64,000 nt of DNA from Pseudobdellovibrionaceae bacterium (GTDB lineage: Bacteria; Bdellovibrionota; Bdellovibrionia; Bdellovibrionales; Bdellovibrionaceae), in the NCBI GenBank assembly GCA_022843825.1, contig JALHMX010000002.1, positions 1 to 64,000 of the forward strand. The letters run 5' to 3'. Under the pieces are notes generated by a model. That model searched no databases, was not told where the DNA came from, and saw only the letters and a list, made by a program, of their open reading frames with translations. Positions 1-64,000 of the stretch are shown here, in pieces. Positions within the stretch are counted from its first letter, which is position 1; every line of letters begins with the position of its first letter. Both the position numbers and the translations under genes were made by a program.

Positions 1-236
1 TAAATCCTGATTCCGTATTTAGAAGCCGCTTTATTTAAGATGGACTCTATTATTTTTAAATTCTTGGTGATTCTAAATGATCTGCGCCCGCCTGCAAACT
101 GAGATCGCAAAACAAAATGTATTGGCTCTTTGGTGTTAATGGGGCGAGGGGTCTTTCGCTTGCCAACCAGCAGCGATCCACCGAAGAAACGTTTGTTTGT
201 TTTAGCTGGAATAAGTAATAGCTGCTTGGATTTCAT
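1..236 (-). CDS. IS200-like / RAYT-type transposase, partial
   Basis: The gene runs off the left edge, so only the first 78 residues are visible. The start is an ATG at 236 with a strong AGGAGG ribosome site at 242-247. The product begins MKSKQLLLIPAK and continues with a basic stretch (GGSLLVGKRKTPRPINTKEP, then HFVLRS and GGRRSF). This pattern is typical of the Y1 (IS200-like) transposases annotated as REP-associated proteins in Bdellovibrio-like genomes. The HUH and catalytic Tyr motifs would lie in the missing part, so family membership is inference. It sits downstream of, and in the same direction as, the AlkB-like gene, separated by a terminator. Confidence 0.55.
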   Translation of the reverse strand, partial: MKSKQLLLIPAKTNKRFFGGSLLVGKRKTPRPINTKEPIHFVLRSQFAGGRRSFRITKNLKIIESILNKAASKYGIRI

Positions 237-257
237 AAATATCCTCCTGATTTAAGT

Positions 258-282
258 AAAAAACAGCGCAATGTAAGCGCTG
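258..282 (-). terminator. Rho-independent terminator after the AlkB-like gene
   Basis: Read on the minus strand this is a 6-bp stem (CAGCGC / GCGCTG, 264-269 and 277-282) with a 7-base loop, followed by six T residues (258-263). It lies between the end of the AlkB-like gene (420) and the transposase start. Because a RAYT-like gene lies beside it, a REP-type palindrome is an alternative reading. Confidence 0.6.
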
Positions 283-419
283 ATTAATCAACGGAGTGTA
301 TTTGCAAATTTCAAAGAGGGGCGAGGGGGTGTATAAACGCCCTGCGAGACATAGGAAAGTCGGTGGTCGGAGAAATAAATAAGGGAGAAGATGCAGAGAA
401 ATAGCACAAAGCTATAAAA

Positions 420-1265
420 CTATCGAGTTTCGTTTTTCCAGAACGCTGAGTTCATGGCCAACTCATTAAGATAAGGTTTAACGTCAGCGCGCAAGCCCGC
501 AGGAAGCTCGCGAACAGATGTAATATGGTCTACCGGGACGTAACGAAAAGTAAAATTTATTCTACGTGTTTCAAAAAAAGTTGTATTTAGGTTTGTGTAA
601 TTCGTGCCTTTATCTTCTACGCGCTGAACGCGATGGAACAGCTGTTTTTTAAACTTGTCTCCACCAAAAAGCTGCAGGCTGCTGTCTTCGAGCCACTGTT
701 GTAGAATGACTTGGCTTTGTTGCGATTTTCCTGCACTTTTGACAAATTGAAATAATGCTTTTTCTCCAAACGAAATGGACGCGATAGGACCAGGTTCAAA
801 GTCCTTGTGTTCGCCAACACGAGCTGTATCTATTTTCCGAACTTCGTCGGATGCAGCATCTAGCTTGTAGCCGTAATAATTAATTAAGCATGTGTTTAGT
901 CGCCAGTTTTTAGGAATATCCCGTTCATCAAATTTTTCTCGCACGATGGATTCAACTTTATTTATGATTTTGCTGATAACTGCAGGATAGGGTTCGGCCT
1001 GCACACAGCGGTTATAAAGACCCTTGGGAGGGTGATAGTAATCCAAGCATGCAAATTGCCAATTTCCAAGCCAATAAACTGGTCGCAACAGCTGGCGGTT
1101 AGATTCACTTTCAGGGGGCGGATTAGACGCTGAATAACGATTTTCCCATATGGGGTAGAGCGTGTGCAGGTAATCAAATATTTGTTTTTTCTCATTAGGC
1201 AGAATATAGTCTTTGATGTAAATCAGATTGTGATTTTGAAAATTTCGTGCTCTGCTGGGTTTCAT
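420..1265 (-). CDS. AlkB-like 2-oxoglutarate/Fe(II) dioxygenase
   Basis: A 281-residue protein with the AlkB fold signature: a NYYG segment near residue 129, the iron ligands H153-x-D155 (in GEHKDFE) and H211 (in LFHRV), and the 2-oxoglutarate-binding RxNxTFR motif at 235-241. AlkB-family enzymes oxidatively demethylate alkylated nucleic acids or protein; the substrate here cannot be told from sequence. The start has a good AGAGGA site just upstream. The gene is divergent from the heptose kinase gene with only 32 bases between the starts, so their promoters must overlap. Confidence 0.85.
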   Translation of the reverse strand: MKPSRARNFQNHNLIYIKDYILPNEKKQIFDYLHTLYPIWENRYSASNPPPESESNRQLLRPVYWLGNWQFACLDYYHPPKGLYNRCVQAEPYPAVISKIINKVESIVREKFDERDIPKNWRLNTCLINYYGYKLDAASDEVRKIDTARVGEHKDFEPGPIASISFGEKALFQFVKSAGKSQQSQVILQQWLEDSSLQLFGGDKFKKQLFHRVQRVEDKGTNYTNLNTTFFETRRINFTFRYVPVDHITSVRELPAGLRADVKPYLNELAMNSAFWKNETR

Positions 1266-1297
1266 GTCCTCTGAGAATTAGCTTGAAGGTGGAACTG

Positions 1298-2329
1298 ATG
1301 TCAAACGTGATTCAAAAATTTGTAATAGATACTGCCGTTAAAAATCGTATCCTTGAAAAAATTTCGTTATTTTCGACAAAGAAAATTCTACTTATCGGGG
1401 ATGTTGGTGTAGATGAGTACGTAATGGGAGCAGTTAAGCGTATCAGTCCTGAAGCGCCTGTTCCTGTCCTTGAGGTTGACGCCGAAGATAAAAGATTGGG
1501 GCTAGCCGCTAACGTGGCTCAAAACATTATTAGTCTTGGGGGGCAGGTCAAACTTGTTTCTGTCATCGGACAAGATGATGGAGCAACAGTTCTTAAAAAC
1601 TTGCTGCAGAAATCAAAAGTAAGTGCTGAGTATTTAGTAACGGATTCTTCACGGCCAACGACTCGTAAGACACGAGTCATGACCGGTCACCATCATTTAG
1701 TTCGCGTCGACTACGAAATTAAAAAAAACCTTAAGCCTGAGACCGAAGCGAAAATTCTTAAACAGGTCGAAGATCTTATGCCTTCAGTGGACGCGGTTGT
1801 TTTAGAAGATTATGCTAAGGGAATTTTTTCAGTTAATCTCATTGAAAATATTGTTAATCGGGCTCGCAAAGCGGGTAAATATTTAATGGTAGATCCTCAC
1901 CAGACTAAATTTGCGGATTTTTATAAAGGCGTGGACCTCATCAAGCCGAATTACAACGAAGCCTTAGCTTTAACGCAAATTAAAGAAGAAGATATCGAAA
2001 ATATCTCTGAACGAGTTTGGAAAGTTGGGCGAGCGCTACAAAAAATGACCGGTGCCAGCGATGTCGTGTTAACTCAAGGAAAAGATGGCATGGCTATTTT
2101 TTCTAAGGATGCAGAGCCAGTGCAGGTGCCCACTTTTGCAAAAAAAGTTTTTGATGTCACAGGAGCAGGAGATACAGTTATTGCTGCCTTGGCACTAGGG
2201 GTAATTTCAGGCCTTAAATTGGCTGAGGCCTGTGTCTTAGCTAATTACGCGGCAGGCATCGTGGTTGGAAAAGTCGGTTGCGTTCCTTGTGATGTAAACG
2301 AATTAATTCAAGAAATTCGCGTAATATGA
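1298..2329 (+). CDS. hldA: D-glycero-beta-D-manno-heptose-7-phosphate kinase (HldA / HldE N-domain)
   Basis: A 343-residue PfkB/ribokinase-family kinase. The N-terminal substrate region (IGDVGVDEYVMGAVKRISPE, 33-52) and RLGLAANVA (67-75) match the RfaE1/HldE kinase domain, and the C-terminal DVTGAGDT (286-293) carries the catalytic Asp292 and anion hole. It would phosphorylate heptose-7-phosphate in ADP-heptose synthesis for lipopolysaccharide inner core. There is no fused adenylyltransferase domain, so HldC must be separate. The usual LGGAANVA reads LGLAANVA. The upstream ATG at 1247 is rejected because the ATG at 1298 has an AAGGTGG site at the right distance. The stop overlaps the next gene by 4 bases. 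Confidence 0.88.
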   Translation: MSNVIQKFVIDTAVKNRILEKISLFSTKKILLIGDVGVDEYVMGAVKRISPEAPVPVLEVDAEDKRLGLAANVAQNIISLGGQVKLVSVIGQDDGATVLKNLLQKSKVSAEYLVTDSSRPTTRKTRVMTGHHHLVRVDYEIKKNLKPETEAKILKQVEDLMPSVDAVVLEDYAKGIFSVNLIENIVNRARKAGKYLMVDPHQTKFADFYKGVDLIKPNYNEALALTQIKEEDIENISERVWKVGRALQKMTGASDVVLTQGKDGMAIFSKDAEPVQVPTFAKKVFDVTGAGDTVIAALALGVISGLKLAEACVLANYAAGIVVGKVGCVPCDVNELIQEIRVI

Positions 2330-3090
2330 AATTACTTTTGGTTATTTTTATTTTAGGTGCAGTGAAGGCACCTGCATTTTTTGAGCGTGGCCTCTCAGCT
2401 GCTGCCGGCACTAATCCCAAAGGCGCAAGTGTTAATGCCAGTTTGGCCTATAATCAGCTTTTATGGGATGGACGTGTTCACGGTGATGAATCGCAGTTTT
2501 GGAAGTATGGTTACCTTCGTCCTAAGACTTACTATGAGTCTTCTTTTTATATTAATACCTTAGGCGCTGAGTTGCAGATTTATCCCATTTCCATTTTTGG
2601 AGGATCTGTAGGTACTTCGTATGCAGATCGCACCGTAAAGTCCTTAGATTTATATGAATGTGACCAAGTCGACTGCAAAGGACAAGTAAGTAAAACATTT
2701 TATAATTTGAATTTGAACTTGGGCTACCAGTCATGGGTCATGGTTTTATTTTATCAAAATACCCAACTTGAAGCCTCAAGTGAAGTGCCCGCGTTAGTGG
2801 AGTACTCGTCCATGTTATTAATCCCAAAAAAGTCTTCAAGTCTGGATACAAAAGTTGTTTTCTTGGGTTACAAATTAACAGAACAAATTACTGCCGCATT
2901 ATATGGAACGCATTATCAAATTGAATCCAAAAAATCTGAGGGGCAATATTTAGTCGTCAGCTACAAGTATGACGACTACAGCTGGATTGTGGGTACAGGA
3001 GCTTTTGGTTCAGATTATAACGAGAAGACCTTTGCCGCCTTTGTAAAAGTTAGCTGGTTATTTGATCCAACGCTTAGTCTTATTGATTAG
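2326..3090 (+). CDS. Secreted outer-membrane beta-barrel-like protein, unknown function
   Basis: A 254-residue product with an N-terminal signal peptide (about residues 1-17) and alternating aromatic/hydrophobic strands throughout, ending in strand-like repeats rather than a recognised domain. Two Cys residues near 113-118 may form a disulfide. I do not recognise a family; a small outer-membrane barrel is the best reading. It is translationally coupled to the heptose kinase gene (ATGA overlap), which fits a shared role in the outer envelope. Confidence 0.6.
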   Translation: MKLLLVIFILGAVKAPAFFERGLSAAAGTNPKGASVNASLAYNQLLWDGRVHGDESQFWKYGYLRPKTYYESSFYINTLGAELQIYPISIFGGSVGTSYADRTVKSLDLYECDQVDCKGQVSKTFYNLNLNLGYQSWVMVLFYQNTQLEASSEVPALVEYSSMLLIPKKSSSLDTKVVFLGYKLTEQITAALYGTHYQIESKKSEGQYLVVSYKYDDYSWIVGTGAFGSDYNEKTFAAFVKVSWLFDPTLSLID

Positions 3091-3174
3091 GAACATTTTT
3101 AGTTGTCTTTTCAGTCATATTAGTTCAAATTCAGGCCTTCAAAAAAGGGTGTAATAACCTAAAAGGAGTTGGCC

Positions 3175-4302
3175 ATGATGCCGATGGATCAAAAAGTTAA
3201 TTTTTATTCATTTACATTAGAAGATCTTCAAGAATATCTAAAAAAATACGGTAAAGAAAAATTTCGCGCACAACAAATATATAAATGGGTTTACGAGTCG
3301 CGCGTGACGAATATCGAAGAGATGTCTAATCTATCGAAAGACTTGCGTGCGGAACTGAAAAATTTGATCTCTTTTGAAATGCCACCGGTTCTGAAGCATC
3401 TTGTAAGTGTCGATGGTACGCAAAAGTTTCTTTTTGATGTAAAAGACGGAAATACGGTAGAGGCCGTAGTTATTCCTTCGGATGATCGACTGACTTTGTG
3501 TATCTCATCAGAAATTGGATGCAATATGGCCTGTAAGTTTTGTTTTACAGGTAAGCAAAAGCTAAAACGCAGACTTACTGCCGATGAAATCGTCGGTCAG
3601 TTTATGCAAGTACATGACTCTTTACAAAAAGAGGGCCTAGGTCGTCGCATATCAAATATTGTTTTTATGGGCATGGGTGAGCCATTAGATAATTCGGACG
3701 AAGTTTTCAAATCTATTGATGTCATTCATTCTCCGTGGGGGATTAATTTATCATTAAAAAAAATCACAGTTTCAACCTCTGGAATTATTCCTGAAATGTA
3801 TAAAGTGGCCAATGCGAAAGTTAGATTGGCTGTAAGCTTGAACGCTTATAATGATGAAGTGCGATCTCAAGTTATGCCTATTAATAAAAAATATCCTCTA
3901 AAGGATTTACTTGAAGAGTGTAAGCGCTACTATCGTGCGACCGGCGAGAAAATTACTATGGAATACGTATTACTAAAGGGTATTACGGATCAAATTGAAC
4001 ATGCTCGTCAGGTAGTCAAGCTTTTAAAAGATGTTCCTTGTAAAATAAATATCATTCCTTTTAACGAACATCCTGGATCTGATTATGAACGACCTTCTGA
4101 TGAAACAGTTCAGGCTTTTCATACAGAAGCCATGAGATTAGGCGCACAAGTATTGTTAAGACGAACGATGGGGCGCGATATTTTTGCGGCATGCGGACAG
4201 TTAGCGACAAAAATTGATCACCCTGAAAGAATGGATATTTCTAACTCTAAAATCGGAGGAACTCATGTCAGAAGTTTTAGTCATCGGCAGCCTAGCATAT
4301 GA
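3175..4302 (+). CDS. rlmN: Dual-specificity 23S rRNA A2503 / tRNA A37 C2-methyltransferase RlmN
   Basis: A radical-SAM methyltransferase of 375 residues. The 4Fe-4S ligands are C116, C120 and C123 in GCNMACKFCF. C109 and C339 match the two Cys residues that form the covalent intermediate in E. coli RlmN. GMGEPLDN (165-172) is the SAM-binding GE motif. It methylates C2 of adenine in 23S rRNA and in some tRNAs. A possible TTG start at 3169 overlaps the AAAGGAG site (3162-3168), so the ATG at 3175 (or 3178) is chosen. The last 38 bases overlap the PfkB gene. Confidence 0.95.
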   Translation: MMPMDQKVNFYSFTLEDLQEYLKKYGKEKFRAQQIYKWVYESRVTNIEEMSNLSKDLRAELKNLISFEMPPVLKHLVSVDGTQKFLFDVKDGNTVEAVVIPSDDRLTLCISSEIGCNMACKFCFTGKQKLKRRLTADEIVGQFMQVHDSLQKEGLGRRISNIVFMGMGEPLDNSDEVFKSIDVIHSPWGINLSLKKITVSTSGIIPEMYKVANAKVRLAVSLNAYNDEVRSQVMPINKKYPLKDLLEECKRYYRATGEKITMEYVLLKGITDQIEHARQVVKLLKDVPCKINIIPFNEHPGSDYERPSDETVQAFHTEAMRLGAQVLLRRTMGRDIFAACGQLATKIDHPERMDISNSKIGGTHVRSFSHRQPSI

Positions 4303-5182
4303 TTCAGTAAAGACACCGGCAGGCTCAGCTAAAAAATCTTTAGGAGGTTCTGCGAACTATTTTTCAGTGGCAGCCAGTCTTTTCTCTCCGGTGCGAGTAG
4401 TTGGAGTCGTAGGAACTGACTACGCAAAAGAAGATAAAGAGATTTTAATTAGACGTAAAATTGACTTGCAAGGCCTGCAAGTCGTTGAGGGACAAACTTT
4501 TCATTGGGAGGGCACGTATGAAAACGATCTTAATGAAGCGGTCACTTTAAAAACAGAACTAAATGTTTTTGCTCACTTTAATCCTGAAATTCCTGTGTCT
4601 TATACTCAAAGTTCTCATATTTTTTTAGCGAATATCGATCCGACTTTACAACTCAAAGTTTTGTCCCAGATATCGAACCCTGTTTTTGTGGGTATGGACA
4701 GTATGAATTTTTGGATCAACTCTAAACAAAGTGATTTGTTAGAGGTCATTAAAAAAGTTGATATTCTATTTATGAATGAGACCGAAGTAAAAATGTTGAC
4801 TCAAGAAAACAACACGATCACAGCTATTGAAAAAATATCAAAAATGGGCCCTCGTTACGTGGTTATTAAACGAGGTGAGTATGGAGTGACTATGTATAGT
4901 CCTGAAAAAGGTTACTTCCAAAGTCCGGCTTTACCGGTTTCTAATGTGGTCGACCCTACTGGGGCCGGGGATAGCTTTGCCGGTGGATTTTTTGGATATC
5001 TCGTTAAAAATGTTCAAGGTCAACCTAGCTGGTCTGATCTAAAGCGCGCTGTATTAGCGGGGACTGTGATGTCCAGCCAGACCATACAGGACTTTAGTCT
5101 TAAAGCTCTGCTCGACTTGTCGCCGGCTCAGTTCGAACGACTGAACCAAGATCTGATCCGTATGACGACTTTAGAGGGGTAA
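4265..5182 (+). CDS. PfkB-family sugar/nucleoside kinase
   Basis: A 305-residue ribokinase-fold kinase. Visible motifs are the N-terminal GGSANYFSVAAS (27-38) and the C-terminal DPTGAGDSFAGGF (230-242) with catalytic Asp236. The substrate is uncertain; family members phosphorylate ribose, adenosine, fructose-phosphate and similar compounds. The start at 4265 is set by a CGGAGGA site five bases upstream. It lies inside the 3' end of rlmN in another frame, so the two are probably translated from one message. Confidence 0.85.
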   Translation: MSEVLVIGSLAYDSVKTPAGSAKKSLGGSANYFSVAASLFSPVRVVGVVGTDYAKEDKEILIRRKIDLQGLQVVEGQTFHWEGTYENDLNEAVTLKTELNVFAHFNPEIPVSYTQSSHIFLANIDPTLQLKVLSQISNPVFVGMDSMNFWINSKQSDLLEVIKKVDILFMNETEVKMLTQENNTITAIEKISKMGPRYVVIKRGEYGVTMYSPEKGYFQSPALPVSNVVDPTGAGDSFAGGFFGYLVKNVQGQPSWSDLKRAVLAGTVMSSQTIQDFSLKALLDLSPAQFERLNQDLIRMTTLEG

Positions 5183-5207
5183 ATACTTAAAACTGGTAGC
5201 TTTTGAC

Positions 5208-5235
5208 TAAAGGTTGCACTCTATAAGGCCGATAA
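5208..5235 (+). promoter_or_regulatory. Candidate sigma-28 (FliA) promoter
   Basis: The sequence TAAAGGTT (5208-5215), a 12-base spacer and GCCGATAA (5228-5235) match the sigma-28 consensus TAAAGTTT-N11-GCCGATAA, with a perfect -10 element, one mismatch in the -35 element and one extra spacer base. The expected transcript start is about 5242-5243, only two or three bases before the ATG at 5245, so the message would be nearly leaderless. Confidence 0.5.
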
Positions 5236-5244
5236 AAGCTCAGT

Positions 5245-6390
5245 ATGAGTCAGCCTAAAAAAAACAATACATCAGAAGATTTAATGGCCTCGCTTATGGC
5301 GGATTTAAAACTCGTGGATAAAGATGACGAGTCTATCGAGAAAACAACTATTACTTCAGAAGATTCAGAGAGCACGGAAAATATTGAAATTGGCCAGGAC
5401 AGCGATTTTGGTTTATTAGATCTAAACTTTGGGGAAAGCGCTTTCAACAATAGTGAAACGCCTGAAGCAGGTGGCGAGACTGAAATCGTGGTTGAGGATA
5501 TTGCTGATTCTGCGCCGACCACTGCATTTGAAATTAAATTGGTTGAGAATAAAGAGACTTTACCAGAACCAGAACCGCTTGCAGAGCCGTCGCTGAACAT
5601 ACATGAGAATAGTAATGATAAAACAGTTGCAATGGCAACAGAAGAAAAATCTCAGCATGGGTTCATGGAAAACGAGCGTACTCTGGCAGTTGCGGGTTAT
5701 TCAAATCGTCGTTATCAAAAAGACGATAACGATATTAAAATTTCAGTAGGACAATCTGGTGCTGGTTCATCAGGATATGGTGGCTGGGGGGCAACTGATT
5801 CCAACCTCGCTCAAGCTGAAAATTTAAAAATAGCTCAAAGTAAGATTTTAGATTTGGAAAAAGAAAACGAAAAACTTCGTCAACAAAATGAAGAGTTAAT
5901 TTCAGCGTCAGAAATTTTAAAAGAAAGATCAGATTTGCTGACCGCGCAGGTTTATGAATATAAAAATGACCGCGGCGACTTGGAAGGATCGTTTAAAAGT
6001 GAAATAGCTTTATTGAAAAGTCAGCTCAATCGTAAGGATACTGAGTTGCAAAAAGCACAAATGAAAATTGAAGAATTAGATTCACGCTTAAGATTTGACA
6101 TGAAAAAGATTCGTGTTCGAGAACGGGAGCTAGAAAATCGTTTAGAGCTTATTCGGGCTGAGAAGAACGCACTTGTTAGAAACAAAGATGAGCAGATTTT
6201 AGAGGCTCGTCGTAAAATTGATCAATTACAGCTTGAAGTAGACAGTTTTAGACAGAAATGCGTAGAGCTCAATCGCGCGCTTGAGGTTAACCAAGACTCT
6301 TTTAAAAGAACAACTCGTGCACTACGTTTAGCTATGGCAAACTTAGAGCTTCAGGAAGAAAATAAAACGCCTTTAAAAAAAGTAGATTAG
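5245..6390 (+). CDS. Acidic, disordered-then-coiled-coil cytoplasmic protein with DKT-type motifs
   Basis: A 381-residue protein of unknown family. Residues 1-140 are acidic and rich in Glu, Asp, Ser and Thr with no hydrophobic core, so probably disordered. A Gly-rich link lies near 168-183. Residues 188 to about 370 are a long heptad-rich coiled coil. Two threonines sit in similar settings, DKTVAM (T127) and ERTLAVAGY (T146), resembling the DKT segment at the N terminus of the FHA-containing DgcB encoded 1.5 kb downstream. No ribosome site precedes the ATG; the message may be leaderless. A scaffold or polar-localisation role is speculation. Confidence 0.75.
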   Translation: MSQPKKNNTSEDLMASLMADLKLVDKDDESIEKTTITSEDSESTENIEIGQDSDFGLLDLNFGESAFNNSETPEAGGETEIVVEDIADSAPTTAFEIKLVENKETLPEPEPLAEPSLNIHENSNDKTVAMATEEKSQHGFMENERTLAVAGYSNRRYQKDDNDIKISVGQSGAGSSGYGGWGATDSNLAQAENLKIAQSKILDLEKENEKLRQQNEELISASEILKERSDLLTAQVYEYKNDRGDLEGSFKSEIALLKSQLNRKDTELQKAQMKIEELDSRLRFDMKKIRVRERELENRLELIRAEKNALVRNKDEQILEARRKIDQLQLEVDSFRQKCVELNRALEVNQDSFKRTTRALRLAMANLELQEENKTPLKKVD

Positions 6391-6391
6391 T

Positions 6392-7495
6392 ATGAGTGAA
6401 GAAGTCCGAAGGCCATCCAGGAAAATGAAATTACTCGTCAGTGATCTTCATTTGGGGCGTGGACGAGTTTTGGAGGATGGACGTCTTAATTCCTTTGAAG
6501 AGTTTTACTTTGCGGAGAAACTTGTTGAATTTGTTAAATACTACTCGACAGGTGCATTTCGGGACTATGATGTAGAAATCATTATTAATGGCGATTTTCT
6601 TAATTTTCTTCAGGTGGATTATAAAAGTCATTTTCTAACTACAATCACGGAGTCTATAGCTGTCGATATTCTTAAGGCTATACTGAACGGACACGAGTCT
6701 GTATTTAAAGCTATGGGAGAATTTTTATCTCAGCCCTACAGAAAAATTACGTACGTTATCGGAAATCATGATCAACCGATGATGTTTCAGGGCTGTCGCG
6801 ATTATTTAGATCAATTTATTGGAAAGCCATTGCAGTATAAGAATATAGTTTACCTAGTTGACGGTATTCATGTTGAGCATGGACATATGCATGAAGCTGT
6901 TAATCGTGTAGATCCTCGTAAATTATTCATCAAGCAAGGGTTATTAGAACCAATACTTAATTTGCCATTAGGGTCACATTTCTTTATTGAGTACGTCATG
7001 AGAGTCAAGGAACGTTATCCTCATATCGATAAGATACGTCCTTTTGGTATGATGATAAAATGGGTACTGCTGAGCGAGCCCAAGATTTTAATCGTGATGT
7101 TAGGTTTGTTTTTCAAATATTTTTATCGAATACTTATTTCTCCGGACAAGAAATACAATTGGTCTTTCCGTAAGGTCGTGCGTACTTTTTTAAGTACGTC
7201 TTTGATGCCTGATCTAAGCTTATCTGCGCGAAAAATTTTGTCAGATGATCGCGTTCATTCAGTGGTGTTCGGGCATACTCATGTTTACCAGTACAAAAAA
7301 TGGGGAACTAAAAAAGAATACTTTAATACAGGTACGTGGACAGAAATTACTTCGTTGGACTTAGATTCTTTGGGAAAAATTACTAAACTGACTTACGTTG
7401 TTTTCGATTATGCTGATGGCGACCAAGAGCCCCATGGTCGTCTGAAAGAGTGGAAGGGTTTTCATCGTATTGAAGAAGATGTGGTGGTCGCTTAG
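6392..7495 (+). CDS. Calcineurin-like metallophosphoesterase
   Basis: A 367-residue protein with the full metallophosphoesterase motif set: DLHLG near residue 18, NGDF near 67, GNHDQ near 124, VEHGHMH near 157 and FGHTHVY near 299. These bind a two-metal centre. It resembles the UDP-2,3-diacylglucosamine hydrolase (LpxH) type broadly, but the long middle section (about 170-275), which includes the hydrophobic stretch ILIVMLGLFFKYF, is not typical, so the substrate is unknown and membrane association is possible. It starts one base after the coiled-coil gene stop. A second ATG at 6425 has an AGGAAA site and could be the true start. Confidence 0.82.
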   Translation: MSEEVRRPSRKMKLLVSDLHLGRGRVLEDGRLNSFEEFYFAEKLVEFVKYYSTGAFRDYDVEIIINGDFLNFLQVDYKSHFLTTITESIAVDILKAILNGHESVFKAMGEFLSQPYRKITYVIGNHDQPMMFQGCRDYLDQFIGKPLQYKNIVYLVDGIHVEHGHMHEAVNRVDPRKLFIKQGLLEPILNLPLGSHFFIEYVMRVKERYPHIDKIRPFGMMIKWVLLSEPKILIVMLGLFFKYFYRILISPDKKYNWSFRKVVRTFLSTSLMPDLSLSARKILSDDRVHSVVFGHTHVYQYKKWGTKKEYFNTGTWTEITSLDLDSLGKITKLTYVVFDYADGDQEPHGRLKEWKGFHRIEEDVVVA

Positions 7496-7496
7496 T

Positions 7497-7859
7497 ATGA
7501 TAGAGTTAAAACAGCACTTTCAGATCGAATCGGCTCGATTTCTACCGCATCTAGATTCAGCTCATCCTTGCTCGAGAATGCATGGTCATAGTTTTAAGAT
7601 AATATTGACATTTAAAGGTACTGTGCATCCGAAACTAGGTTGGGTGATGGATTATAACGATATTTCCAATGTCGTGAAACCGATCCTAGAAAAAATAGAT
7701 CACCGCGTGCTTAATGAGGTGCCTGGTCTGGAGAATCCTACGTCAGAAATGTTGGCTAAATGGATTTACGAACAAGTTATTAAAAAAATACCGCTACTGA
7801 CAGAAGTGAATGTATCTGAAACTGCTCAGACGGAGTGCCTATATCGTGGTGAGACATAA
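7497..7859 (+). CDS. queD: 6-carboxy-5,6,7,8-tetrahydropterin synthase-like protein (QueD)
   Basis: A 120-residue protein of the 6-pyruvoyl-tetrahydropterin synthase family. It keeps the catalytic Cys25 and the zinc ligands H29 and H31 in CSRMHGHSF, the GWVMDYNDI strand, the DHR motif and the ENPTSEMLAKWI signature of QueD, which acts in 7-deazaguanine/queuosine synthesis. The oddity is at the third zinc ligand: the usual AAHRLPH reads SARFLPH, putting Arg14 where the His should be. The start at 7497 follows the previous stop by one base; a start at 7470 inside the upstream gene is rejected as out of family. Confidence 0.85.
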   Translation: MIELKQHFQIESARFLPHLDSAHPCSRMHGHSFKIILTFKGTVHPKLGWVMDYNDISNVVKPILEKIDHRVLNEVPGLENPTSEMLAKWIYEQVIKKIPLLTEVNVSETAQTECLYRGET

Positions 7860-7899
7860 AAGTTCAGGCGAAAGTCTAGTCCGTGACAGTTTTGATTCG

Positions 7900-7928
7900 T
7901 TGTCAGGAAAAATGAAATCTATCATAAT
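7900..7928 (+). promoter_or_regulatory. Predicted housekeeping promoter of the FHA-GGDEF gene
   Basis: TTGTCA (7900-7905), a 17-base spacer and CATAAT (7923-7928) make a good sigma-70 type promoter. The transcript would start at or next to the ATG at 7935, giving a leaderless message, and there is no Shine-Dalgarno sequence before that ATG. TGACA (7884-7888) and TGTCA (7901-7905) form an inverted repeat overlapping the -35 element, a possible operator. Confidence 0.55.
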
Positions 7929-7934
7929 ATAAAA

Positions 7935-8849
7935 ATGTCCGAAAATGCATCTGATAAAACCAGTATAGTTTCCAGCGACACTTTTAAAGGTAAGATGCGG
8001 GCTGCCGATGATGTTCCTCCAGCTATTGTGGTTTTAGTAGGTCCTGCTGGTTATGTGGGTAAGCAGTGGCTGATTACGAAAAATGAAATTGTTGTTGGTC
8101 GTTCTAATGATGTTGAGATCAGCATCGCTGATAATTCTTTAAGTCGTTCGCATGCAAAAATAGTTTTAAGCGGAATGGATGTTTTCATTGTAGATATGGG
8201 TTCTACGAATAAAACTTTAGTTAATAATCAAGCGATCCCTCCTATGGTACCTAGAAAACTATCCAACAATGATCAAATTAAAACAGGTCAAGTTATTTTC
8301 AAGTATCTAGAAAAGGGCAATGTAGAGTCTCTTTCTCATCAACAAATTTTTGATAAAGCACAAAAAGATGCGTTAACGGGTGCATTTAATAAGGGTGCAT
8401 TGATGGAAAAAGCGCCGGAGATTCTTCGTCGGTCTGATGTTTTATCTGAACCCTTAGCGGTAATTACATTTGATATTGATTTTTTTAAGAAAATTAATGA
8501 TACCCATGGTCACCAGTGCGGTGACTACGTTCTTAAGGAGTTAGGCTCACTTATGCACTCAAGATTGGTGCGAGTGAATGATTATTTTTCTCGATACGGT
8601 GGGGAAGAGTTTGTTTTGATTTTGCAGTCGACCAATTTAAAAACCGCATTAGAAGTAGCCGAACGGATACGACAAACGGTAGAATTTCATATTTTTAAGT
8701 TTGAGCAAAAACAGATAAGCGTTACGATTTCTGTCGGTGTTTCTGTTAAAAAGCCCAACGATACCTGGGAAACATTGTATGAGCGAGCTGATAAGGCGCT
8801 GTATCAGAGTAAGCAAAATGGCCGAAATAGAGTCATATCTGGTAATTAA
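7935..8849 (+). CDS. dgcB: FHA-GGDEF diguanylate cyclase, DgcB-like
   Basis: A 304-residue cytoplasmic enzyme that makes cyclic-di-GMP. A short N-terminal tail with T9 (DKTS) and T16 (SSDTFKGK) precedes an FHA phosphothreonine-binding domain (about 48-115; GRS at 55-57, SRSH at 70-73, STNKT at 90-94). The GGDEF domain (about 143-300) has an intact GGEEF active site (222-226) and an RVND inhibitory site (213-216) exactly five residues before it, so product inhibition is likely. In Bdellovibrio bacteriovorus DgcB, the FHA domain reads phosphorylation of the protein's own N-terminal tail and the enzyme is needed for prey invasion; the same architecture and tail here argue for an ortholog. It has its own predicted promoter. 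Confidence 0.9.
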   Translation: MSENASDKTSIVSSDTFKGKMRAADDVPPAIVVLVGPAGYVGKQWLITKNEIVVGRSNDVEISIADNSLSRSHAKIVLSGMDVFIVDMGSTNKTLVNNQAIPPMVPRKLSNNDQIKTGQVIFKYLEKGNVESLSHQQIFDKAQKDALTGAFNKGALMEKAPEILRRSDVLSEPLAVITFDIDFFKKINDTHGHQCGDYVLKELGSLMHSRLVRVNDYFSRYGGEEFVLILQSTNLKTALEVAERIRQTVEFHIFKFEQKQISVTISVGVSVKKPNDTWETLYERADKALYQSKQNGRNRVISGN

Positions 8850-9039
8850 TAGTTAAATTTCTTAAAAAACTGTCATCAATCTATATAAGCACACCAGATT
8901 GGCACCACTTTTATGGCCTTTTCTTTGCTTTATATAAGTCTAAGTGTCGGAAAGATTCTGGAGTAATCCAGGCTTAACGATAGGCGTAATCGAAAAAAAG
9001 TTTTTAAACGATTAACCGTATCAAAGATGGGGAGTGTCA

Positions 9040-9678
9040 ATGGGTAGTGAAATTGACAGAAGAATGTCCGGTGAGATGAAGACGGATCTACAGATCGTAG
9101 ACGATGTCCGTAATGGAGATAGGTCATCTTACTCAGAACTTGTAAAACGACATCAGAAGGGATTACTTCGCTTGAGTATGAGATTTATGAAAGATACTGA
9201 TTTAGCACAAGATATCGTTCAGGAAGCTTTTATAAAAGCTTATGAGAAGCTAAATCTTTTCGAGGCTCGAGCAACGTTTAAAAGCTGGCTGTTTCAGATT
9301 GCTGTTAATGTGGCCCGAAACAAACTCAGAGAAAATAAGTATCATTTCACGGATATTAATGACATTGAAATAGGAGTAGAGGCTACAGCTGATAAAGGTT
9401 TAATAAGTAATGCACTTGGAGATGTTTTACAGAAAGAAGTCGACAAGTTGCCATTCAAACAAAAAACAGCTTTAGTGTTACGTGTGTACGAGGATTTAAG
9501 TTTTGCTGAAATTGCAGAAATTATGCAATGTCCGTATGACACAGCAAAGGCTAATTATCGACACGCACTCCTTAAGTTAAAAAGTGTATTTCAAAGCCGT
9601 GTTGATCTTCAGACTTGGGGAGTGGATACGACGGCAACAATGGGTCCAATGAGTACTAAATTTGCGGAGGCGGAATGA
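9040..9678 (+). CDS. ECF-type RNA polymerase sigma factor
   Basis: A 212-residue sigma-70 family protein with region 2 (about 30-95; DLAQDIVQEAFIKAYEKL and FKSWLFQIAVNVARNKLR) and region 4 (about 130-185; LPFKQKTALVLRVYEDLSF, then a helix-turn-helix ending DTAKANYRHALLKLK). Regions 1 and 3 are absent, as expected for ECF factors. The ATG at 9040 has a GGGGAG site five bases upstream, preferred over the GTG at 9034. It overlaps the small downstream gene by 4 bases, a usual place for an anti-sigma factor. An inverted repeat TAATCG/CGATTA (8987-8992, 9009-9014) lies just upstream. Confidence 0.88.
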   Translation: MGSEIDRRMSGEMKTDLQIVDDVRNGDRSSYSELVKRHQKGLLRLSMRFMKDTDLAQDIVQEAFIKAYEKLNLFEARATFKSWLFQIAVNVARNKLRENKYHFTDINDIEIGVEATADKGLISNALGDVLQKEVDKLPFKQKTALVLRVYEDLSFAEIAEIMQCPYDTAKANYRHALLKLKSVFQSRVDLQTWGVDTTATMGPMSTKFAEAE

Positions 9679-9935
9679 AAGGCAAAAGATTTTACGTAGA
9701 TACATTATTAAAAGAAACTTTAAAGAAAGAAGATAAAGTTCATCTTCCTTCGGACCCTATGTTTTATGAAAATATGCAAACTAACATTATGGCTGCGATT
9801 CAACATACAGAAATTGAAACTCAAGGGTCTGATCAAAATATAAAGTGGTCAAAGCCGTGGGTGTTTCTAGAACCGGGAATTAATCTAGAAGAAGGATCTA
9901 TTAAGTTGCACTCAAATAAAAAATCACCTCTATAA
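9675..9935 (+). CDS. Small protein co-translated with the sigma factor, possible anti-sigma partner
   Basis: An 86-residue hydrophilic protein beginning in the stop of the sigma factor gene (ATGA overlap). The middle (LPSDPMFYENMQTNIMAAIQ) resembles the N-terminal helix of zinc-less anti-sigma proteins, but no His/Cys zinc motif and no transmembrane segment follow. It could be a soluble or truncated anti-sigma factor. The function is inferred mainly from position. Confidence 0.6.
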   Translation: MKGKRFYVDTLLKETLKKEDKVHLPSDPMFYENMQTNIMAAIQHTEIETQGSDQNIKWSKPWVFLEPGINLEEGSIKLHSNKKSPL

Positions 9936-10053
9936 ATTCAATGTCAGACAAGGATGTTTTGACATCGACCATTATCTAGTTTCATCATATAAAAATATTT
10001 TAAGTTAACAGTGCTTTCTTCCGATAGGTACGTATCTATTGGAGTACTTAGTG
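9936..10053 (+). promoter_or_regulatory. Intergenic region with two inverted repeats
   Basis: ATGTCA (9941-9946) and TGACAT (9960-9965) form a stem just after the preceding gene, a weak terminator candidate. A near-palindrome, CCGATAGGTAC / GTATCTATTGG (10021-10042), overlaps the ribosome site of the next gene; as RNA it pairs fully with two G-U pairs. Confidence 0.35.
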
Positions 10054-10524
10054 ATGTTAAAAAATTTTCTACTGGTTTTCGTTATAAGCTCGACCGCCTA
10101 CAGCACAACTTTTGATCTTAAAAAACAAATCAATATCGATATTACGCATTTCGAAGTCAATTCCACTAAATCCAAAGGCGAAATTTGTGATAACTTGGAT
10201 AGCCCCGATTGGGACAAACATCCGGAAACACAAGAGAACGTTTTACGTTTTGGTCCGCATGTTTTTTTTGATCAATTGAATAAAGGTGTCATTAAAGAAA
10301 CAGGTACATCCACGGGTTGTGAATATGGAACTGACACGATCTTTAAAGACATGCAAATTCATAAAACTATTAATCAGAAATGTAAAAATGAAAAAGATTC
10401 TGTCTTTACAGAATACAAAGTAAATTTCAAAAAAAATGAGATTGTCATTCAATATGCTCAAAAGAAAGATAAGGAAGAAAAAAAATCCACTTGTTATTTA
10501 AAACTGGCTAAGGGGAAAAAGTAA
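10054..10524 (+). CDS. Secreted protein of unknown function
   Basis: A 156-residue product with a signal peptide (MLKNFLLVFVISSTAYS) and four Cys residues in the mature part, suggesting disulfides in the periplasm or outside. I do not recognise a family. The ATG at 10054 follows a TTGGAG site by about nine bases; a GTG at 10051 is also possible. Its stop overlaps the start of the next secreted protein by one base, so the two are co-translated and may work together. Confidence 0.7.
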   Translation: MLKNFLLVFVISSTAYSTTFDLKKQINIDITHFEVNSTKSKGEICDNLDSPDWDKHPETQENVLRFGPHVFFDQLNKGVIKETGTSTGCEYGTDTIFKDMQIHKTINQKCKNEKDSVFTEYKVNFKKNEIVIQYAQKKDKEEKKSTCYLKLAKGKK

Positions 10525-11210
10525 TGATTAATTTTTTACTTTTTACCTTTATAGTTGTTTTGACTGATTCAGTGTTGGCTCAAAGAAGTTCTGAGCTTTC
10601 AAAAGGAGTGTCTGGACGTGTAGTAGGTAAAATAGGTGGTTGCGTGGGATCAGGGTGTAAAGGATCTTTTGAGGCTTATCCGTTAAGAAACAGTTATTTT
10701 AAGTCTAATAAGAGAACAGCAAATTGTAATGAGTATATTCATAATACCAGCGGGCAATTCGGTGTAAAAGGACGAAAGCTTGAAGCTTTAATGTCTAAGT
10801 ATCCTCAGTTCTATCAAGCACAACCAAGCCAAGATATGGCCACAGTTTGTCCTCGTTTTTCAAGCTTTTCAAAAGATCAAAAAACCCATTTTTGGGTTTG
10901 GTTCTGGGCAGCTTTGGCACTGGATGAAGCCACTTGCGGCAAGGATAACCGAGCACAGGGAGTCAATGGAGTAGCTGTCGGAGATTTCCAGATGGAAGAC
11001 CAACAAAGCCTACGTTCCTATCGTCCAGTTCCGTGTCCTGGTAAGAAAAACATGAGTACGTTTGACAATAATGCAGGTTGCGCAGTTGCGATAATGAATC
11101 AGCAACTTAACAGTCGAAAAAAAATATTTAACACAAGAAGCTATTGGCAAAAACTGAATAGAGGAACTGATGTTAAGACGCTGCTTCAGAAGTATCCAGC
11201 CTGTCGTTAG
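10524..11210 (+). CDS. Secreted protein with a lysozyme/lytic-transglycosylase-like segment
   Basis: A 228-residue product with a signal peptide (cleavage likely after VLA, residue 19). The core WFWAALALDEATCGKDNRAQ (126-145) followed by GVAVGDFQMED (149-159) and NNAGCAVAIMNQQL (182-195) has the layout of SLT/goose-lysozyme folds, with Glu135 as the candidate catalytic acid, a Gly-x-Gln segment after it and Cys pairs that could be bridged. A peptidoglycan-cleaving role is a reasonable guess, not proven by a full motif match. It is coupled to the preceding secreted protein gene. Confidence 0.68.
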   Translation: MINFLLFTFIVVLTDSVLAQRSSELSKGVSGRVVGKIGGCVGSGCKGSFEAYPLRNSYFKSNKRTANCNEYIHNTSGQFGVKGRKLEALMSKYPQFYQAQPSQDMATVCPRFSSFSKDQKTHFWVWFWAALALDEATCGKDNRAQGVNGVAVGDFQMEDQQSLRSYRPVPCPGKKNMSTFDNNAGCAVAIMNQQLNSRKKIFNTRSYWQKLNRGTDVKTLLQKYPACR

Positions 11211-12242
11211 TTACAGTTGTTTCAAATCAGCTTCCGGGTCCTTGGATTTTTCTAAAGTTTTAACGACCTCTATAAATTTTAATAGGTCTTGATTCAACTT
11301 TTGATAAAGAATTTCAAAATTTTCTAAGTCTTCCATATACGTTTTATATAGCCCTAATCTGGCATTATTCATTTTTTCTTTTTCAAATCTTTGATAAGCA
11401 TTAGTTTTAAGCTGGGGCTTAAGACGCAAAGTAAATTGTTCAACGATTTGAGCCAATCGAGCTTCTCGTGCACTTTCATTTTTTAGTTCTTTGTTTTCAT
11501 CATACCATATAGTCATTTTTTTTATTTCTTCGGAAATAAACTTAGCAAATAAAGCCTCATCTTCGTTCTCTTTTTTTATAAGGTCCAGAGTTTTAGAATG
11601 TTCACCTTCAAGTTGTTGGTAAAACATTTCTGAACCTTTAGCGCCTATAAACACGGCCAGCTTTTCATTGAAGTCGGCATTATTTTTAATGTAAATTGTA
11701 GTGTGTACAATTTCGTGGATAATTGTATTCACTAAGTCATGCTCTTTGTATCTTAGCATTGATGATAAAATTGAATCCTCAAACCACCCTAATGTGGAGT
11801 ATGCGGAAACTCCGCGAACGTAAGCATCATAGCCTTTTTGCGTCATAATTCGCGCTTCATTTTTTGCAGCTTCTTCTGAAAAAAATCCTTTGTAAGGCAT
11901 TCTTCCAACGATGGGGTAAGACCACTCATAGTTTTTCATTTCCCATTTCTCAGCAGCGTGAACTACCCAACTGACATAAGGACGTCCCAAGTCAATATAG
12001 GTGGAATAATTATCAGTCTGCTTCAGTTTAAGTTTTTCAAAAGCAAAAACCCGTGCTTTTTGGGCTAACAGAAGTTTATTTTTTTGATCGTCAGTCAGCG
12101 GGTGGTTTTTTAAAACATATTCGACAGGTTCGCGTTGACTCATCATAGTCAGCTGATTTTTTGCGGAGCTAAAGTAGTAACCCAACTGGCAACCACTAAA
12201 AAAAAACAATGCAGTAAAAATGAAGCCAAACAGTCTTATCAT
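11211..12242 (-). CDS. Putative aminopeptidase lipoprotein (PF10023-like)
   Basis: A 343-residue lipoprotein: hydrophobic signal with lipobox FFSGC (Cys18). The zinc site HEIVHTTIY (HExxH at 176-180), followed by NNADFNEKLAVFIG supplying the third ligand Glu193, matches the family of predicted aminopeptidases found in many proteobacteria. The rest is charged and helical. It converges on the secreted lytic-like gene and shares a 4-base overlap with the barrel gene upstream, so it is in that operon. It is likely tethered to a membrane in the periplasm. Confidence 0.82.
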   Translation of the reverse strand: MIRLFGFIFTALFFFSGCQLGYYFSSAKNQLTMMSQREPVEYVLKNHPLTDDQKNKLLLAQKARVFAFEKLKLKQTDNYSTYIDLGRPYVSWVVHAAEKWEMKNYEWSYPIVGRMPYKGFFSEEAAKNEARIMTQKGYDAYVRGVSAYSTLGWFEDSILSSMLRYKEHDLVNTIIHEIVHTTIYIKNNADFNEKLAVFIGAKGSEMFYQQLEGEHSKTLDLIKKENEDEALFAKFISEEIKKMTIWYDENKELKNESAREARLAQIVEQFTLRLKPQLKTNAYQRFEKEKMNNARLGLYKTYMEDLENFEILYQKLNQDLLKFIEVVKTLEKSKDPEADLKQL

Positions 12243-12799
12243 AGATACATTGAGATGCCGGCCTTAAAAGAGGAGTCATCGGCTGAGTCACCATCATCTA
12301 AAGGGGTTTTCCAAACGTCATATCCGAGCTTGAATGAGAACCGTTCTGAAAATTTAATTTTAACACCTAGGCCGTAACTAGGAGCCATGCCATCTTTGGT
12401 AGGAATATCAATGGTATCCGCATTAACGTAACGAACTTGTTTTTTTTTCGCAATGTATGAAGTTCCACCTTTTATATAGGGTTGAACCATTGCTGTTTTA
12501 TCTGCAAAGACATAAATTAAATCTACTCCCGTTGCTTTTGAGGATTGCTGTATAACTCGCGTCGAGGTCGCATCACTTTCTTGGCTTTCATAAAAAGAGT
12601 CCGTATAGCCGAACTCTAAGGCAACGCGTTCCCAAAAGTAAAGAGATAAAGTGGCCGTTTTAGATTCCGACTGATAATAATTGTTCGCGTTGAACGTTTT
12701 CTTTTGATAACCATAGTTAACGCCAATTTCAGTGACTAAAGCATATGAAAGTGGCGAGTAGCAAAAAATAAATATAAGCAGTGTTTTCCATATATGCAT
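12239..12799 (-). CDS. Small outer-membrane beta-barrel protein
   Basis: A 186-residue protein with a signal peptide (to SYA, about residue 20) and alternating strands such as TEIGVNYGYQKK, VALEFGYTDSFY, FSFKLGYDVWK and FKAGISMYL, ending in a C-terminal aromatic/leucine strand expected for the Bam machinery. It resembles the OmpW / OMP_b-brl group by pattern only. No ribosome site is evident before the ATG. It is followed by the lipoprotein peptidase gene with a 4-base overlap. Confidence 0.7.
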   Translation of the reverse strand: MHIWKTLLIFIFCYSPLSYALVTEIGVNYGYQKKTFNANNYYQSESKTATLSLYFWERVALEFGYTDSFYESQESDATSTRVIQQSSKATGVDLIYVFADKTAMVQPYIKGGTSYIAKKKQVRYVNADTIDIPTKDGMAPSYGLGVKIKFSERFSFKLGYDVWKTPLDDGDSADDSSFKAGISMYL

Positions 12800-12838
12800 A
12801 TAGATAGTTTATCGCGCTTACGCGAGAGTCTTTATGAA

Positions 12839-13633
12839 TTATCGAATGTGAATATTAATTCTATACTTAAGACGTATAAACCCATCAGACTCAACCTTAG
12901 CCCGGGGCGGGTTAGGGAAAAATCCTGCGTCCTGAAAAGCAAAAATGGCCGCGTTATCAAACGGTGGGAATCCAGACTTCTTCATGACTAGACCGCGTTG
13001 ATACTTGCCTGAGGAATCTAGCCATATCTCTACCTCAGTGGACCATACTCGCCCTGATAGCTTTAGCTTAGTCTCCATCGATAGTCGTTGCCAGATGCTG
13101 TCAAGTTTTTGCACCCAACGAATATAAAACAAGTCAGTCACGCGATTATAGAATGAACCATAAATATGAGCATCAGTATTTAAGTTGGTAGCGCTTCCCA
13201 TTTGAATATCGTTAGGTAGGCGATATTCGGACTGTGAAGGCATGTTCAGCTGTTGTCGGAACTGATTCCCATCGGGATCGAAAGCGGGATGAACCGCGTT
13301 GGCGTCGCTATTTTGTTGTAGCCGGTTTGAGTTCGTTGCGTGGCCACTTTGAAATTGTCCAAAGTCGCGAGCTCGAGTTTGAGTTGTCGTGCGATTCGTT
13401 TCCTCGGAAAAAAAATCAGCAGGTTCATTGATAGCTGCTTGCTGTTTGTTTTGAACAGTTTTTACAATAGGCTTCTCATTTTTCTCATTGACCGGTGTTT
13501 CAACCACCTCAAACTCTATGGGTAAATCCGTTTCATTCTGATACGATAGGTCGATAGGCCAGACTGAAACTAGCCCTACCTGAGCCAGGTGAAATAAAAG
13601 ACTTAAAAAAAGTGCTATACCTAATCTCTTCAT
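12839..13633 (-). CDS. TonB-like energy transducer protein
   Basis: A 264-residue protein with one N-terminal membrane helix (about 5-25), a variable Gln/Asn/Pro-containing periplasmic linker (about 40-150) and a C-terminal domain (about 160-264) whose VEIWLDSSGKYQRGLVMKKS, PPFDNAAIFAFQDAGFFPNPP and C-terminal strand match the TonB_C fold. TonB proteins couple the inner-membrane proton gradient to outer-membrane transport. ExbB/ExbD are not in this window. There is no obvious ribosome site before the ATG. Confidence 0.82.
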   Translation of the reverse strand: MKRLGIALFLSLLFHLAQVGLVSVWPIDLSYQNETDLPIEFEVVETPVNEKNEKPIVKTVQNKQQAAINEPADFFSEETNRTTTQTRARDFGQFQSGHATNSNRLQQNSDANAVHPAFDPDGNQFRQQLNMPSQSEYRLPNDIQMGSATNLNTDAHIYGSFYNRVTDLFYIRWVQKLDSIWQRLSMETKLKLSGRVWSTEVEIWLDSSGKYQRGLVMKKSGFPPFDNAAIFAFQDAGFFPNPPRAKVESDGFIRLKYRINIHIR

Positions 13634-13761
13634 GTGTTTTTTTGAAGATCAGCCGCTTTGTCCAGGCTGTCTGCCTCAAGTTAAGACGGATTCTACCGAT
13701 AAGATAACAGTTAAACAATTGTTTTAAGTCAAAAATCGGGTCATTTTGGCGGGGGTCAAAA

Positions 13762-14295
13762 GTGAGTAAAGTTATAGATTTAGTTCCGCGTTTAAAAACA
13801 ACTAACACTGCTGTTAAAGAGCCTACGGATGCGACTGTTGGCAGTACTGCCCACGCGCAAGACTCCATCGTTAATCTAGCGGAAAAAAAGCAAAAAATGC
13901 TGTTTCACGAAAGACGACAAGTGAAAAGAACAATACTTACCGAGTTGGTCAGTTCTATGGTGGTTTTACCAGAGAAGGGTCTGCTTAAAGTAGATATCCA
14001 TGACATATCTGAAGAGGGTATTTCTTTTGATGTTGAACAAGCTTACGGCAGTTTTAAAGTGGGCGAGGAAGTTACCTTGCGCATTTATCTCAACCAGAAA
14101 TCTTATTTTCCCATTCAAGTTTCTATTAAACATGTAACGCCAGACCCAGAAATGGAAGTCATTCGTCACGGAACATCTTATTTGAAAAACAATGACGACA
14201 ATGTTGCGCTTCAGCATTTCGTTAGGTTTGTAGAGTCTGCTAGCATTGGATTAAAAACTGATACTGGTGACTTGATGGTTACGCGTACGTCTTAG
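13762..14295 (+). CDS. PilZ-domain protein, probable cyclic-di-GMP receptor
   Basis: A 177-residue protein starting at GTG after a GGGGG site. The N-terminal 45 residues look disordered. The PilZ signature is present: R52xxxR56 in ERRQVKRT, followed by D81-x-S83-x-x-G86 in DISEEGISFD, the residues that wrap a cyclic-di-GMP dimer. It may relay the output of cyclases such as the nearby DgcB. It stands alone, divergent from the TonB-like gene. Confidence 0.85.
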   Translation: MSKVIDLVPRLKTTNTAVKEPTDATVGSTAHAQDSIVNLAEKKQKMLFHERRQVKRTILTELVSSMVVLPEKGLLKVDIHDISEEGISFDVEQAYGSFKVGEEVTLRIYLNQKSYFPIQVSIKHVTPDPEMEVIRHGTSYLKNNDDNVALQHFVRFVESASIGLKTDTGDLMVTRTS

Positions 14296-14414
14296 CAAAA
14301 GTTATAATTCATAGTTTAAAAGATATGGTGACTTTACTCACCTCTTGTTGTCGAATTTATTATAGCATAGTGATGTGCTACATATAAGATTCTTCACGAT
14401 AACAGGAGGCTTTT

Positions 14415-15752
14415 TTGGCATCAAACGGAAATGCAACGACTACGAAAACAAAAAGACGTAAAGTTGTCTTAGACACTAACGTCATTCTATTTGACGCTTT
14501 TGCATTATTAAAATTTGGCGATGTAGATCTTCATATTCCCTTTGCCGTTATCGAAGAAGTTGACAAGTTTAAACGCGATCAAGGAGAGAACGGGCGCAAT
14601 GCTCGTCAGTTTAGTCGTTTCGTAGATGTTCTTCGCGGTAAAGGAAGTTTGGCCCAAGGTGTACAAATTGATAACCACGAAACTTATGTTTATATTACCA
14701 CGGATATGAATGTTTCAGGCTTCAGCGATTTAGATCAAACTAAAGCCGACAACAGAATTTTAAGTACAGCATTGGCTCTTCAAAAGCAGCACCCACGAAC
14801 TAAAGTAGAACTGATTTCTAAAGATATTAATTTGCGTATCAAAGCCGACGTTTATGGGATCTATGCCACAGATTATGACAACTCAGATACTAATCAAGAA
14901 GAGATGTATGAAGGTTATCTAGAGATCGAAGTAAATCCTGCAGCTATTGATCAGTTTTATAAAGATAAAAAAGTCACTGTTGATGTAAAACTTTATCATA
15001 ATCAATATGTTATTTTAAAAGACAAATCGAATCCTAATCATTCTGCCATTGGGCGTTTTGCAAAACAAGAAAGTGCCATTGTTCCGTTGCTAAGTCCGCC
15101 TGACAGTATTTGGGGAATTCACGCCCGTAACGTCGAGCAAAGCTTTGCTTTAGATGCTCTGCTGAATGATGAAATTAAAATGGTTTCTTTAGTAGGTAAG
15201 GCGGGAACAGGTAAAACTCTTTTAGCCATAGCTGCAGGATTATTTAAAACTTTAGATGAAGGTAAATATCAAAGATTATTGGTCTCGCGGCCTATCTTTC
15301 CTATGGGAAGAGATATTGGTTATTTACCTGGAGATATCGAACAAAAATTGAATCCTTGGATGCAGCCTATTTTTGACAATGTTGAATTTTTGATGGGGGC
15401 AGATAAAAAAGCCTCGGGGCGTGCGCAGGAGCTTATCAACCAAGGTATGCTTAACATCGAGCCTTTAACTTATATACGTGGCCGAAGCATACCTAAGCAG
15501 TATCTTATTGTGGACGAAGCACAAAATTTAACTCCGCATGAAATTAAAACTATAGTCACTCGCGCGGGAAGCGGAACTAAAATTATTTTAACAGGAGATG
15601 TTTACCAAATCGACAATCCCTATGTAGATTCGGCGAACTCGGGCCTGACTCATGCTGTTGAAAGATTTAAGGGCCAAAACATAGCCGCTCACGTCACATT
15701 AACAAAAGGTGAACGTTCTGAGCTTGCAGAGTTAGCCGCTAATATTCTATAA
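14415..15752 (+). CDS. PIN-PhoH fusion protein (PhoH2 type RNase/helicase)
   Basis: A 445-residue protein in two parts. The PIN ribonuclease domain (about 15-150) has LDTNVIL (D20), EEVDKFK (E47/E48), ADNRIL (D112) and SKD (D137) as acidic residues. The PhoH ATPase domain (about 225-445) has Walker A GKAGTGKT (261-268) and Walker B YLIVDEAQN (D367, E368). Family members unwind and cleave RNA. The start is a TTG at 14415 after a clear AGGAGG site. The MaoC gene follows after 8 bases. Confidence 0.92.
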   Translation: MASNGNATTTKTKRRKVVLDTNVILFDAFALLKFGDVDLHIPFAVIEEVDKFKRDQGENGRNARQFSRFVDVLRGKGSLAQGVQIDNHETYVYITTDMNVSGFSDLDQTKADNRILSTALALQKQHPRTKVELISKDINLRIKADVYGIYATDYDNSDTNQEEMYEGYLEIEVNPAAIDQFYKDKKVTVDVKLYHNQYVILKDKSNPNHSAIGRFAKQESAIVPLLSPPDSIWGIHARNVEQSFALDALLNDEIKMVSLVGKAGTGKTLLAIAAGLFKTLDEGKYQRLLVSRPIFPMGRDIGYLPGDIEQKLNPWMQPIFDNVEFLMGADKKASGRAQELINQGMLNIEPLTYIRGRSIPKQYLIVDEAQNLTPHEIKTIVTRAGSGTKIILTGDVYQIDNPYVDSANSGLTHAVERFKGQNIAAHVTLTKGERSELAELAANIL

Positions 15753-15760
15753 CCAGTGTC

Positions 15761-16186
15761 ATGGAACAAGAACAACAAGAACGAAAAGATGTAGGCTATA
15801 AAAAAAGTGTAACACATAAAGTGACGGACAAAATGGTCCATCAGTTTGCCGAGATGTCTGGCGACTACAATCCGATTCATCTGGATGATGACTATGCTTC
15901 TAAAACTATTTTTAAAAAACGCATCGCACACGGTATGATTTTAGGGGCATTAGTTTCTCGTTATTTAAATGAAACTATTGGCTCCGGTGGAATTTATTTG
16001 GCCCAAACCCTTAAGTTTGTAAAACCTGTTTATATCGACGATGAAGTCACATTCGATTTTGAAGTCACCAAGCTTCACAAAGCGCGCGGCTTCGGAACTA
16101 TCGAAACCAAAGCTCGTAACCAAAATAATGAGGTTGTTCTTAAGGGCGAGGCCACCATTATGATGGATTACGGTGTAAAAGCTTAA
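15761..16186 (+). CDS. MaoC-family (R)-specific enoyl-CoA hydratase
   Basis: A 141-residue hot-dog-fold protein. The catalytic pair D35 and H40 lie in GDYNPIHLDDDYA, followed by KKRIAHGMILGAL, the standard R-hydratase signature (PhaJ-like). It hydrates trans-2-enoyl-CoA or a related acyl thioester. The last 21 bases, encoding DYGVKA and the stop, occur again at 21496-21516 on the far side of the metal-efflux operon. Confidence 0.9.
   Translation: MEQEQQERKDVGYKKSVTHKVTDKMVHQFAEMSGDYNPIHLDDDYASKTIFKKRIAHGMILGALVSRYLNETIGSGGIYLAQTLKFVKPVYIDDEVTFDFEVTKLHKARGFGTIETKARNQNNEVVLKGEATIMMDYGVKA
16166..16186 (+). repeat. Direct repeat, left copy (3' end of MaoC gene)
   Basis: Twenty-one bases (starting GATTACGG, ending AAGCTTAA) are identical to 21496-21516. 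The match extends five bases further left (16161-16165) with one mismatch. It includes the MaoC stop codon. Together with the right copy it brackets the whole four-gene metal-efflux operon. Confidence 0.85.
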
Positions 16187-16247
16187 AATCATGAGCTTTC
16201 TAACGAAACTATTCTTGTTCCAGGTCCATTATACAGGACTGAAGCGG

Positions 16248-17507
16248 TTACTGGCCTAGCTTAAAAAATACATGAGCTTTAGCCAATTGAAAATCACGAA
16301 TAATTTCCAAACGTTTTAATTGGTTATCAAAATATCGCTCTGAGGCGCCTAACACGTCCGGAGAGTTTTTTACACCACGAGAATACTCTGACTGAGTTAG
16401 TTTATAATATTTTTCAGCGCGTTCGATATTGCTTTCGGCATCATGAATTTGACTGTGTTGAAATTTAAGGTCTTCAATTTCGTTAAGTGCATCAACCCCT
16501 ATTTCTTTTCGCTTTAAATTCGCCAGTTTCCGGGCTGCGGCAGATTCTTTAGAAAGTGCAGCTCCCTCACGGTGCGAATTTAAACCACTGAAAAGATCAA
16601 CAGTCATTTTTAACCCATAAAGTGTTTCAGATTTCGTTTGATCAGAAACAATCTCCGTTTCAGATTCAGGGCGCTCTTTAAAGGTGTTGTGAGCAGCAAA
16701 GGCTTCTACCGAGGGCCACCAACCCCGTGAACTTTTCTTCGCTAAGACATCTTTTTTGCGACTTTCAAGTTCGACTTCTTTAATCAAAAAATCATAAGCT
16801 TTGGTATCAATCTTAAGATTTGAAATAAAATCATGATCATGATCCAAATTAGTTGGAAAAATTAGATGAGTTTTTTCATCTAAGTCGGTCATTACTCTGA
16901 AATTTCTTTTTAAGGCGTCCATTTTTAGTTTCGATGCCGATAGATCACGTTTCAAATCGACATCTTTCATTTCAAATTCGATGCGATCAGAAGAAGTTGC
17001 GACACCGCTGCGAATTCGCCGTGCTGCCGCATTAAGATTTTGCCCATTTATCTTAAGCATAGATTCAAGGAGTACTATTTTTTCCTGAGTATAAACTATC
17101 TCCCAGTAAAGTTGACGTAGGGATTGAAGTTCTTCAGCGTTGATACGAAGAGCTTCATTAGACTTTGCTTGATAATCAATAGTGCGATATTCAGATTCCA
17201 GCCAATCACGACTGCCATTGAAAAGATTTAAACTGATCTCTGCTCCGGAGGCAGGTTGCTCTCGCCAGTCGCGGCTTTCAATTTTATAATTTTCTAAGCG
17301 TCCATACACCATTAGCTTTGGTAAAAAAGATCGCCATAAGTTTCCTTGGCGTAAGTCAGCAGCTTCTTTTTCTAGAAGGGCGGCTTGAATCTTCTGACTT
17401 CTGGTTTCAAGCAGGTGATTGAGTTCATTAAAGTTAACAGAGATTTTTTCCTGAGCTATGGCGGTGCCGGCCAAAAGCAAAGTGAAAATAAGTGATAATA
17501 TAAACAT
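16248..17507 (-). CDS. TolC-family outer-membrane efflux protein
   Basis: A 419-residue outer-membrane factor with a signal peptide (to IAQ, about residue 18) and long amphipathic helices in two similar halves, typical of TolC/CusC. A TTG at 17522 is rejected because the ATG at 17507 has a GGAG site at the right distance and gives a proper signal peptide. It is the last gene of the metal-efflux operon and would form the outer-membrane exit duct for the RND pump. Confidence 0.85.
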   Translation of the reverse strand: MFILSLIFTLLLAGTAIAQEKISVNFNELNHLLETRSQKIQAALLEKEAADLRQGNLWRSFLPKLMVYGRLENYKIESRDWREQPASGAEISLNLFNGSRDWLESEYRTIDYQAKSNEALRINAEELQSLRQLYWEIVYTQEKIVLLESMLKINGQNLNAAARRIRSGVATSSDRIEFEMKDVDLKRDLSASKLKMDALKRNFRVMTDLDEKTHLIFPTNLDHDHDFISNLKIDTKAYDFLIKEVELESRKKDVLAKKSSRGWWPSVEAFAAHNTFKERPESETEIVSDQTKSETLYGLKMTVDLFSGLNSHREGAALSKESAAARKLANLKRKEIGVDALNEIEDLKFQHSQIHDAESNIERAEKYYKLTQSEYSRGVKNSPDVLGASERYFDNQLKRLEIIRDFQLAKAHVFFKLGQ

Positions 17508-17522
17508 GAAGTTCTCCGGCAA

Positions 17523-17942
17523 TTATTTTTTAGGTTCAATTGTGTACGTCAGCTTATCGCTGTGTACCTCTTTGGGATCTTTGATGGTTAAAATTAAAGT
17601 GTAGCGATGCGTATTATTCGCATCATAAGTCCCTTCAAAGTGAGTGTCTTTGGATATTAAAGGTAAGCTGACTTGCTTCTTAGTTCGCGGTAATTGAGTC
17701 ATAGCTGTTACTGTATACGACTTAATTGCTTCAGGTTTCATGTCTTGGTTGTAAAAATAAATTTTAAGTTCTTTACCGCGGCCCACAACTTCGATGTGCA
17801 CATTCTCTAAAGATTTAATGATTCCGCCTTTTGGAGCAGCCACCCCTGTTGGTGCATCGTGATCATGGCCTTCGTGAGCAAAAGCCGAAAGTGAGAATAT
17901 AGAACTTAGGCCTAAAATTAACAAGAGCGCAGTTTTTTTCAT
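17523..17942 (-). CDS. His-rich periplasmic protein of the metal-efflux operon
   Basis: A 139-residue secreted protein: signal peptide, then HEGHDHD (about 23-29), a likely metal-binding segment, then a compact beta-rich domain (GVAAPKGGIIKSLENVHIEV onward). That domain resembles the N-terminal extension found on some CzcB-type adaptor proteins, but the hairpin and lipoyl domains that make an adaptor are absent. It overlaps the pump gene by 4 bases. A periplasmic metal carrier is the best guess. Confidence 0.7.
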   Translation of the reverse strand: MKKTALLLILGLSSIFSLSAFAHEGHDHDAPTGVAAPKGGIIKSLENVHIEVVGRGKELKIYFYNQDMKPEAIKSYTVTAMTQLPRTKKQVSLPLISKDTHFEGTYDANNTHRYTLILTIKDPKEVHSDKLTYTIEPKK

Positions 17943-20900
17943 AGGATTTCCTTTTCTGTGTTTTGGTTAACATATTCTTCCGCTGATTTTTTACCGAAAA
18001 AATAAAATAGGGTTGGGGTCACAATAATATCTAAAAGTGTCGAGCTGATAAGCCCTCCGACGATAACTACGGCGACAGGATGAAGGACTTCGCTTCCGGG
18101 TTGTCCCTTGGCAAAGACTAAAGGGAGAAGCGCTAAAGACGTTACACAAGCTGTCATCATTACAGGCACTAAACGTTCTTGAGAGCCGCGAATGATCATC
18201 TCGCGCGAGAATTTTTCTCCTTCATGTTTCATTAGATGCAGATAATGTGAGATCATCATTATTCCATTCCGCGACGCTACCCCACATAAGGTGATAAAGC
18301 CTACAAGGCTGGCCACGGTAATAGTGCGTTCGGCAATAAACAGTAAAACTATGCCACCAATGAAAGCCAACGGTATTGTGGCCATGATTTGCAGGACGAT
18401 GGCTTTAGATCTAAAATGAGAAAATAAAAGTAAAGCAATGCCAATAAGCGAAATAGCTCCGAAAATTAAAATTTTGCGCGTAGCCGCTTGCTGGCTTTCA
18501 AACTGTCCACCGTAAACGACATAGTAACCTTCAGGTAGTTGTACTTTTTCTTTAACGCGATTTTGTATTTCAGAAACTAAACTTCCTAAATCTCTACCAC
18601 TGACATTTCCGCTGATCACAATACGGCGTTGATTATTCTCGCGGTTAATTTCATTAGGTCCGGTAGTCTCATAGACATCTGCCACATCTTTTAATAAAAT
18701 TTTTCGTCCATCGGGCCGAATCTTCAAAACTGTATTTTCCATGTCCTCCATTGATCCCCGAGATTTTTTGTCAAACTGGAAGAACACATCATAAATACGG
18801 GTTTCTTCAAGAATTTGAGCCACTGCTTCGCCGTTGAAAGCGGTTTCCAGCAATTGAGTAATTTCACCGGCGCTTAAACCAAAGCGAGCAGCTTCTTCGC
18901 GTAAAACGTGAATTTTTACCTGCGGAATAAGCCCTTGCTGTTCAATTCGAAGATCGACTAATCCTGGAACATCTTTAATGGCGGCCTCGAGTTCGATGGA
19001 TTTTTCTCGTAAAGTTGTTAGATCTGGTCCAAAAATTTTAATGGCTAAAGCGGCACTGACGCCTGAAAGCATATGATCAATCAAATGAGAGATAGGTTGT
19101 CCCACATTAATTCCAGCTTGGGGAAACTCAGTTTTTAGTTTACCGCGAATTTCATTTAAGACCACTTCACGGGGGCGTCCCTTTTCTTTGAAGTCTACAT
19201 CGATTTCGCTGATATTAACTCCAGCGGCGTGCTCGTCCAGTTCGGCGCGACCGGTTCGTCGTGAAACGGATTTAATTTCTGGAGTTGCCAGCATAATTTC
19301 TTCAGCGCGCGCGCCCATTTTATTAGACTCAGTCAAGCTTATACCAGGTAAGGCAGCCACCGAAATCATCGCTGTACCTTCGTTAAACTTAGGCAGAAAA
19401 TCTCGCCCCATAAAAGGGAGCAATAGAAGGGATATTAGTAATATAATTGATGAAGTCACCAACACCAGTTTAGATCTTGGTAAGGCCCACACCAAAATAT
19501 TTTGATCCATTTTTTTAAGATAAGCTACAAAGAGCGTGTCTTGGTGATTTTTTAGTTTTCCTTTTAAGAAATAAGAACACAAAACCGGTGTCACCGTTAA
19601 AGATACCACCAGAGAGGCTACTAAAGCCGTTAAATAAGCGATACCCAGGGGCGCAAACAATCGACCTTCTAAGCCTGTTAAATTAAATAAAGGCAAAAAA
19701 ACTAAGATAATAATTACTGTTGCTAAAACGATAGAATTTCTGACCTCACTGGAGGCCTCAAAAATAACTTTCAAAGTTGACCGTGGATTTACGCTTCGAG
19801 CATTTTCCCGCAGACGTCTAAAAACATTTTCAACGTCAACAATAGAATCATCCACTAATTCACCGATAGCTATGGCTAATCCACCCAGAGTCATCGTATT
19901 GATATTTAATCCAAAAAATTTAAATATAATGGCCGTGGCTAAAAACGAAAGTGGAATGGCCGTAAGGGTAATCACTGACATACGCAAATTAGCTAGAAAA
20001 ATAAATAACACAACGAAAACTAATATCGTTCCCCATTGAAGTTTCCCAAAAATTCCGGATATAGAAGCTTTGATAAAATCCGCCTGTTTAAATACATCTG
20101 GATTCACGATAACGTTTACGGGAAGACTGGGGCGAAGCTCATTAATAGCTTTAGCAATATTCTCAGATATTAAAACCGTATCAGCTGTGGGTTGTTTAAG
20201 TACGGTCATAATAACCGCGGGCTTTCCGTTAAAGCTGCCATCCCCGCGTTTTAGTCGTGGGGCAGCTGCAACCTCCGCAATATCTTGTATAAGTACAGGA
20301 CGACCAAAATGCAGACCAACCAAGGTTTTTTTAATATCGTCGATACCATCCACAACTCCGATATTTCGGACTAAAAACTCTCGTCCATCTTTTTCTAAAA
20401 AACCGCCGGTGGTGTTTTGACTGATCTGGGAAATTTGTTTATCCACCTGCTCGATCGAAAGTTGATACTGATTCATTTTTTCTGCAGAGACCATGATTTG
20501 GTATTGCTTAAGTCCTCCGCCAATGGAAATCACTTGTGAGACTCCCGGAATTGTCATAAGGCGTGGGCGAATAATCCATTCGGCAATATTTCGCAACTCC
20601 ATAGGATCGGTGCTATTGTCTTCAGTGGTGACGGCGATCTGTTGAATTTGTCCCATCAAAGACCCGATGGGGCCCATCATCGGCCGAATGTCTTTTGGCA
20701 AAAGTTCTTGAGTTAAATTCAACTTTTCTTGAACCAGTTGCCGGTTTCGATAAATATCAGATCCCCATTCGAACTCTAGATAAATAACCGACAACCCAAT
20801 GCCGGACTGTGACCTCACACGCTCAATTCCCGGTAAGCCATTTAAATAATTTTCAATGGGTAAGGTCACGCGGGTCTCAACCTCTTCTGGCGCCATCCCA

Positions 20901-21061
20901 TGAGCTTCAGTTAAAATAGTAACTGTGGGTTTGGTGATATCTGGAAAGACATCAATGGATAAATCTTTGACTGTCAGTGCACCGTAAACAATGACCATCG
21001 CGGAAATAGCCACGACCAATAGTCTGTTGTTTAAGGCGTATCGAATAATAGCATTTAACAA
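17939..21061 (-). CDS. Heavy-metal RND efflux pump, CzcA/CusA family
   Basis: A 1040-residue inner-membrane proton/metal antiporter with the RND layout: a first membrane helix, large periplasmic loops at about 30-330 and 560-860, and 12 helices in total. The TM4 segment AIAIGELVDDSIVDVENVF carries the acidic relay residues of the heavy-metal (HME) subfamily. The exact metal (Cu/Ag versus Co/Zn/Cd) cannot be told. The start is TTG at 21061, five bases after an AAGGAGG site; the site lies in a short hairpin (AATCCT/AGGATT, 21063-21079) that could limit translation. Confidence 0.92.
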   Translation of the reverse strand: MLNAIIRYALNNRLLVVAISAMVIVYGALTVKDLSIDVFPDITKPTVTILTEAHGMAPEEVETRVTLPIENYLNGLPGIERVRSQSGIGLSVIYLEFEWGSDIYRNRQLVQEKLNLTQELLPKDIRPMMGPIGSLMGQIQQIAVTTEDNSTDPMELRNIAEWIIRPRLMTIPGVSQVISIGGGLKQYQIMVSAEKMNQYQLSIEQVDKQISQISQNTTGGFLEKDGREFLVRNIGVVDGIDDIKKTLVGLHFGRPVLIQDIAEVAAAPRLKRGDGSFNGKPAVIMTVLKQPTADTVLISENIAKAINELRPSLPVNVIVNPDVFKQADFIKASISGIFGKLQWGTILVFVVLFIFLANLRMSVITLTAIPLSFLATAIIFKFFGLNINTMTLGGLAIAIGELVDDSIVDVENVFRRLRENARSVNPRSTLKVIFEASSEVRNSIVLATVIIILVFLPLFNLTGLEGRLFAPLGIAYLTALVASLVVSLTVTPVLCSYFLKGKLKNHQDTLFVAYLKKMDQNILVWALPRSKLVLVTSSIILLISLLLLPFMGRDFLPKFNEGTAMISVAALPGISLTESNKMGARAEEIMLATPEIKSVSRRTGRAELDEHAAGVNISEIDVDFKEKGRPREVVLNEIRGKLKTEFPQAGINVGQPISHLIDHMLSGVSAALAIKIFGPDLTTLREKSIELEAAIKDVPGLVDLRIEQQGLIPQVKIHVLREEAARFGLSAGEITQLLETAFNGEAVAQILEETRIYDVFFQFDKKSRGSMEDMENTVLKIRPDGRKILLKDVADVYETTGPNEINRENNQRRIVISGNVSGRDLGSLVSEIQNRVKEKVQLPEGYYVVYGGQFESQQAATRKILIFGAISLIGIALLLFSHFRSKAIVLQIMATIPLAFIGGIVLLFIAERTITVASLVGFITLCGVASRNGIMMISHYLHLMKHEGEKFSREMIIRGSQERLVPVMMTACVTSLALLPLVFAKGQPGSEVLHPVAVVIVGGLISSTLLDIIVTPTLFYFFGKKSAEEYVNQNTEKEIL

Positions 21062-21121
21062 AGAATCCTCCTTAAGGATTTTAGCGAGCTAATACTTAAA
21101 AATAATTTTTCTAGATTATGA

Positions 21122-21406
21122 CTATATAATCGGAGGTCGAAAGAGCTGAGAGCTAAAAGAATAAAACAAATGCGAATTCATAAAATGAAATTTTTGAGTA
21201 TCAAATAAAAGCGTAGGAGTAGGAGTTTCCGAAAATATAACTGCCAGGTGTGTTATATGACAACGATGACAATCTTCATTGCTATTATCGGAACAGTCTG
21301 CAGTGGATTCACAATGAGTTTCTAAAGCTAATAAATCATGAATCCCGGGTGCGACCAGCACAGTAAGACCAATAAGAACAAAGAAAACAGCTAAAAACTT
21401 TTTCAT
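21122..21406 (-). CDS. Small Cys/His-rich exported protein
   Basis: A 94-residue product with an N-terminal hydrophobic segment (MKKFLAVFFVLIGLTVLVAPG), then HCESTADCSDNSNEDCHRCH, four Cys and three His in about 25 residues, and a C terminus ending FRPPII. Small proteins of this kind commonly precede RND metal pumps and are annotated as unknown. Metal sensing or binding is plausible. The start at 21406 is preferred over 21445 because it begins a normal signal sequence. It leads the efflux operon. Confidence 0.65.
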   Translation of the reverse strand: MKKFLAVFFVLIGLTVLVAPGIHDLLALETHCESTADCSDNSNEDCHRCHITHLAVIFSETPTPTLLFDTQKFHFMNSHLFYSFSSQLFRPPII

Positions 21407-21495
21407 GAATGAGGCCAGTCTGAACTTTCCTGGCACGCTCGGCAAGTAGCTTTTAATTTAAACAAGGCGTCAAGCTGCTTATGTTGGATCTGATC

Positions 21496-21516
21496 GATTA
21501 CGGTGTAAAAGCTTAA
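21496..21516 (+). repeat. Direct repeat, right copy
   Basis: Identical over 21 bases to the end of the MaoC gene (16166-16186). In the same frame it reads DYGVKA-stop, but no MaoC coding sequence precedes it. It lies 90 bases upstream of the first gene of the efflux operon, outside that operon. Confidence 0.85.
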
Positions 21517-21611
21517 GACAGTCTGGTAATTAATTCGGTACCCTAAAATGAAATTGCTTCAATAAATACTCAATGATAGGTTCTTCTTCTTAATTAAAGG
21601 AGCGATCAATT

Positions 21612-22037
21612 ATGAATAAGGTATTATTTTTATTAACGACTTTAGTGTTAACTGCGGCGCAAGCTAATGAGTTAAATTGTAAATCGAAGAATCCACTTAT
21701 AACTAAAGAAAAAGATATGGCCGTAACTGAAGTGAAGTTTAGATCTTCAGATCGTCTTCAGGCGGGTTATTTATTAGATATGGATGTTAAATATATATTT
21801 CAATTAGCAGGACCTGAGTCAGCAATAACTATAGATATGTCGGGAAAATGTATTTCTGCTGAGAATCAGCCCGGATTGCGTTGCTTTGCGTTTACAGGGA
21901 CTAATTATAACTTTTGGAATGTGCAAATTCGACCAGATGTTTGGCGCAGTGATAAGGCGTTAGTTAAAATGACTTTATCCGATGAAGACAAATTACCATT
22001 GGATAATATTTATGTAGATGAGTTAGAGTGCGAATAA
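21612..22037 (+). CDS. Secreted protein of unknown function
   Basis: A 141-residue product with a signal peptide (to ANA-like cleavage near residue 19) and four Cys in the mature domain. The rest is beta-rich with no recognised motif. The ATG has an AAAGGAG site. Its 3' end overlaps the start of the following lipoprotein gene by 10 bases, so the two are probably translated together. Confidence 0.7.
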   Translation: MNKVLFLLTTLVLTAAQANELNCKSKNPLITKEKDMAVTEVKFRSSDRLQAGYLLDMDVKYIFQLAGPESAITIDMSGKCISAENQPGLRCFAFTGTNYNFWNVQIRPDVWRSDKALVKMTLSDEDKLPLDNIYVDELECE

Positions 22038-23182
22038 ATCTATTAGCTCTCATTACAGCGGTCTTATTAAGCGGTTGCGGCGGCGGTTCAAGCGCGCCCA
22101 GCGAACTTGTCGGTAAACATGATGCCAACGCAGCGTCTTGTTTATACGGCTTTAATGAGGGTGAGATGGCGCCGTCTTCGTTACCGGCACCAAATATACA
22201 ATCTGCAGCTTTTAATAAGCCCTATGACCAGAACTTGTTTAATTCAGTAGGGAGTGCGAGCGGGGCGGAAGTCTTGCGTTTTTCTGCGCTGACAGGTGTG
22301 ACCTTTTATAAAGTTGATAAGCGAAAAAATAAGACAATAGGATGTTTGTTTACTGGAACGCTGCCTAATGCGCCAACTTTAATTGAAAAAAAGTTCCGTG
22401 AAATAGAAGGGGATACGCAGTCGGAAGACCCAGACTCGTCACTTTTGGGAATCTATATGCCAAGTGAAACAGTCCAAAGTCTTACAGATTTTGCATATTC
22501 AGAAAATATGATAGTGGTTTTGAACGATTCGGAAAAATACACCATGGTTCACGAGTTCATGCATCACCTTTTTAAACTTGGAAAAAAAGAATCGGATGGA
22601 ATGATTAAAAACAGACTTATTAGATCATTTGAACTTTATGAGGCTGCAGAAGAAAAATTTAAATCGAATGAAACTGCAGCCAACCTGATCCATTTTTCGA
22701 CTCAGTTAGAGCGATTAGTCATAGACCTAATTCCTTTTTTAAGATCATTTCATCTTGAAGAAGTTGCTTTAGAGACGGAAATGTATAAACACTATTCTCG
22801 TGGTAAGCTAAGATACATTAGTGAAGACAGTCGTCGGAACGGCGATTGGTATATTACCAGCTCAGGAGAGTCGACTCAAAACCTGATCAAAGAATTAAAG
22901 ATTACAAATAATTTAGTTCTGATATCTAATAAAGCACGCATGCTAGATCTGACTGATTTAGATAAAGCAAGTGTTTTAGAAAGCACAGATAAAGCGAACC
23001 AACTTATTTCTAATGTGAATAGTGAATTGAATACTCTTATTCAGCAGGCCCATGCGCGATTACAAAAAAGCAACTTTAGAAGAACCCGTAGTGGATTGGT
23101 AGCAAGTTCATCGTCGCCTCATGAAGGCTGTGCACATCGACGACAGGCCGCGCAGTTTGTTCGAGAAATTCTAAAAAAATAG
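22028..23182 (+). CDS. Lipoprotein with HExxH zinc-protease motif
   Basis: A 384-residue protein with a GTG start inside the previous gene, a signal with lipobox LLSGC (Cys17) and a Gly/Ser linker. VHEFMHHLF holds an HExxH motif at 175-179, typical of zinc metallopeptidases; E197/E203 or E205 in the following helix could be the third ligand. The C-terminal half is helical with heptad character. I do not recognise the family. It could be a predator surface protease, but the substrate is unknown. Confidence 0.72.
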   Translation: MRINLLALITAVLLSGCGGGSSAPSELVGKHDANAASCLYGFNEGEMAPSSLPAPNIQSAAFNKPYDQNLFNSVGSASGAEVLRFSALTGVTFYKVDKRKNKTIGCLFTGTLPNAPTLIEKKFREIEGDTQSEDPDSSLLGIYMPSETVQSLTDFAYSENMIVVLNDSEKYTMVHEFMHHLFKLGKKESDGMIKNRLIRSFELYEAAEEKFKSNETAANLIHFSTQLERLVIDLIPFLRSFHLEEVALETEMYKHYSRGKLRYISEDSRRNGDWYITSSGESTQNLIKELKITNNLVLISNKARMLDLTDLDKASVLESTDKANQLISNVNSELNTLIQQAHARLQKSNFRRTRSGLVASSSSPHEGCAHRRQAAQFVREILKK

Positions 23183-23229
23183 CTGTCAGCTAAAAACGTC
23201 CACTGTCGTAAAGTTTATCATTTTGAGAC

Positions 23230-23259
23230 ACTCTAAAGCGAATATATTCGCTTTAGAGT
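23230..23259. repeat. 30-bp perfect palindrome between lipoprotein and carboxypeptidase genes
   Basis: The half-site ACTCTAAAGCGAATA is followed directly by its reverse complement, without a loop and without a following T-run. A second inverted repeat, CATTCCC/GGGAATG (23274-23294), follows. These could be an operator, a terminator working in both directions, or a processing site. Confidence 0.7.
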
Positions 23260-23309
23260 CGGTTTAGTTCTCGCATTCCCTTAGGCTGGGAATGAATAAA
23301 GGACGTAAA

Positions 23310-24428
23310 ATGAGAACACAACTATTTAAGGTATTGATAGGCATACTATTAATTAGCTCTTCGCAGGCGTTGGCTATGACTGCTTTAGAGCAGAAAATAG
23401 AGAGTTTTAATGCTCAATATACGGATCAAGAAGAGCATGAATACAGTCATTTATCAGATGAGGAATTTCAACAATTAATTGATATCCGTGAATCGGGCGG
23501 CGATGTCTTTAATCAACTTATTCCGCAAATTTCTGAAACAACAGAATCTACAAAAAATATTTTAGAGGTTGATGCAGTTCAACCGATAAGCGGTATTAAA
23601 AGTAAAAATGATTTACAGAAGGATGTAGTGGCTCGCACTCAAGATGGCAATTGGGGAGTTCATTTTGTTTACCTCGGCAGTAATGGAACTCGAGCAGACT
23701 TGTCGAGTTTGCGTATTAATGAAAAACTTCGTCCAGCTTCGACAATGAAAATTATCACCAGCTATTTGGCGTTCTCTTTAAATTCATATCCACTTTTAAA
23801 AATGGGAACTATGTTAAAATCCAGTGATAATGGCATGGCTGATGAGTCCCTACGTTCAACAATTACACAAAAATATGTAGGCTATGCGATACCTAACGGT
23901 GATTATGCTCATTCTCTAATTGGGTATAAAATGCGTGATGGGCGTGTTAATCGAACAATTGACAAAAACTTAGCACGCGGCGTGAGTTTGGCTATGGGTA
24001 CTTATGAAACTTTGAAAATTGAAGATGGAAGTAAGCTTCATATTGTTAACGGCAGTGGCTTGCAACAATCAGACAAGGATACAGGTATTTATATAAATAA
24101 AGTGTCTCCGCGTTTTCAAACAGCATTACTAGAAAAAATAATTAAATCGGATGATAGATATGACGTGTATAAGCGACTATTAGCTCAGCCTGGCCAGGGC
24201 GGGACATTAGCTCGTCGTTTGGCAGCCAGTAACAAGTTGGCACCTATATATGCTAAAACAGGAACCCTAGGAAATGTGAAGGCTTTGATGGGTGTAGCTG
24301 AAACTAAGAAAGGTAAAATTGTTTTTTCAATAATTGCAGATGGCGCATCAAATCTAAGAAATGCCCAGACTGAAATTGATAACATCGTATTCCAGCATAT
24401 TAAGTACGTAACAAGTAATGGATTGTAA
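23310..24428 (+). CDS. Minimal PBP4-type D-alanyl-D-alanine carboxypeptidase (DacB-like), copy 1
   Basis: A 372-residue secreted enzyme of the S13 family: SxxK at S144-TM-K147, SxN at S172-D-N174 and KTG at 316-318. Only 24 residues separate the first two motifs; in E. coli PBP4 two extra domains lie between them. This simplified form is the one described for the Bdellovibrio DacB proteins that trim prey peptidoglycan and round the prey cell. A shared N-terminal module (about 25-100, containing IRESGGDVFN) precedes the catalytic domain. The ATG at 23310 follows an AAAGGAC site; 23292 is an alternative. The next gene is a tandem paralog. Confidence 0.88.
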   Translation: MRTQLFKVLIGILLISSSQALAMTALEQKIESFNAQYTDQEEHEYSHLSDEEFQQLIDIRESGGDVFNQLIPQISETTESTKNILEVDAVQPISGIKSKNDLQKDVVARTQDGNWGVHFVYLGSNGTRADLSSLRINEKLRPASTMKIITSYLAFSLNSYPLLKMGTMLKSSDNGMADESLRSTITQKYVGYAIPNGDYAHSLIGYKMRDGRVNRTIDKNLARGVSLAMGTYETLKIEDGSKLHIVNGSGLQQSDKDTGIYINKVSPRFQTALLEKIIKSDDRYDVYKRLLAQPGQGGTLARRLAASNKLAPIYAKTGTLGNVKALMGVAETKKGKIVFSIIADGASNLRNAQTEIDNIVFQHIKYVTSNGL

Positions 24429-25538
24429 ATGAAAAAACATTTTTTTAAAATACTAATAGTAGGATTATTAATCCACATATCGAATGCGATGGCCATGTCG
24501 GATTTAGAGTTAGCCATTGATGAGCATAATCAAACAATGACATCATCAGAGTTTTCTCATTTAACCGATGAACAGTACGAGCAACTCATGAGTATTCGCG
24601 AGTCTGGTGGAGATGTTTTTAACGAGTACATTCCTCAGGTTTCTACAATTAATGAAAAACCATTGTCGGTAGTAGAGATGGAGCAAATCAAAGAAATTTC
24701 GGCTATTACTAGTATTGCAGAACTACAAGCCGACGCACAAAAAAGAACTCAAGGCCGCGGTAAGTGGGCTTATCACCTAGTTTATCTAGGTAATGATGGA
24801 AGTCGTGTAGAGCTATCGAGTTCTCGAATAAATGAACAAGTACGTCCCGCCTCAACGTTGAAAGTTATATCTAGCTATCTGGCATTTACCGCAGGGACTT
24901 ACCCCTTACTGAAAATGAGCGACATGCTTCATCGCAGTGATAATGGCATGGCCGATGAAGCTTTTCGAACTGTTTCCCGTAGTAAGTCTGCCTACGTTTT
25001 ACCTGCCGATCACTACGCTCAATCCCTTATCGGGTACAAAATTCGTGATGGCGCTGCTGGCATTAGACGTGTCATTGACAAAGATATTGCGCGCAGTTGT
25101 GGTATTGCGAAAGACATGTATTCAACTCTTCAGGACTCTGTAAAGTTTCATATTATAAATGGAAGTGGGCTGCAGGACTCCGCTGTTGACAAGGGAAATG
25201 CCGTTAGCAAAGTAACTGCTCGTTTTCAGACGGACTTACTTGAAAAAATTGCTCGTTCGTCTCGGTATAATGAATACAAAAGGCTATTAGCTCAGCCTGG
25301 ACAAAGCGGCACATTGCTGAGAAGACTGACGCAAACAGATAAAATGGGCAAGGTCTATGCAAAAACAGGAACCCTTGCCGCAGTGAAAGCATTAGCAGGT
25401 TTTGTTGATACCAAGAAGGGTAAACTGATTTTCTCGATAATTGGCGATGAATTGACGATAAGTCCATCGTTAGCTTCAGCTGAAACTGATAATATCGTAT
25501 TTCAACACGTAAAATATCTAACTAACCGAGGGCTATAG
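24429..25538 (+). CDS. Minimal PBP4-type D-alanyl-D-alanine carboxypeptidase (DacB-like), copy 2
   Basis: A 369-residue paralog of the gene just before it, starting immediately after its stop with no clear ribosome site, so translation is probably coupled. It keeps SxxK (S142-TL-K145), SxN (S170-D-N172) and KTG (312-314) at the same close spacing and the same N-terminal module (SIRESGGDVFNEYIPQ near 55-70). A signal peptide is present. Conserved active sites in both copies argue for two working enzymes with divided roles, not a decaying duplicate. Confidence 0.88.
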   Translation: MKKHFFKILIVGLLIHISNAMAMSDLELAIDEHNQTMTSSEFSHLTDEQYEQLMSIRESGGDVFNEYIPQVSTINEKPLSVVEMEQIKEISAITSIAELQADAQKRTQGRGKWAYHLVYLGNDGSRVELSSSRINEQVRPASTLKVISSYLAFTAGTYPLLKMSDMLHRSDNGMADEAFRTVSRSKSAYVLPADHYAQSLIGYKIRDGAAGIRRVIDKDIARSCGIAKDMYSTLQDSVKFHIINGSGLQDSAVDKGNAVSKVTARFQTDLLEKIARSSRYNEYKRLLAQPGQSGTLLRRLTQTDKMGKVYAKTGTLAAVKALAGFVDTKKGKLIFSIIGDELTISPSLASAETDNIVFQHVKYLTNRGL

Positions 25539-25589
25539 TTAGTTATAAAAAAGGTACTTCTTTGCTTAAATATGTGCTAATCACTGGCC

Positions 25590-26195
25590 ATGTTTTCTGG
25601 GATCGTAGAGGCTCAATCGCGAGTCATAACAAAAGATAATTCTGAAGATGCGAGCCTGACCAGCGTTCGTATCTTCGTGCAGCGTCCGCCATCTTTTGAT
25701 GATATCAAAAGTGGAGATAGTATAGCGGTTAACGGCGTTTGTTTAACGCTCGAAAATTTTGATACAGAAAAAATGCAATTCTGCTTGGGTCCAGAAACTG
25801 TGGCCATACTTTCTGGAAGTCTGAATCAGTGGAATAAATATCAACTTAACTTAGAACGATCAATGAAACTCGGTGATCGTGTTCATGGACATTTAGTGAC
25901 TGGGCATGTAGACGGAGTAGGTCAGATTATTAAGTCCTATAAAGATGGTGATTCTTGGCAACTACAAATTCAAGTGCCCGCATTTATTCTTAAGTTCATT
26001 TGGAAAAAAGGTTCCGTCAGTTTAAACGGAGTAAGCTTAACTGTAAATGAAGTGGATAACGATGTAGTTTCAGTTTGTCTTATTCCAGAAACTATCGCCA
26101 GAACAAATTTGACCTCAGTTGTTGTGGGAGAGTTTGTAAATATCGAAGTGGATTATCTGGCGAAGGCTTTTTTTCATTCAAAGGTGGAGCTGTAA
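25590..26195 (+). CDS. ribE: Riboflavin synthase, alpha subunit
   Basis: A 201-residue protein made of two lumazine-binding repeats, starting MFSGIVEAQ as in nearly all family members, with GDRVHGHLVTGHVDGVG and GVSLTVNEV in the second half. It joins two 6,7-dimethyl-8-ribityllumazine molecules to give riboflavin. No Shine-Dalgarno sequence precedes the ATG, and no FMN riboswitch is visible in the 51 bases upstream. It heads a ribE-ribB-ribH operon. Confidence 0.95.
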   Translation: MFSGIVEAQSRVITKDNSEDASLTSVRIFVQRPPSFDDIKSGDSIAVNGVCLTLENFDTEKMQFCLGPETVAILSGSLNQWNKYQLNLERSMKLGDRVHGHLVTGHVDGVGQIIKSYKDGDSWQLQIQVPAFILKFIWKKGSVSLNGVSLTVNEVDNDVVSVCLIPETIARTNLTSVVVGEFVNIEVDYLAKAFFHSKVEL

Positions 26196-26815
26196 TGTTG
26201 CCTTTTTCTTCTATCCAAGAAATTCTAAATGATTTCAAATCTGGAAAATTCGTTATTCTAGTTGATGATGAAGATCGTGAAAATGAAGGCGATCTGATTA
26301 TTTCGGCTGAATATGCTCATAGTCAGAGTATAAACTTTATGGCCACTTATGGGCGCGGTTTAATATGCTTGGCGCTAACTGTAGAACAGATCGCTCAGCT
26401 TAAATTACCAATGATGATTTCTACAGAGCATAAGCGCCTTAAAGGGCATGAAACTGCCTTTACGTATAGTATAGAAGCTAGCACGGGGGTTAGTACGGGT
26501 ATTTCGGCGGCTGACAGATCTAGAACAATTCAAGTCGCCATTCAGCCCGAGGCCACACCCGCTGACATTGTATGTCCTGGTCATATTTTTCCTCTGCGAG
26601 CTCACCCGGACGGTGTTTTAGGTCGCCCCGGACATACAGAGGCCGCAGTGGATCTGGCGCGATTAAATCAAATGAATCCTGCAGGTGTGATTTGTGAGAT
26701 AATGAATTCCGATGGAACCATGTCTCGTTTGACAGATTTAGTTCCATTTTCACAAGTTCACAATATTAAAATTGGAACGATCAAAAGCTTAATAGAGTAC
26801 AGAAGGCAATTGTAA
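26195..26815 (+). CDS. ribB: 3,4-dihydroxy-2-butanone 4-phosphate synthase
   Basis: A 206-residue RibB with the acidic loop DDEDRENEGDL near 26-36, TEHKRLKGHETAF and RPGHTEAAVDLARL. It converts ribulose 5-phosphate to the four-carbon riboflavin precursor. The C-terminal GTP cyclohydrolase II domain of RibBA fusions is absent, and ribA and ribD are not nearby. The start at 26195 uses a TAATG overlap with ribE after a GGTGGAG site. Confidence 0.94.
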   Translation: MLPFSSIQEILNDFKSGKFVILVDDEDRENEGDLIISAEYAHSQSINFMATYGRGLICLALTVEQIAQLKLPMMISTEHKRLKGHETAFTYSIEASTGVSTGISAADRSRTIQVAIQPEATPADIVCPGHIFPLRAHPDGVLGRPGHTEAAVDLARLNQMNPAGVICEIMNSDGTMSRLTDLVPFSQVHNIKIGTIKSLIEYRRQL

Positions 26816-27256
26816 ATGAAAAAAAAGAAAATCAAAATAGGAATAGTTACATCACGATTTAATATTGAGATTACTGAAAAGCTTGAAGAAGGGGCCTTGG
26901 CCTATTTAGATGAAATCGACGCTGACATTTATGCCGTTCGAGTGCCCGGTGCAGTCGAAATTCCTTTAGCGGCTCAGGCGTTATTTGAACATCGAAAAGT
27001 TGATGGCGTTGTCGTTTTAGGAGCTGTTATCCGCGGTGAGACCACGCATTATGAAGAAGTTTGTCGCTCTGTTGAAAGAAACTGCTCAAGACTTATGCTA
27101 GATTATAAAAAACCCGTGGGATTTGGGGTGCTCACAACTGAAAATGAAGAGCAAGCCTATGAGCGTGTGGGCGGAAAGCATGGTCATAAAGGTGCGGAAG
27201 CTGCGCAGGTTGTTGTCGAGATGATTGGACTTCTGTCCGAAATCAAGAAAAAATAG
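26816..27256 (+). CDS. ribH: 6,7-dimethyl-8-ribityllumazine synthase
   Basis: A 146-residue lumazine synthase with TSRFNIEIT (substrate ring), RVPGAVEIPLAAQAL, LGAVIRGETTHYEEVC and FGVLTTENEEQAYERVGG, all standard for the family, which assembles into icosahedral or pentameric shells. It starts directly after the ribB stop. The histidine kinase gene follows after three bases, so rib and ntrYX may share a transcript. Confidence 0.95.
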   Translation: MKKKKIKIGIVTSRFNIEITEKLEEGALAYLDEIDADIYAVRVPGAVEIPLAAQALFEHRKVDGVVVLGAVIRGETTHYEEVCRSVERNCSRLMLDYKKPVGFGVLTTENEEQAYERVGGKHGHKGAEAAQVVVEMIGLLSEIKKK

Positions 27257-27259
27257 GGA

Positions 27260-29446
27260 ATGTCCAAAGATGTAAGTGAATCAAGTAAGCGTCGTTTAGG
27301 TGAAGTAAAAAAACGACGTCGCGAGATCTTTTTTATTTTTGCAATTTCTTTAATATTGGTCATTTTAGTCAGTATTGAAGTTTATGTATTTAGATCCGGA
27401 AAAAGTTTACCAGCACCGTATGTTATTTATTTTATTGCATTAGTTAACTTTAATTTGGTTTTGGTTTTACTTCTACTTTTTCTCGTTTTCCGAAATGTTG
27501 TTAAAATTTTTCTTGAACGTCGAAGCAAGCTATATGGGTCGAGTTTAAAATCTAAGTTAACTATTGCGTTTTCGGCATTTTCTATAATTCCTACGGCCCT
27601 TGTTCTTATCATCTCAGTTTTTTATTTGAATAGTAGTTTTGAAAAATGGTTTTCTCAAAGAATGGCTGGAGTTTTAAAAAATGCCTCCGAGGTCGTGGAC
27701 TCATTTGTATCACAAGAGAAAACTAAAGGTTTCGAATATGGAATAGAAATTGCTCGTCAATTGGAACATGCATCTGAAAGTCGTCAACGAACCATCATTG
27801 CTCAAAAACAAAAAGATTACAAACTAGATGCTCTGGAATATTATCCAGCTTTGTTCTCAGATCGAATAATTATTCAAGATTACAATAAAATTCCTACAGT
27901 ATTACCGGCTGCACATGTAGATGCATTGAAAAAAACCATGCTATTTAAAGCCAAAAACAGTTATGTCCAGGTATTTTCGGATGCCCACTTGCTGCGATTA
28001 CTCGTTCCGCTTTCTCAAAAAGATGGTGGGGTCGTTGTAGTTACAAAAATTTTAAGTCTATCCTCTGAAGCAAATTTCAATGATATTATTGGATCTTACA
28101 GTGAGTTTGAAAGTAATTTGAGTATTCAAAATCCATTGAAATCGATGTACTTTATAATGTTAATTGTTATTTCGTTGGTGACTTTATTCGCGGCCATCTG
28201 GTTTGGATTTCATTTGGCCAAGCAACTTTCTGTACCATTGGTTCAGCTAGGTAGTGCCACCAAGAAGGTCGCCGGCGGTGATTATTCTTTGGTTTCTATT
28301 CAATCAGGTAGTGATGAAATAAACAGTCTTATTGGTAATTTTAACCAGATGATTGGTAATTTATCAGCGGCAGAGTTGGAGCTGCAACAAACATTAAAGA
28401 ATTTACATCAATACACAAAATATGTTGAAATTGTTTTGACTAACGTCAGCGCCGGCGTGGTTTCGGTAGATATGTCTGGCAAGGTAACTACTATGAATCG
28501 TCGAGCCAGCGAACTTTTGAAAGCTGATCCTTCATTTTCTATTGGAAAACATGTTCGACAACTTCTCAGTAAAGAAAATTATTACGTATTTTCTAGTTTT
28601 ATTAAATTAATGAGAGAAAATAACCTATCGAGTTTAGAGAAAGAAATTAAGCTAGATGTAAATAACGAAGTTATTCCATTGTCGATTCATATTTCTATTT
28701 TAAGAAATGAACTCCAAGAGGAAATCGGCAGAATTCTCGTTTTCGATGACATGACTTTAATCGTTAATGCACAACGGGCCGCGGCTTGGTCTGAAGTGGC
28801 TCGCCGGATAGCCCATGAAATTAAGAACCCACTAACTCCTATCCGCCTAGCGGCAGAGCGAATGCATCGCAAATATTCTGCAACTTTGTCGGATAGAACT
28901 TTTGACGATTCTATTCAGATGATTGTTTCACAAGTTGATGAAATGAAAAATTTAGTTAATGAGTTCAGTCAGTTTGCGCGGATGCCTCAGCTTAAACCTA
29001 TCACCAGTGATATTAATGATATTTTGTCTAAGGCGACTAAAATATACAAAGATAATAATATGCAGGTTGTTTTTGATGAGCACTATGACCCTCAGATACC
29101 GGAGTTTAAGTTTGACCCCTCACAGATGAACCGAGTTTTTATAAATTTAATTGATAATGCTATTATGGCTACTCAAAGTAATGAAATCGCAAAAATTGCT
29201 ATATCCACCGAGTATCAGCCTGATCATAAGATTATTAAAATTACCATAGCTGATAATGGCATAGGTATACCCGTGCGTGATCGCGTCAAGGTGTTCGAGC
29301 CCTATTTCTCAACTAAAGAAAAGGGAACGGGGTTAGGTTTGTCGATCGTTAAAAGTATAATAGAAGATCATAGCGGAGTGATAAGAGCTTTACCAAATGA
29401 GCCCAATGGGACTAAGATGTACATCGAATTACCGACTGTGGTATAA
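27260..29446 (+). CDS. ntrY: NtrY-like membrane sensor histidine kinase
   Basis: A 728-residue sensor. Membrane helices at about 23-43, 53-80 and 100-123 and a fourth at 296-320 flank a periplasmic region (about 124-295). HAMP follows (about 320-375), then a PAS domain (about 385-500), the H box RRIAHEIKNPLTPIRL with phospho-acceptor His519, an N box (NLIDNAIMA) and G boxes (DNGIGIP, GTGLGLSIV). This is the NtrY layout. It pairs with the response regulator 10 bases downstream. Confidence 0.9.
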   Translation: MSKDVSESSKRRLGEVKKRRREIFFIFAISLILVILVSIEVYVFRSGKSLPAPYVIYFIALVNFNLVLVLLLLFLVFRNVVKIFLERRSKLYGSSLKSKLTIAFSAFSIIPTALVLIISVFYLNSSFEKWFSQRMAGVLKNASEVVDSFVSQEKTKGFEYGIEIARQLEHASESRQRTIIAQKQKDYKLDALEYYPALFSDRIIIQDYNKIPTVLPAAHVDALKKTMLFKAKNSYVQVFSDAHLLRLLVPLSQKDGGVVVVTKILSLSSEANFNDIIGSYSEFESNLSIQNPLKSMYFIMLIVISLVTLFAAIWFGFHLAKQLSVPLVQLGSATKKVAGGDYSLVSIQSGSDEINSLIGNFNQMIGNLSAAELELQQTLKNLHQYTKYVEIVLTNVSAGVVSVDMSGKVTTMNRRASELLKADPSFSIGKHVRQLLSKENYYVFSSFIKLMRENNLSSLEKEIKLDVNNEVIPLSIHISILRNELQEEIGRILVFDDMTLIVNAQRAAAWSEVARRIAHEIKNPLTPIRLAAERMHRKYSATLSDRTFDDSIQMIVSQVDEMKNLVNEFSQFARMPQLKPITSDINDILSKATKIYKDNNMQVVFDEHYDPQIPEFKFDPSQMNRVFINLIDNAIMATQSNEIAKIAISTEYQPDHKIIKITIADNGIGIPVRDRVKVFEPYFSTKEKGTGLGLSIVKSIIEDHSGVIRALPNEPNGTKMYIELPTVV

Positions 29447-29455
29447 GGACTAAAT

Positions 29456-30835
29456 ATGGAAATCAAAGGAAAAACGCATATTTTAATTATTGATGACGAG
29501 GCTCCTATTCGTCAGGTTTTATCTGAAAGTCTTCGTGACGAAGGTTATATTGTAACGACAGCGCCGGATGGGATTGCGGGCTTAGAGGCATTAAAGAATG
29601 AGAAGCCGGACATCTGTTTTTTGGACATTTGGATGCCGCAAATGGATGGTTTAGAGGTTCTGCAAAAAGCGACACCCTTGTTTCCCGATACAAATTTTGT
29701 GATGATCTCGGGTCACGGCACCATTGAAACGGCAGTGCAGGCGACTAAGTTGGGCGCCTGGGATTTTGTAGAAAAACCACTTTCTTTGGATAAGATTCAT
29801 CTAGTGATTGATAATGTATTGAAATTTAAAAATGAAAAACTTGAAAAGTTAGCATTACTTAATAAAGTAAGAAGCAGTATCGCATTAGTGGGTGAGTCTA
29901 AAGTATTGCAAGCTATTCGTGAGCAAATTATTACTTTTTCTCGGGAAAGTTTTCCAGTGTTAGTGGCGGGCGAGACGGGATCAGGCCGAGAGCTTGTATG
30001 TCAAAATATTCACTACATGAGTCATCGCGCTAGCCGAGCGATCACAGAAATTAATTGCAGCACGCTTCCGCATGAGTTGATTCAAATTGAAATGTTTGGA
30101 ATTGAAAAGGGGTCGTTGCCGGGAATTGATAAAACGCGAAAGGGCAAGCTTGAGCTTGTTGATGATGGGACTTTAATTATTGAACAAATTGAAGAAATGC
30201 CGATGGTTTTGCAACACCAGTTGTCACAATTTATTCAAAATCAGACTTTTCAACGAGTGGGTGGGAAAGAGAATATACCCGCATCGCCGAGATTGTTATT
30301 TACCACAGCTATGGACGCTGAAATATACTTACAATCAGATCGTATTCACCCCGAGCTTAAAAATGTAATCAAAAATAATGTCGTTGCAGTAGCGCCATTA
30401 AGAAATCGCAAGGAAGATATCCTTCCCTTGATTTTTCATTTTAGTGACATTATTGCTAAGCAAATGGCTATATTCCGTAAGACTATATCGGAACAAGGTT
30501 TAAAGTTATTAGAAAAACATAATTGGCCAGGAAATATCCGCGAGCTTAAAAACTATATAGAGCGTGTATATATTCTTACACCTTCTGATTATGTCGATGT
30601 ACATGATTTGAGATTTGCGGGATTAGTCGATAAAAAGGAAGCTAAAAACGCATCATCCGATGATCAATTGGGAATATCGACTTTTCGTGAGGCCCGAGCT
30701 GAATTTGAAAAAGAGTATCTTATTAAAAAAATTCAAGAAAATGGCGGTAATATTTCTAAAACGGCAGAGGCCATAGGCCTTGAGCGCAGTTATCTTCATC
30801 GAAAAATTAAATCCTATGGGATCGAGGCCGTGTAA
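29456..30835 (+). CDS. ntrX: NtrX-like response regulator with degenerate AAA+ domain
   Basis: A 459-residue regulator: receiver domain (1-120, phospho-acceptor Asp57 in CFLDIWMP), an NtrC-type AAA+ domain (about 140-380) and a Fis-type helix-turn-helix (about 420-459, ending SYLHRKIKSYGIEAV). The AAA+ domain has lost key parts: Walker A reads GETGSGRE with Arg178 for the essential Lys, Walker B ends IIEQ instead of LDE, and the sigma-54-contacting GAFTGA loop reads GSLPGI (219-224). It probably works as a DNA-binding regulator without ATPase-driven sigma-54 activation. Confidence 0.9.
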   Translation: MEIKGKTHILIIDDEAPIRQVLSESLRDEGYIVTTAPDGIAGLEALKNEKPDICFLDIWMPQMDGLEVLQKATPLFPDTNFVMISGHGTIETAVQATKLGAWDFVEKPLSLDKIHLVIDNVLKFKNEKLEKLALLNKVRSSIALVGESKVLQAIREQIITFSRESFPVLVAGETGSGRELVCQNIHYMSHRASRAITEINCSTLPHELIQIEMFGIEKGSLPGIDKTRKGKLELVDDGTLIIEQIEEMPMVLQHQLSQFIQNQTFQRVGGKENIPASPRLLFTTAMDAEIYLQSDRIHPELKNVIKNNVVAVAPLRNRKEDILPLIFHFSDIIAKQMAIFRKTISEQGLKLLEKHNWPGNIRELKNYIERVYILTPSDYVDVHDLRFAGLVDKKEAKNASSDDQLGISTFREARAEFEKEYLIKKIQENGGNISKTAEAIGLERSYLHRKIKSYGIEAV

Positions 30836-30836
30836 T

Positions 30837-32582
30837 ATGAATAAAAATATACTTAAGTGGACAAATACCCACATTTTTACACAAAGAGAGGCGCCGGCAG
30901 ACGCCGAAATTCCCTCCCATCAATTGATGATGAGAAGTGGATTTATGAAAAAGTTGGCGCCAGGAATATATACTTATAGCAGCCTAGGTCTACGCGCTAT
31001 TCGTAAGTTCGAAAAAATTATTCGTGAAGAGCTACACAAGGCTGGTGGGATAGAGATCCTTATGCCGATGGTTCAACCTAAAGAGCTTTGGATGGAAACT
31101 AATCGATGGAATGAAATGGGTGCGGGTCTTTTAAAATTTAAAAATCGTAATGATCACGAGTTTTGTTTAGGCGCAACTCATGAGGAAGCGGTTGTCGACT
31201 TTGTTCGCCACGATCTTAAATCCTATCGTGATTTACCTAAAAACATTTATCAAATACAGACTAAGTATCGCGATGAAATTCGTCCCCGCTTCGGTCTTAT
31301 GCGTGGTCGAGAGTTTATCATGAAGGACGCTTACACATTTGATATCGATCAAGCAGCAGCTTTAAAATCTTATGATGATATGTATAAGGCGTATCAGCGC
31401 ATTTTTGATCGCTTGGGCTTACAATATCGAATTGTTCAAGCAGATGCGGGAAATATTGGAGGCAGCCAGACTCACGAATTCCAGTTGCTAGCGGAGGCCG
31501 GCGAAGATGCATTACTCGTGAGTGATACCACACAGTTTGCGGCCAACATTGAAGTGTGTCCTGCTATTGACTTTGAGACTCCCGCCGTCTCAGCGGAAGC
31601 AGCTAAGCCTTTAGAAAAATTTTCGACACCGAATCAAAAAACGATAGCTGATCTCGAAAAATTCACTTCGATTCCAGCTCATCAGCTGGTTAAAACTTTG
31701 TTTTTCTCGGCTAATGATGGAATGAATGTTAAAGACAAAGAGCTTAAGCCTATTGTTGTATTGCTTCGAGGAAGCGATGAGGTGAATCCAATAAAACTTA
31801 AGAATTTATTAGGTTTGGCCAATCCACCAATGATGTTAACTGATGAAGAAGTTAAAGCAACAACTGGAGCAAGTCCGGGGTCATGCGGTCCTGTAGGGTT
31901 GAAGATTCCTATATATGCTGATAATGGAATTATGCACTTAAAAAATTACATTGTCGGAGCAAATGAAGATAGTTTTCACTTAAAAAACGTAAATCATGAT
32001 CGCGATTATAAAATCACAAAAATAGCAGATATTCGAATGGCTAAAGAGGGAGATAAATGCCCTGAGTCCTCTGGGCGTTTAAAAGCTTTTCGCGGTATAG
32101 AGGTCGGTCACGTTTTTTATTTAGGAAAAAAGTATTCTGAAAAGATGAACGGTCAATTTTTAGATAAAAATGGCAAAGCACAACATTACGAAATGGGTTG
32201 CTACGGCATAGGTGTGACTCGTACAGTTCAGGCGGCCATAGAACAAAGTCATGATGCTGATGGAATTATCTGGCCGAAGCCTATTTCTCCGTTTCATGTC
32301 CACATTTGCCATTTGGATCCGAAAGATGCAGCAGCCACTGAATATGTAAATCAAGTAGCAATGGCTTTAGCTGAGAAAAACATTGAAGTTTTTATTGATG
32401 ATCGCGATGAACGTCCCGGAGTCAAATTTAAAGACGCAGACCTTTTAGGTTTTCCTGTGCGCATCGTAGTCGGCAAAAAAGGTTTTGAAGCCGACCAAAT
32501 CGAAGTTGTTGCACGAAAAAATAAAGAAATTTTTAAGCTCAACAAAAATCAAGTCATCGAAAAGGCCCAGTCGTTGTTATGA
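30837..32582 (+). CDS. proS: Prolyl-tRNA synthetase
   Basis: A 581-residue class II synthetase of the bacterial type. Motif 1 lies around MMRSGFMKKLAPGIYTY, motif 2 in RDEIRPRFGLMRGREFIMKD, motif 3 in MGCYGIGVTRTV. The editing insertion (about 225-390) between motifs 2 and 3 is present, so mischarged Ala-tRNA-Pro can be cleared. The start at 30837 follows ntrX; a longer frame from 30780 lies within ntrX and is rejected. It overlaps pyrF by 4 bases. Confidence 0.95.
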   Translation: MNKNILKWTNTHIFTQREAPADAEIPSHQLMMRSGFMKKLAPGIYTYSSLGLRAIRKFEKIIREELHKAGGIEILMPMVQPKELWMETNRWNEMGAGLLKFKNRNDHEFCLGATHEEAVVDFVRHDLKSYRDLPKNIYQIQTKYRDEIRPRFGLMRGREFIMKDAYTFDIDQAAALKSYDDMYKAYQRIFDRLGLQYRIVQADAGNIGGSQTHEFQLLAEAGEDALLVSDTTQFAANIEVCPAIDFETPAVSAEAAKPLEKFSTPNQKTIADLEKFTSIPAHQLVKTLFFSANDGMNVKDKELKPIVVLLRGSDEVNPIKLKNLLGLANPPMMLTDEEVKATTGASPGSCGPVGLKIPIYADNGIMHLKNYIVGANEDSFHLKNVNHDRDYKITKIADIRMAKEGDKCPESSGRLKAFRGIEVGHVFYLGKKYSEKMNGQFLDKNGKAQHYEMGCYGIGVTRTVQAAIEQSHDADGIIWPKPISPFHVHICHLDPKDAAATEYVNQVAMALAEKNIEVFIDDRDERPGVKFKDADLLGFPVRIVVGKKGFEADQIEVVARKNKEIFKLNKNQVIEKAQSLL

Positions 32583-33283
32583 TTAAATTGCGTAATCCAA
32601 TTATGTTAGCTCTTGATGTTGACACGGATGAGCATGCCCTTCGAATATTGGATCAAGTACAAGACTCAGTGGGTGCGATTAAAATTGGGCCGCGCTTGAA
32701 TCTAAGATACGGTGCTACCTTTATTGAAAAAGTAAAAGCTTTTGCCCCGGTGTTTGTTGATAATAAACATTTCGATATTACCTCCACTGTGCTGGCTGCC
32801 ATTCAAGCGTCTTTTGATGCGGGCGCCAGCTTTGCCACTGTGCATGCGCTGAATGGCGAAGACACATTACATAAGCTGAGTCTATTAGAACAACACCTTA
32901 ATCAAACGCGCCCCTTTAAAGTTTTAGCTGTAACCATCTTAACCAGCTGGTCTCAGGTAAACTTTGCTGAAAACTTTAAACAGTGGAGTGTGGGCGAACA
33001 TGTGGTTTCCATGGCGAAACTAGCTGAACAGGCGGGGCTAACGGGGTTAGTCTGTTCAGGTCATGAACTAGCGCTGATCCAAAAACATAATTTATTTAAA
33101 GTGGTGCCTGGCATTCGTACGGAAGAAGACCTTAAAGAAAACACCCAAGATCAAAAACGCGTGATGACGCCGAAGCAAGCTATGAATGATGGAGCTTCGG
33201 GGTTGGTTATCGGTCGCAGTATTATCAACTCGAAAAATCCGCGCGACACGGTTAAAAGAATTTTAGAAAGTATTTACTCATGA
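32579..33283 (+). CDS. pyrF: Orotidine 5'-phosphate decarboxylase
   Basis: A 234-residue TIM-barrel enzyme making UMP. The catalytic set D61-x-K63-x-x-D66 in VDNKHFDITSTV, the early Asp13/Lys35 and the phosphate-gripping VVPGIR (175-180) and GRS (212-214) are all present. It is chained by 4-base overlaps to proS before it and the methyltransferase gene after it. Confidence 0.93.
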   Translation: MIKLRNPIMLALDVDTDEHALRILDQVQDSVGAIKIGPRLNLRYGATFIEKVKAFAPVFVDNKHFDITSTVLAAIQASFDAGASFATVHALNGEDTLHKLSLLEQHLNQTRPFKVLAVTILTSWSQVNFAENFKQWSVGEHVVSMAKLAEQAGLTGLVCSGHELALIQKHNLFKVVPGIRTEEDLKENTQDQKRVMTPKQAMNDGASGLVIGRSIINSKNPRDTVKRILESIYS

Positions 33284-34062
33284 GAAAACCTGTAAGACCG
33301 CAAGCCCGATCAGCGACTAAAGCACCGGCTTTTCCTAAAAATTGGCGCCAAGTGGCCGGTAATCATGCGATTTCTGAGCTTGCTAAAGTTCGCCCGAAAT
33401 CGATTAAGCATATATTAATTCAAAATAACTGGAATTCATCGGCGGATTTACGTGAGCTCATGGATCTTCTTAAAAAATTGTCCATTAAAATTGAGGAAAA
33501 ATCCGATGCAGATATTCAAAAAATCTGTCCTTCTCATCAAGGTGCAGTTGCCTTTTCTGATCATAATTTAAATTTTAATTACGAAAACGCCGGCTGGAAA
33601 AAAAATGAATTGGTCTTGGCTTTAGATGGAGTAGAAGATCCTCATAACTTAGGCGCGATTATGCGAACATCATGGTTAATGGGAGTAAGTGGAATTATTA
33701 TACCTGCTGATAGAGCCGTGGGTTTAACAGCTACTGTCCATAAAGTCGCATGCGGTGGTGTTGAACATGTACCTGTGGCTACCACTAATAATTTTTCTGA
33801 ACCGTTTAAAAAACTTAAAGAAGATGGCTTCTGGGTTTTTGGAATGTCTCACAAAGCCACGAAAACAATTTATGATTTAAAACTTCCCGAAAAAGTGGTG
33901 TGGGTGATGGGCGCCGAAGACAAAGGTCTTCGCATTCCCACCGAAAGAGCTTGCGATGAATTGGTTTCAATTCCACAAATCGACGCTAACGCCAGTTACA
34001 ACGTGTCCGTTGCCACGGCATTAGCTTTAGCGGAAACCAAACGCCAGTGGAAGCTTAGTTAA
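33280..34062 (+). CDS. rlmB: SpoU/TrmH-family RNA 2'-O-methyltransferase, RlmB-like
   Basis: A 260-residue SPOUT enzyme with an N-terminal L30e-like substrate-binding part (about 22-95) and the three SpoU motifs: LDGVEDPHNLGAIMRT (115-130; N123, R129), VWVMGAEDKGLR (207-218; E213) and IPQIDANASYNVSVATALA (231-249). The length and N-terminal part fit 23S rRNA G2251 methyltransferase RlmB; other TrmH targets cannot be excluded. Its 3' end overlaps the convergent RDD gene by 8 bases. Confidence 0.88.
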   Translation: MRKPVRPQARSATKAPAFPKNWRQVAGNHAISELAKVRPKSIKHILIQNNWNSSADLRELMDLLKKLSIKIEEKSDADIQKICPSHQGAVAFSDHNLNFNYENAGWKKNELVLALDGVEDPHNLGAIMRTSWLMGVSGIIIPADRAVGLTATVHKVACGGVEHVPVATTNNFSEPFKKLKEDGFWVFGMSHKATKTIYDLKLPEKVVWVMGAEDKGLRIPTERACDELVSIPQIDANASYNVSVATALALAETKRQWKLS

Positions 34063-34573
34063 TAATTGCTCTAAAATTTTCCTTAAAGGCCTTAAAATAA
34101 TTGATGTCACCAATATCTTTTCTGATGACCACAGTTTCAGTAATTAAATCGTGCAAAGTTTGGCGCTTGCGCGTGAAGGGCTGTATTAAATACCCAATAA
34201 ATAAGATCAAGGCGGATAAGGATTTTAGTAAATATCGAATAACTGCAGTTTTAAAAGATAATTTCTCATAGTTACTATCCCGAACAACGACAATTCCGAC
34301 GAGGGCTTTCCCTGGAGTTCCCATCAACATTGAGGAATCAAAAACACCCACATAAATAACTCCCACGATCAGATTTAGAGCGTAACCAATAATAAAATCA
34401 CTACCAAATGCAAAACCTAGAAGTCCGCTCAGTATACCCATAAATATTCCATCGATAAGTGCGGCGAGAAAGCGTCTCCAAAATCCTGCATATGAGATCG
34501 CAGTATTAGTTGAACTGGATAAGGTCTCGCCCGGAGTAATGCTTGAGGTTTGATTAAAAACTTGTTGGTCCAT
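34055..34573 (-). CDS. RDD-family membrane protein
   Basis: A 172-residue inner-membrane protein. After a soluble N terminus (about 1-28) the RDD signature begins: GFWRRFLAALIDGIFMGIL (Arg and Asp in the first helix), two more helices, GTPGKALVGIVVV and TLHDLITETVV, the usual ending. RDD proteins are thought to act in transport or stress at the membrane; the role here is unknown. AAAGGAA precedes the ATG. Confidence 0.85.
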   Translation of the reverse strand: MDQQVFNQTSSITPGETLSSSTNTAISYAGFWRRFLAALIDGIFMGILSGLLGFAFGSDFIIGYALNLIVGVIYVGVFDSSMLMGTPGKALVGIVVVRDSNYEKLSFKTAVIRYLLKSLSALILFIGYLIQPFTRKRQTLHDLITETVVIRKDIGDINYFKAFKENFRAIIN

Positions 34574-34837
34574 AGATAGATTTCCTTTTTTTATATAAAG
34601 TATACTTTCATAGATTGTACAAAGTTAAAAGTCAGTTTTTTAATCAATTTTTAAGTCGTTACATCGGGGTTGTCTTAAAACTGGGCTTTTGTAAGTTCCC
34701 TAAATAAATTACATAAAATGAGTTTGACGAGGATAGACATATCCAGTAGAAATTTCAGATTGCTAAAAATAGTTTGGCCTCTTTTTGCGAAAGATTTGTT
34801 ACATAATCTCAGGTAAAAAACAGGGTTTTTAGTGTGT
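34574..34837 (+). promoter_or_regulatory. Upstream region of the tRNA-tuf operon
   Basis: This 264-base AT-rich gap separates the divergent RDD gene from the tRNA cluster and must contain both promoters. CATAAT (34802-34807) is a reasonable -10 element about 30 bases before the first tRNA, but no convincing -35 element is at the right spacing. No open reading frame is seen in it. Confidence 0.4.
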
Positions 34838-34913
34838 GCTGGCATAGCTCAATTGGTAGAGCAGCTGATTTGTAATCAGCAGGTTGCGGGTTCGAGTCCC
34901 ATTGCCAGCTCCA
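34838..34913 (+). tRNA. tRNA-Thr (anticodon TGT)
   Basis: A 76-base cloverleaf with acceptor stem GCTGGCA/TGCCAGC, anticodon loop TTTGTAA, T-loop GGTTCGAGTCC-type sequence and encoded CCA. It is the first of four tRNAs ahead of tuf, the same Thr-Tyr-Gly-Thr order as thrU-tyrU-glyT-thrT-tufB in E. coli. Confidence 0.97.
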
Positions 34914-34954
34914 AATTTTTGCGAGTATATATCTTTACAGATGTATATGTTGAT

Positions 34955-35040
34955 GGACAGGTGCCCGAGTGGCTAAAGGGGGCAGACTGTAAATCTGCTG
35001 GCTTCGGTCTTCGAAGGTTCGAATCCTTCTCTGTCCACCA
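34955..35040 (+). tRNA. tRNA-Tyr (anticodon GTA)
   Basis: An 86-base class II tRNA with a long variable arm, anticodon loop CTGTAAA, acceptor stem GGACAGG/TCTGTCC and encoded CCA. Confidence 0.97.
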
Positions 35041-35082
35041 TTTTTATTCTATAAAAATGGATATGTAGTCGCAAAAGTTTGA

Positions 35083-35159
35083 GCGGGAGTAGCTCAATTG
35101 GCTAGAGTATCTGCCTTCCAAGCAGAGGGTTGCGGGTTCGAGACCCGTCTCCCGCTCCA
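35083..35159 (+). tRNA. tRNA-Gly (anticodon TCC)
   Basis: A 77-base cloverleaf with acceptor stem GCGGGAG/CTCCCGC, anticodon loop CTTCCAA and encoded CCA. Confidence 0.97.
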
Positions 35160-35212
35160 ATAACTTTTCCGGGTATGACCGTAGACTATTAAAAGCCGAC
35201 GGTTGGCAACAG

Positions 35213-35287
35213 GCCCGTGTAGCTCAGTGGTAGAGCACACCCTTGGTAAGGGTGAGGTCGTCGGTTCGGCTCCGATCACGGGCTCCA
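35213..35287 (+). tRNA. tRNA-Thr (anticodon GGT)
   Basis: A 75-base cloverleaf with acceptor stem GCCCGTG/CACGGGC, anticodon loop TTGGTAA and encoded CCA. A 171-base spacer follows before tuf, presumably a 5' leader with processing sites; it contains no other gene. Confidence 0.97.
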
Positions 35288-35458
35288 ATTACGGTCGGTG
35301 ATTACGAGCAGTTTTTTATAGCTGTTCGTGACAACAGCCACAAGGTGGGCTATAAAAGCCAAGTTAATTAACGAAAATGTTGATTAACGTTTGATTTGAA
35401 ATTGAATTGGATATTTAATTAGCTAACTAAAAATAACAAATCTCTGCAGGAGGATATA

Positions 35459-36649
35459 ATGTCTAAAGAGAAATTTAACCGTTCGAAGCCGCATTGTAAT
35501 ATCGGTACTATTGGTCACGTCGATCATGGTAAAACTACATTAACTGCTGCTATAACTACAACCTTATCTAAACTGGGCAATTCTAAAGCGATGGCTTACG
35601 ATCAAATCGATAAGTCTCCAGAAGAAAAAGCACGTGGAATCACGATTTCTACCACTCACGTGGAGTATGAAACTGAGAAGCGTCACTATGCTCACGTTGA
35701 TTGCCCTGGACACGCCGATTATGTAAAAAACATGATCACTGGTGCTGCTCAGATGGATGGAGCAATTCTAGTTGTTTCGGCTGCAGATGGACCTATGCCA
35801 CAAACTCGTGAGCATATCCTACTTGCTCGCCAAGTTGGTGTCCCAGCCCTAGTTGTATTTATGAATAAATGTGACATGGTTGATGATAAAGAATTACTTG
35901 AGCTAGTTGAGATGGAAATTCGCGAATTACTTTCTAAATATGAATTCCCTGGTGATGATATCCCTATAGTTCAAGGTTCAGCTAAACTAGGTTTAGAAGG
36001 TGACACTTCTCCGCTTGGCACGCCGTCAATCATGAAATTAATGGAAGCCTGTGACGCTTACATCCCGCAGCCAGTTCGTGCGACTGATAAAACATTCTTA
36101 ATGCCAGTTGAGGACGTGTTCTCAATCTCTGGTCGTGGAACTGTTGTTACCGGCCGTGTTGAGCGTGGAATCGTTAAAGTAAATGACGAGATCGAAATCA
36201 TCGGTATCCGTCCAACTCAAAAAACAACTGTTACTGGAATCGAAATGTTCCGTAAATTGTTAGATGAAGGACAAGCGGGCGATAACTGTGGAGTTCTTTT
36301 ACGCGGTACTAAAAAAGAAGAAGTTGAGCGCGGTCAAGTTTTGGCTAAGCCTGGTTCTGTTAAGCCACATAAGAAGTTCAAAGCAGAAGCTTACATTCTT
36401 ACTAAAGAAGAAGGCGGACGCCATACTCCTTTCTTCACAAACTACCGTCCACAATTTTACTTCCGTACAACGGATGTAACTGGAGTAGTTACCCTTAAGG
36501 CGGGAACTGAAATGGTTATGCCTGGTGATAAAGTTGAGCTTAATGTTGAATTAATCGCTCCTATCGCTATGGAACAATCATTACGATTCGCAATCCGCGA
36601 GGGCGGCCGTACGGTTGGTGCCGGAGTTGTTACAGAGATCGTTGAGTAG
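35459..36649 (+). CDS. tuf: Elongation factor Tu
   Basis: A 396-residue GTPase that delivers aminoacyl-tRNA to the ribosome. G1 is GHVDHGKT (residues 18-25), the switch I region has RGITI, G3 is DCPGH and G4 is NKCD. Strong codon bias and a GGAGG site fit very high expression. It follows four tRNA genes; no second tuf appears after the str-operon EF-G gene, so this may be the only copy. Confidence 0.98.
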
Positions 36650-36725
36650 TTCCCAACAATCCTATATGCTTTAAAATTAAGCATAATTCGATTGTAGTAG
36701 TTTGTTCAATACTCTTCAAAAATAA

Positions 36726-36762
36726 AGCCAAAGGGACAATTAGTAGTTGTCCCTTTTGCTAT
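36726..36762 (+). terminator. Rho-independent terminator after tuf
   Basis: A 10-bp stem AAAGGGACAA/TTGTCCCTTT (36730-36739, 36747-36756) with a 7-base loop, followed by TGCTATTTT. It separates tuf from tRNA-Trp. Confidence 0.85.
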
Positions 36763-36817
36763 TTTGAGGTTATATTTTGCGTCTTGTGTGGAAAATTGGG
36801 CTAAAATTTTAAAGTGC

Positions 36818-36893
36818 AGGGCAGTAGCTCCAGCGGTAGAGCGAACGACTCCAAATCGTTAGGTCGTGGGTTCGAATCCCTCCTGCCCTGCCA
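36818..36893 (+). tRNA. tRNA-Trp (anticodon CCA)
   Basis: A 76-base cloverleaf with acceptor stem AGGGCAG/CTGCCCT, discriminator G, anticodon loop CTCCAAA and encoded CCA. Its place between tuf and secE is common in bacteria. Confidence 0.97.
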
Positions 36894-36932
36894 AGATTTT
36901 ATTTTAATTTTTAAAATTGAGAAGGATTAAGA

Positions 36933-37310
36933 ATGGAAAATACAAATTCAAAATATGTAACATTAGCGATTGTACTTTTTTCGGCGTTAATTGGATTTAC
37001 ATTATCATCTTTGTTGCAAGCCTTATCGGGCGCATTTGCGCTTATTGCTCGCTTATCAAATTACGATATGTTCAAACATGGGTTACCAGTTATTGTCGCG
37101 TTTGTATTATTTTTTTCGCTGCAGTTTAATAAAAAGTTTCTTAAATGGGCTGACGAAGTCATTGCTGAAGTAAAAAAAGTGGTCTGGCCTCCGATAAAAG
37201 ATACGCGCGCTATGACGATAGTAGTGATTATCATGGTATTTATTTCTTCAATGATTATCAGTGTTTTTGATCTATTTTCTGGTTTTGCATTAAATCAGCT
37301 AATCAAATAA
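36933..37310 (+). CDS. secE: Preprotein translocase subunit SecE
   Basis: A 125-residue membrane protein with three predicted helices (about 9-35, 50-65, 95-118), like the long E. coli form. The conserved amphipathic segment EVIAEVKKVVWPPIKDT (about 75-91) precedes the last helix. It clamps SecY in the translocon. An AGAAGGA site lies upstream, and nusG follows directly. Confidence 0.95.
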   Translation: MENTNSKYVTLAIVLFSALIGFTLSSLLQALSGAFALIARLSNYDMFKHGLPVIVAFVLFFSLQFNKKFLKWADEVIAEVKKVVWPPIKDTRAMTIVVIIMVFISSMIISVFDLFSGFALNQLIK

Positions 37311-37321
37311 AGGTGGTAGGA

Positions 37322-37948
37322 ATGTCTAATACATCTGAAAATTCAAATGAGAGCCAGACGCCGACAGATAATCAATCCACTGGCAGTAAGCCGCCGGCAA
37401 GTGCTCAACCTCTTGTGAAAAAGTGGTACATTGTTAACGTTCAAACCAGTTGCGAGAACACAGCTAAGAACGCAATTGAAGAGAGAATTAGAACAACTAA
37501 AATGGAGCAGTACTTTGGCGAAATTCTTGTTCCTGCTGAAAATGTCGTTGAATTAGTTAAAGGTCAAAAGACCACTAAGTCGCGTAAGTTTTTTCCAGGA
37601 TACATTTTTGTACAAATGTTTCTGAATGATCAAACATGGCATTTAGTAAAAAATTCTTCAAAAGTTACAGGCTTCGTAGGTGGAGCAAAAACACGTCCAC
37701 CTGAAGTGCCAGAGGCTGAAGTTTTTAGAGTCACTCAGCAAATGGCCGGAGTTGCAGAGAAGCCTAGAGCTAAAATTAATTTTTCTGTAGGTGAACAAGT
37801 TACGGTCATCGATGGGCCCTTTAATAACTTCACAGGCACAGTGGAAGATATCAACGAGGAAAAATCGAAAGTTAAAGTATTGGTCAGTATATTTGGTCGT
37901 CCCACTCCAGTGGAGTTGGACTTTATCCAAGTGGAAAAATCATCTTAA
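37322..37948 (+). CDS. nusG: Transcription termination/antitermination factor NusG
   Basis: A 208-residue protein: a Ser/Thr/Asn-rich extension (about 1-32), then the NGN domain (KKWYIVNVQTSCENTAK onward; FFPGYIFVQM) and the KOW domain (about 150-208; GEQVTVIDGPFNNFTGTV). It links RNA polymerase to ribosome or Rho. The ATG at 37322 after GGTGG is preferred over the GTG at 37313. The 30-residue N-terminal extension is longer than in E. coli. Confidence 0.96.
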   Translation: MSNTSENSNESQTPTDNQSTGSKPPASAQPLVKKWYIVNVQTSCENTAKNAIEERIRTTKMEQYFGEILVPAENVVELVKGQKTTKSRKFFPGYIFVQMFLNDQTWHLVKNSSKVTGFVGGAKTRPPEVPEAEVFRVTQQMAGVAEKPRAKINFSVGEQVTVIDGPFNNFTGTVEDINEEKSKVKVLVSIFGRPTPVELDFIQVEKSS

Positions 37949-38016
37949 GTTTATTTATTTTTTATCTCTTCATGGGGAAGAGATAAGTTAACAACCCTTA
38001 TGCAAGGTGGGATTAT

Positions 38017-38442
38017 ATGGCAAAAAAAGTTACAGGTATGATCAAATTGCAGATACCGGCAGGGAAAGCAAATCCAGCTCCTCCCGTTGGACCGGCACTT
38101 GGACAGCATGGGGTAAACATCATGGAATTTTGTAAGCAGTTTAATGCTCGCACACAGCCGCTAGGCGACTCTATTGTGCCGATCATTATCACAGTTTATC
38201 AAGACCGTTCGTTTACTTTCATCACTAAGACGCCTCCGGTATCTTCATTAATCAAAAAGGCATTAAAATTAGAATCAGGTTCTAAGATGCCGCAAAAAGA
38301 TAAAGTCGGTAAAATCAAATCTGACCAAATCAAAACAATCGCAACAACTAAGTTGCCTGATTTAAACTGTGTAAAAGTTGAATCAGCTATGTCTCAAGTA
38401 GCTGGTACAGCGAAGAGCATGGGCATAGAAGTTCAAGAGTAG
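38017..38442 (+). CDS. rplK: Ribosomal protein L11
   Basis: A 141-residue protein of standard length with the N-terminal [22 protein letters not shown] signature and the C-terminal rRNA-binding domain. It forms the GTPase-associated centre and helps RelA sense uncharged tRNA. A hairpin (TTATCTCTTC/GAAGAGATAA, 37962-37986) lies in the gap after nusG. Confidence 0.98.
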
Positions 38443-38450
38443 GCGGAAGT

Positions 38451-39152
38451 ATGTCTGGTAAAAAATTTAAAGAAGCTGCAAAAAAAGTAGATTCTACAAA
38501 AAAATATTCGTTTGCTGAAGGACTTAAACTTGCTGTGGATACAGCTCCAGCTAAATTTGATGAATCAATCGATATATCAGTTCGTTTAGGTATCGATCCT
38601 AAGCAATCAGATCAACAGGTTCGCGGAGCAATTGCTCTTCCTCATGGTCTTGGTAAAAACGTACGAGTCGTTGTTTTTGCTAAGGGCCCTAAAGAGAATG
38701 ATGCTAAAGCCGCCGGGGCTGACTTTGTGGGTGGCGATGACTTAGTGGAAAAAATCAACGGCGGTTGGTTAGATTTCGATAAGTGTATTGCAACTCCTGA
38801 TATGATGGCGACTGTTTCTAAAGTGGCTAAGGTTCTTGGACCTCGTGGTCTGATGCCGAATCCTAAAGTAGGAACAGTAACGATGAATGTGGCAGAAGCT
38901 GTTACAGCGGAGAAAAAAGGTAAACTTGATTTCCGTGTTGATAAAGCAGGTATCGTTCATGCCTCAATCGGCCGTAAGTCTATGGGCGCAGCAAAATTAA
39001 AAGATAATTTCGATGCTTTCATGGGCGCTATCGTTAAGGCGAAGCCGGCAACTTCAAAAGGTATCTATTTAAGATCACTTTTTGCGGCCTCTACCATGGG
39101 TCCAAGTATTCGTATGGATGCTAATGAAGCTATGGCAGGATCTGAAGAGTAA
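38451..39152 (+). CDS. rplA: Ribosomal protein L1
   Basis: A 233-residue protein of the L1 stalk, normal length, with FDESIDISVRLGIDPKQSDQ near the start and GPRGLMPNPKVGTVT in the second domain. In other bacteria L1 represses its own operon; no test of that is possible here. It lies 8 bases after rplK. Confidence 0.98.
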   Translation: MSGKKFKEAAKKVDSTKKYSFAEGLKLAVDTAPAKFDESIDISVRLGIDPKQSDQQVRGAIALPHGLGKNVRVVVFAKGPKENDAKAAGADFVGGDDLVEKINGGWLDFDKCIATPDMMATVSKVAKVLGPRGLMPNPKVGTVTMNVAEAVTAEKKGKLDFRVDKAGIVHASIGRKSMGAAKLKDNFDAFMGAIVKAKPATSKGIYLRSLFAASTMGPSIRMDANEAMAGSEE

Positions 39153-39399
39153 TTTTATTTATATTAAGCCGTAAGAAATTACGGCAGTTTATTGGGTTAG
39201 AAAATCCAATCGTCTTAATCGACGTAAAAGCGTCAGTGACAGTAGGAGCCTCATTGGTTAGAGGCTTAAAAAGAGAATCTCAAGTGAGTTTTTCTATCCC
39301 ACCGAGACGGGCTTATAGACCGCTGAAAGACTTAACCCAGTCTCAAGCAGAAGTAAATCCGACCTGATGCACTTAATTCTCACGAAGGGAGGTTCCCAA
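39153..39399 (+). promoter_or_regulatory. L10 operon leader
   Basis: This 247-base untranslated region between rplA and rplJ begins with a perfect hairpin GCCGTAA-GAAA-TTACGGC (39168-39185) and contains further paired segments (for example GCCTC/GAGGC near 39248 and 39262). Its place and size match the ribosomal L10 leader that binds L10-(L12)4 for feedback control. No gene is visible in it. Confidence 0.6.
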
Positions 39400-39936
39400 A
39401 TGCTTCGATCTGAAAAGGACACAGACATCAAAGTGATCTCTGAAAAATTTTCGAAGGCTAAAGGAGCTTTTATCGTAGACTTTAAGGGCATAAAAGTGGA
39501 GCAAGTTACGTCTTTACGTAAAAAGCTTCATGCTGCTGAGTCTGAGATGAAAGTTGTACGAAACACGTTAGCACTTCGCGCATTCAAAGATCATCCAACT
39601 GCGGAGCAAGCGTTTACAGCAACAATGACAGGTACAAATGCGATCGTTTTTGCATTTAACGATGTTGTTGGGGTTGCAAAAGCTTTAGCAGATTTTGGAA
39701 AAGATGTAGAAGCTCTTAAAATTAAATCAGGAATGATGGATGGAGAAGCTCTTGATAGTAATAAAATCAAGTTTCTTGCAACATTGCCTGGTAAAGACCA
39801 ACTTCGAGCTCAACTTCTTATGTTATTTAAGGAGCCATCAGCGAGATTGGCACGAGTTCTTAATGAGTACGCGACGAAAAACGGAGCTGCGCCTGCAACA
39901 TCTACTGAAGATGCGGCACCAGCACCACAAGCCTAA
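39400..39936 (+). CDS. rplJ: Ribosomal protein L10
   Basis: A 178-residue stalk base protein with [19 protein letters not shown]-type N-terminal rRNA-binding domain and a C-terminal helix that docks L12 dimers, ending in an Ala/Pro-rich tail. The ATG at 39400 follows a GGGAGG site; an upstream start at 39367 lies in the leader. Confidence 0.97.
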
Positions 39937-39953
39937 TATTTTTGGAGGTTAAA

Positions 39954-40325
39954 ATGGCTATGACAAATGAACAATTAATTACTGAGTTATCAAATAAATC
40001 AGTTATCGAAATCGCTGAACTAGTAAAACAACTTGAAGAGAAATGGGGAGTTTCTGCTGCTGCGCCTGTTATGATGGCCGGTGGAGCTGCTGGTGGAGCA
40101 CCAGTTGAAGAAAAAACTGCTTTCGACGTTATATTAGTTGAAGCTGGAGCAAATAAAATTAACGTTATTAAAGAAGTTCGCGCAGTAACAGGTTTAGGCC
40201 TTGCTGAAGCGAAAGCTCTAGTAGAAGCCGGCGGAAAAGCTGTTAAAGAAGGCGCTACTAAAGAAGACGCAGAAAAAATCAAGAAGGCTCTTGAGGCTGC
40301 GGGCGCAAAAGTTACTGTTAAGTAG
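39954..40325 (+). CDS. rplL: Ribosomal protein L7/L12
   Basis: A 123-residue protein with an N-terminal dimerisation region, an Ala/Gly hinge ([17 protein letters not shown], about 37-53) and the C-terminal factor-binding domain ([12 protein letters not shown] and [17 protein letters not shown]). It recruits elongation factors. The ATG at 39954 follows TTTGGAGG. Confidence 0.98.
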
Positions 40326-40343
40326 TATCGGTTACGTATATTT

Positions 40344-40397
40344 GATGGAGGATCTAAAACATGTTTGTTTCGGATTCCTCCATCGAGTTTTTTTATT
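40344..40397 (+). terminator. Terminator or attenuator between rplL and rpoB
   Basis: A 9-bp stem GATGGAGGA/TCCTCCATC (40344-40352, 40376-40384) with a 23-base loop, followed by GAG and a T-rich run. A partial terminator here is known in E. coli, where it sets lower expression of rpoBC relative to rplJL. Confidence 0.75.
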
Positions 40398-40501
40398 TTT
40401 GAATATTAAAATTTAATAAATGTGGGTCTTGAAGATTTCCCCCCGAAGCGAAACTTCCTAATTAGTAAATTAATTAGCTACCCTTTTCGGAGAAACGCAA
40501 A

Positions 40502-43500
40502 ATGAATAAAACTCCTGTCGCGGCATCGAATCTTAGAATTCGTAAATCATTTACAAAAAATAAACAGCTTATTGAAATTCCTAATTTAATTGAGCTGCAA
40601 AAACGTTCTTACGAGGCGTTTTTACAAAAAGACGTCGATCCAGATCGTCGTGGAGTAGATGGTTTGAATGGTGTATTCAAATCGGTATTTCCTATTTCAG
40701 ATTTTAACAACACATCTTCGTTGGAATTTGTTGGATATACATTAGAACCTTCTAAGTATGATGTCGATGAGTGTCGTCAGCGGGGCATGACCTTTGCAGC
40801 ACCTGTTAAGGTAACATTGCGTCTTATCGTATTTGATGTTGATGAAGAAACAGAAGCACGTAGCATTCGAGATGTTAAAGAACAAGAAGTTTACTTAGGT
40901 GAAATTCCACTTATGACAGCGAATGGGTCTTTTATTATTAATGGAACTGAACGCGTTGTCGTTTCTCAGTTACATCGTTCTCCAGGTGTATTTTTCGATC
41001 ATGATGGCGGAAAAAATGCGGCTTCAGGAAAGCTTATCTACTCAGCGCGCGTAATTCCTTATCGCGGGTCATGGTTAGATTTTGAATTCGATCAAAAAGA
41101 CGTTATTCATGTACGTATTGATCGTCGTCGTAAATTTCCTGCAACTATTTTATTAAAAGCTTTAGGTTTAAATACTGAAAAACTTTTAGAGTACTTCTAC
41201 GATATCGATGAGATTTTCGTAAAAGGAAAACAATTATTTAGAAAACTAGATATTGAGCGCATGTCTGGTCAAAGAGCTATCGCTGATATCATTGATCCTA
41301 AATCAGGCGAGGCTTTAGTTAAATCAGGTCGCCGTATCACGCGTGCTATTATTAAGAAAGTTAAAGACCTCAATTTGACTGAAATTGAAGTTCAACCACA
41401 AGACTTAGAGGGTAAAGTTTTAGCCAAGCCATTGATCGATGAATCAACAGGTGAAATTATTGCTGACGCTAACCAAGAACTTTCTGTTTCTTTGATTAAA
41501 AAGGCTTTGTCTGTGGGAATTGAAAACTTCTACCTTATTTTCTTTGATGGCTTAACAGTAGGGCCATTCTTAAGAAATACTTTATTGGTTGATAAAGTTT
41601 CTAACAAAGAAGAGTCATTAATTGAAATTTATAAACGTTTACGTCCTGGTGAGCCTGCAGTACAAGAAGCCGCAGAAGCGTATTTTAACCGTTTATTCTT
41701 TGATCCAGAAGCCTATGATCTTTCTGAAGTAGGTCGTATCAAGATTAATCATAAGTTTAATATTCCGATGGAAGAGTGTCCTCCATCTTTCCGCGTTTTA
41801 ACTCACAAAGATATTTTATCTACTGTGAAAACATTAATCGATTTAAAAAATGGTCGCGGTGTCGTTGATGACATCGATCATTTAGGTAATCGCCGCGTTC
41901 GTTCTGTGGGTGAACTGCTTGAGAACCAATATCGTATCGGTTTAGTTCGTATGGAGCGAGCTATTAAAGAGCGTATGTCACTGCAAGATGTTGAAGTGAT
42001 GATGCCTCACGATTTGGTAAATGCTAAACCTGTAAATGCAGTTGTTAAGGAATTCTTTGGATCTTCTCAATTGTCTCAGTTTATGGATCAAACGAATCCA
42101 TTATCTGAAATTACGCATAAACGTCGTCTTTCAGCTCTTGGGCCCGGCGGACTAACTCGTGACCGTGCAGGTTTCGAAGTGCGTGACGTTCATGCCACTC
42201 ACTATGGTCGTATTTGTCCTATTGAGACGCCAGAGGGACCAAACATTGGTTTGATCGCGTCTCTTTCGACGTACGCTCGAATTAATAATTATGGCTTTAT
42301 TGAAACTCCGTACAGAAAAGTAGAAAACGGAAAAATATCAAAAGATATTCACTACATGTCAGCTCTTGAAGAGACCGGTCATTACAAAGCTCAGGCTCCT
42401 ACTGATGGAAATGTAAGTAGCGAAATGGCTGAAGGTAATTATACCGTTCGTCGCGATGGCGATTATGAGTTAGTAGATCGTGATAAAGTGACATTAATGG
42501 ATGTGTCTCCATCCCAGTTGGTTTCTATTGCAGCTTCATTAATTCCATTTTTAGAGCATGATGATGCGAATCGCGCGTTAATGGGATCAAACATGCAACG
42601 TCAAGCAGTTCCATTGTTAAGATCTCGAGCGCCTCTAGTGGGCACTGGGGTCGAGCGTTTAGTTGCTCGCGACTCAGGAACTTCTGTTGTAGCAAATAAT
42701 GATGGTATTGTGGAAGATGTTGATGCTTCTCGTATTGTGGTACGTCGTTTAGCTAAGGGTGGAGAGCTTGGAGCTAACGTAGATATTTACAATTTAACAA
42801 AATATCAACGTACAAATCAAAATACATGCTTTAATCAGAAGCCAATCGTTAAGCGTGGAGATCGCGTTTTTAAACACGACATTATCGCGGACGGCCCTTC
42901 AACAGAGTTGGGAGAGTTAGCACTTGGACAAAACATTCGCGTCGCATTTACGCCGTGGATGGGTTACAACTTTGAAGATTCAATCCTTATTTCTGAAAGG
43001 TTATTACAAGAAGACACATACACTTCGGTCCACATCGAAGAGTTTGAGTGCGTAGCGCGTGATACTAAGCTTGGAAAAGAAGAAATCACTCGCGATATCG
43101 CCAATGTCGGAGAAGAAGCTCTTAAAGACTTAGACTCTTCAGGTATTATCCGAATAGGTGCTGAAGTTCGACCAGGATTTATCCTAGTGGGTAAAGTCAC
43201 CCCGAAAGGTGAAACTCAGTTATCTCCAGAAGAAAAACTTTTACGAGCGATATTCGGCGAAAAGGCTGGCGACGTTCGTGATACATCTTTACGTGTACCA
43301 TCGGGTGTTTATGGAACAGTTATCGATGCACAAGTCTACTCGCGTGAGGGATCTGATCGCGACGAGCGCTTGGCTTCTATTATTGAAGACAAACGTAAAA
43401 AATTAGAAAAAGATTTGGTTATCGAACAAAACGTTATCAAAAATAATGCAATTGAAAAATTGCGTGAAGTTGTAGTTGGTAAGAAAACTGTCGGTATTCT

Positions 43501-44692
43501 TCTGAATGAAGACGGATCTCAAAAATTATTAAACAAAGGTCAAGATATTACCAATGCAGATCTTGAGACGATTCCTTTCGAATTATTAAGCTACATTCCT
43601 TTGGAATCTGAGCTTGAGTTCCAAGTGAATAAAATTATTGATGGTGCAAGAAACCAACTAGATGCAGTTAAACTCGTATTTAATGAAAAAATCGACCGTC
43701 TAAAAAAAGGTGATGAGCTTCCTCCTGGTGTTATCAAAATGGTCAAAGTTTATGTGGCTATTAAGCGTAAACTACAAGTCGGTGATAAATTTGCCGGTCG
43801 CCATGGTAATAAAGGTGTGGTTTCAAAAGTTCTTCCAATGGAAGATATGCCATATCTAGCAGATGGTACACCGGTTGACATGGTTCTTAATCCGCTAGGG
43901 GTTCCATCACGGATGAATATCGGTCAGATCTTAGAGGTGCATTTAGGTTGGGCTGCGCATAACCTCGGGAAACAGATTGAAGAACATTTAGAAAAATTTA
44001 ATGCAGATCAGTTACGTACCCGCATGAAAGAGATCTACGAGGACACTGAAATCTCCAGCAAAATTGAAAAAGCTGATGATGAGTCTTTAAGAAAAATGGC
44101 CATCGCACTAAAAGACGGTATCCACGTCGGAACGCCAGTATTCGACGGAGCTAGTGAGACTGATGTGCGTAACTTATTGAAGAAAGCTCAGTTGCCATCG
44201 ACTCAGTCTATTTTATTTGACGGACGTTCTGGTGAGCCATTTGCAAACCAAGTAACCGTTGGAATCATGTACATGTTGAAACTTCATCACTTAGTTGAAG
44301 AGAAGATTCACGCACGTTCTATCGGACCTTACTCTTTAGTTTCTCAGCAGCCACTGGGCGGTAAAGCACAATTTGGTGGTCAGCGTTTAGGGGAAATGGA
44401 AGTCTGGGCCATCGAAGCTTACGGTGCTGCATACTCATTACAAGAGTTCTTAACTGTTAAGTCGGATGACGTCGCAGGAAGAACTCGTATGTATGAAAGT
44501 ATCGTACGTGGAGAAAACATTTTAGAGCCAGGTCTGCCAGAGTCATTCAACGTTCTAATTAAAGAGTTACAATCTTTAGCTCTTAATATTGAACTTGTTG
44601 AATCAGATATCTTAACGGACAAAGTTGAAGACGAACTTACAGAAGATGGATCTCTTCCAGCTGTAGTAACAACTCAACCGGTTCAACATTAA
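40502..44692 (+). CDS. rpoB: RNA polymerase beta subunit
   Basis: A 1396-residue beta subunit of normal bacterial size. The rifampicin-region [23 protein letters not shown]-type sequence is intact (about residues 520-545), as are [16 protein letters not shown] and the C-terminal [17 protein letters not shown]. It starts after a CGGAG site and is followed by rpoC after 23 bases. Confidence 0.99.
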
Positions 44693-44715
44693 TTTAAGAG
44701 AGTAGGAGTTTTATA

Positions 44716-47700
44716 ATGAGAGATTTATTAAATTTTTTCGATAAACCAAAAGATCCACTTTCGTTTGACGCTGTTAGAATTTCATTAGCATCGCCAGAAA
44801 TGATTCGTGATTGGTCATTTGGAGAAGTAAAAAAGCCAGAAACTATCAACTATCGTACGTTCAAGCCAGAGCGTGAAGGTTTATTCTGTGCTAAAATTTT
44901 CGGTCCAATTAAAGATTATGAATGTCTTTGTGGTAAATACAAACGTATGAAATACCGCGGAGTTATTTGTGAGAAGTGCGGAGTCGAAGTTACTCAAACT
45001 AAAGTTCGTCGTGAACGTTTAGGTCATATCGAGCTAGCGTCTCCCGTGGCTCATATTTGGTTTTTAAGATCGTTACCTTCGCGTATTGGTAACCTTTTAA
45101 ACTTATCCTTAAAAGATGTGGAAAAAGTTCTTTATTGCGAGTCATACTTAGTTATTGATCCGATGGAGACGACTTTAGAAGAAGGCACGGTCCTTTCAGA
45201 AGAAGCTTATCAAGCGGCTCTAAATGAATTTGGCCCTAATTTTAAAGCGGGAATGGGCGGAGAGTTTGTTCGTGAAATGTTGCGAAAAATTGATCCAGAG
45301 TACCTTTCTCGTAAATTGAGAATTGAACTTAAAGAAACGAAATCTGAAGCAGGACTTAAAAAAATAACTAAGCGCTTAAAAGTAGTTGAGGCTTTCAAGG
45401 GTTCATCTAACAAAGCTGAGTGGATGATGTTGGAAGCGCTTCCAGTACTTCCGCCAGATCTACGTCCTTTAGTGCCACTTGACGGTGGTCGATTCGCAAC
45501 GTCAGATTTGAATGATCTTTATCGTCGTGTAATTAATAGAAATAATCGTTTGAAGCGTCTTCAAGAGCTTAATGCTCCGGATATTATCATTCGAAATGAA
45601 AAACGTATGCTTCAGGAAGCAGTTGATGCGTTATTAGATAATGGACGTCGTGGAAAAACCTTTACGGGTCCAAATAAGCGTCCTTTGAAATCTTTAAGTG
45701 ATATGCTTAAAGGGAAGCAAGGTCGTTTCCGTCAAAATTTATTAGGTAAACGTGTGGATTACTCGGGTCGTTCGGTTATTACTGTAGGGCCAACATTGAA
45801 ATTACATCAATGTGGTCTTCCTAAGAAAATGGCTTTAGAACTATTCAAACCATTTGTTTACAATAAACTTGAAGAAAAAGGACTAGCGACAACAATCAAA
45901 CAAGCTAAACGCTTAGTTGATCAAGAGACAGTTGAGGTCTGGGATATTTTAGCTGAAGTTGTTAAAGAGCATCCGGTCTTATTAAATCGAGCTCCGACAC
46001 TTCATAGACTTGGTATTCAAGCTTTCGAGCCAGTTCTACATGAAGGTAAAGCGATCCAATTACATCCTTTAGTTTGTACAGCTTTTAATGCGGATTTTGA
46101 CGGAGATCAAATGGCCGTTCACGTTCCGCTTTCAGTAGAAGCTCAAGTTGAAGCGCGTGTATTAATGATGTCGACCAATAACATTTTATCTCCAGCCAAT
46201 GGAAAACCGATCATCAATCCATCTCAAGACGTTGTCTTGGGTTTGTACTGGATGACTCGTATTCGTCCAGCAGCTAAAGGTACAGGTAAGATTTTTGCGT
46301 CAGTACAAGAAGCTCTTTATGCTTACGAAACTGGTATTGTGGATTTGCAGGCTGCTTGTAAAGTTAAGGTTAAAGGCAAAGTTGAAGAGACCTCAGTGGG
46401 CAGATCAATCTTGTCAGATGCAGTTCCTAAAGAAGTGCCTTTTGCGACAATTAATACAACAATGAGTAAAAAATCTATTGCGGGTTTAATCGACACGACT
46501 TTCCGATTAGCGGGGGCGAAAGCCACGTGTATTTTAGCAGATAAAATTATGCAGTTGGGATTTAAGTACTCAACAGTAGCAGGTTTGTCTATTTCTGTTG
46601 ATGACATGATTATACCTGAGTCCAAAGCTAAAATGATTGCTGATGCTGAAAAACAAGTTGAAGAAATTCAACAGCAATACGACGAAGGTTTAATTACAGA
46701 TGGTGAGCGCTACAATAAAGTTGTGGATATTTGGGCTCAAACTTCAGATAAAGTTGCTAAAGAAATGATGGGACAAATTGAAAAACAAAAATTTATCGTG
46801 GACGGTAAAGAAATTGTTGGCCCTTCTTTCAATCCTATCTATATCATGGCGGATTCAGGAGCCCGGGGTTCCTTCAATCAGTTGCGTCAGCTAGGTGCTA
46901 TGCGTGGATTGATGGCGAAACCATCTGGTGAAATTATTGAAACTCCAATTACAGCCAATTTCCGTGAAGGATTAACAGTTCTTCAGTATTTCATCTCTAC
47001 TCACGGAGCTCGTAAAGGTCTCGCCGATACAGCACTTAAAACGGCGAATTCAGGTTACCTTACTCGTCGTTTGGTGGATGTAGCTCAAGATGTTGTTGTT
47101 TCAGAACTTGATTGTGGAACTGCAGATGGACTAGAGATTACTCCAGTCTATGAGGCCGGTGAAATCATTCAGGGCATTGGCGATCGTATTTTAGGACGAA
47201 CAGTTCTTGCGGACATAATCGATCCTGTTTCTAACAAGGCTCTGGCAACGGCCAATATGGAACTTGATGAAACACTAGTTAAGAAAATTGAAGATGCGGG
47301 CATTGAGCGAGTACAAATTCGCTCTGGCCTTACTTGTGAAGCTAAACGTGGTGTTTGTGTAAAATGTTACGGACGTGACCTGGCGCGTGGGGCTACTGTA
47401 AACTTAGGTGAAACAGTGGGTATTATTGCTGCGCAGTCAATCGGTGAGCCAGGAACACAGTTAACTATGCGTACATTCCACTTAGGTGGAGCGGCATCTC
47501 GTTCAGTAGAACAGTCTGTTCATACATCTCGCTATGAAGGAACTTTAAAACTAGTTAACGTCCAGAGCGTGATGAACAAACAGGGCAAACTGACTGTTCT
47601 TAATCGTAATGGAGCGGCACTAATTATTGATGAAACGGGCCGTGAACGTGAAAACTTTAAGCTAGTTTATGGTACAATTTTGAATTTTGGCGATGGTGCT

Positions 47701-48825
47701 AAAATTTCAAAAGGTTCAGCTGTAGCTGAATGGGATCCATATTCAAATCCAATTATCTCTGAGGTATCTGCGAAAATACAATTTCATGATATCGAAGAAG
47801 GTAAAACGATGACGGAGCAAATCGATACAGTAACTGGTTTTGCGACTAAAGTTATTACTGAATCGAAATCTTCGGATACTAAACCAACCATTTACATGGT
47901 GGATAACAGTGGTAAAAACTTAAATCTTCCAGGCCGCGATATACCAGCTCGTTATATGATTCCCGTAGGAGCTCAATTACTTGTTACTGATGGTGATGAT
48001 GTTCATGCCGGTGATATGATTGCAAAAATGCATCGTGAGACTTCAAAAACTAAAGATATCACTGGGGGTCTTCCTCGTGTTGCTGAGTTATTTGAAGCGC
48101 GTAAACCTAAAGAGGCTGCGATCATTTCTGAAATCGATGGATATGTTACTTTTGGTAAAGATGTTAAAGGTAAGCAACGTGTTATCGTAACGCCGGAAAT
48201 TGGAGAGCAACGTGAATACTTGATTCCTAAAGGTAAGCACGTAGCGGTTCGTGAGGGTGAGTTCGTAAGAGCCGGTGAGGCGCTTGTTGATGGTCCAACT
48301 AATCCGCATGATTTACTTGCTGTTTTAGGACCAAAAGCATTATCAGCTTATCTTGTTAATGAAGTTCAAGAGGTTTATCGTCTGCAAGGTGTGGGTATCA
48401 ATGATAAGCACATTGAGGTTATCGTTCGTCAAATGCTACGTAAGGTAGAGATTGTAGATAGCGGAGACACAACTTTCTTAGTGGGCGAGCAAACAGAGCG
48501 TGTAAATTTTGTTTTAGAAAATGAGCGCGTATTGAAAGAAGGCGGCCAAATAGCTACTTGTGTTCCGTTACTTTTAGGTATTACGAAAGTATCTTTAAGC
48601 ACGGAAAGCTGGATTTCAGCAGCGTCATTCCAAGAAACAACTAAAGTTCTTACTGAAGCCGCAATAAACTCTAAAACAGATCATTTACGTGGTCTAAAAG
48701 AGAACATTATTATGGGTCGCCTAATCCCTGCCGGAACGGGTTTAACAGCTTATAAAAAATGGAAAGTGGTTGTAGCAGAAGATGACGATTTAGATATGGC
48801 AGCAGCATTACCTTTGGGTGGCTAG
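44716..48825 (+). CDS. rpoC: RNA polymerase beta' subunit
   Basis: A 1369-residue beta' subunit. The N-terminal zinc site ([20 protein letters not shown]), the catalytic magnesium loop [12 protein letters not shown] (about 457-468), the bridge helix and trigger loop region ([18 protein letters not shown]) and the second zinc site ([13 protein letters not shown]) are all visible. No large lineage insertion is seen. Confidence 0.99.
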
Positions 48826-48951
48826 ATGTTTAATTTGCGGGCACACAACAGGGCCCGTGAAAGTTTTATGAATTTAACAATAGGCTTGACGATGGCTGCT
48901 GTTGTAGTTAATTTGTCGAGCTTGGCTCTTATACTTAGTAAAATTGACTAA
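48826..48951 (+). CDS. Possible 41-residue membrane peptide after rpoC
   Basis: An ATG directly after the rpoC stop opens a 41-codon frame. The product has a basic start (MFNLRAHNRARESF) and one hydrophobic helix (LTIGLTMAAVVVNLSSLALIL). There is no separate ribosome site, so it would depend on coupling to rpoC. It fills nearly all of the rpoC-rpsL gap. It could be chance; conservation would decide. Confidence 0.4.
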   Translation: MFNLRAHNRARESFMNLTIGLTMAAVVVNLSSLALILSKID

Positions 48952-48952
48952 C

Positions 48953-48958
48953 TATAAT
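48953..48958 (+). promoter_or_regulatory. Candidate -10 element for the str operon
   Basis: A perfect TATAAT lies 27 bases before the rpsL start. The -35 region is poor (TTATAC at 48929-48934, spacing 18). A start just downstream would give a short leader containing the GGGAG ribosome site. Confidence 0.4.
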
Positions 48959-48985
48959 GTAGCATTATAAAAAAGGGAGTAATCG

Positions 48986-49360
48986 GTGCCTACTATCAAT
49001 CAGCTCATTAAAAAAGAGCGTAGTGTACAAAAAAATCAAACAAAATCGCCAGCACTAGCTGGATGTCCTCAAAGACGTGGCGTTTGCACACGTGTATATA
49101 CAACAACTCCTAAGAAGCCAAATTCAGCTTTACGTAAAGTAGCTAAAGTTCGCTTATCTAATGGTTTTGAAGTGATCTCATACATTCCAGGTATTGGTCA
49201 CAATCTTCAAGAACACAGTGTTGTAATGATTCGTGGAGGTCGTGTTAAAGATCTTCCCGGTGTTCGTTATCACATCGTTCGTGGAACACTTGATTTACAG
49301 GGTGTTAACGGTCGTTTAAGAAGTCGCTCGAAATACGGCGCAAAAAAACCTAAAAAATAG
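48986..49360 (+). CDS. rpsL: Ribosomal protein S12
   Basis: A 124-residue protein, GTG start after AAGGGAG. The decoding-centre segments [13 protein letters not shown] and [13 protein letters not shown] are intact, including the lysines whose change gives streptomycin resistance in other bacteria, so a sensitive-type S12 is encoded. First gene of rpsL-rpsG-EF-G. Confidence 0.98.
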
Positions 49361-49376
49361 AAATTAAGAGGAAAAC

Positions 49377-49850
49377 ATGTCACGTCGTAGTAGAACATAT
49401 AAAAGAGAAATTATTCCAGATCCAGTTCACAAAGATATTATCATTGCTAAGTTTATCAATAAAATGATGGTGCGTGGTCAGAAAAGTACTGCGCAAAAAT
49501 TGTTTTACGGAGCTCTTGATGAGCTTAATGGTAAAGTGCAAGGCGAAGACTCAGTCACCGTCATGAGAAAAGCTTTAGAAAATGTTAAGCCATCAATTGA
49601 GGTTCGTTCTCGTCGCGTAGGCGGAGCTACCTATCAAGTTCCAGTAGATGTTCGTCCAACTCGTCGGTTAGCTTTAGCGATGCGTTGGTTGATTGAGTAT
49701 TCTCGTGCTCGCGGAGAGAAAGATTTTTCTAAACGTTTAGCTGGAGAATTATTAGACGCTTATAACAACCGTGGAAATGCGATTAAGAAAAAAGAGGATG
49801 TCCATAAAATGGCGGAATCGAATAAAGCATTTGCCCACTATAATTGGTAA
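49377..49850 (+). CDS. rpsG: Ribosomal protein S7
   Basis: A 157-residue primary 16S-binding protein of normal length, with [16 protein letters not shown] at the start and [14 protein letters not shown] in the middle. It follows rpsL by 16 bases. Confidence 0.98.
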
Positions 49851-49862
49851 TCTTAATTATCA

Positions 49863-51959
49863 ATGTCAGCTCCACCATTAAAATCTGAAGCTGATTTAAA
49901 ATTCACGCGTAACATCGGCATCATGGCTCACATTGATGCCGGTAAGACGACGACGACTGAACGGATTCTTTTTTATACAGGCAAAAGTCATAAAATCGGA
50001 GAAGTACATGATGGGGCAGCCACCATGGACTGGATGCCTCAAGAGCAAGAGCGCGGGATCACGATTACATCTGCAGCTACAACAGCTCAGTGGAAAAATC
50101 ATAGAATTAATATAATTGATACTCCAGGGCATGTGGATTTCACAATAGAAGTCGAAAGATCTTTGCGCGTTTTGGATGGCGCAATTGCTGTTTATGATGG
50201 TGTAAATGGCGTGGAAGCCCAGTCGGAAACTGTTTGGCGTCAGGCCAATAAATATCATGTACCACGTATATGTTTTATTAATAAAATGGATCGAGTGGGT
50301 GCAGACTTCAACATGAGTGTTGAAAGCATTAAGCTTCGGTTAGAAGCTCATCCAATTAAAGTCCAAATACCCCTAGGCTCAGAAGATAAGTTTGAAGGGG
50401 TTTGTGATTTACTAACATCTAAAGCCTATATATGGATTGCCAACGAGCATGATTTTAAGGAAATTGAAATTCCGAAAGAAGCTAAAACTTTTTTTGAATC
50501 GGAGCGATCCAAAACCATTGAACAAATTTGTGAACTTGATGATGCTTTAACTGAAAAATTTCTGAATGGGGAAGAACCTACTGTGCAAGAGTTAAAAAAT
50601 GCATTGCGCGCAGGAACGCTCGCGTTAAAAGCTTTTCCTGTTTTTTGCGGAGCCTCTTTTAAAAATAAGGGTGTGCAGCAATTACTTGATGGAGTTATTG
50701 ATTACTTACCAAGTCCTTTAGATGTTCCTGTAACAATAGGTATGAATCCCGTTCGAGAGAATGTAAAAGTTGAATGCAAGACAGAGTTTGATGCTCCGGC
50801 GGCAGCGCTAGCATTTAAATTAGCTAATGACCCTTTTGCGGGATCTTTAACTTATATTCGCGTTTACTCAGGAAAAATAAGTGTAGGAGATCAAGTTTAC
50901 AATCCGCGTGTAGAGAAAAAAGAACGAATTCAAAAGATTGTAAAAATGCATGCAAATTCTCGCGAAGAAGTGAACTCGTTAATGGCAGGGGACATTGGTG
51001 CGGTGATTGGTTTAAAATTGACTACAACGGGTGATACGCTTTGCGACTCATCAAGACTGGTTGTGTTTGAATCAATTACTTTTCCCGAGCCTGTTATCGC
51101 GGTCGTCGTAGAGGCAAAGTCTTCGGGTGATCAAGAGAAAATGATCGAAGGTCTAAAGCGATTGGAGCGAGAGGATCCATCCTGCCGATTGAAAACGGAT
51201 CCTGAAACAGGACAGATATTGCTTTCCGGTATGGGAGAATTGCACTTAGATATATTATTGGATCGCTTATTTCGTGAGTATAAAATTAAGGCCAATGTTG
51301 GTCGTCCTCAGGTGGCCTACCGTGAAACTATTTCATCTAAGGTAACCGCAGACTTCGTTTTTGAGAGAATGCTGGTCGGAGAAGAAAAGTATGTTCAGAT
51401 CGGTATAAGTGTAGAGCCTATCAGCCCTTTAGAAGGCGTTAAAATTACAACATTGATACAACCCTCAAAAGACGTTCCCCTTCAATTTATTAAAGCTTGT
51501 GAAAGTGGTCTGAAGGAAGCTGCTGAGGTAGGCCCTGTGGCTAGCTACTCTATGGTAGGCCTTAAAGTTAATATTACTTCCATAATTCCTCGTCCTCAGC
51601 AAACTGATGATATTGTGTGCAAAGTGGCAGGTTCTTTGGCCTTTAGGGAAGCTCTTAAAAAGACTGAAATTCAATTACTTGAGCCCATTTTTAAATTAGA
51701 AGTGACCTGTCCTGATGAATTTGTAGGCAACATAGTCAGTGATTTGAACTCACGGAGAGGACGCGTTTTAAATATGACCTCTAAGTCCACCGGTGGGCAA
51801 GTTGTCTCCGCAGAGGCGCCATTAGCGCAACTATTTGGTTACGCTACTGATATCCGAAGTTTATCTCAAGGCAGAGCATTTTTTAGTATGGAATTCCTTA
51901 ATTACGCTGTACTTCCGCCTCGAGTAAAGGCTGAGGTTTTACAGAAACTTGGTCGATAG
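49863..51959 (+). CDS. fusA: Elongation factor G with divergent domain IV
   Basis: A 698-residue translational GTPase. The G domain is standard ([34 protein letters not shown]), as are domains II and III. Domain IV departs from translocases: the usual GGRGQYG loop is replaced by a segment reading [16 protein letters not shown] (495-510), and the usual DGSYHxVDSSE loop by [18 protein letters not shown] (573-590). These loops enter the decoding site in true translocases. The sequence is closer in style to recycling-type factors (spdEFG2, mitochondrial EF-G2). There is no ribosome site before the ATG, and codon use looks less biased than in neighbours. Confidence 0.9.
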
Positions 51960-52023
51960 GATTTTCATAATAGTCCTGTGCAGACCGCCTTATATTTCCT
52001 ATAAAAAAATAAAATAAATAACG

Positions 52024-52053
52024 TTGACAGTGCTTTTGGGTATAGAGCATATT
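52024..52053 (+). promoter_or_regulatory. Promoter of the S10 operon
   Basis: A perfect TTGACA (52024-52029), 18-base spacer and CATATT (52048-52053). The leader of about 90 bases contains a small hairpin, ACGGA-AATC-TCCGT followed by TTT (52076-52092), which might be an attenuator. Confidence 0.65.
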
Positions 52054-52149
52054 GGCTCTTCAGTTTAATAAAGCTACGGAAATCTCCGTTTTCATAAGGC
52101 GACAAGCTTTCATGCGGATAAAGATTTTGGCGGGCATAAAGAGGTAAAA

Positions 52150-52479
52150 ATGCAGAATCAAAACATTAGAATTAGGCTAAAAGCCTTTGATCACAAGTTA
52201 TTAGATCAGTCTACTCGTGAAATAGTAGATACAGCTCGTCGTACAGGAGCTAAGATAGCAGGACCAATTCCACTTCCTACTCGTATCAATCGTTTTACAG
52301 TTTTACGTTCTCCGCATGTAGATAAAAAATCGCGTGAGCAATTCGAAATTAGAACGCACAAAAGAATTTTAGATATTCTAGAGCCAACCCCGCAAACAAT
52401 CGACCAATTGATGAAATTGGACCTGTCTGCTGGCGTTGATGTTAATATCAAACTATCGACTGAGAAATCTGAAGGTTAG
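52150..52479 (+). CDS. rpsJ: Ribosomal protein S10 (NusE)
   Basis: A 109-residue protein, a few residues longer than E. coli at the C terminus, with [16 protein letters not shown] and [26 protein letters not shown]. It also serves in antitermination with NusB. AGAGG precedes the ATG. First gene of the S10 operon. Confidence 0.98.
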
Positions 52480-52481
52480 TT

Positions 52482-53159
52482 ATGAGCGAAACAGAAACAC
52501 AAACTACACCACAAGCAAGCAGCGCTTCCGAATTACGCTTAAACGGTTTATTTGCCTTCAAAGAGGGTATGGCCACAGTTTATGGCGATAAGGGTGAGGC
52601 TATTCCAGTAACAGTTTTAAGATACGAAAACTGGAAAGTATCTCAATTAAAAACCAACGAAAAGGATGGTTACGAAGCCATTCAAATCGCTTCTACTCCA
52701 AAAAAAGCTAAAAACTCAAGTGCAGCGGAAAAAGGTCATCTTAGCGGAGCAGGGTTTGAAAATGGAGCTCGTTTTGTCAGAGAAATTCGCCAAAAGTCTC
52801 CTGAGGGAGTTCAAGTTGGTGATTCGGTATCAATCAATAGTTTAGTTAAAGGTGACGTTGTAAAAATCACTTCAAAATCGAAAGGGCGTGGATTTCAAGG
52901 CTCTGTTCGTCGATGGGGTTTTGCCGGCGGTCCAGCGACTCACGGTTCTAAGTTTCATAGAAAGCCAGGTTCGTCTGGTAACAGAACATGGCCTGGACGA
53001 GTTATGCCGGGTAAGAAATTTCCAGGTCACTGGGGCGACGAAACAATCACAGTAAAAAGCGTTGTTATAGTCGACGTATTAGCTGACGAAGGTGTTTTAT
53101 TTGTTAAAGGACCAGTTCCTGGAAGCAAAAACACTTTAGTTAAGTTGGTGAAAGGTTAA
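52482..53159 (+). CDS. rplC: Ribosomal protein L3
   Basis: A 225-residue protein. A Thr/Ser/Glu-rich extension of about 20 residues precedes the barrel. The loop reaching the peptidyl-transferase centre, GFQGSVRRWGFAGGPATHGS, is intact. It lies two bases after rpsJ. Confidence 0.98.
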   Translation: MSETETQTTPQASSASELRLNGLFAFKEGMATVYGDKGEAIPVTVLRYENWKVSQLKTNEKDGYEAIQIASTPKKAKNSSAAEKGHLSGAGFENGARFVREIRQKSPEGVQVGDSVSINSLVKGDVVKITSKSKGRGFQGSVRRWGFAGGPATHGSKFHRKPGSSGNRTWPGRVMPGKKFPGHWGDETITVKSVVIVDVLADEGVLFVKGPVPGSKNTLVKLVKG

Positions 53160-53161
53160 TT

Positions 53162-53788
53162 ATGGCAACAGTAAATATACTTAATTGGAAAAAAGAGAAA
53201 ATTGGACAAGTTGAGTTGTCTTCAGAAGTTTTCGAGGTTGAAGTTAAAAACGACGTCCTTCACTCTGTTGTAAGATGGCAGTTAGCAGCTCGTCGTCAAG
53301 GGAATGCAGCAACTAAAACTAAAGGCATGGTTAGCGGTGGCGGTAAAAAACCATTTAAACAAAAAGGTACTGGTAACGCTCGTCAAGGATCTACCCGTTC
53401 TCCTTTAATGCCAGGCGGAGGAACTATCTTTGGGCCAGTTCCGCGTAGCTACGCCTATGTACTTCCAAAGAAAACAAGAAAAGTAGCTTTAAAAATGGCA
53501 CTATCGCACTTGTTTAAAGAAGGAAAATTAACGGTTGTGGATTCTATGTCTTCTGAAGGAAAAACTTCAGAATTAAGCAAACGTTTAAAATCATTTGGAG
53601 TTAATAAGGCAGTGCTTATTGATACTCAAATCGATAATCAATTTAATCGCGCAGCTAAAAATCTTCAAAATTACAAATATTTTCCAGTAGAAGGATTAAA
53701 TGTTTTTGATTTATTGAAGTTTGATCATGCTGTTATTACAAAAGGCTCGATCCAAAAAATAGTGGATCGTTGTTCATTGGAGAAATAA
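53162..53788 (+). CDS. rplD: Ribosomal protein L4
   Basis: A 208-residue protein with the exit-tunnel loop KTKGMVSGGGKKPFKQKGTG and ARQGSTRSPLMPGGGTIFGP. In E. coli L4 represses this operon. It starts two bases after rplC. Confidence 0.98.
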   Translation: MATVNILNWKKEKIGQVELSSEVFEVEVKNDVLHSVVRWQLAARRQGNAATKTKGMVSGGGKKPFKQKGTGNARQGSTRSPLMPGGGTIFGPVPRSYAYVLPKKTRKVALKMALSHLFKEGKLTVVDSMSSEGKTSELSKRLKSFGVNKAVLIDTQIDNQFNRAAKNLQNYKYFPVEGLNVFDLLKFDHAVITKGSIQKIVDRCSLEK

Positions 53789-53790
53789 GC

Positions 53791-54069
53791 ATGAAATCAA
53801 TTATTCAAACTCCACTAATTACTGAAAAAAACACAGCTCTTGCAGAGAGCGGTGTGTATGTATTCCAAGTCGCTTTGGATTCTACAAAAGCGCAGATTAA
53901 ATCTGAACTGGAAAAGGGTTTTTCAGTTAAAGTTAAAAACGTTCGTACAGTTATTTGCAGAAACGACATGAAATACTCTCGTTTTGGCTTAACTAAAGTT
54001 AAAAAATGGAAAAAGGCCTACATTCAGTTAGCAGCAGGCCAAAAAATTTCATTATTTGAGGGAGCATAG
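53791..54069 (+). CDS. rplW: Ribosomal protein L23
   Basis: A 92-residue protein at the tunnel exit, with [15 protein letters not shown] at the start. The ATG at 53791 is chosen; a start at 53770 lies inside rplD and gives a non-family N terminus. GGAG precedes it. Confidence 0.97.
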
Positions 54070-54071
54070 TC

Positions 54072-54890
54072 ATGGGTTTAAAGATATTTAGTCCAAGATC
54101 ACATGCCAGCCGCGGAGCTGTTGGCTTTGATTTTAAGGAAATCACTAAAACAACTCCTGAGAAATCATTAACTGTTTCATTAAAAAAACAATCAGCTCGT
54201 AATAATACAGGTATGATTACTGTTCGCCACGTTGGTGGTGGTCATAAGCGAAAATACCGTTTAATTGATTTTAAAAGAACCAAATTAGAAGTTCCAGGAA
54301 AAGTGGCGGCAATCGAGTACGATCCCAATAGAACATGTCGTATTGCTTTAATTCATTACGTTGATGGGCAAAAAGCTTATATCTTGGCTCCGGTGGGCTT
54401 AAATGTAGGTGATATGGTTGTATCAAGCGATAAGGCAGATATTAAACCAGGGAATTGTTTAACGTTATCAGCTATACCGGTGGGAACTATTATCCATAAC
54501 GTAGAAATGAGACCTGGAAAAGGTGGTCAGATTTCTCGTGGTGCTGGTGCAGCGGCAACTTTGGCTGGTAAAGGCGATATGTATTGTCAAATTCGCTTAC
54601 CATCGGGTGAGCTCAAGCAGATTTTATCAACTTGTAAGGCTTCTATTGGTCAAGTTGGTAACACAGATAATGAGAATATTAAATTAGGCAAGGCTGGTAA
54701 AAATCGTTGGAGAGGTGTTCGTCCTTCTGTTCGCGGTATGGCGATGAATCCTGTGGATCATCCATTGGGTGGTGGTGAAGGTGTCGGTAAAGGACATCAT
54801 CCTGTTACGCCTTGGGGTGTGCCATGCAAAGGGTACAAAACTCGACATAATAAACGTACTAATTCTTCAATCATTAAACGTCGTAAATAG
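54072..54890 (+). CDS. rplB: Ribosomal protein L2
   Basis: A 272-residue protein with the C-terminal [16 protein letters not shown] segment, whose His supports peptidyl transfer, and a basic tail ending IIKRRK. Starts two bases after rplW. Confidence 0.98.
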
Positions 54891-54899
54891 GGAGTATTT

Positions 54900-55193
54900 G
54901 TGGCACGTTCGATAAAAAAAGGTCCTTTTATAGATTTGCACTTATCTAAAAAAATTGAGAATGCGATTCAAAAAAATGACAAAAAAGTAATTAAAACATG
55001 GTCCCGAAGATCAACTATACTTCCTGAGTGCGTTGGGTTAACATTCGCCGTACATAATGGAAGAAAATTTGTACCAGTGTATATCTCTGAGAATATGATT
55101 GGTCATAAATTAGGCGAATTTGCGCCAACAAGAACATTCCAAGGGCATGCTGAGAAAAAAGCGGCCCCTTCGGCTCCGGCGGCAAAGAAATAG
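54900..55193 (+). CDS. rpsS: Ribosomal protein S19
   Basis: A 97-residue protein with a GTG start after [20 protein letters not shown] at the start and a short Ala/Pro/Lys tail. It binds with S13 at the 30S head. Confidence 0.98.
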
Positions 55194-55204
55194 GTTAGGA
55201 TAAT

Positions 55205-55537
55205 ATGGAATCAAAAGCTTCATTAAAATATGCAAGAGTAGGGGCCCAAAAAGCTCGTCTAGTGGCTGATGTAATTCGCGGTAAATCAGTCGACGAAGCC
55301 ATTAAAGCTTTAACTTACATGAATAAAAAAACTGCTGAACTTATTAAAAAATTAATCGAGTCAGCTGCAGCCAATGCTGACTACAAAAAAACAATGGATA
55401 CTGATCGACTTTTTGTAAAGTCAATTTCTGTGGATCAAGGGCCAGTTCTAAAAAGATTTAGACCACGCGCTCAGGGTCGCGCCTTTGGTGTAAGAAAAAA
55501 ATTAAGTCACATTAATGTTGTGTTAGGGGAGAAATAA
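55205..55537 (+). CDS. rplV: Ribosomal protein L22
   Basis: A 110-residue protein of normal size with [16 protein letters not shown] and the tunnel hairpin [16 protein letters not shown]. Confidence 0.98.
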
Positions 55538-55539
55538 GC

Positions 55540-56205
55540 GTGGGACAAAAAGTTCATCCAATTGGATTACGTGTTGGAGTTATTCGTACCTGGGACTCTC
55601 GTTGGTACGCTAAAGGTCATACCTATTTTGATTTTATACACGAAGACATTAAATTAAGAAAATATTTAAAAAGTAAACTTAAGCATGCTGGAGTAGCGAA
55701 AATTGAAATCGAGCGAGCAGCTGGTAAAGTTAAACTTATTATTCATACAGCTCGTCCAGGCGTGGTCATCGGAAAAAAAGGTACTGGTATTGATACACTT
55801 AAAGCTGATGTTCAGAAGTTAACTAAAAATGAAGTCTTTTTGAATATACAAGAAGTTCGTAAACCAGATACTGATGGGCAATTAGTTGCAGAAAGTATTG
55901 CTCAGCAGCTTGAAAAACGTATTTCTTGGAGAAGAGCATTAAAAAAATCTATCGCGGCCGCTATTAAAGGCGGAGTGAGAGGTATTAAAATTAAAGTTTC
56001 AGGACGTTTAGATGGAGCAGAGATTGCTCGTTCTGAATGGTACAATGAAAAATCTGTGCCATTGCATACACTAAGAGCGGATATTGACTACGGAACTGCA
56101 GAAGCACTAACAGCATACGGCATTATCGGTCTTAAAGTATGGATCTATAAAGGGGATATTTTATCAACTCGTGATGTGCAGGAGGTAAACCGTGTTAAGT
56201 CCTAA
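55540..56205 (+). CDS. rpsC: Ribosomal protein S3
   Basis: A 221-residue protein, GTG start, with [13 protein letters not shown], the KH domain [12 protein letters not shown] and the C-terminal domain [12 protein letters not shown]. Its last 14 bases overlap rplP. Confidence 0.98.
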
Positions 56206-56599
56206 GCGTGTAAAATGGAGGAAGCAATTCATTGGTAATTCAAGAGGTTTAGCTTACCGGGGTTCTACTTTAGATTTTGGTGATTTTGGTTTGCAGGCTG
56301 TTGAGCATGGGAATTTAACTGCTCGTCAATTAGAAGCAGGTCGTATCGCTATTTCAAGAACCATTAAACGTGGTGGTAAAATTTGGATTAGAGTATTTCC
56401 AGATCTTCCGGTAACTAAAAAACCAGCTGAAACTCGTATGGGTAGCGGTAAGGGTAATCCAGAATTTTGGGTGTCACGAATTCTCCCTGGACGAATATTA
56501 TTCGAAATGAACGGTGTTACGAAGGAGCAAGCTCAAGAAGCTTTTTTGAGAGCAGCTCATAAACTTCCATTTAAAACAAAATTTTTAGCTCGGAGCTAA
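56192..56599 (+). CDS. rplP: Ribosomal protein L16
   Basis: A 135-residue protein with a GTG start within the rpsC 3' end after a CAGGAGG site. [11 protein letters not shown] and [15 protein letters not shown] are typical. It supports tRNA in the A site. Confidence 0.98.
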
Positions 56600-56602
56600 G
56601 TT

Positions 56603-56794
56603 ATGAAGTTTGCGGATATTGAAAACAAAAATGTAAAAGATCTTATTAAGCAGAAGCAAGAATTAGTTTCTCAACTTTTTGAGATGAAAATGAAAAATTC
56701 TTTAGGACAATTAACTAACCCAATTCAAATTAGAATGGTTAGAAAAAATATCGCTCAATTAAACACAGCGATAGTGAAGAAGAGTGTAAGGTAG
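56603..56794 (+). CDS. rpmC: Ribosomal protein L29
   Basis: A 63-residue two-helix protein with LVSQLFEMKMKNSLGQLTNP and RMVRKNIAQLNT. It starts three bases after rplP and is preceded by a CGGAG site. Confidence 0.97.
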   Translation: MKFADIENKNVKDLIKQKQELVSQLFEMKMKNSLGQLTNPIQIRMVRKNIAQLNTAIVKKSVR

Positions 56795-56796
56795 TT

Positions 56797-57072
56797 ATGG
56801 CAAAAAAAGAGACTCAAGAAGCAGCGCCTCGGGGAAGACGAGTTGAACTACAAGGTGAAGTTGTTGCAAACAAAATGCAAAAAACAATTTCAGTTTTAGT
56901 TTATCGTACAGTGAGACACGAGAAATATGGAAAATTTATTAAAAAATCTTCCGTTATTAAAGCTCACGATGAAAAGCAAGTTTCAAAAGTAGGCGATACC
57001 GTTAGAATTTATGAAACAAGACCGCTCAGCAAAACAAAGCGATGGGCTTTGGCTGAAGTGATTAACAAGTAA
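56797..57072 (+). CDS. rpsQ: Ribosomal protein S17
   Basis: A 91-residue OB-fold protein. A basic 14-residue extension precedes [38 protein letters not shown] is the standard end. Confidence 0.97.
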
Positions 57073-57086
57073 AGTTAGGTGAATTT

Positions 57087-57455
57087 ATGATTCAGATGCA
57101 AACTCGACTGAATGTAGCTGATAACTCTGGAGCCAAGGAAGTTATGTGTATTAAAGTTTTAGGCGGATCTAAAAGACGATTCGCTTCGATCGGCGATATC
57201 ATCGTAGTTTCAATTAAAGAGGCTATCCCGACAGCTAAAGTAAAAAAGGGCGACGTAGCTAAAGCGGTTATTGTACGTACTATACATAAACTTCGCCGTC
57301 CGGACGGCAGTTACATTCGTTTCGATGATAATTCAGCTGTTCTAATTAATGCCAATAAAGAGCCAATTGGAACACGTATTTTTGGACCCGTAGCCAGAGA
57401 GTTAAGAGCAAAACAATTTGTAAAAATCGTTTCTCTTGCTCCAGAAGTTATATAG
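57087..57455 (+). CDS. rplN: Ribosomal protein L14
   Basis: A 122-residue protein, normal length, with [19 protein letters not shown] and ending [10 protein letters not shown]. The next gene is rplE after only 10 bases; rplX (L24), which normally lies here, is missing. Confidence 0.98.
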
Positions 57456-57465
57456 AGGAAATGAT

Positions 57466-58005
57466 ATGAATCGTTTACAAGAGCAATACAAAAAGGAAAT
57501 CGTGCCTCACCTTCAGAAGAAGTTGAATTATAAAAGCACAATGCAAGTTCCTCGTTTAGAAAAAATTATTATTAGTGTTTCGACAGGCGATGCTGTTCAG
57601 AACCCTAAAATTATTAATGGAATAGCGGATGAAATTACGTCTATCGCAGGTCAAAAAGCTGTTGTTACAAAAGCTAAGAAAGCGATTTCTAACTTTAAGT
57701 TAAGACAAGGTCTTCCGATCGGTGTGCGAGTAACTTTAAGACGTGATCGTATGTGGTCATTCTTGGATCGACTTCAGGCTTTAGCATTGCCACGAGTAAG
57801 AGATTTCCGTGGTTTACCATCTAAAGGTTTTGATGGTCGCGGCAACTACAACATGGGATTAAAAGAGCAAATCGTATTTCCTGAGATAAATTATGATAAA
57901 ATTGAAAAAGTTCGTGGTATGAATATTACCATTTGTACAACAGCTCAGAACGACAATGACGGCCGCGCCTTATTAGAAGCGCTTGGAATGCCGTTCAGAA
58001 AGTAG
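57466..58005 (+). CDS. rplE: Ribosomal protein L5
   Basis: A 179-residue 5S-rRNA-binding protein with [24 protein letters not shown] split across the core and [16 protein letters not shown] near the end. The ATG at 57466 follows AGAGGA; an earlier frame start at 57436 lies in rplN. Confidence 0.98.
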
Positions 58006-58013
58006 TTGATGAT

Positions 58014-58319
58014 ATGGCAAGAAAAGCAAGTATAGAAAAAAATAACGATAAAAAAGCACTCTCTACAAAGTATTATAAGTATAGAAGCGAATTACGCGAA
58101 AAAGCGGTAAATTTTAATCTATCGGATGAAGAGCGCATGGAAGCAAGAAATAAGTTGCAGGCGCTTCCTCGCAATACTTCTCCAAACCGTGTGACTACTC
58201 GCTGTCTTATTACTGGTCGTCCACGTGGTAACTATAAAAAGTTTGGATTGTCTAGAATAGCATTTCGTCAATTAGCACTGGATGGAAAACTTCCAGGCGT
58301 AACTAAAGCGAGTTGGTAG
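58014..58319 (+). CDS. rpsN: Ribosomal protein S14, long zinc-free form
   Basis: A 101-residue S14 with [21 protein letters not shown] and ending KASW. The CxxC zinc motif of the short form is absent, as in E. coli S14. Confidence 0.97.
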
Positions 58320-58323
58320 GATT

Positions 58324-58713
58324 ATGGATACAATAGCACAAATGTTAACAATCATAAGAAATGGATCTCAAGCTCGACTTGAGAAAGTGGATATGCCTTC
58401 ATCAAACACGAGAGAAAGTTTAGCGAAGATTTTGTCTAGTTCTGGATTTATCAGAAGCTTCAAAGTAGCTAAAGATTCCAAACAAGGGGTAATGCGCGTT
58501 TATTTAAAGTATGATGAGGCAGGTAACCCTGCAATTTCTAATTTAGCAAAAGTAAGCACACCAGGTCGTAGGAGCTATGTTCATGCGTCTGAAATTCCAG
58601 TCATTAGATCTGGAACTGGATCGTGTATAATAAGTACAAATAAGGGTATGATGACTGGCCACGAAGCTAAGAAGCAAAACTTAGGCGGCGAGTTTATCTG
58701 TACAGTTTGGTAG
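58324..58713 (+). CDS. rpsH: Ribosomal protein S8
   Basis: A 129-residue protein with MDTIAQMLTIIRNGSQA and the C-terminal GTGSCIISTNKGMMTGHEA. In E. coli S8 is the repressor of the spc operon by binding near rplE; no copy of that site was confirmed. Confidence 0.98.
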   Translation: MDTIAQMLTIIRNGSQARLEKVDMPSSNTRESLAKILSSSGFIRSFKVAKDSKQGVMRVYLKYDEAGNPAISNLAKVSTPGRRSYVHASEIPVIRSGTGSCIISTNKGMMTGHEAKKQNLGGEFICTVW

Positions 58714-58720
58714 GGTTAAG

Positions 58721-59260
58721 ATGTCGCGTATAGGAAAATATCCAGTAACTTTCGATGATAAGTCTAATGTGACTGTAGCTGGTCAGCAAGTTGTAGTTAA
58801 AGGGGCTAAGTCTTCTTTAAAGTTTAATTTGGATCAAAGAATTACAGCTAAATTAGATGGTAAGAATGTTATTCTAACTCGTGCAGATGATTCAAAGGAA
58901 TCCAAGTCACTTCATGGTTTGTATAAGGTGTTGATACAAAATGCTGTTACAGGTGTTTCAACAGGCTTTACAAAAGCATTAGAAATGCACGGAGTAGGAT
59001 ACCGAGCTAACGTTCAGGGGAAAAAACTTGAGCTCGCGCTAGGTTTTTCACATCCAATTATTTTTGATATCCCAGAGGGAATTGAAATTAAAGTTGATAA
59101 ACAAACAACTGTATCTGTCGCAGGAGCTGATAAAGCTTTAGTCGGCCAGGTAGCAGCTAAAATTCGTAGTTTTAGACCTCCAGAGCCTTATCTAGGTAAA
59201 GGTGTTCGTTATGTGGGCGAACATATACGTAGAAAAGCTGGTAAGTCGGCTGGTAAATAG
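58721..59260 (+). CDS. rplF: Ribosomal protein L6
   Basis: A 179-residue protein with two similar domains, MSRIGKYPV at the start and GKGVRYVGEHIRRKAGKSAGK at the end (conserved rRNA-binding tail). Confidence 0.98.
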   Translation: MSRIGKYPVTFDDKSNVTVAGQQVVVKGAKSSLKFNLDQRITAKLDGKNVILTRADDSKESKSLHGLYKVLIQNAVTGVSTGFTKALEMHGVGYRANVQGKKLELALGFSHPIIFDIPEGIEIKVDKQTTVSVAGADKALVGQVAAKIRSFRPPEPYLGKGVRYVGEHIRRKAGKSAGK

Positions 59261-59269
59261 AAGGTAAAT

Positions 59270-59638
59270 ATGAAAATTAAAGTCGCAAAAAGAACTTCAG
59301 CAAAAACAATAAATCGTCTTAAGAAGAAAATCAGAATTCGTAAGGCGATCAACGGAACAGATGAGCGTCCGCGCTTATGTGTGTTTCGTAGTGCAAAACA
59401 CATTTACGCTCAAGTCATCAACGACGTAGAGCAAAATACATTATTTACTATTTCTTCTTTATCCCTAGATTCGAAAGGATCTGGTAAAGATGTTGCTAAA
59501 GAAGTTGGTATTAAGGTCGCTCAAGAAGCGATAAAAAAAGGTATTAAAGACGTCGTCTTTGACCGTAACGGATTTATCTATCACGGCCGTGTGCAAGCTT
59601 TAGCAGATGGTGCTCGTGAAGGTGGATTAAACTTCTAA
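59270..59638 (+). CDS. rplR: Ribosomal protein L18
   Basis: A 122-residue 5S-binding protein with [18 protein letters not shown] and [24 protein letters not shown]. Normal length. Confidence 0.98.
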
Positions 59639-59653
59639 GGCGAAGCAGGAGAT

Positions 59654-60109
59654 ATGATGGATAATTTAAATACAGCGGAATTTGAAGAAAAAGTAGTAGC
59701 GATTAATCGCGTAACAAAAGTTGTTAAAGGTGGGCGCCGCTTTTCATTTGCAGCTTTAGTAGTGGTTGGTGACAAATTAGGTCAAGTAGGATTCGGAAGC
59801 GGAAAAGCTGGCGAAGTGCCTGAAGCTATCGGTAAAGCTACGCGTTCAGCTAAGAAAGCTACTCATGATGTTAACTTAAAAGAAGGAACAATTCCTCATG
59901 AAGTTATCGGAAGATTTGGAGCAGCAAAAGTTATTATGAAACCAGCCGCAGCAGGAACTGGTGTAATAGCAGGTGGTGCTGTACGTGCGGTACTTGAATC
60001 TGTAGGAGTTAAAGACATTTTAACTAAGTGTGTAGGAACTCGCAATCCTCACAATGCAGTCAGAGCCACTTTAAATGGTTTAAGACAACTAAAAAAGTTT
60101 GAGGCTTAA
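59654..60109 (+). CDS. rpsE: Ribosomal protein S5
   Basis: A 151-residue protein with [21 protein letters not shown] and GVRDVLTK-like end. It guards decoding fidelity. Start is ATG 59654 or 59657 after CAGGAG. Confidence 0.98.
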
Positions 60110-60113
60110 TTAT

Positions 60114-60296
60114 ATGAAAAAATTTAATGTTAAATTAAAAAAATCAACGATTGGCTGCACAGATAGTCAAATCAAAACAATTCGTGCTATTGGTTTAAGA
60201 AAAATTAATAGCACAGTTGAAATGACTGACAATCCTGCAAATAGAGGTCAACTCTACAAAGTTCAACATTTGGTTGAAATTACAGTGCTTAAATAA
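60114..60296 (+). CDS. rpmD: Ribosomal protein L30
   Basis: A 60-residue protein with STIGCTDSQIKTIRAIGLRK and the conserved turn NPANRGQLYKVQHLV. The ATG at 60114 is chosen; a start at 60099 lies in rpsE. Confidence 0.96.
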   Translation: MKKFNVKLKKSTIGCTDSQIKTIRAIGLRKINSTVEMTDNPANRGQLYKVQHLVEITVLK

Positions 60297-60307
60297 TTGA
60301 GGTTAAT

Positions 60308-60748
60308 ATGAGTTTATTAAGTAAATTAGCACCAAAAGAAGGATCTACTCATTACAAGAAACGCGTTGGTCGCGGTATTGGTTCTGGGTTAGGTGGAACT
60401 TCTGCAAAAGGTGACAAAGGTCAGCTGGCTCGCACAGGCGGAAAAGTACGAAGAGGTTTCGAGGGTGGTCAAACTCCTTTGTCTCGTCGTTTGCCAAAGT
60501 TTGGATTTACGAACGCGGCTTTTGCTACAGTTTATACAGAGATTAATTTGTCGACCCTGAACAATATGTCAGGAGTAGTTGATGTGGCTGCGCTTTATAA
60601 GGCGGGATACATTCAAAAGCGTGATCGCGTTAAGATTCTAGCTAAGGGTGATTTAAAGAAAGCTTTAACAGTAAAAGCTCATGCGTTTAGTGCTAAGGCA
60701 AAAGAATCTATTGAAAAAGCAGGCGGCAAAGCTGAGGTAATTAAATAG
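60308..60748 (+). CDS. rplO: Ribosomal protein L15
   Basis: A 146-residue protein with the Gly-rich start KRVGRGIGSGLGGTSAKGDKG and GFEGGQTPLSRRLPKFGF. The secY GTG overlaps its stop by one base. Confidence 0.98.
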   Translation: MSLLSKLAPKEGSTHYKKRVGRGIGSGLGGTSAKGDKGQLARTGGKVRRGFEGGQTPLSRRLPKFGFTNAAFATVYTEINLSTLNNMSGVVDVAALYKAGYIQKRDRVKILAKGDLKKALTVKAHAFSAKAKESIEKAGGKAEVIK

Positions 60749-62067
60749 TGGCTCAACAAGGTAATGACAACAAGGGTAGTGGTTTACGTAATAAAATATT
60801 TTTTACTTTAATTTGCTTGGCATTTTATCGTATAGGCGTGCATGTTCCAACACCAGGTGTGGATGGAGCTGCAGTTTCTGAGTTTTTTAATGCTCAGAGC
60901 CGTGGAATATTTGGTTTATTTAATACCTTCTCTGGTGGAGCGTTAGAGCAGTTTTCTGTTTTAGCCCTTGGGATCATGCCTTACATCTCTGCTTCCATTA
61001 TATTTCAATTGTTAACTTCTGCTATTCCTTATTTAGAGGCCCTAAAAAAAGAAGGCGAAGCAGGGCGAAAAAAAATAACTCAGTATACTAAGTATGCAAC
61101 GATAGTTCTGGCGGTGATTCAAGCCTCAGGGATTAGCACATGGCTTGCAACTCAGAATATAAATGGGAAAACCCTAATTTCATCGGGTATGATTGGAATC
61201 ATCCCCTTTAAAATAATGACAATTATTACCTTGGTTGCAGGGACTGCATTTGTTATGTGGCTAGGGGACCAAATTACGGAAAAAGGTATCGGGAACGGTA
61301 CTTCTTTAATTATCTTTACAGGAATCGCGGCAGGGATTCCATCCGGCGCTCAAAATTTATTTGCATTAGTCAGTACTGGTGAAATTAAGTTTATAATTGC
61401 GTTATTATTGGTTATTTTCATGGCTGCAGTTGTTGCTGCAGTGGTTTACATGGAAGTAGCACAACGCAAAGTCGCTATCCAGTATAGTCAGAAGCTAGCT
61501 AATAACCCTATGAACTCGCTGGCTTCTAGCTTTTTACCTATTAAAATTAATCCATCAGGGGTTATTCCTCCAATTTTTGCCAGTTCATTACTGATGTTTC
61601 CAAGTACTTTGGCTCAGTTTACAGATGTTCCATGGATTAGAGGGATGAGTGAGTCTTTAAATCCTGATGGAGTTGTATTTAATATTATTTTTGTAGCTTT
61701 AATTGTTTTCTTTGCGTTTTTCTACACGGATATAACTTTTAATTCTGATGAAATAGCAGAAAACCTGAAAAAGTCAGGTGCTTTTGTTCCTGGGGTCAGA
61801 GCGGGGAAAAGCACTTCAGAATACATTCGTTTTGTTGTTGATCGTATTAATGTGCTGGGATGTTTTTATCTTAGTGTCATTTGTGTATTACCAGGACTGC
61901 TCACTCAAAGCTTCAATATTCCATTCTATTTTGGAGGAACAAGTTTGTTGATCTTGGTTGGCGTGGCGATAGATACGTCACAGCAAATTCAATCTCATTT
62001 ATTATCTCAGAAGTATGACTCTTTTCTTAAAGGTGTAAAAATTAGAAGTAGAAGGGTTCAGTTTTGA
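60748..62067 (+). CDS. secY: Preprotein translocase subunit SecY
   Basis: A 439-residue membrane protein with ten predicted helices. The N-terminal helix FTLICLAFYRIGVHVPTPGVD and the plug region following it are standard, as is the cytoplasmic loop KLANNPMNSLASSFLPIKIN with GVIPPIFA. It forms the protein-conducting channel with SecE. Confidence 0.98.
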   Translation: MAQQGNDNKGSGLRNKIFFTLICLAFYRIGVHVPTPGVDGAAVSEFFNAQSRGIFGLFNTFSGGALEQFSVLALGIMPYISASIIFQLLTSAIPYLEALKKEGEAGRKKITQYTKYATIVLAVIQASGISTWLATQNINGKTLISSGMIGIIPFKIMTIITLVAGTAFVMWLGDQITEKGIGNGTSLIIFTGIAAGIPSGAQNLFALVSTGEIKFIIALLLVIFMAAVVAAVVYMEVAQRKVAIQYSQKLANNPMNSLASSFLPIKINPSGVIPPIFASSLLMFPSTLAQFTDVPWIRGMSESLNPDGVVFNIIFVALIVFFAFFYTDITFNSDEIAENLKKSGAFVPGVRAGKSTSEYIRFVVDRINVLGCFYLSVICVLPGLLTQSFNIPFYFGGTSLLILVGVAIDTSQQIQSHLLSQKYDSFLKGVKIRSRRVQF

Positions 62068-62705
62068 ATATAGTGTTTATTGGTGCGCCGGGATCTGGCA
62101 AGGGCACTCAGTCTCGGGAATTTATTGAAAAATATAAATTTATCCAGTTGAGTACCGGCGATCTTTTAAGATCGGCTATTTCGGCGGGTACGGAGTTAGG
62201 CAAAGAAGCTAAGGCATTTATGGATGCAGGGAAGCTCGTTCCGGACGATATTATGGTAAACATCGTTAAAGGCTTCTTAAGGGACAATAGGGGAAAGTCA
62301 GTCATTTTTGATGGTTTTCCGCGCACTGTCAGTCAGGCGAAAAGCCTGCAACAGGTGCTGGCTGAACAAGAGCTGGCTATAGATAGAGTATTTTATTTTA
62401 AGATCAATCCTCAGATCTTAATTAAACGTTTAACGGGTCGTCGAGTTTGCACGAATTGCGGCGAGATTTATCACATAGAGACTAAGCCGAGTAAGAAGGA
62501 ACTTACTTGTGATGTGTGTGGTGGGTCTGTCGTGCATAGATCAGATGACAAAGAGGACGTTATTACAGAGCGGCTTGCACAGTTTGAAAATAATACAGGG
62601 CCTACCATAGAGTATTATAGATCAACTAACTTGTTGGTTGAGATTGATGGCTCTTTGACCCCGGAATTAGTATTTAAGCAGATCCAAAATGTCCTAACTT
62701 TATAA
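62064..62705 (+). CDS. adk: Adenylate kinase with zinc-type lid
   Basis: A 213-residue kinase with P-loop GAPGSGKGT (7-15), the AMP-binding STGDLLR and DGFPRT. The lid has CTNCGEIYH...CDVCG, four Cys that can bind zinc as in Gram-positive enzymes. Start is a TTG overlapping the secY stop. Confidence 0.97.
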   Translation: MNIVFIGAPGSGKGTQSREFIEKYKFIQLSTGDLLRSAISAGTELGKEAKAFMDAGKLVPDDIMVNIVKGFLRDNRGKSVIFDGFPRTVSQAKSLQQVLAEQELAIDRVFYFKINPQILIKRLTGRRVCTNCGEIYHIETKPSKKELTCDVCGGSVVHRSDDKEDVITERLAQFENNTGPTIEYYRSTNLLVEIDGSLTPELVFKQIQNVLTL

Positions 62706-62767
62706 ATTAAAGCTAGACATGAAAAAATGAGAATGATATTAACTTAACCTTTTGTACGAGGATTTCT

Positions 62768-62881
62768 ATGAAAGTTAGACCATCAGTGAAGAAAATTTGT
62801 AACAAATGTAAAGTTATAAAGAGAAAAGGCGTTGTTCGCGTCATTTGTGAAAATGCAAAACATAAGCAAAGGCAGGGCTAG
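62768..62881 (+). CDS. rpmJ: Ribosomal protein L36
   Basis: A 37-residue protein ([16 protein letters not shown], ending HKQRQG) with the zinc set C11, C14, C27 and H32. Cys/His-containing form. Upstream ACGAGGA is the ribosome site. The genes map and infA, often found between adk and rpmJ, are absent. Confidence 0.95.
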
Positions 62882-62884
62882 AGT

Positions 62885-63259
62885 ATGGCACGTTTAATGG
62901 GTATTGATTTACCCCGAAATAAACGAGTTGAAGTGGCGTTAACGTACATTTACGGAATTGGACGTTCGCGAGCTAAACAAATTTGTGAAGAAGTAAAAAT
63001 TCCTACAGCATTAAGAACTGACGCTCTTACTGATGAATTTATAGCGCAGATTCGTGCTCTTATTGAAGCCAGCTTTAAAGTTGAAGGAGACCTTCGACGT
63101 GATATCGGTATGTCTATTAAACGACTTACGGATGTGAATTGCTATCGTGGAACTCGTCACAGAAAAGGGTTGCCTGTTCGTGGTCAGAATACACGTTCGA
63201 ACGCAAGAACACGCAAGGGTCCTAAGAAGACAGTAGCTAATAAGAAAAAAGCCGTCTAA
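62885..63259 (+). CDS. rpsM: Ribosomal protein S13
   Basis: A 124-residue protein with [25 protein letters not shown] and the basic tail [19 protein letters not shown]. It contacts the P-site tRNA and 50S head bridges. Confidence 0.98.
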
Positions 63260-63284
63260 TCAGAGTTAAAGCTAAGGTGAAAAA

Positions 63285-63686
63285 ATGAGTACTACAAGTG
63301 TAGAAAAAAAAGCAGCTCCTAAGAAAAAAATTAAAAAGAATGTTGTGCAGGGACAATGTCATGTTGCTGCAGGCTTCGGAAATATTATTATAACATTTAC
63401 TGATCCCTCAGGAAATACAGTTTCTTGGTCGTCAGCAGGTCATCTAGGATTCAAAGGATCTCGCAAAGGGACTCCATATGCAGCTCAGGTTACTTGTGAA
63501 GACGCAGCCAAAAAAGCTATGGATTGTGGAATGAAGTCTGTAGATGTGTATTTAACTGGTCCGGGCGCAGGTCGTGAGCCAGCTATTAGAGCGCTAGCGG
63601 GAACGGGAATGAGAGTTTTATCACTTAAAGATGTTACTCCAATTCCACATAATGGCTGCAGACCACCAAAACGTAGAAGAATTTAA
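63285..63686 (+). CDS. rpsK: Ribosomal protein S11
   Basis: A 133-residue protein with a Lys-rich start, [20 protein letters not shown] and the conserved end [18 protein letters not shown]...[11 protein letters not shown]. Confidence 0.98.
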
Positions 63687-63698
63687 TCGGAGTTTAAG

Positions 63699-64000
63699 AT
63701 GAGTTGTATAAATAATTCGGTTTGTAAATTGTGCCGCAGAGAAAACACGAAGCTGTTTTTAAAGGGTGACCGTTGTTTTTCTGATAAGTGTGCTTTTGAA
63801 AGAAGACCTTATCCGCCTGGACAACATGGGCAGTCCCGCTTGAAGTTTTCAGAGTTTGCATTGCAATTGCGTGAAAAGCAAAAAGCTAAAAGATATTATG
63901 GTTTGTCTGAGAAGCAATTTAGAAAGTATTTTGAAAATGCTGATAATTCAAAAGCCATTACAGGTACTGAGCTTTTGAAGTACCTAGAGTTGCGTTTAGA
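63699..64000 (+). CDS. rpsD: Ribosomal protein S4, partial
   Basis: The first 100 residues are visible before the window ends. [23 protein letters not shown] holds four zinc-binding Cys, followed by [13 protein letters not shown] and FRKYFE. The N terminus (MSCINNSV) is unlike the usual MARYTGP. ATCGGAG precedes the ATG. Confidence 0.95.

Follow-up and report, generated by a model that had tools for sequence, protein, structure and literature searches.

The efflux operon and its bracketing repeat

The locus lies in a 64-kb window, by which we mean the whole stretch of DNA analysed, from a genome of a Bdellovibrio-like genus (2.4 Mb, 33 contigs, 99.5% complete). A maoC-like dehydratase gene (15761 to 16186, plus strand; Pfam PF01575, E 3e-25) ends in the left copy of a 21-base direct repeat, GATTACGGTGTAAAAGCTTAA, and this att-like copy (16166 to 16186, plus strand) stops on the final base of the maoC stop codon (16186), so that the gene is complete with its stop. 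An exact second copy, att-like and corresponding to a displaced maoC end, lies in the same direction at 21496 to 21516, and two host-side genes follow it on the plus strand (21612 to 23182). When one mismatch is allowed, the repeat extends to 26 bases (16161 to 16186 and 21491 to 21516). Both pairs of coordinates in a preliminary description of this DNA were thus reproduced, and the bracketing of an operon by the repeat is confirmed.

The preliminary description had also put the repeat beyond chance, and randomization bore this out: no exact direct repeat longer than 19 bases arose in 300 Markov-3 versions of the window. Randomized sequence of the same genome (6 draws of 0.81 Mb each) contained zero repeats of at least 20 bases within 30 kb. 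With up to three mismatches, the 21-base sequence occurs only twice in the 64-kb window, against an expectation of 0 from 100 dinucleotide shuffles. It had further been proposed that the same repeat be sought around other cassettes, and no further copies came to light: the 2.4-Mb genome contains the 17-base core exactly at these two places only, and a repeated maoC end was absent from 12 genus relatives. We considered a one-mismatch 17-mer on another contig as a third copy and rejected it as an intergenic chance match. Two further features of the window were recorded. A perfect 30-base palindrome, ACTCTAAAGCGAATATATTCGCTTTAGAGT, occupies positions 23230 to 23259, between the gene at 22028 and a D-Ala-D-Ala carboxypeptidase-like gene; and an 18-base perfect inverted match, near the limit of chance, joins positions 13652 to 13669 (the tonB–pilZ intergenic region) to positions 25293 to 25310 (in a carboxypeptidase-like gene).

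Between the two copies lies a putative inserted cassette of 5,309 bases (16187 to 21495), supported as an insertion by the absence of this segment after maoC in relatives and by the phylogeny of its resistance–nodulation–division (RND) pump. Its four genes are all on the minus strand. The first gene of the operon (21122 to 21445, with an ATG at 21406) encodes a small secreted Cys/His protein of 94–107 amino acids, for which family searches gave zero matches; the operons of most relatives have a protein of similar features at this position, and such proteins share a signal peptide, a Cys/His motif and often a C-terminal GPFQPPR-like end. The second (17939 to 21061) encodes a heavy-metal RND pump of the CusA/CzcA type, which scores 815 bits against TIGR00914 (cut-off 701) and has CusA and ZneA as its best PDB matches. 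The third (17523 to 17942) encodes a secreted His-rich protein of 139 amino acids that is conserved in the operon across Bdellovibrionales, with 17 invariant columns in an alignment of 14 homologues, and that has zero matches in Pfam, NCBIfam and PHROG. It stands where one would look for a membrane-fusion gene in this RND operon. The fourth (16248 to 17522) encodes an outer-membrane efflux protein (OEP) of the OEP/TolC type (PF02321, E 7e-26).

The operon contains no membrane-fusion (adaptor) gene, and no match to RND_mfp above the cut-off was found in the genome; the arrangement is therefore not that of a CusCBA/CzcCBA tripartite system, in which such a gene is present. The earlier account of the interval as holding a four-gene minus-strand efflux operon and nothing else stands as to content, with the amendment that two of the four genes have no known family and that the membrane-fusion gene is absent. 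Its remark that no integrase lies inside also holds: none of the four genes matched a recombinase, and no genes for integration or transfer were found inside the cassette. The GC content of the operon (about 0.40–0.43) is like that of its surroundings. The operon presumably still works.

The maoC locus in relatives and the origin of the operon

We compared the locus with those of 12 genus relatives that have an identified maoC or maoC-like locus; among these, the best match of one genome (G009) is distant and lies in a different gene context. The tonB–pilZ–phoH–maoC block is kept in the genus relatives and, where the assembly permits a view, is followed by lipB–lpd–aceF–lipA, with a few variable genes between. 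None of the 12 carries the operon after maoC; a finding that relatives share the operon at this place, which had been named in advance as evidence against insertion, was thus not made. No recombinase was found near maoC in 80 loci with flanks of up to 9 kb.

The closest relative, G011, has a maoC gene that is 86% identical and differs at 3 of the 21 repeat bases. Its maoC contig stops inside another gene, and a second contig starts in a homologue of the lipoprotein gene at 22028 and continues into lipB–lpd. Because this homologue adjoins lipB–lpd in G011, the genes to the right of the cassette were probably part of the former maoC–lipB interval, a placement that is deduced across two G011 contigs that are not joined. 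The right flank has no significant alignment to the sequence after maoC in G011 (an equal or higher score arose in 72 of 500 shuffles). The exact empty site that the preliminary description had suggested looking for, with maoC followed directly by the gene at 21612, was not found.

Thirteen other genomes of the order have these four genes in an identical arrangement (small protein, RND pump, 139-amino-acid protein, OEP), for the most part among different neighbours, and no flanking repeats were found around orthologous operons in 13 genomes. In the tree of RND pumps, the copy studied here groups with those of G003 (same genus), G016 (another genus) and G047 and G052 (another family), whereas housekeeping-type trees place its genome with G011, G007 and G001. 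Monophyly of the genus was rejected for the RND pump (p-AU 0.007, in a test performed once the first tree was known). The best RND matches in G001, G007 and G011 reach at most 58%. Both marks of horizontal acquisition are therefore found here, namely a gene tree in conflict with the relatives and absence from the sister species. This combination of a misplaced RND tree and sister species without this RND type points to an operon that was gained horizontally or else retained through very uneven losses.

One of the genomes that group with this RND pump, G052, encodes a tyrosine integrase and an excisionase-like gene (947 to 2095, L163/L258) 3.6 kb upstream of its orthologous operon. We considered this integrase as the missing vehicle and set it aside as only a lead: no att repeats bracket it, and the contig ends on that side.

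Gene-end scars elsewhere in the genome

We surveyed 1.21 Mb, half of the genome, read in stretches, for direct repeats of at least 20 bases within 50 kb, setting aside REP-like families, gene duplicates and internally repetitive genes. Isolated repeats were found in exactly five places, and each covers the 3′ end of a gene: tRNA-Ser, tRNA-Glu, tRNA-Phe, tRNA-Met and maoC, the last being the only protein gene. The REP-like palindromic repeats that were set aside have GGTGCCAGGCTAC or GGGGTCAGGCT cores and occur on contigs C5, C7, C9, C10, C18 and C1, several of them at gene 3′ ends. A 22-base repeat on C1 (147438 and 148390) was rejected as a scar, because it appears to reflect duplication within a gene family (two similar genes, flank identity 0.42).

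Two of the tRNA sites hold elements with recombinases. At tRNA-Ser(GCT), 34-base repeats enclose an integrative element of 7.7 kb (C11, 83344 to 91102) that encodes a tyrosine integrase, an HTH_17 excisionase-like protein and a phage-type (D5-type) primase. At tRNA-Glu, 37-base repeats enclose an element of 9.5 kb (C5, 25589 to 35133) with a divergent tyrosine recombinase (PF00589, below the cut-off) and a serine recombinase. The other two are small islets without an integrase. The tRNA-Phe islet (0.56 kb, 20-base repeat; C1, 31774 to 32355) carries a single gene for a 156-amino-acid, weakly DUF3592-like protein, and the exact 17-base tRNA-Phe end occurs twice in this genome and at most once in genus relatives. 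The tRNA-Met islet (2.2 kb, 23-base repeat; C3, 1040 to 3264) carries an alpha/beta hydrolase and a HigB-like/HTH pair.

Given that the four other gene-end repeats all lie at tRNAs, and that two of them enclose integrase-bearing elements, repeats of this kind are normally produced in this genome by site-specific integration at gene ends. This survey lends the insertion reading of the maoC repeat its strongest support. A recombinase is absent from three of the five scars (tRNA-Phe, tRNA-Met and maoC); this count, from half of the genome, suggests that gene-end islets without an integrase are common here.

Probable insertion at the maoC gene end and comparison with known systems

We consider it likely that site-specific recombination placed a horizontally acquired operon for heavy-metal efflux at the 3′ end of maoC. 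The preliminary description had read the segment as an integrated cassette with an att-like site at a gene end, and that reading gains support from the absence of the operon after maoC in the 12 relatives, the misplaced phylogeny, the duplicated gene end and the four tRNA scars. In the proposed mechanism, a circle carrying the operon and the 21-base site would recombine with the same site at the end of maoC, and insertion would leave maoC complete on the left and a displaced 21-base end on the right. The enzyme was presumably a tyrosine recombinase, and its gene either would have been lost from a larger element or would be encoded elsewhere and act in trans. The resident recombinases serve tRNA sites of unrelated sequence. 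If the operon did arrive in this way, a lineage of predatory bacteria can acquire a complete metal-resistance operon in one step, with a housekeeping gene left unharmed.

Other events might leave a similar trace. IS1202-type elements make long target duplications, of about 24–29 bases, and a staggered cut by a transposase on insertion of the operon could have duplicated 21–26 bases of maoC. Such a duplication would naturally make all 21 bases identical to those of the genome's own maoC, at a site where G011 differs at three bases; but the cassette contains no transposase, its inner ends have no terminal inverted repeats (at best 7 of 9 bases agree, and this with one end moved by 5), and the repeat stops precisely at the stop codon, as is frequent for att sites at gene ends. 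On this balance, target-site duplication is unlikely. We judge it equally unlikely, or a shade more so, that the operon was joined by illegitimate repair of a break, with a short piece of the maoC end copied into the right-hand junction as filler. That route requires no recombinase and suits a repeat that is short and exact, but random repair patches are not expected to be confined to gene ends, and all four other isolated repeats sit where att sites are classically found, at the 3′ end of a tRNA gene.

An error of assembly, in which a 21-base k-mer overlap wrongly joined the operon to the chromosome, is brought to mind by the 33 contigs and by the exact repeat length of 21, which is a common smallest k-mer in assembly. 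It would require the same 21-mer to have been misjoined twice, independently, however, and the operon fits its surroundings in GC content; the similar scars in this genome, moreover, are 20, 23, 34 and 37 bases long. We hold such an artefact to be very unlikely. Least credible of all, to the point of being extremely improbable, is that the right copy has no connection with maoC and, lying close to the operon promoter, came to resemble the maoC end by chance or functional convergence. The right copy does lie upstream of the first gene of the operon, but zero random windows reached a repeat of 20 bases, and the upstream regions of the orthologous operons, judged by eye, have no common motif there.

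Beyond insertion of the operon at maoC, we speculated that recombinases encoded elsewhere act in trans in this lineage to move very small cargo-only islets of 1–4 genes, free of recombinases, to gene 3′ ends, both of tRNAs and of proteins, in a cassette-like manner with no integron. This wider proposal is unlikely; were it true, this one genome would supply three cases of it, at maoC (the RND operon), at tRNA-Phe (0.56 kb) and at tRNA-Met (2.2 kb).

As a transporter, the pump of the maoC cassette is a clear member of the CusA/CzcA (TIGR00914) systems, from which the operon differs in having no membrane-fusion gene and, instead, a conserved 139-amino-acid protein of unassigned family. As an insertion, it has a close parallel in the Dehalococcoides islands that carry vcrABC, in which a single useful operon lies in the 3′ end of ssrA with a 20-base repeat of the ssrA end; those islands, however, use a tmRNA as target and many have a serine-integrase module (PMC3146451), whereas the cassette studied here sits at a protein gene and has no integrase.

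Another parallel is offered by integrative and mobilizable elements (IMEs). According to the relevant part of one account, their tyrosine integrases commonly act at the 3′ end of a tRNA or housekeeping gene, generating repeats of 8–60 bp and leaving the gene intact (PMC5704250). IMEs in the 3′ ends of guaA, rplL and rpmE likewise use the end of a protein gene as their site and restore it, but they encode their own tyrosine integrase, and maoC is not among the targets shown for them in that part of the source (PMC5704250). The maoC cassette encodes no integrase and is thus neither an IME nor an ICE as it stands. The same part of that account describes cis-mobilizable elements (CIMEs) as decayed ICEs or IMEs that keep attL and attR and have lost the genes for integration and transfer (PMC5704250). 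The maoC cassette agrees with this description in its direct, attL/attR-type repeats of a gene 3′ end around cargo, its intact target and its lack of integrase and transfer genes, and differs from CIMEs as described there in that no related integrase-bearing element was found at the same site in the 12 genus relatives or the 80 loci (PMC5704250). Taken together, these comparisons support a cassette that is CIME-like in anatomy and that may descend from an ICE or IME, and the maoC case is a fresh example of an already known kind of event.
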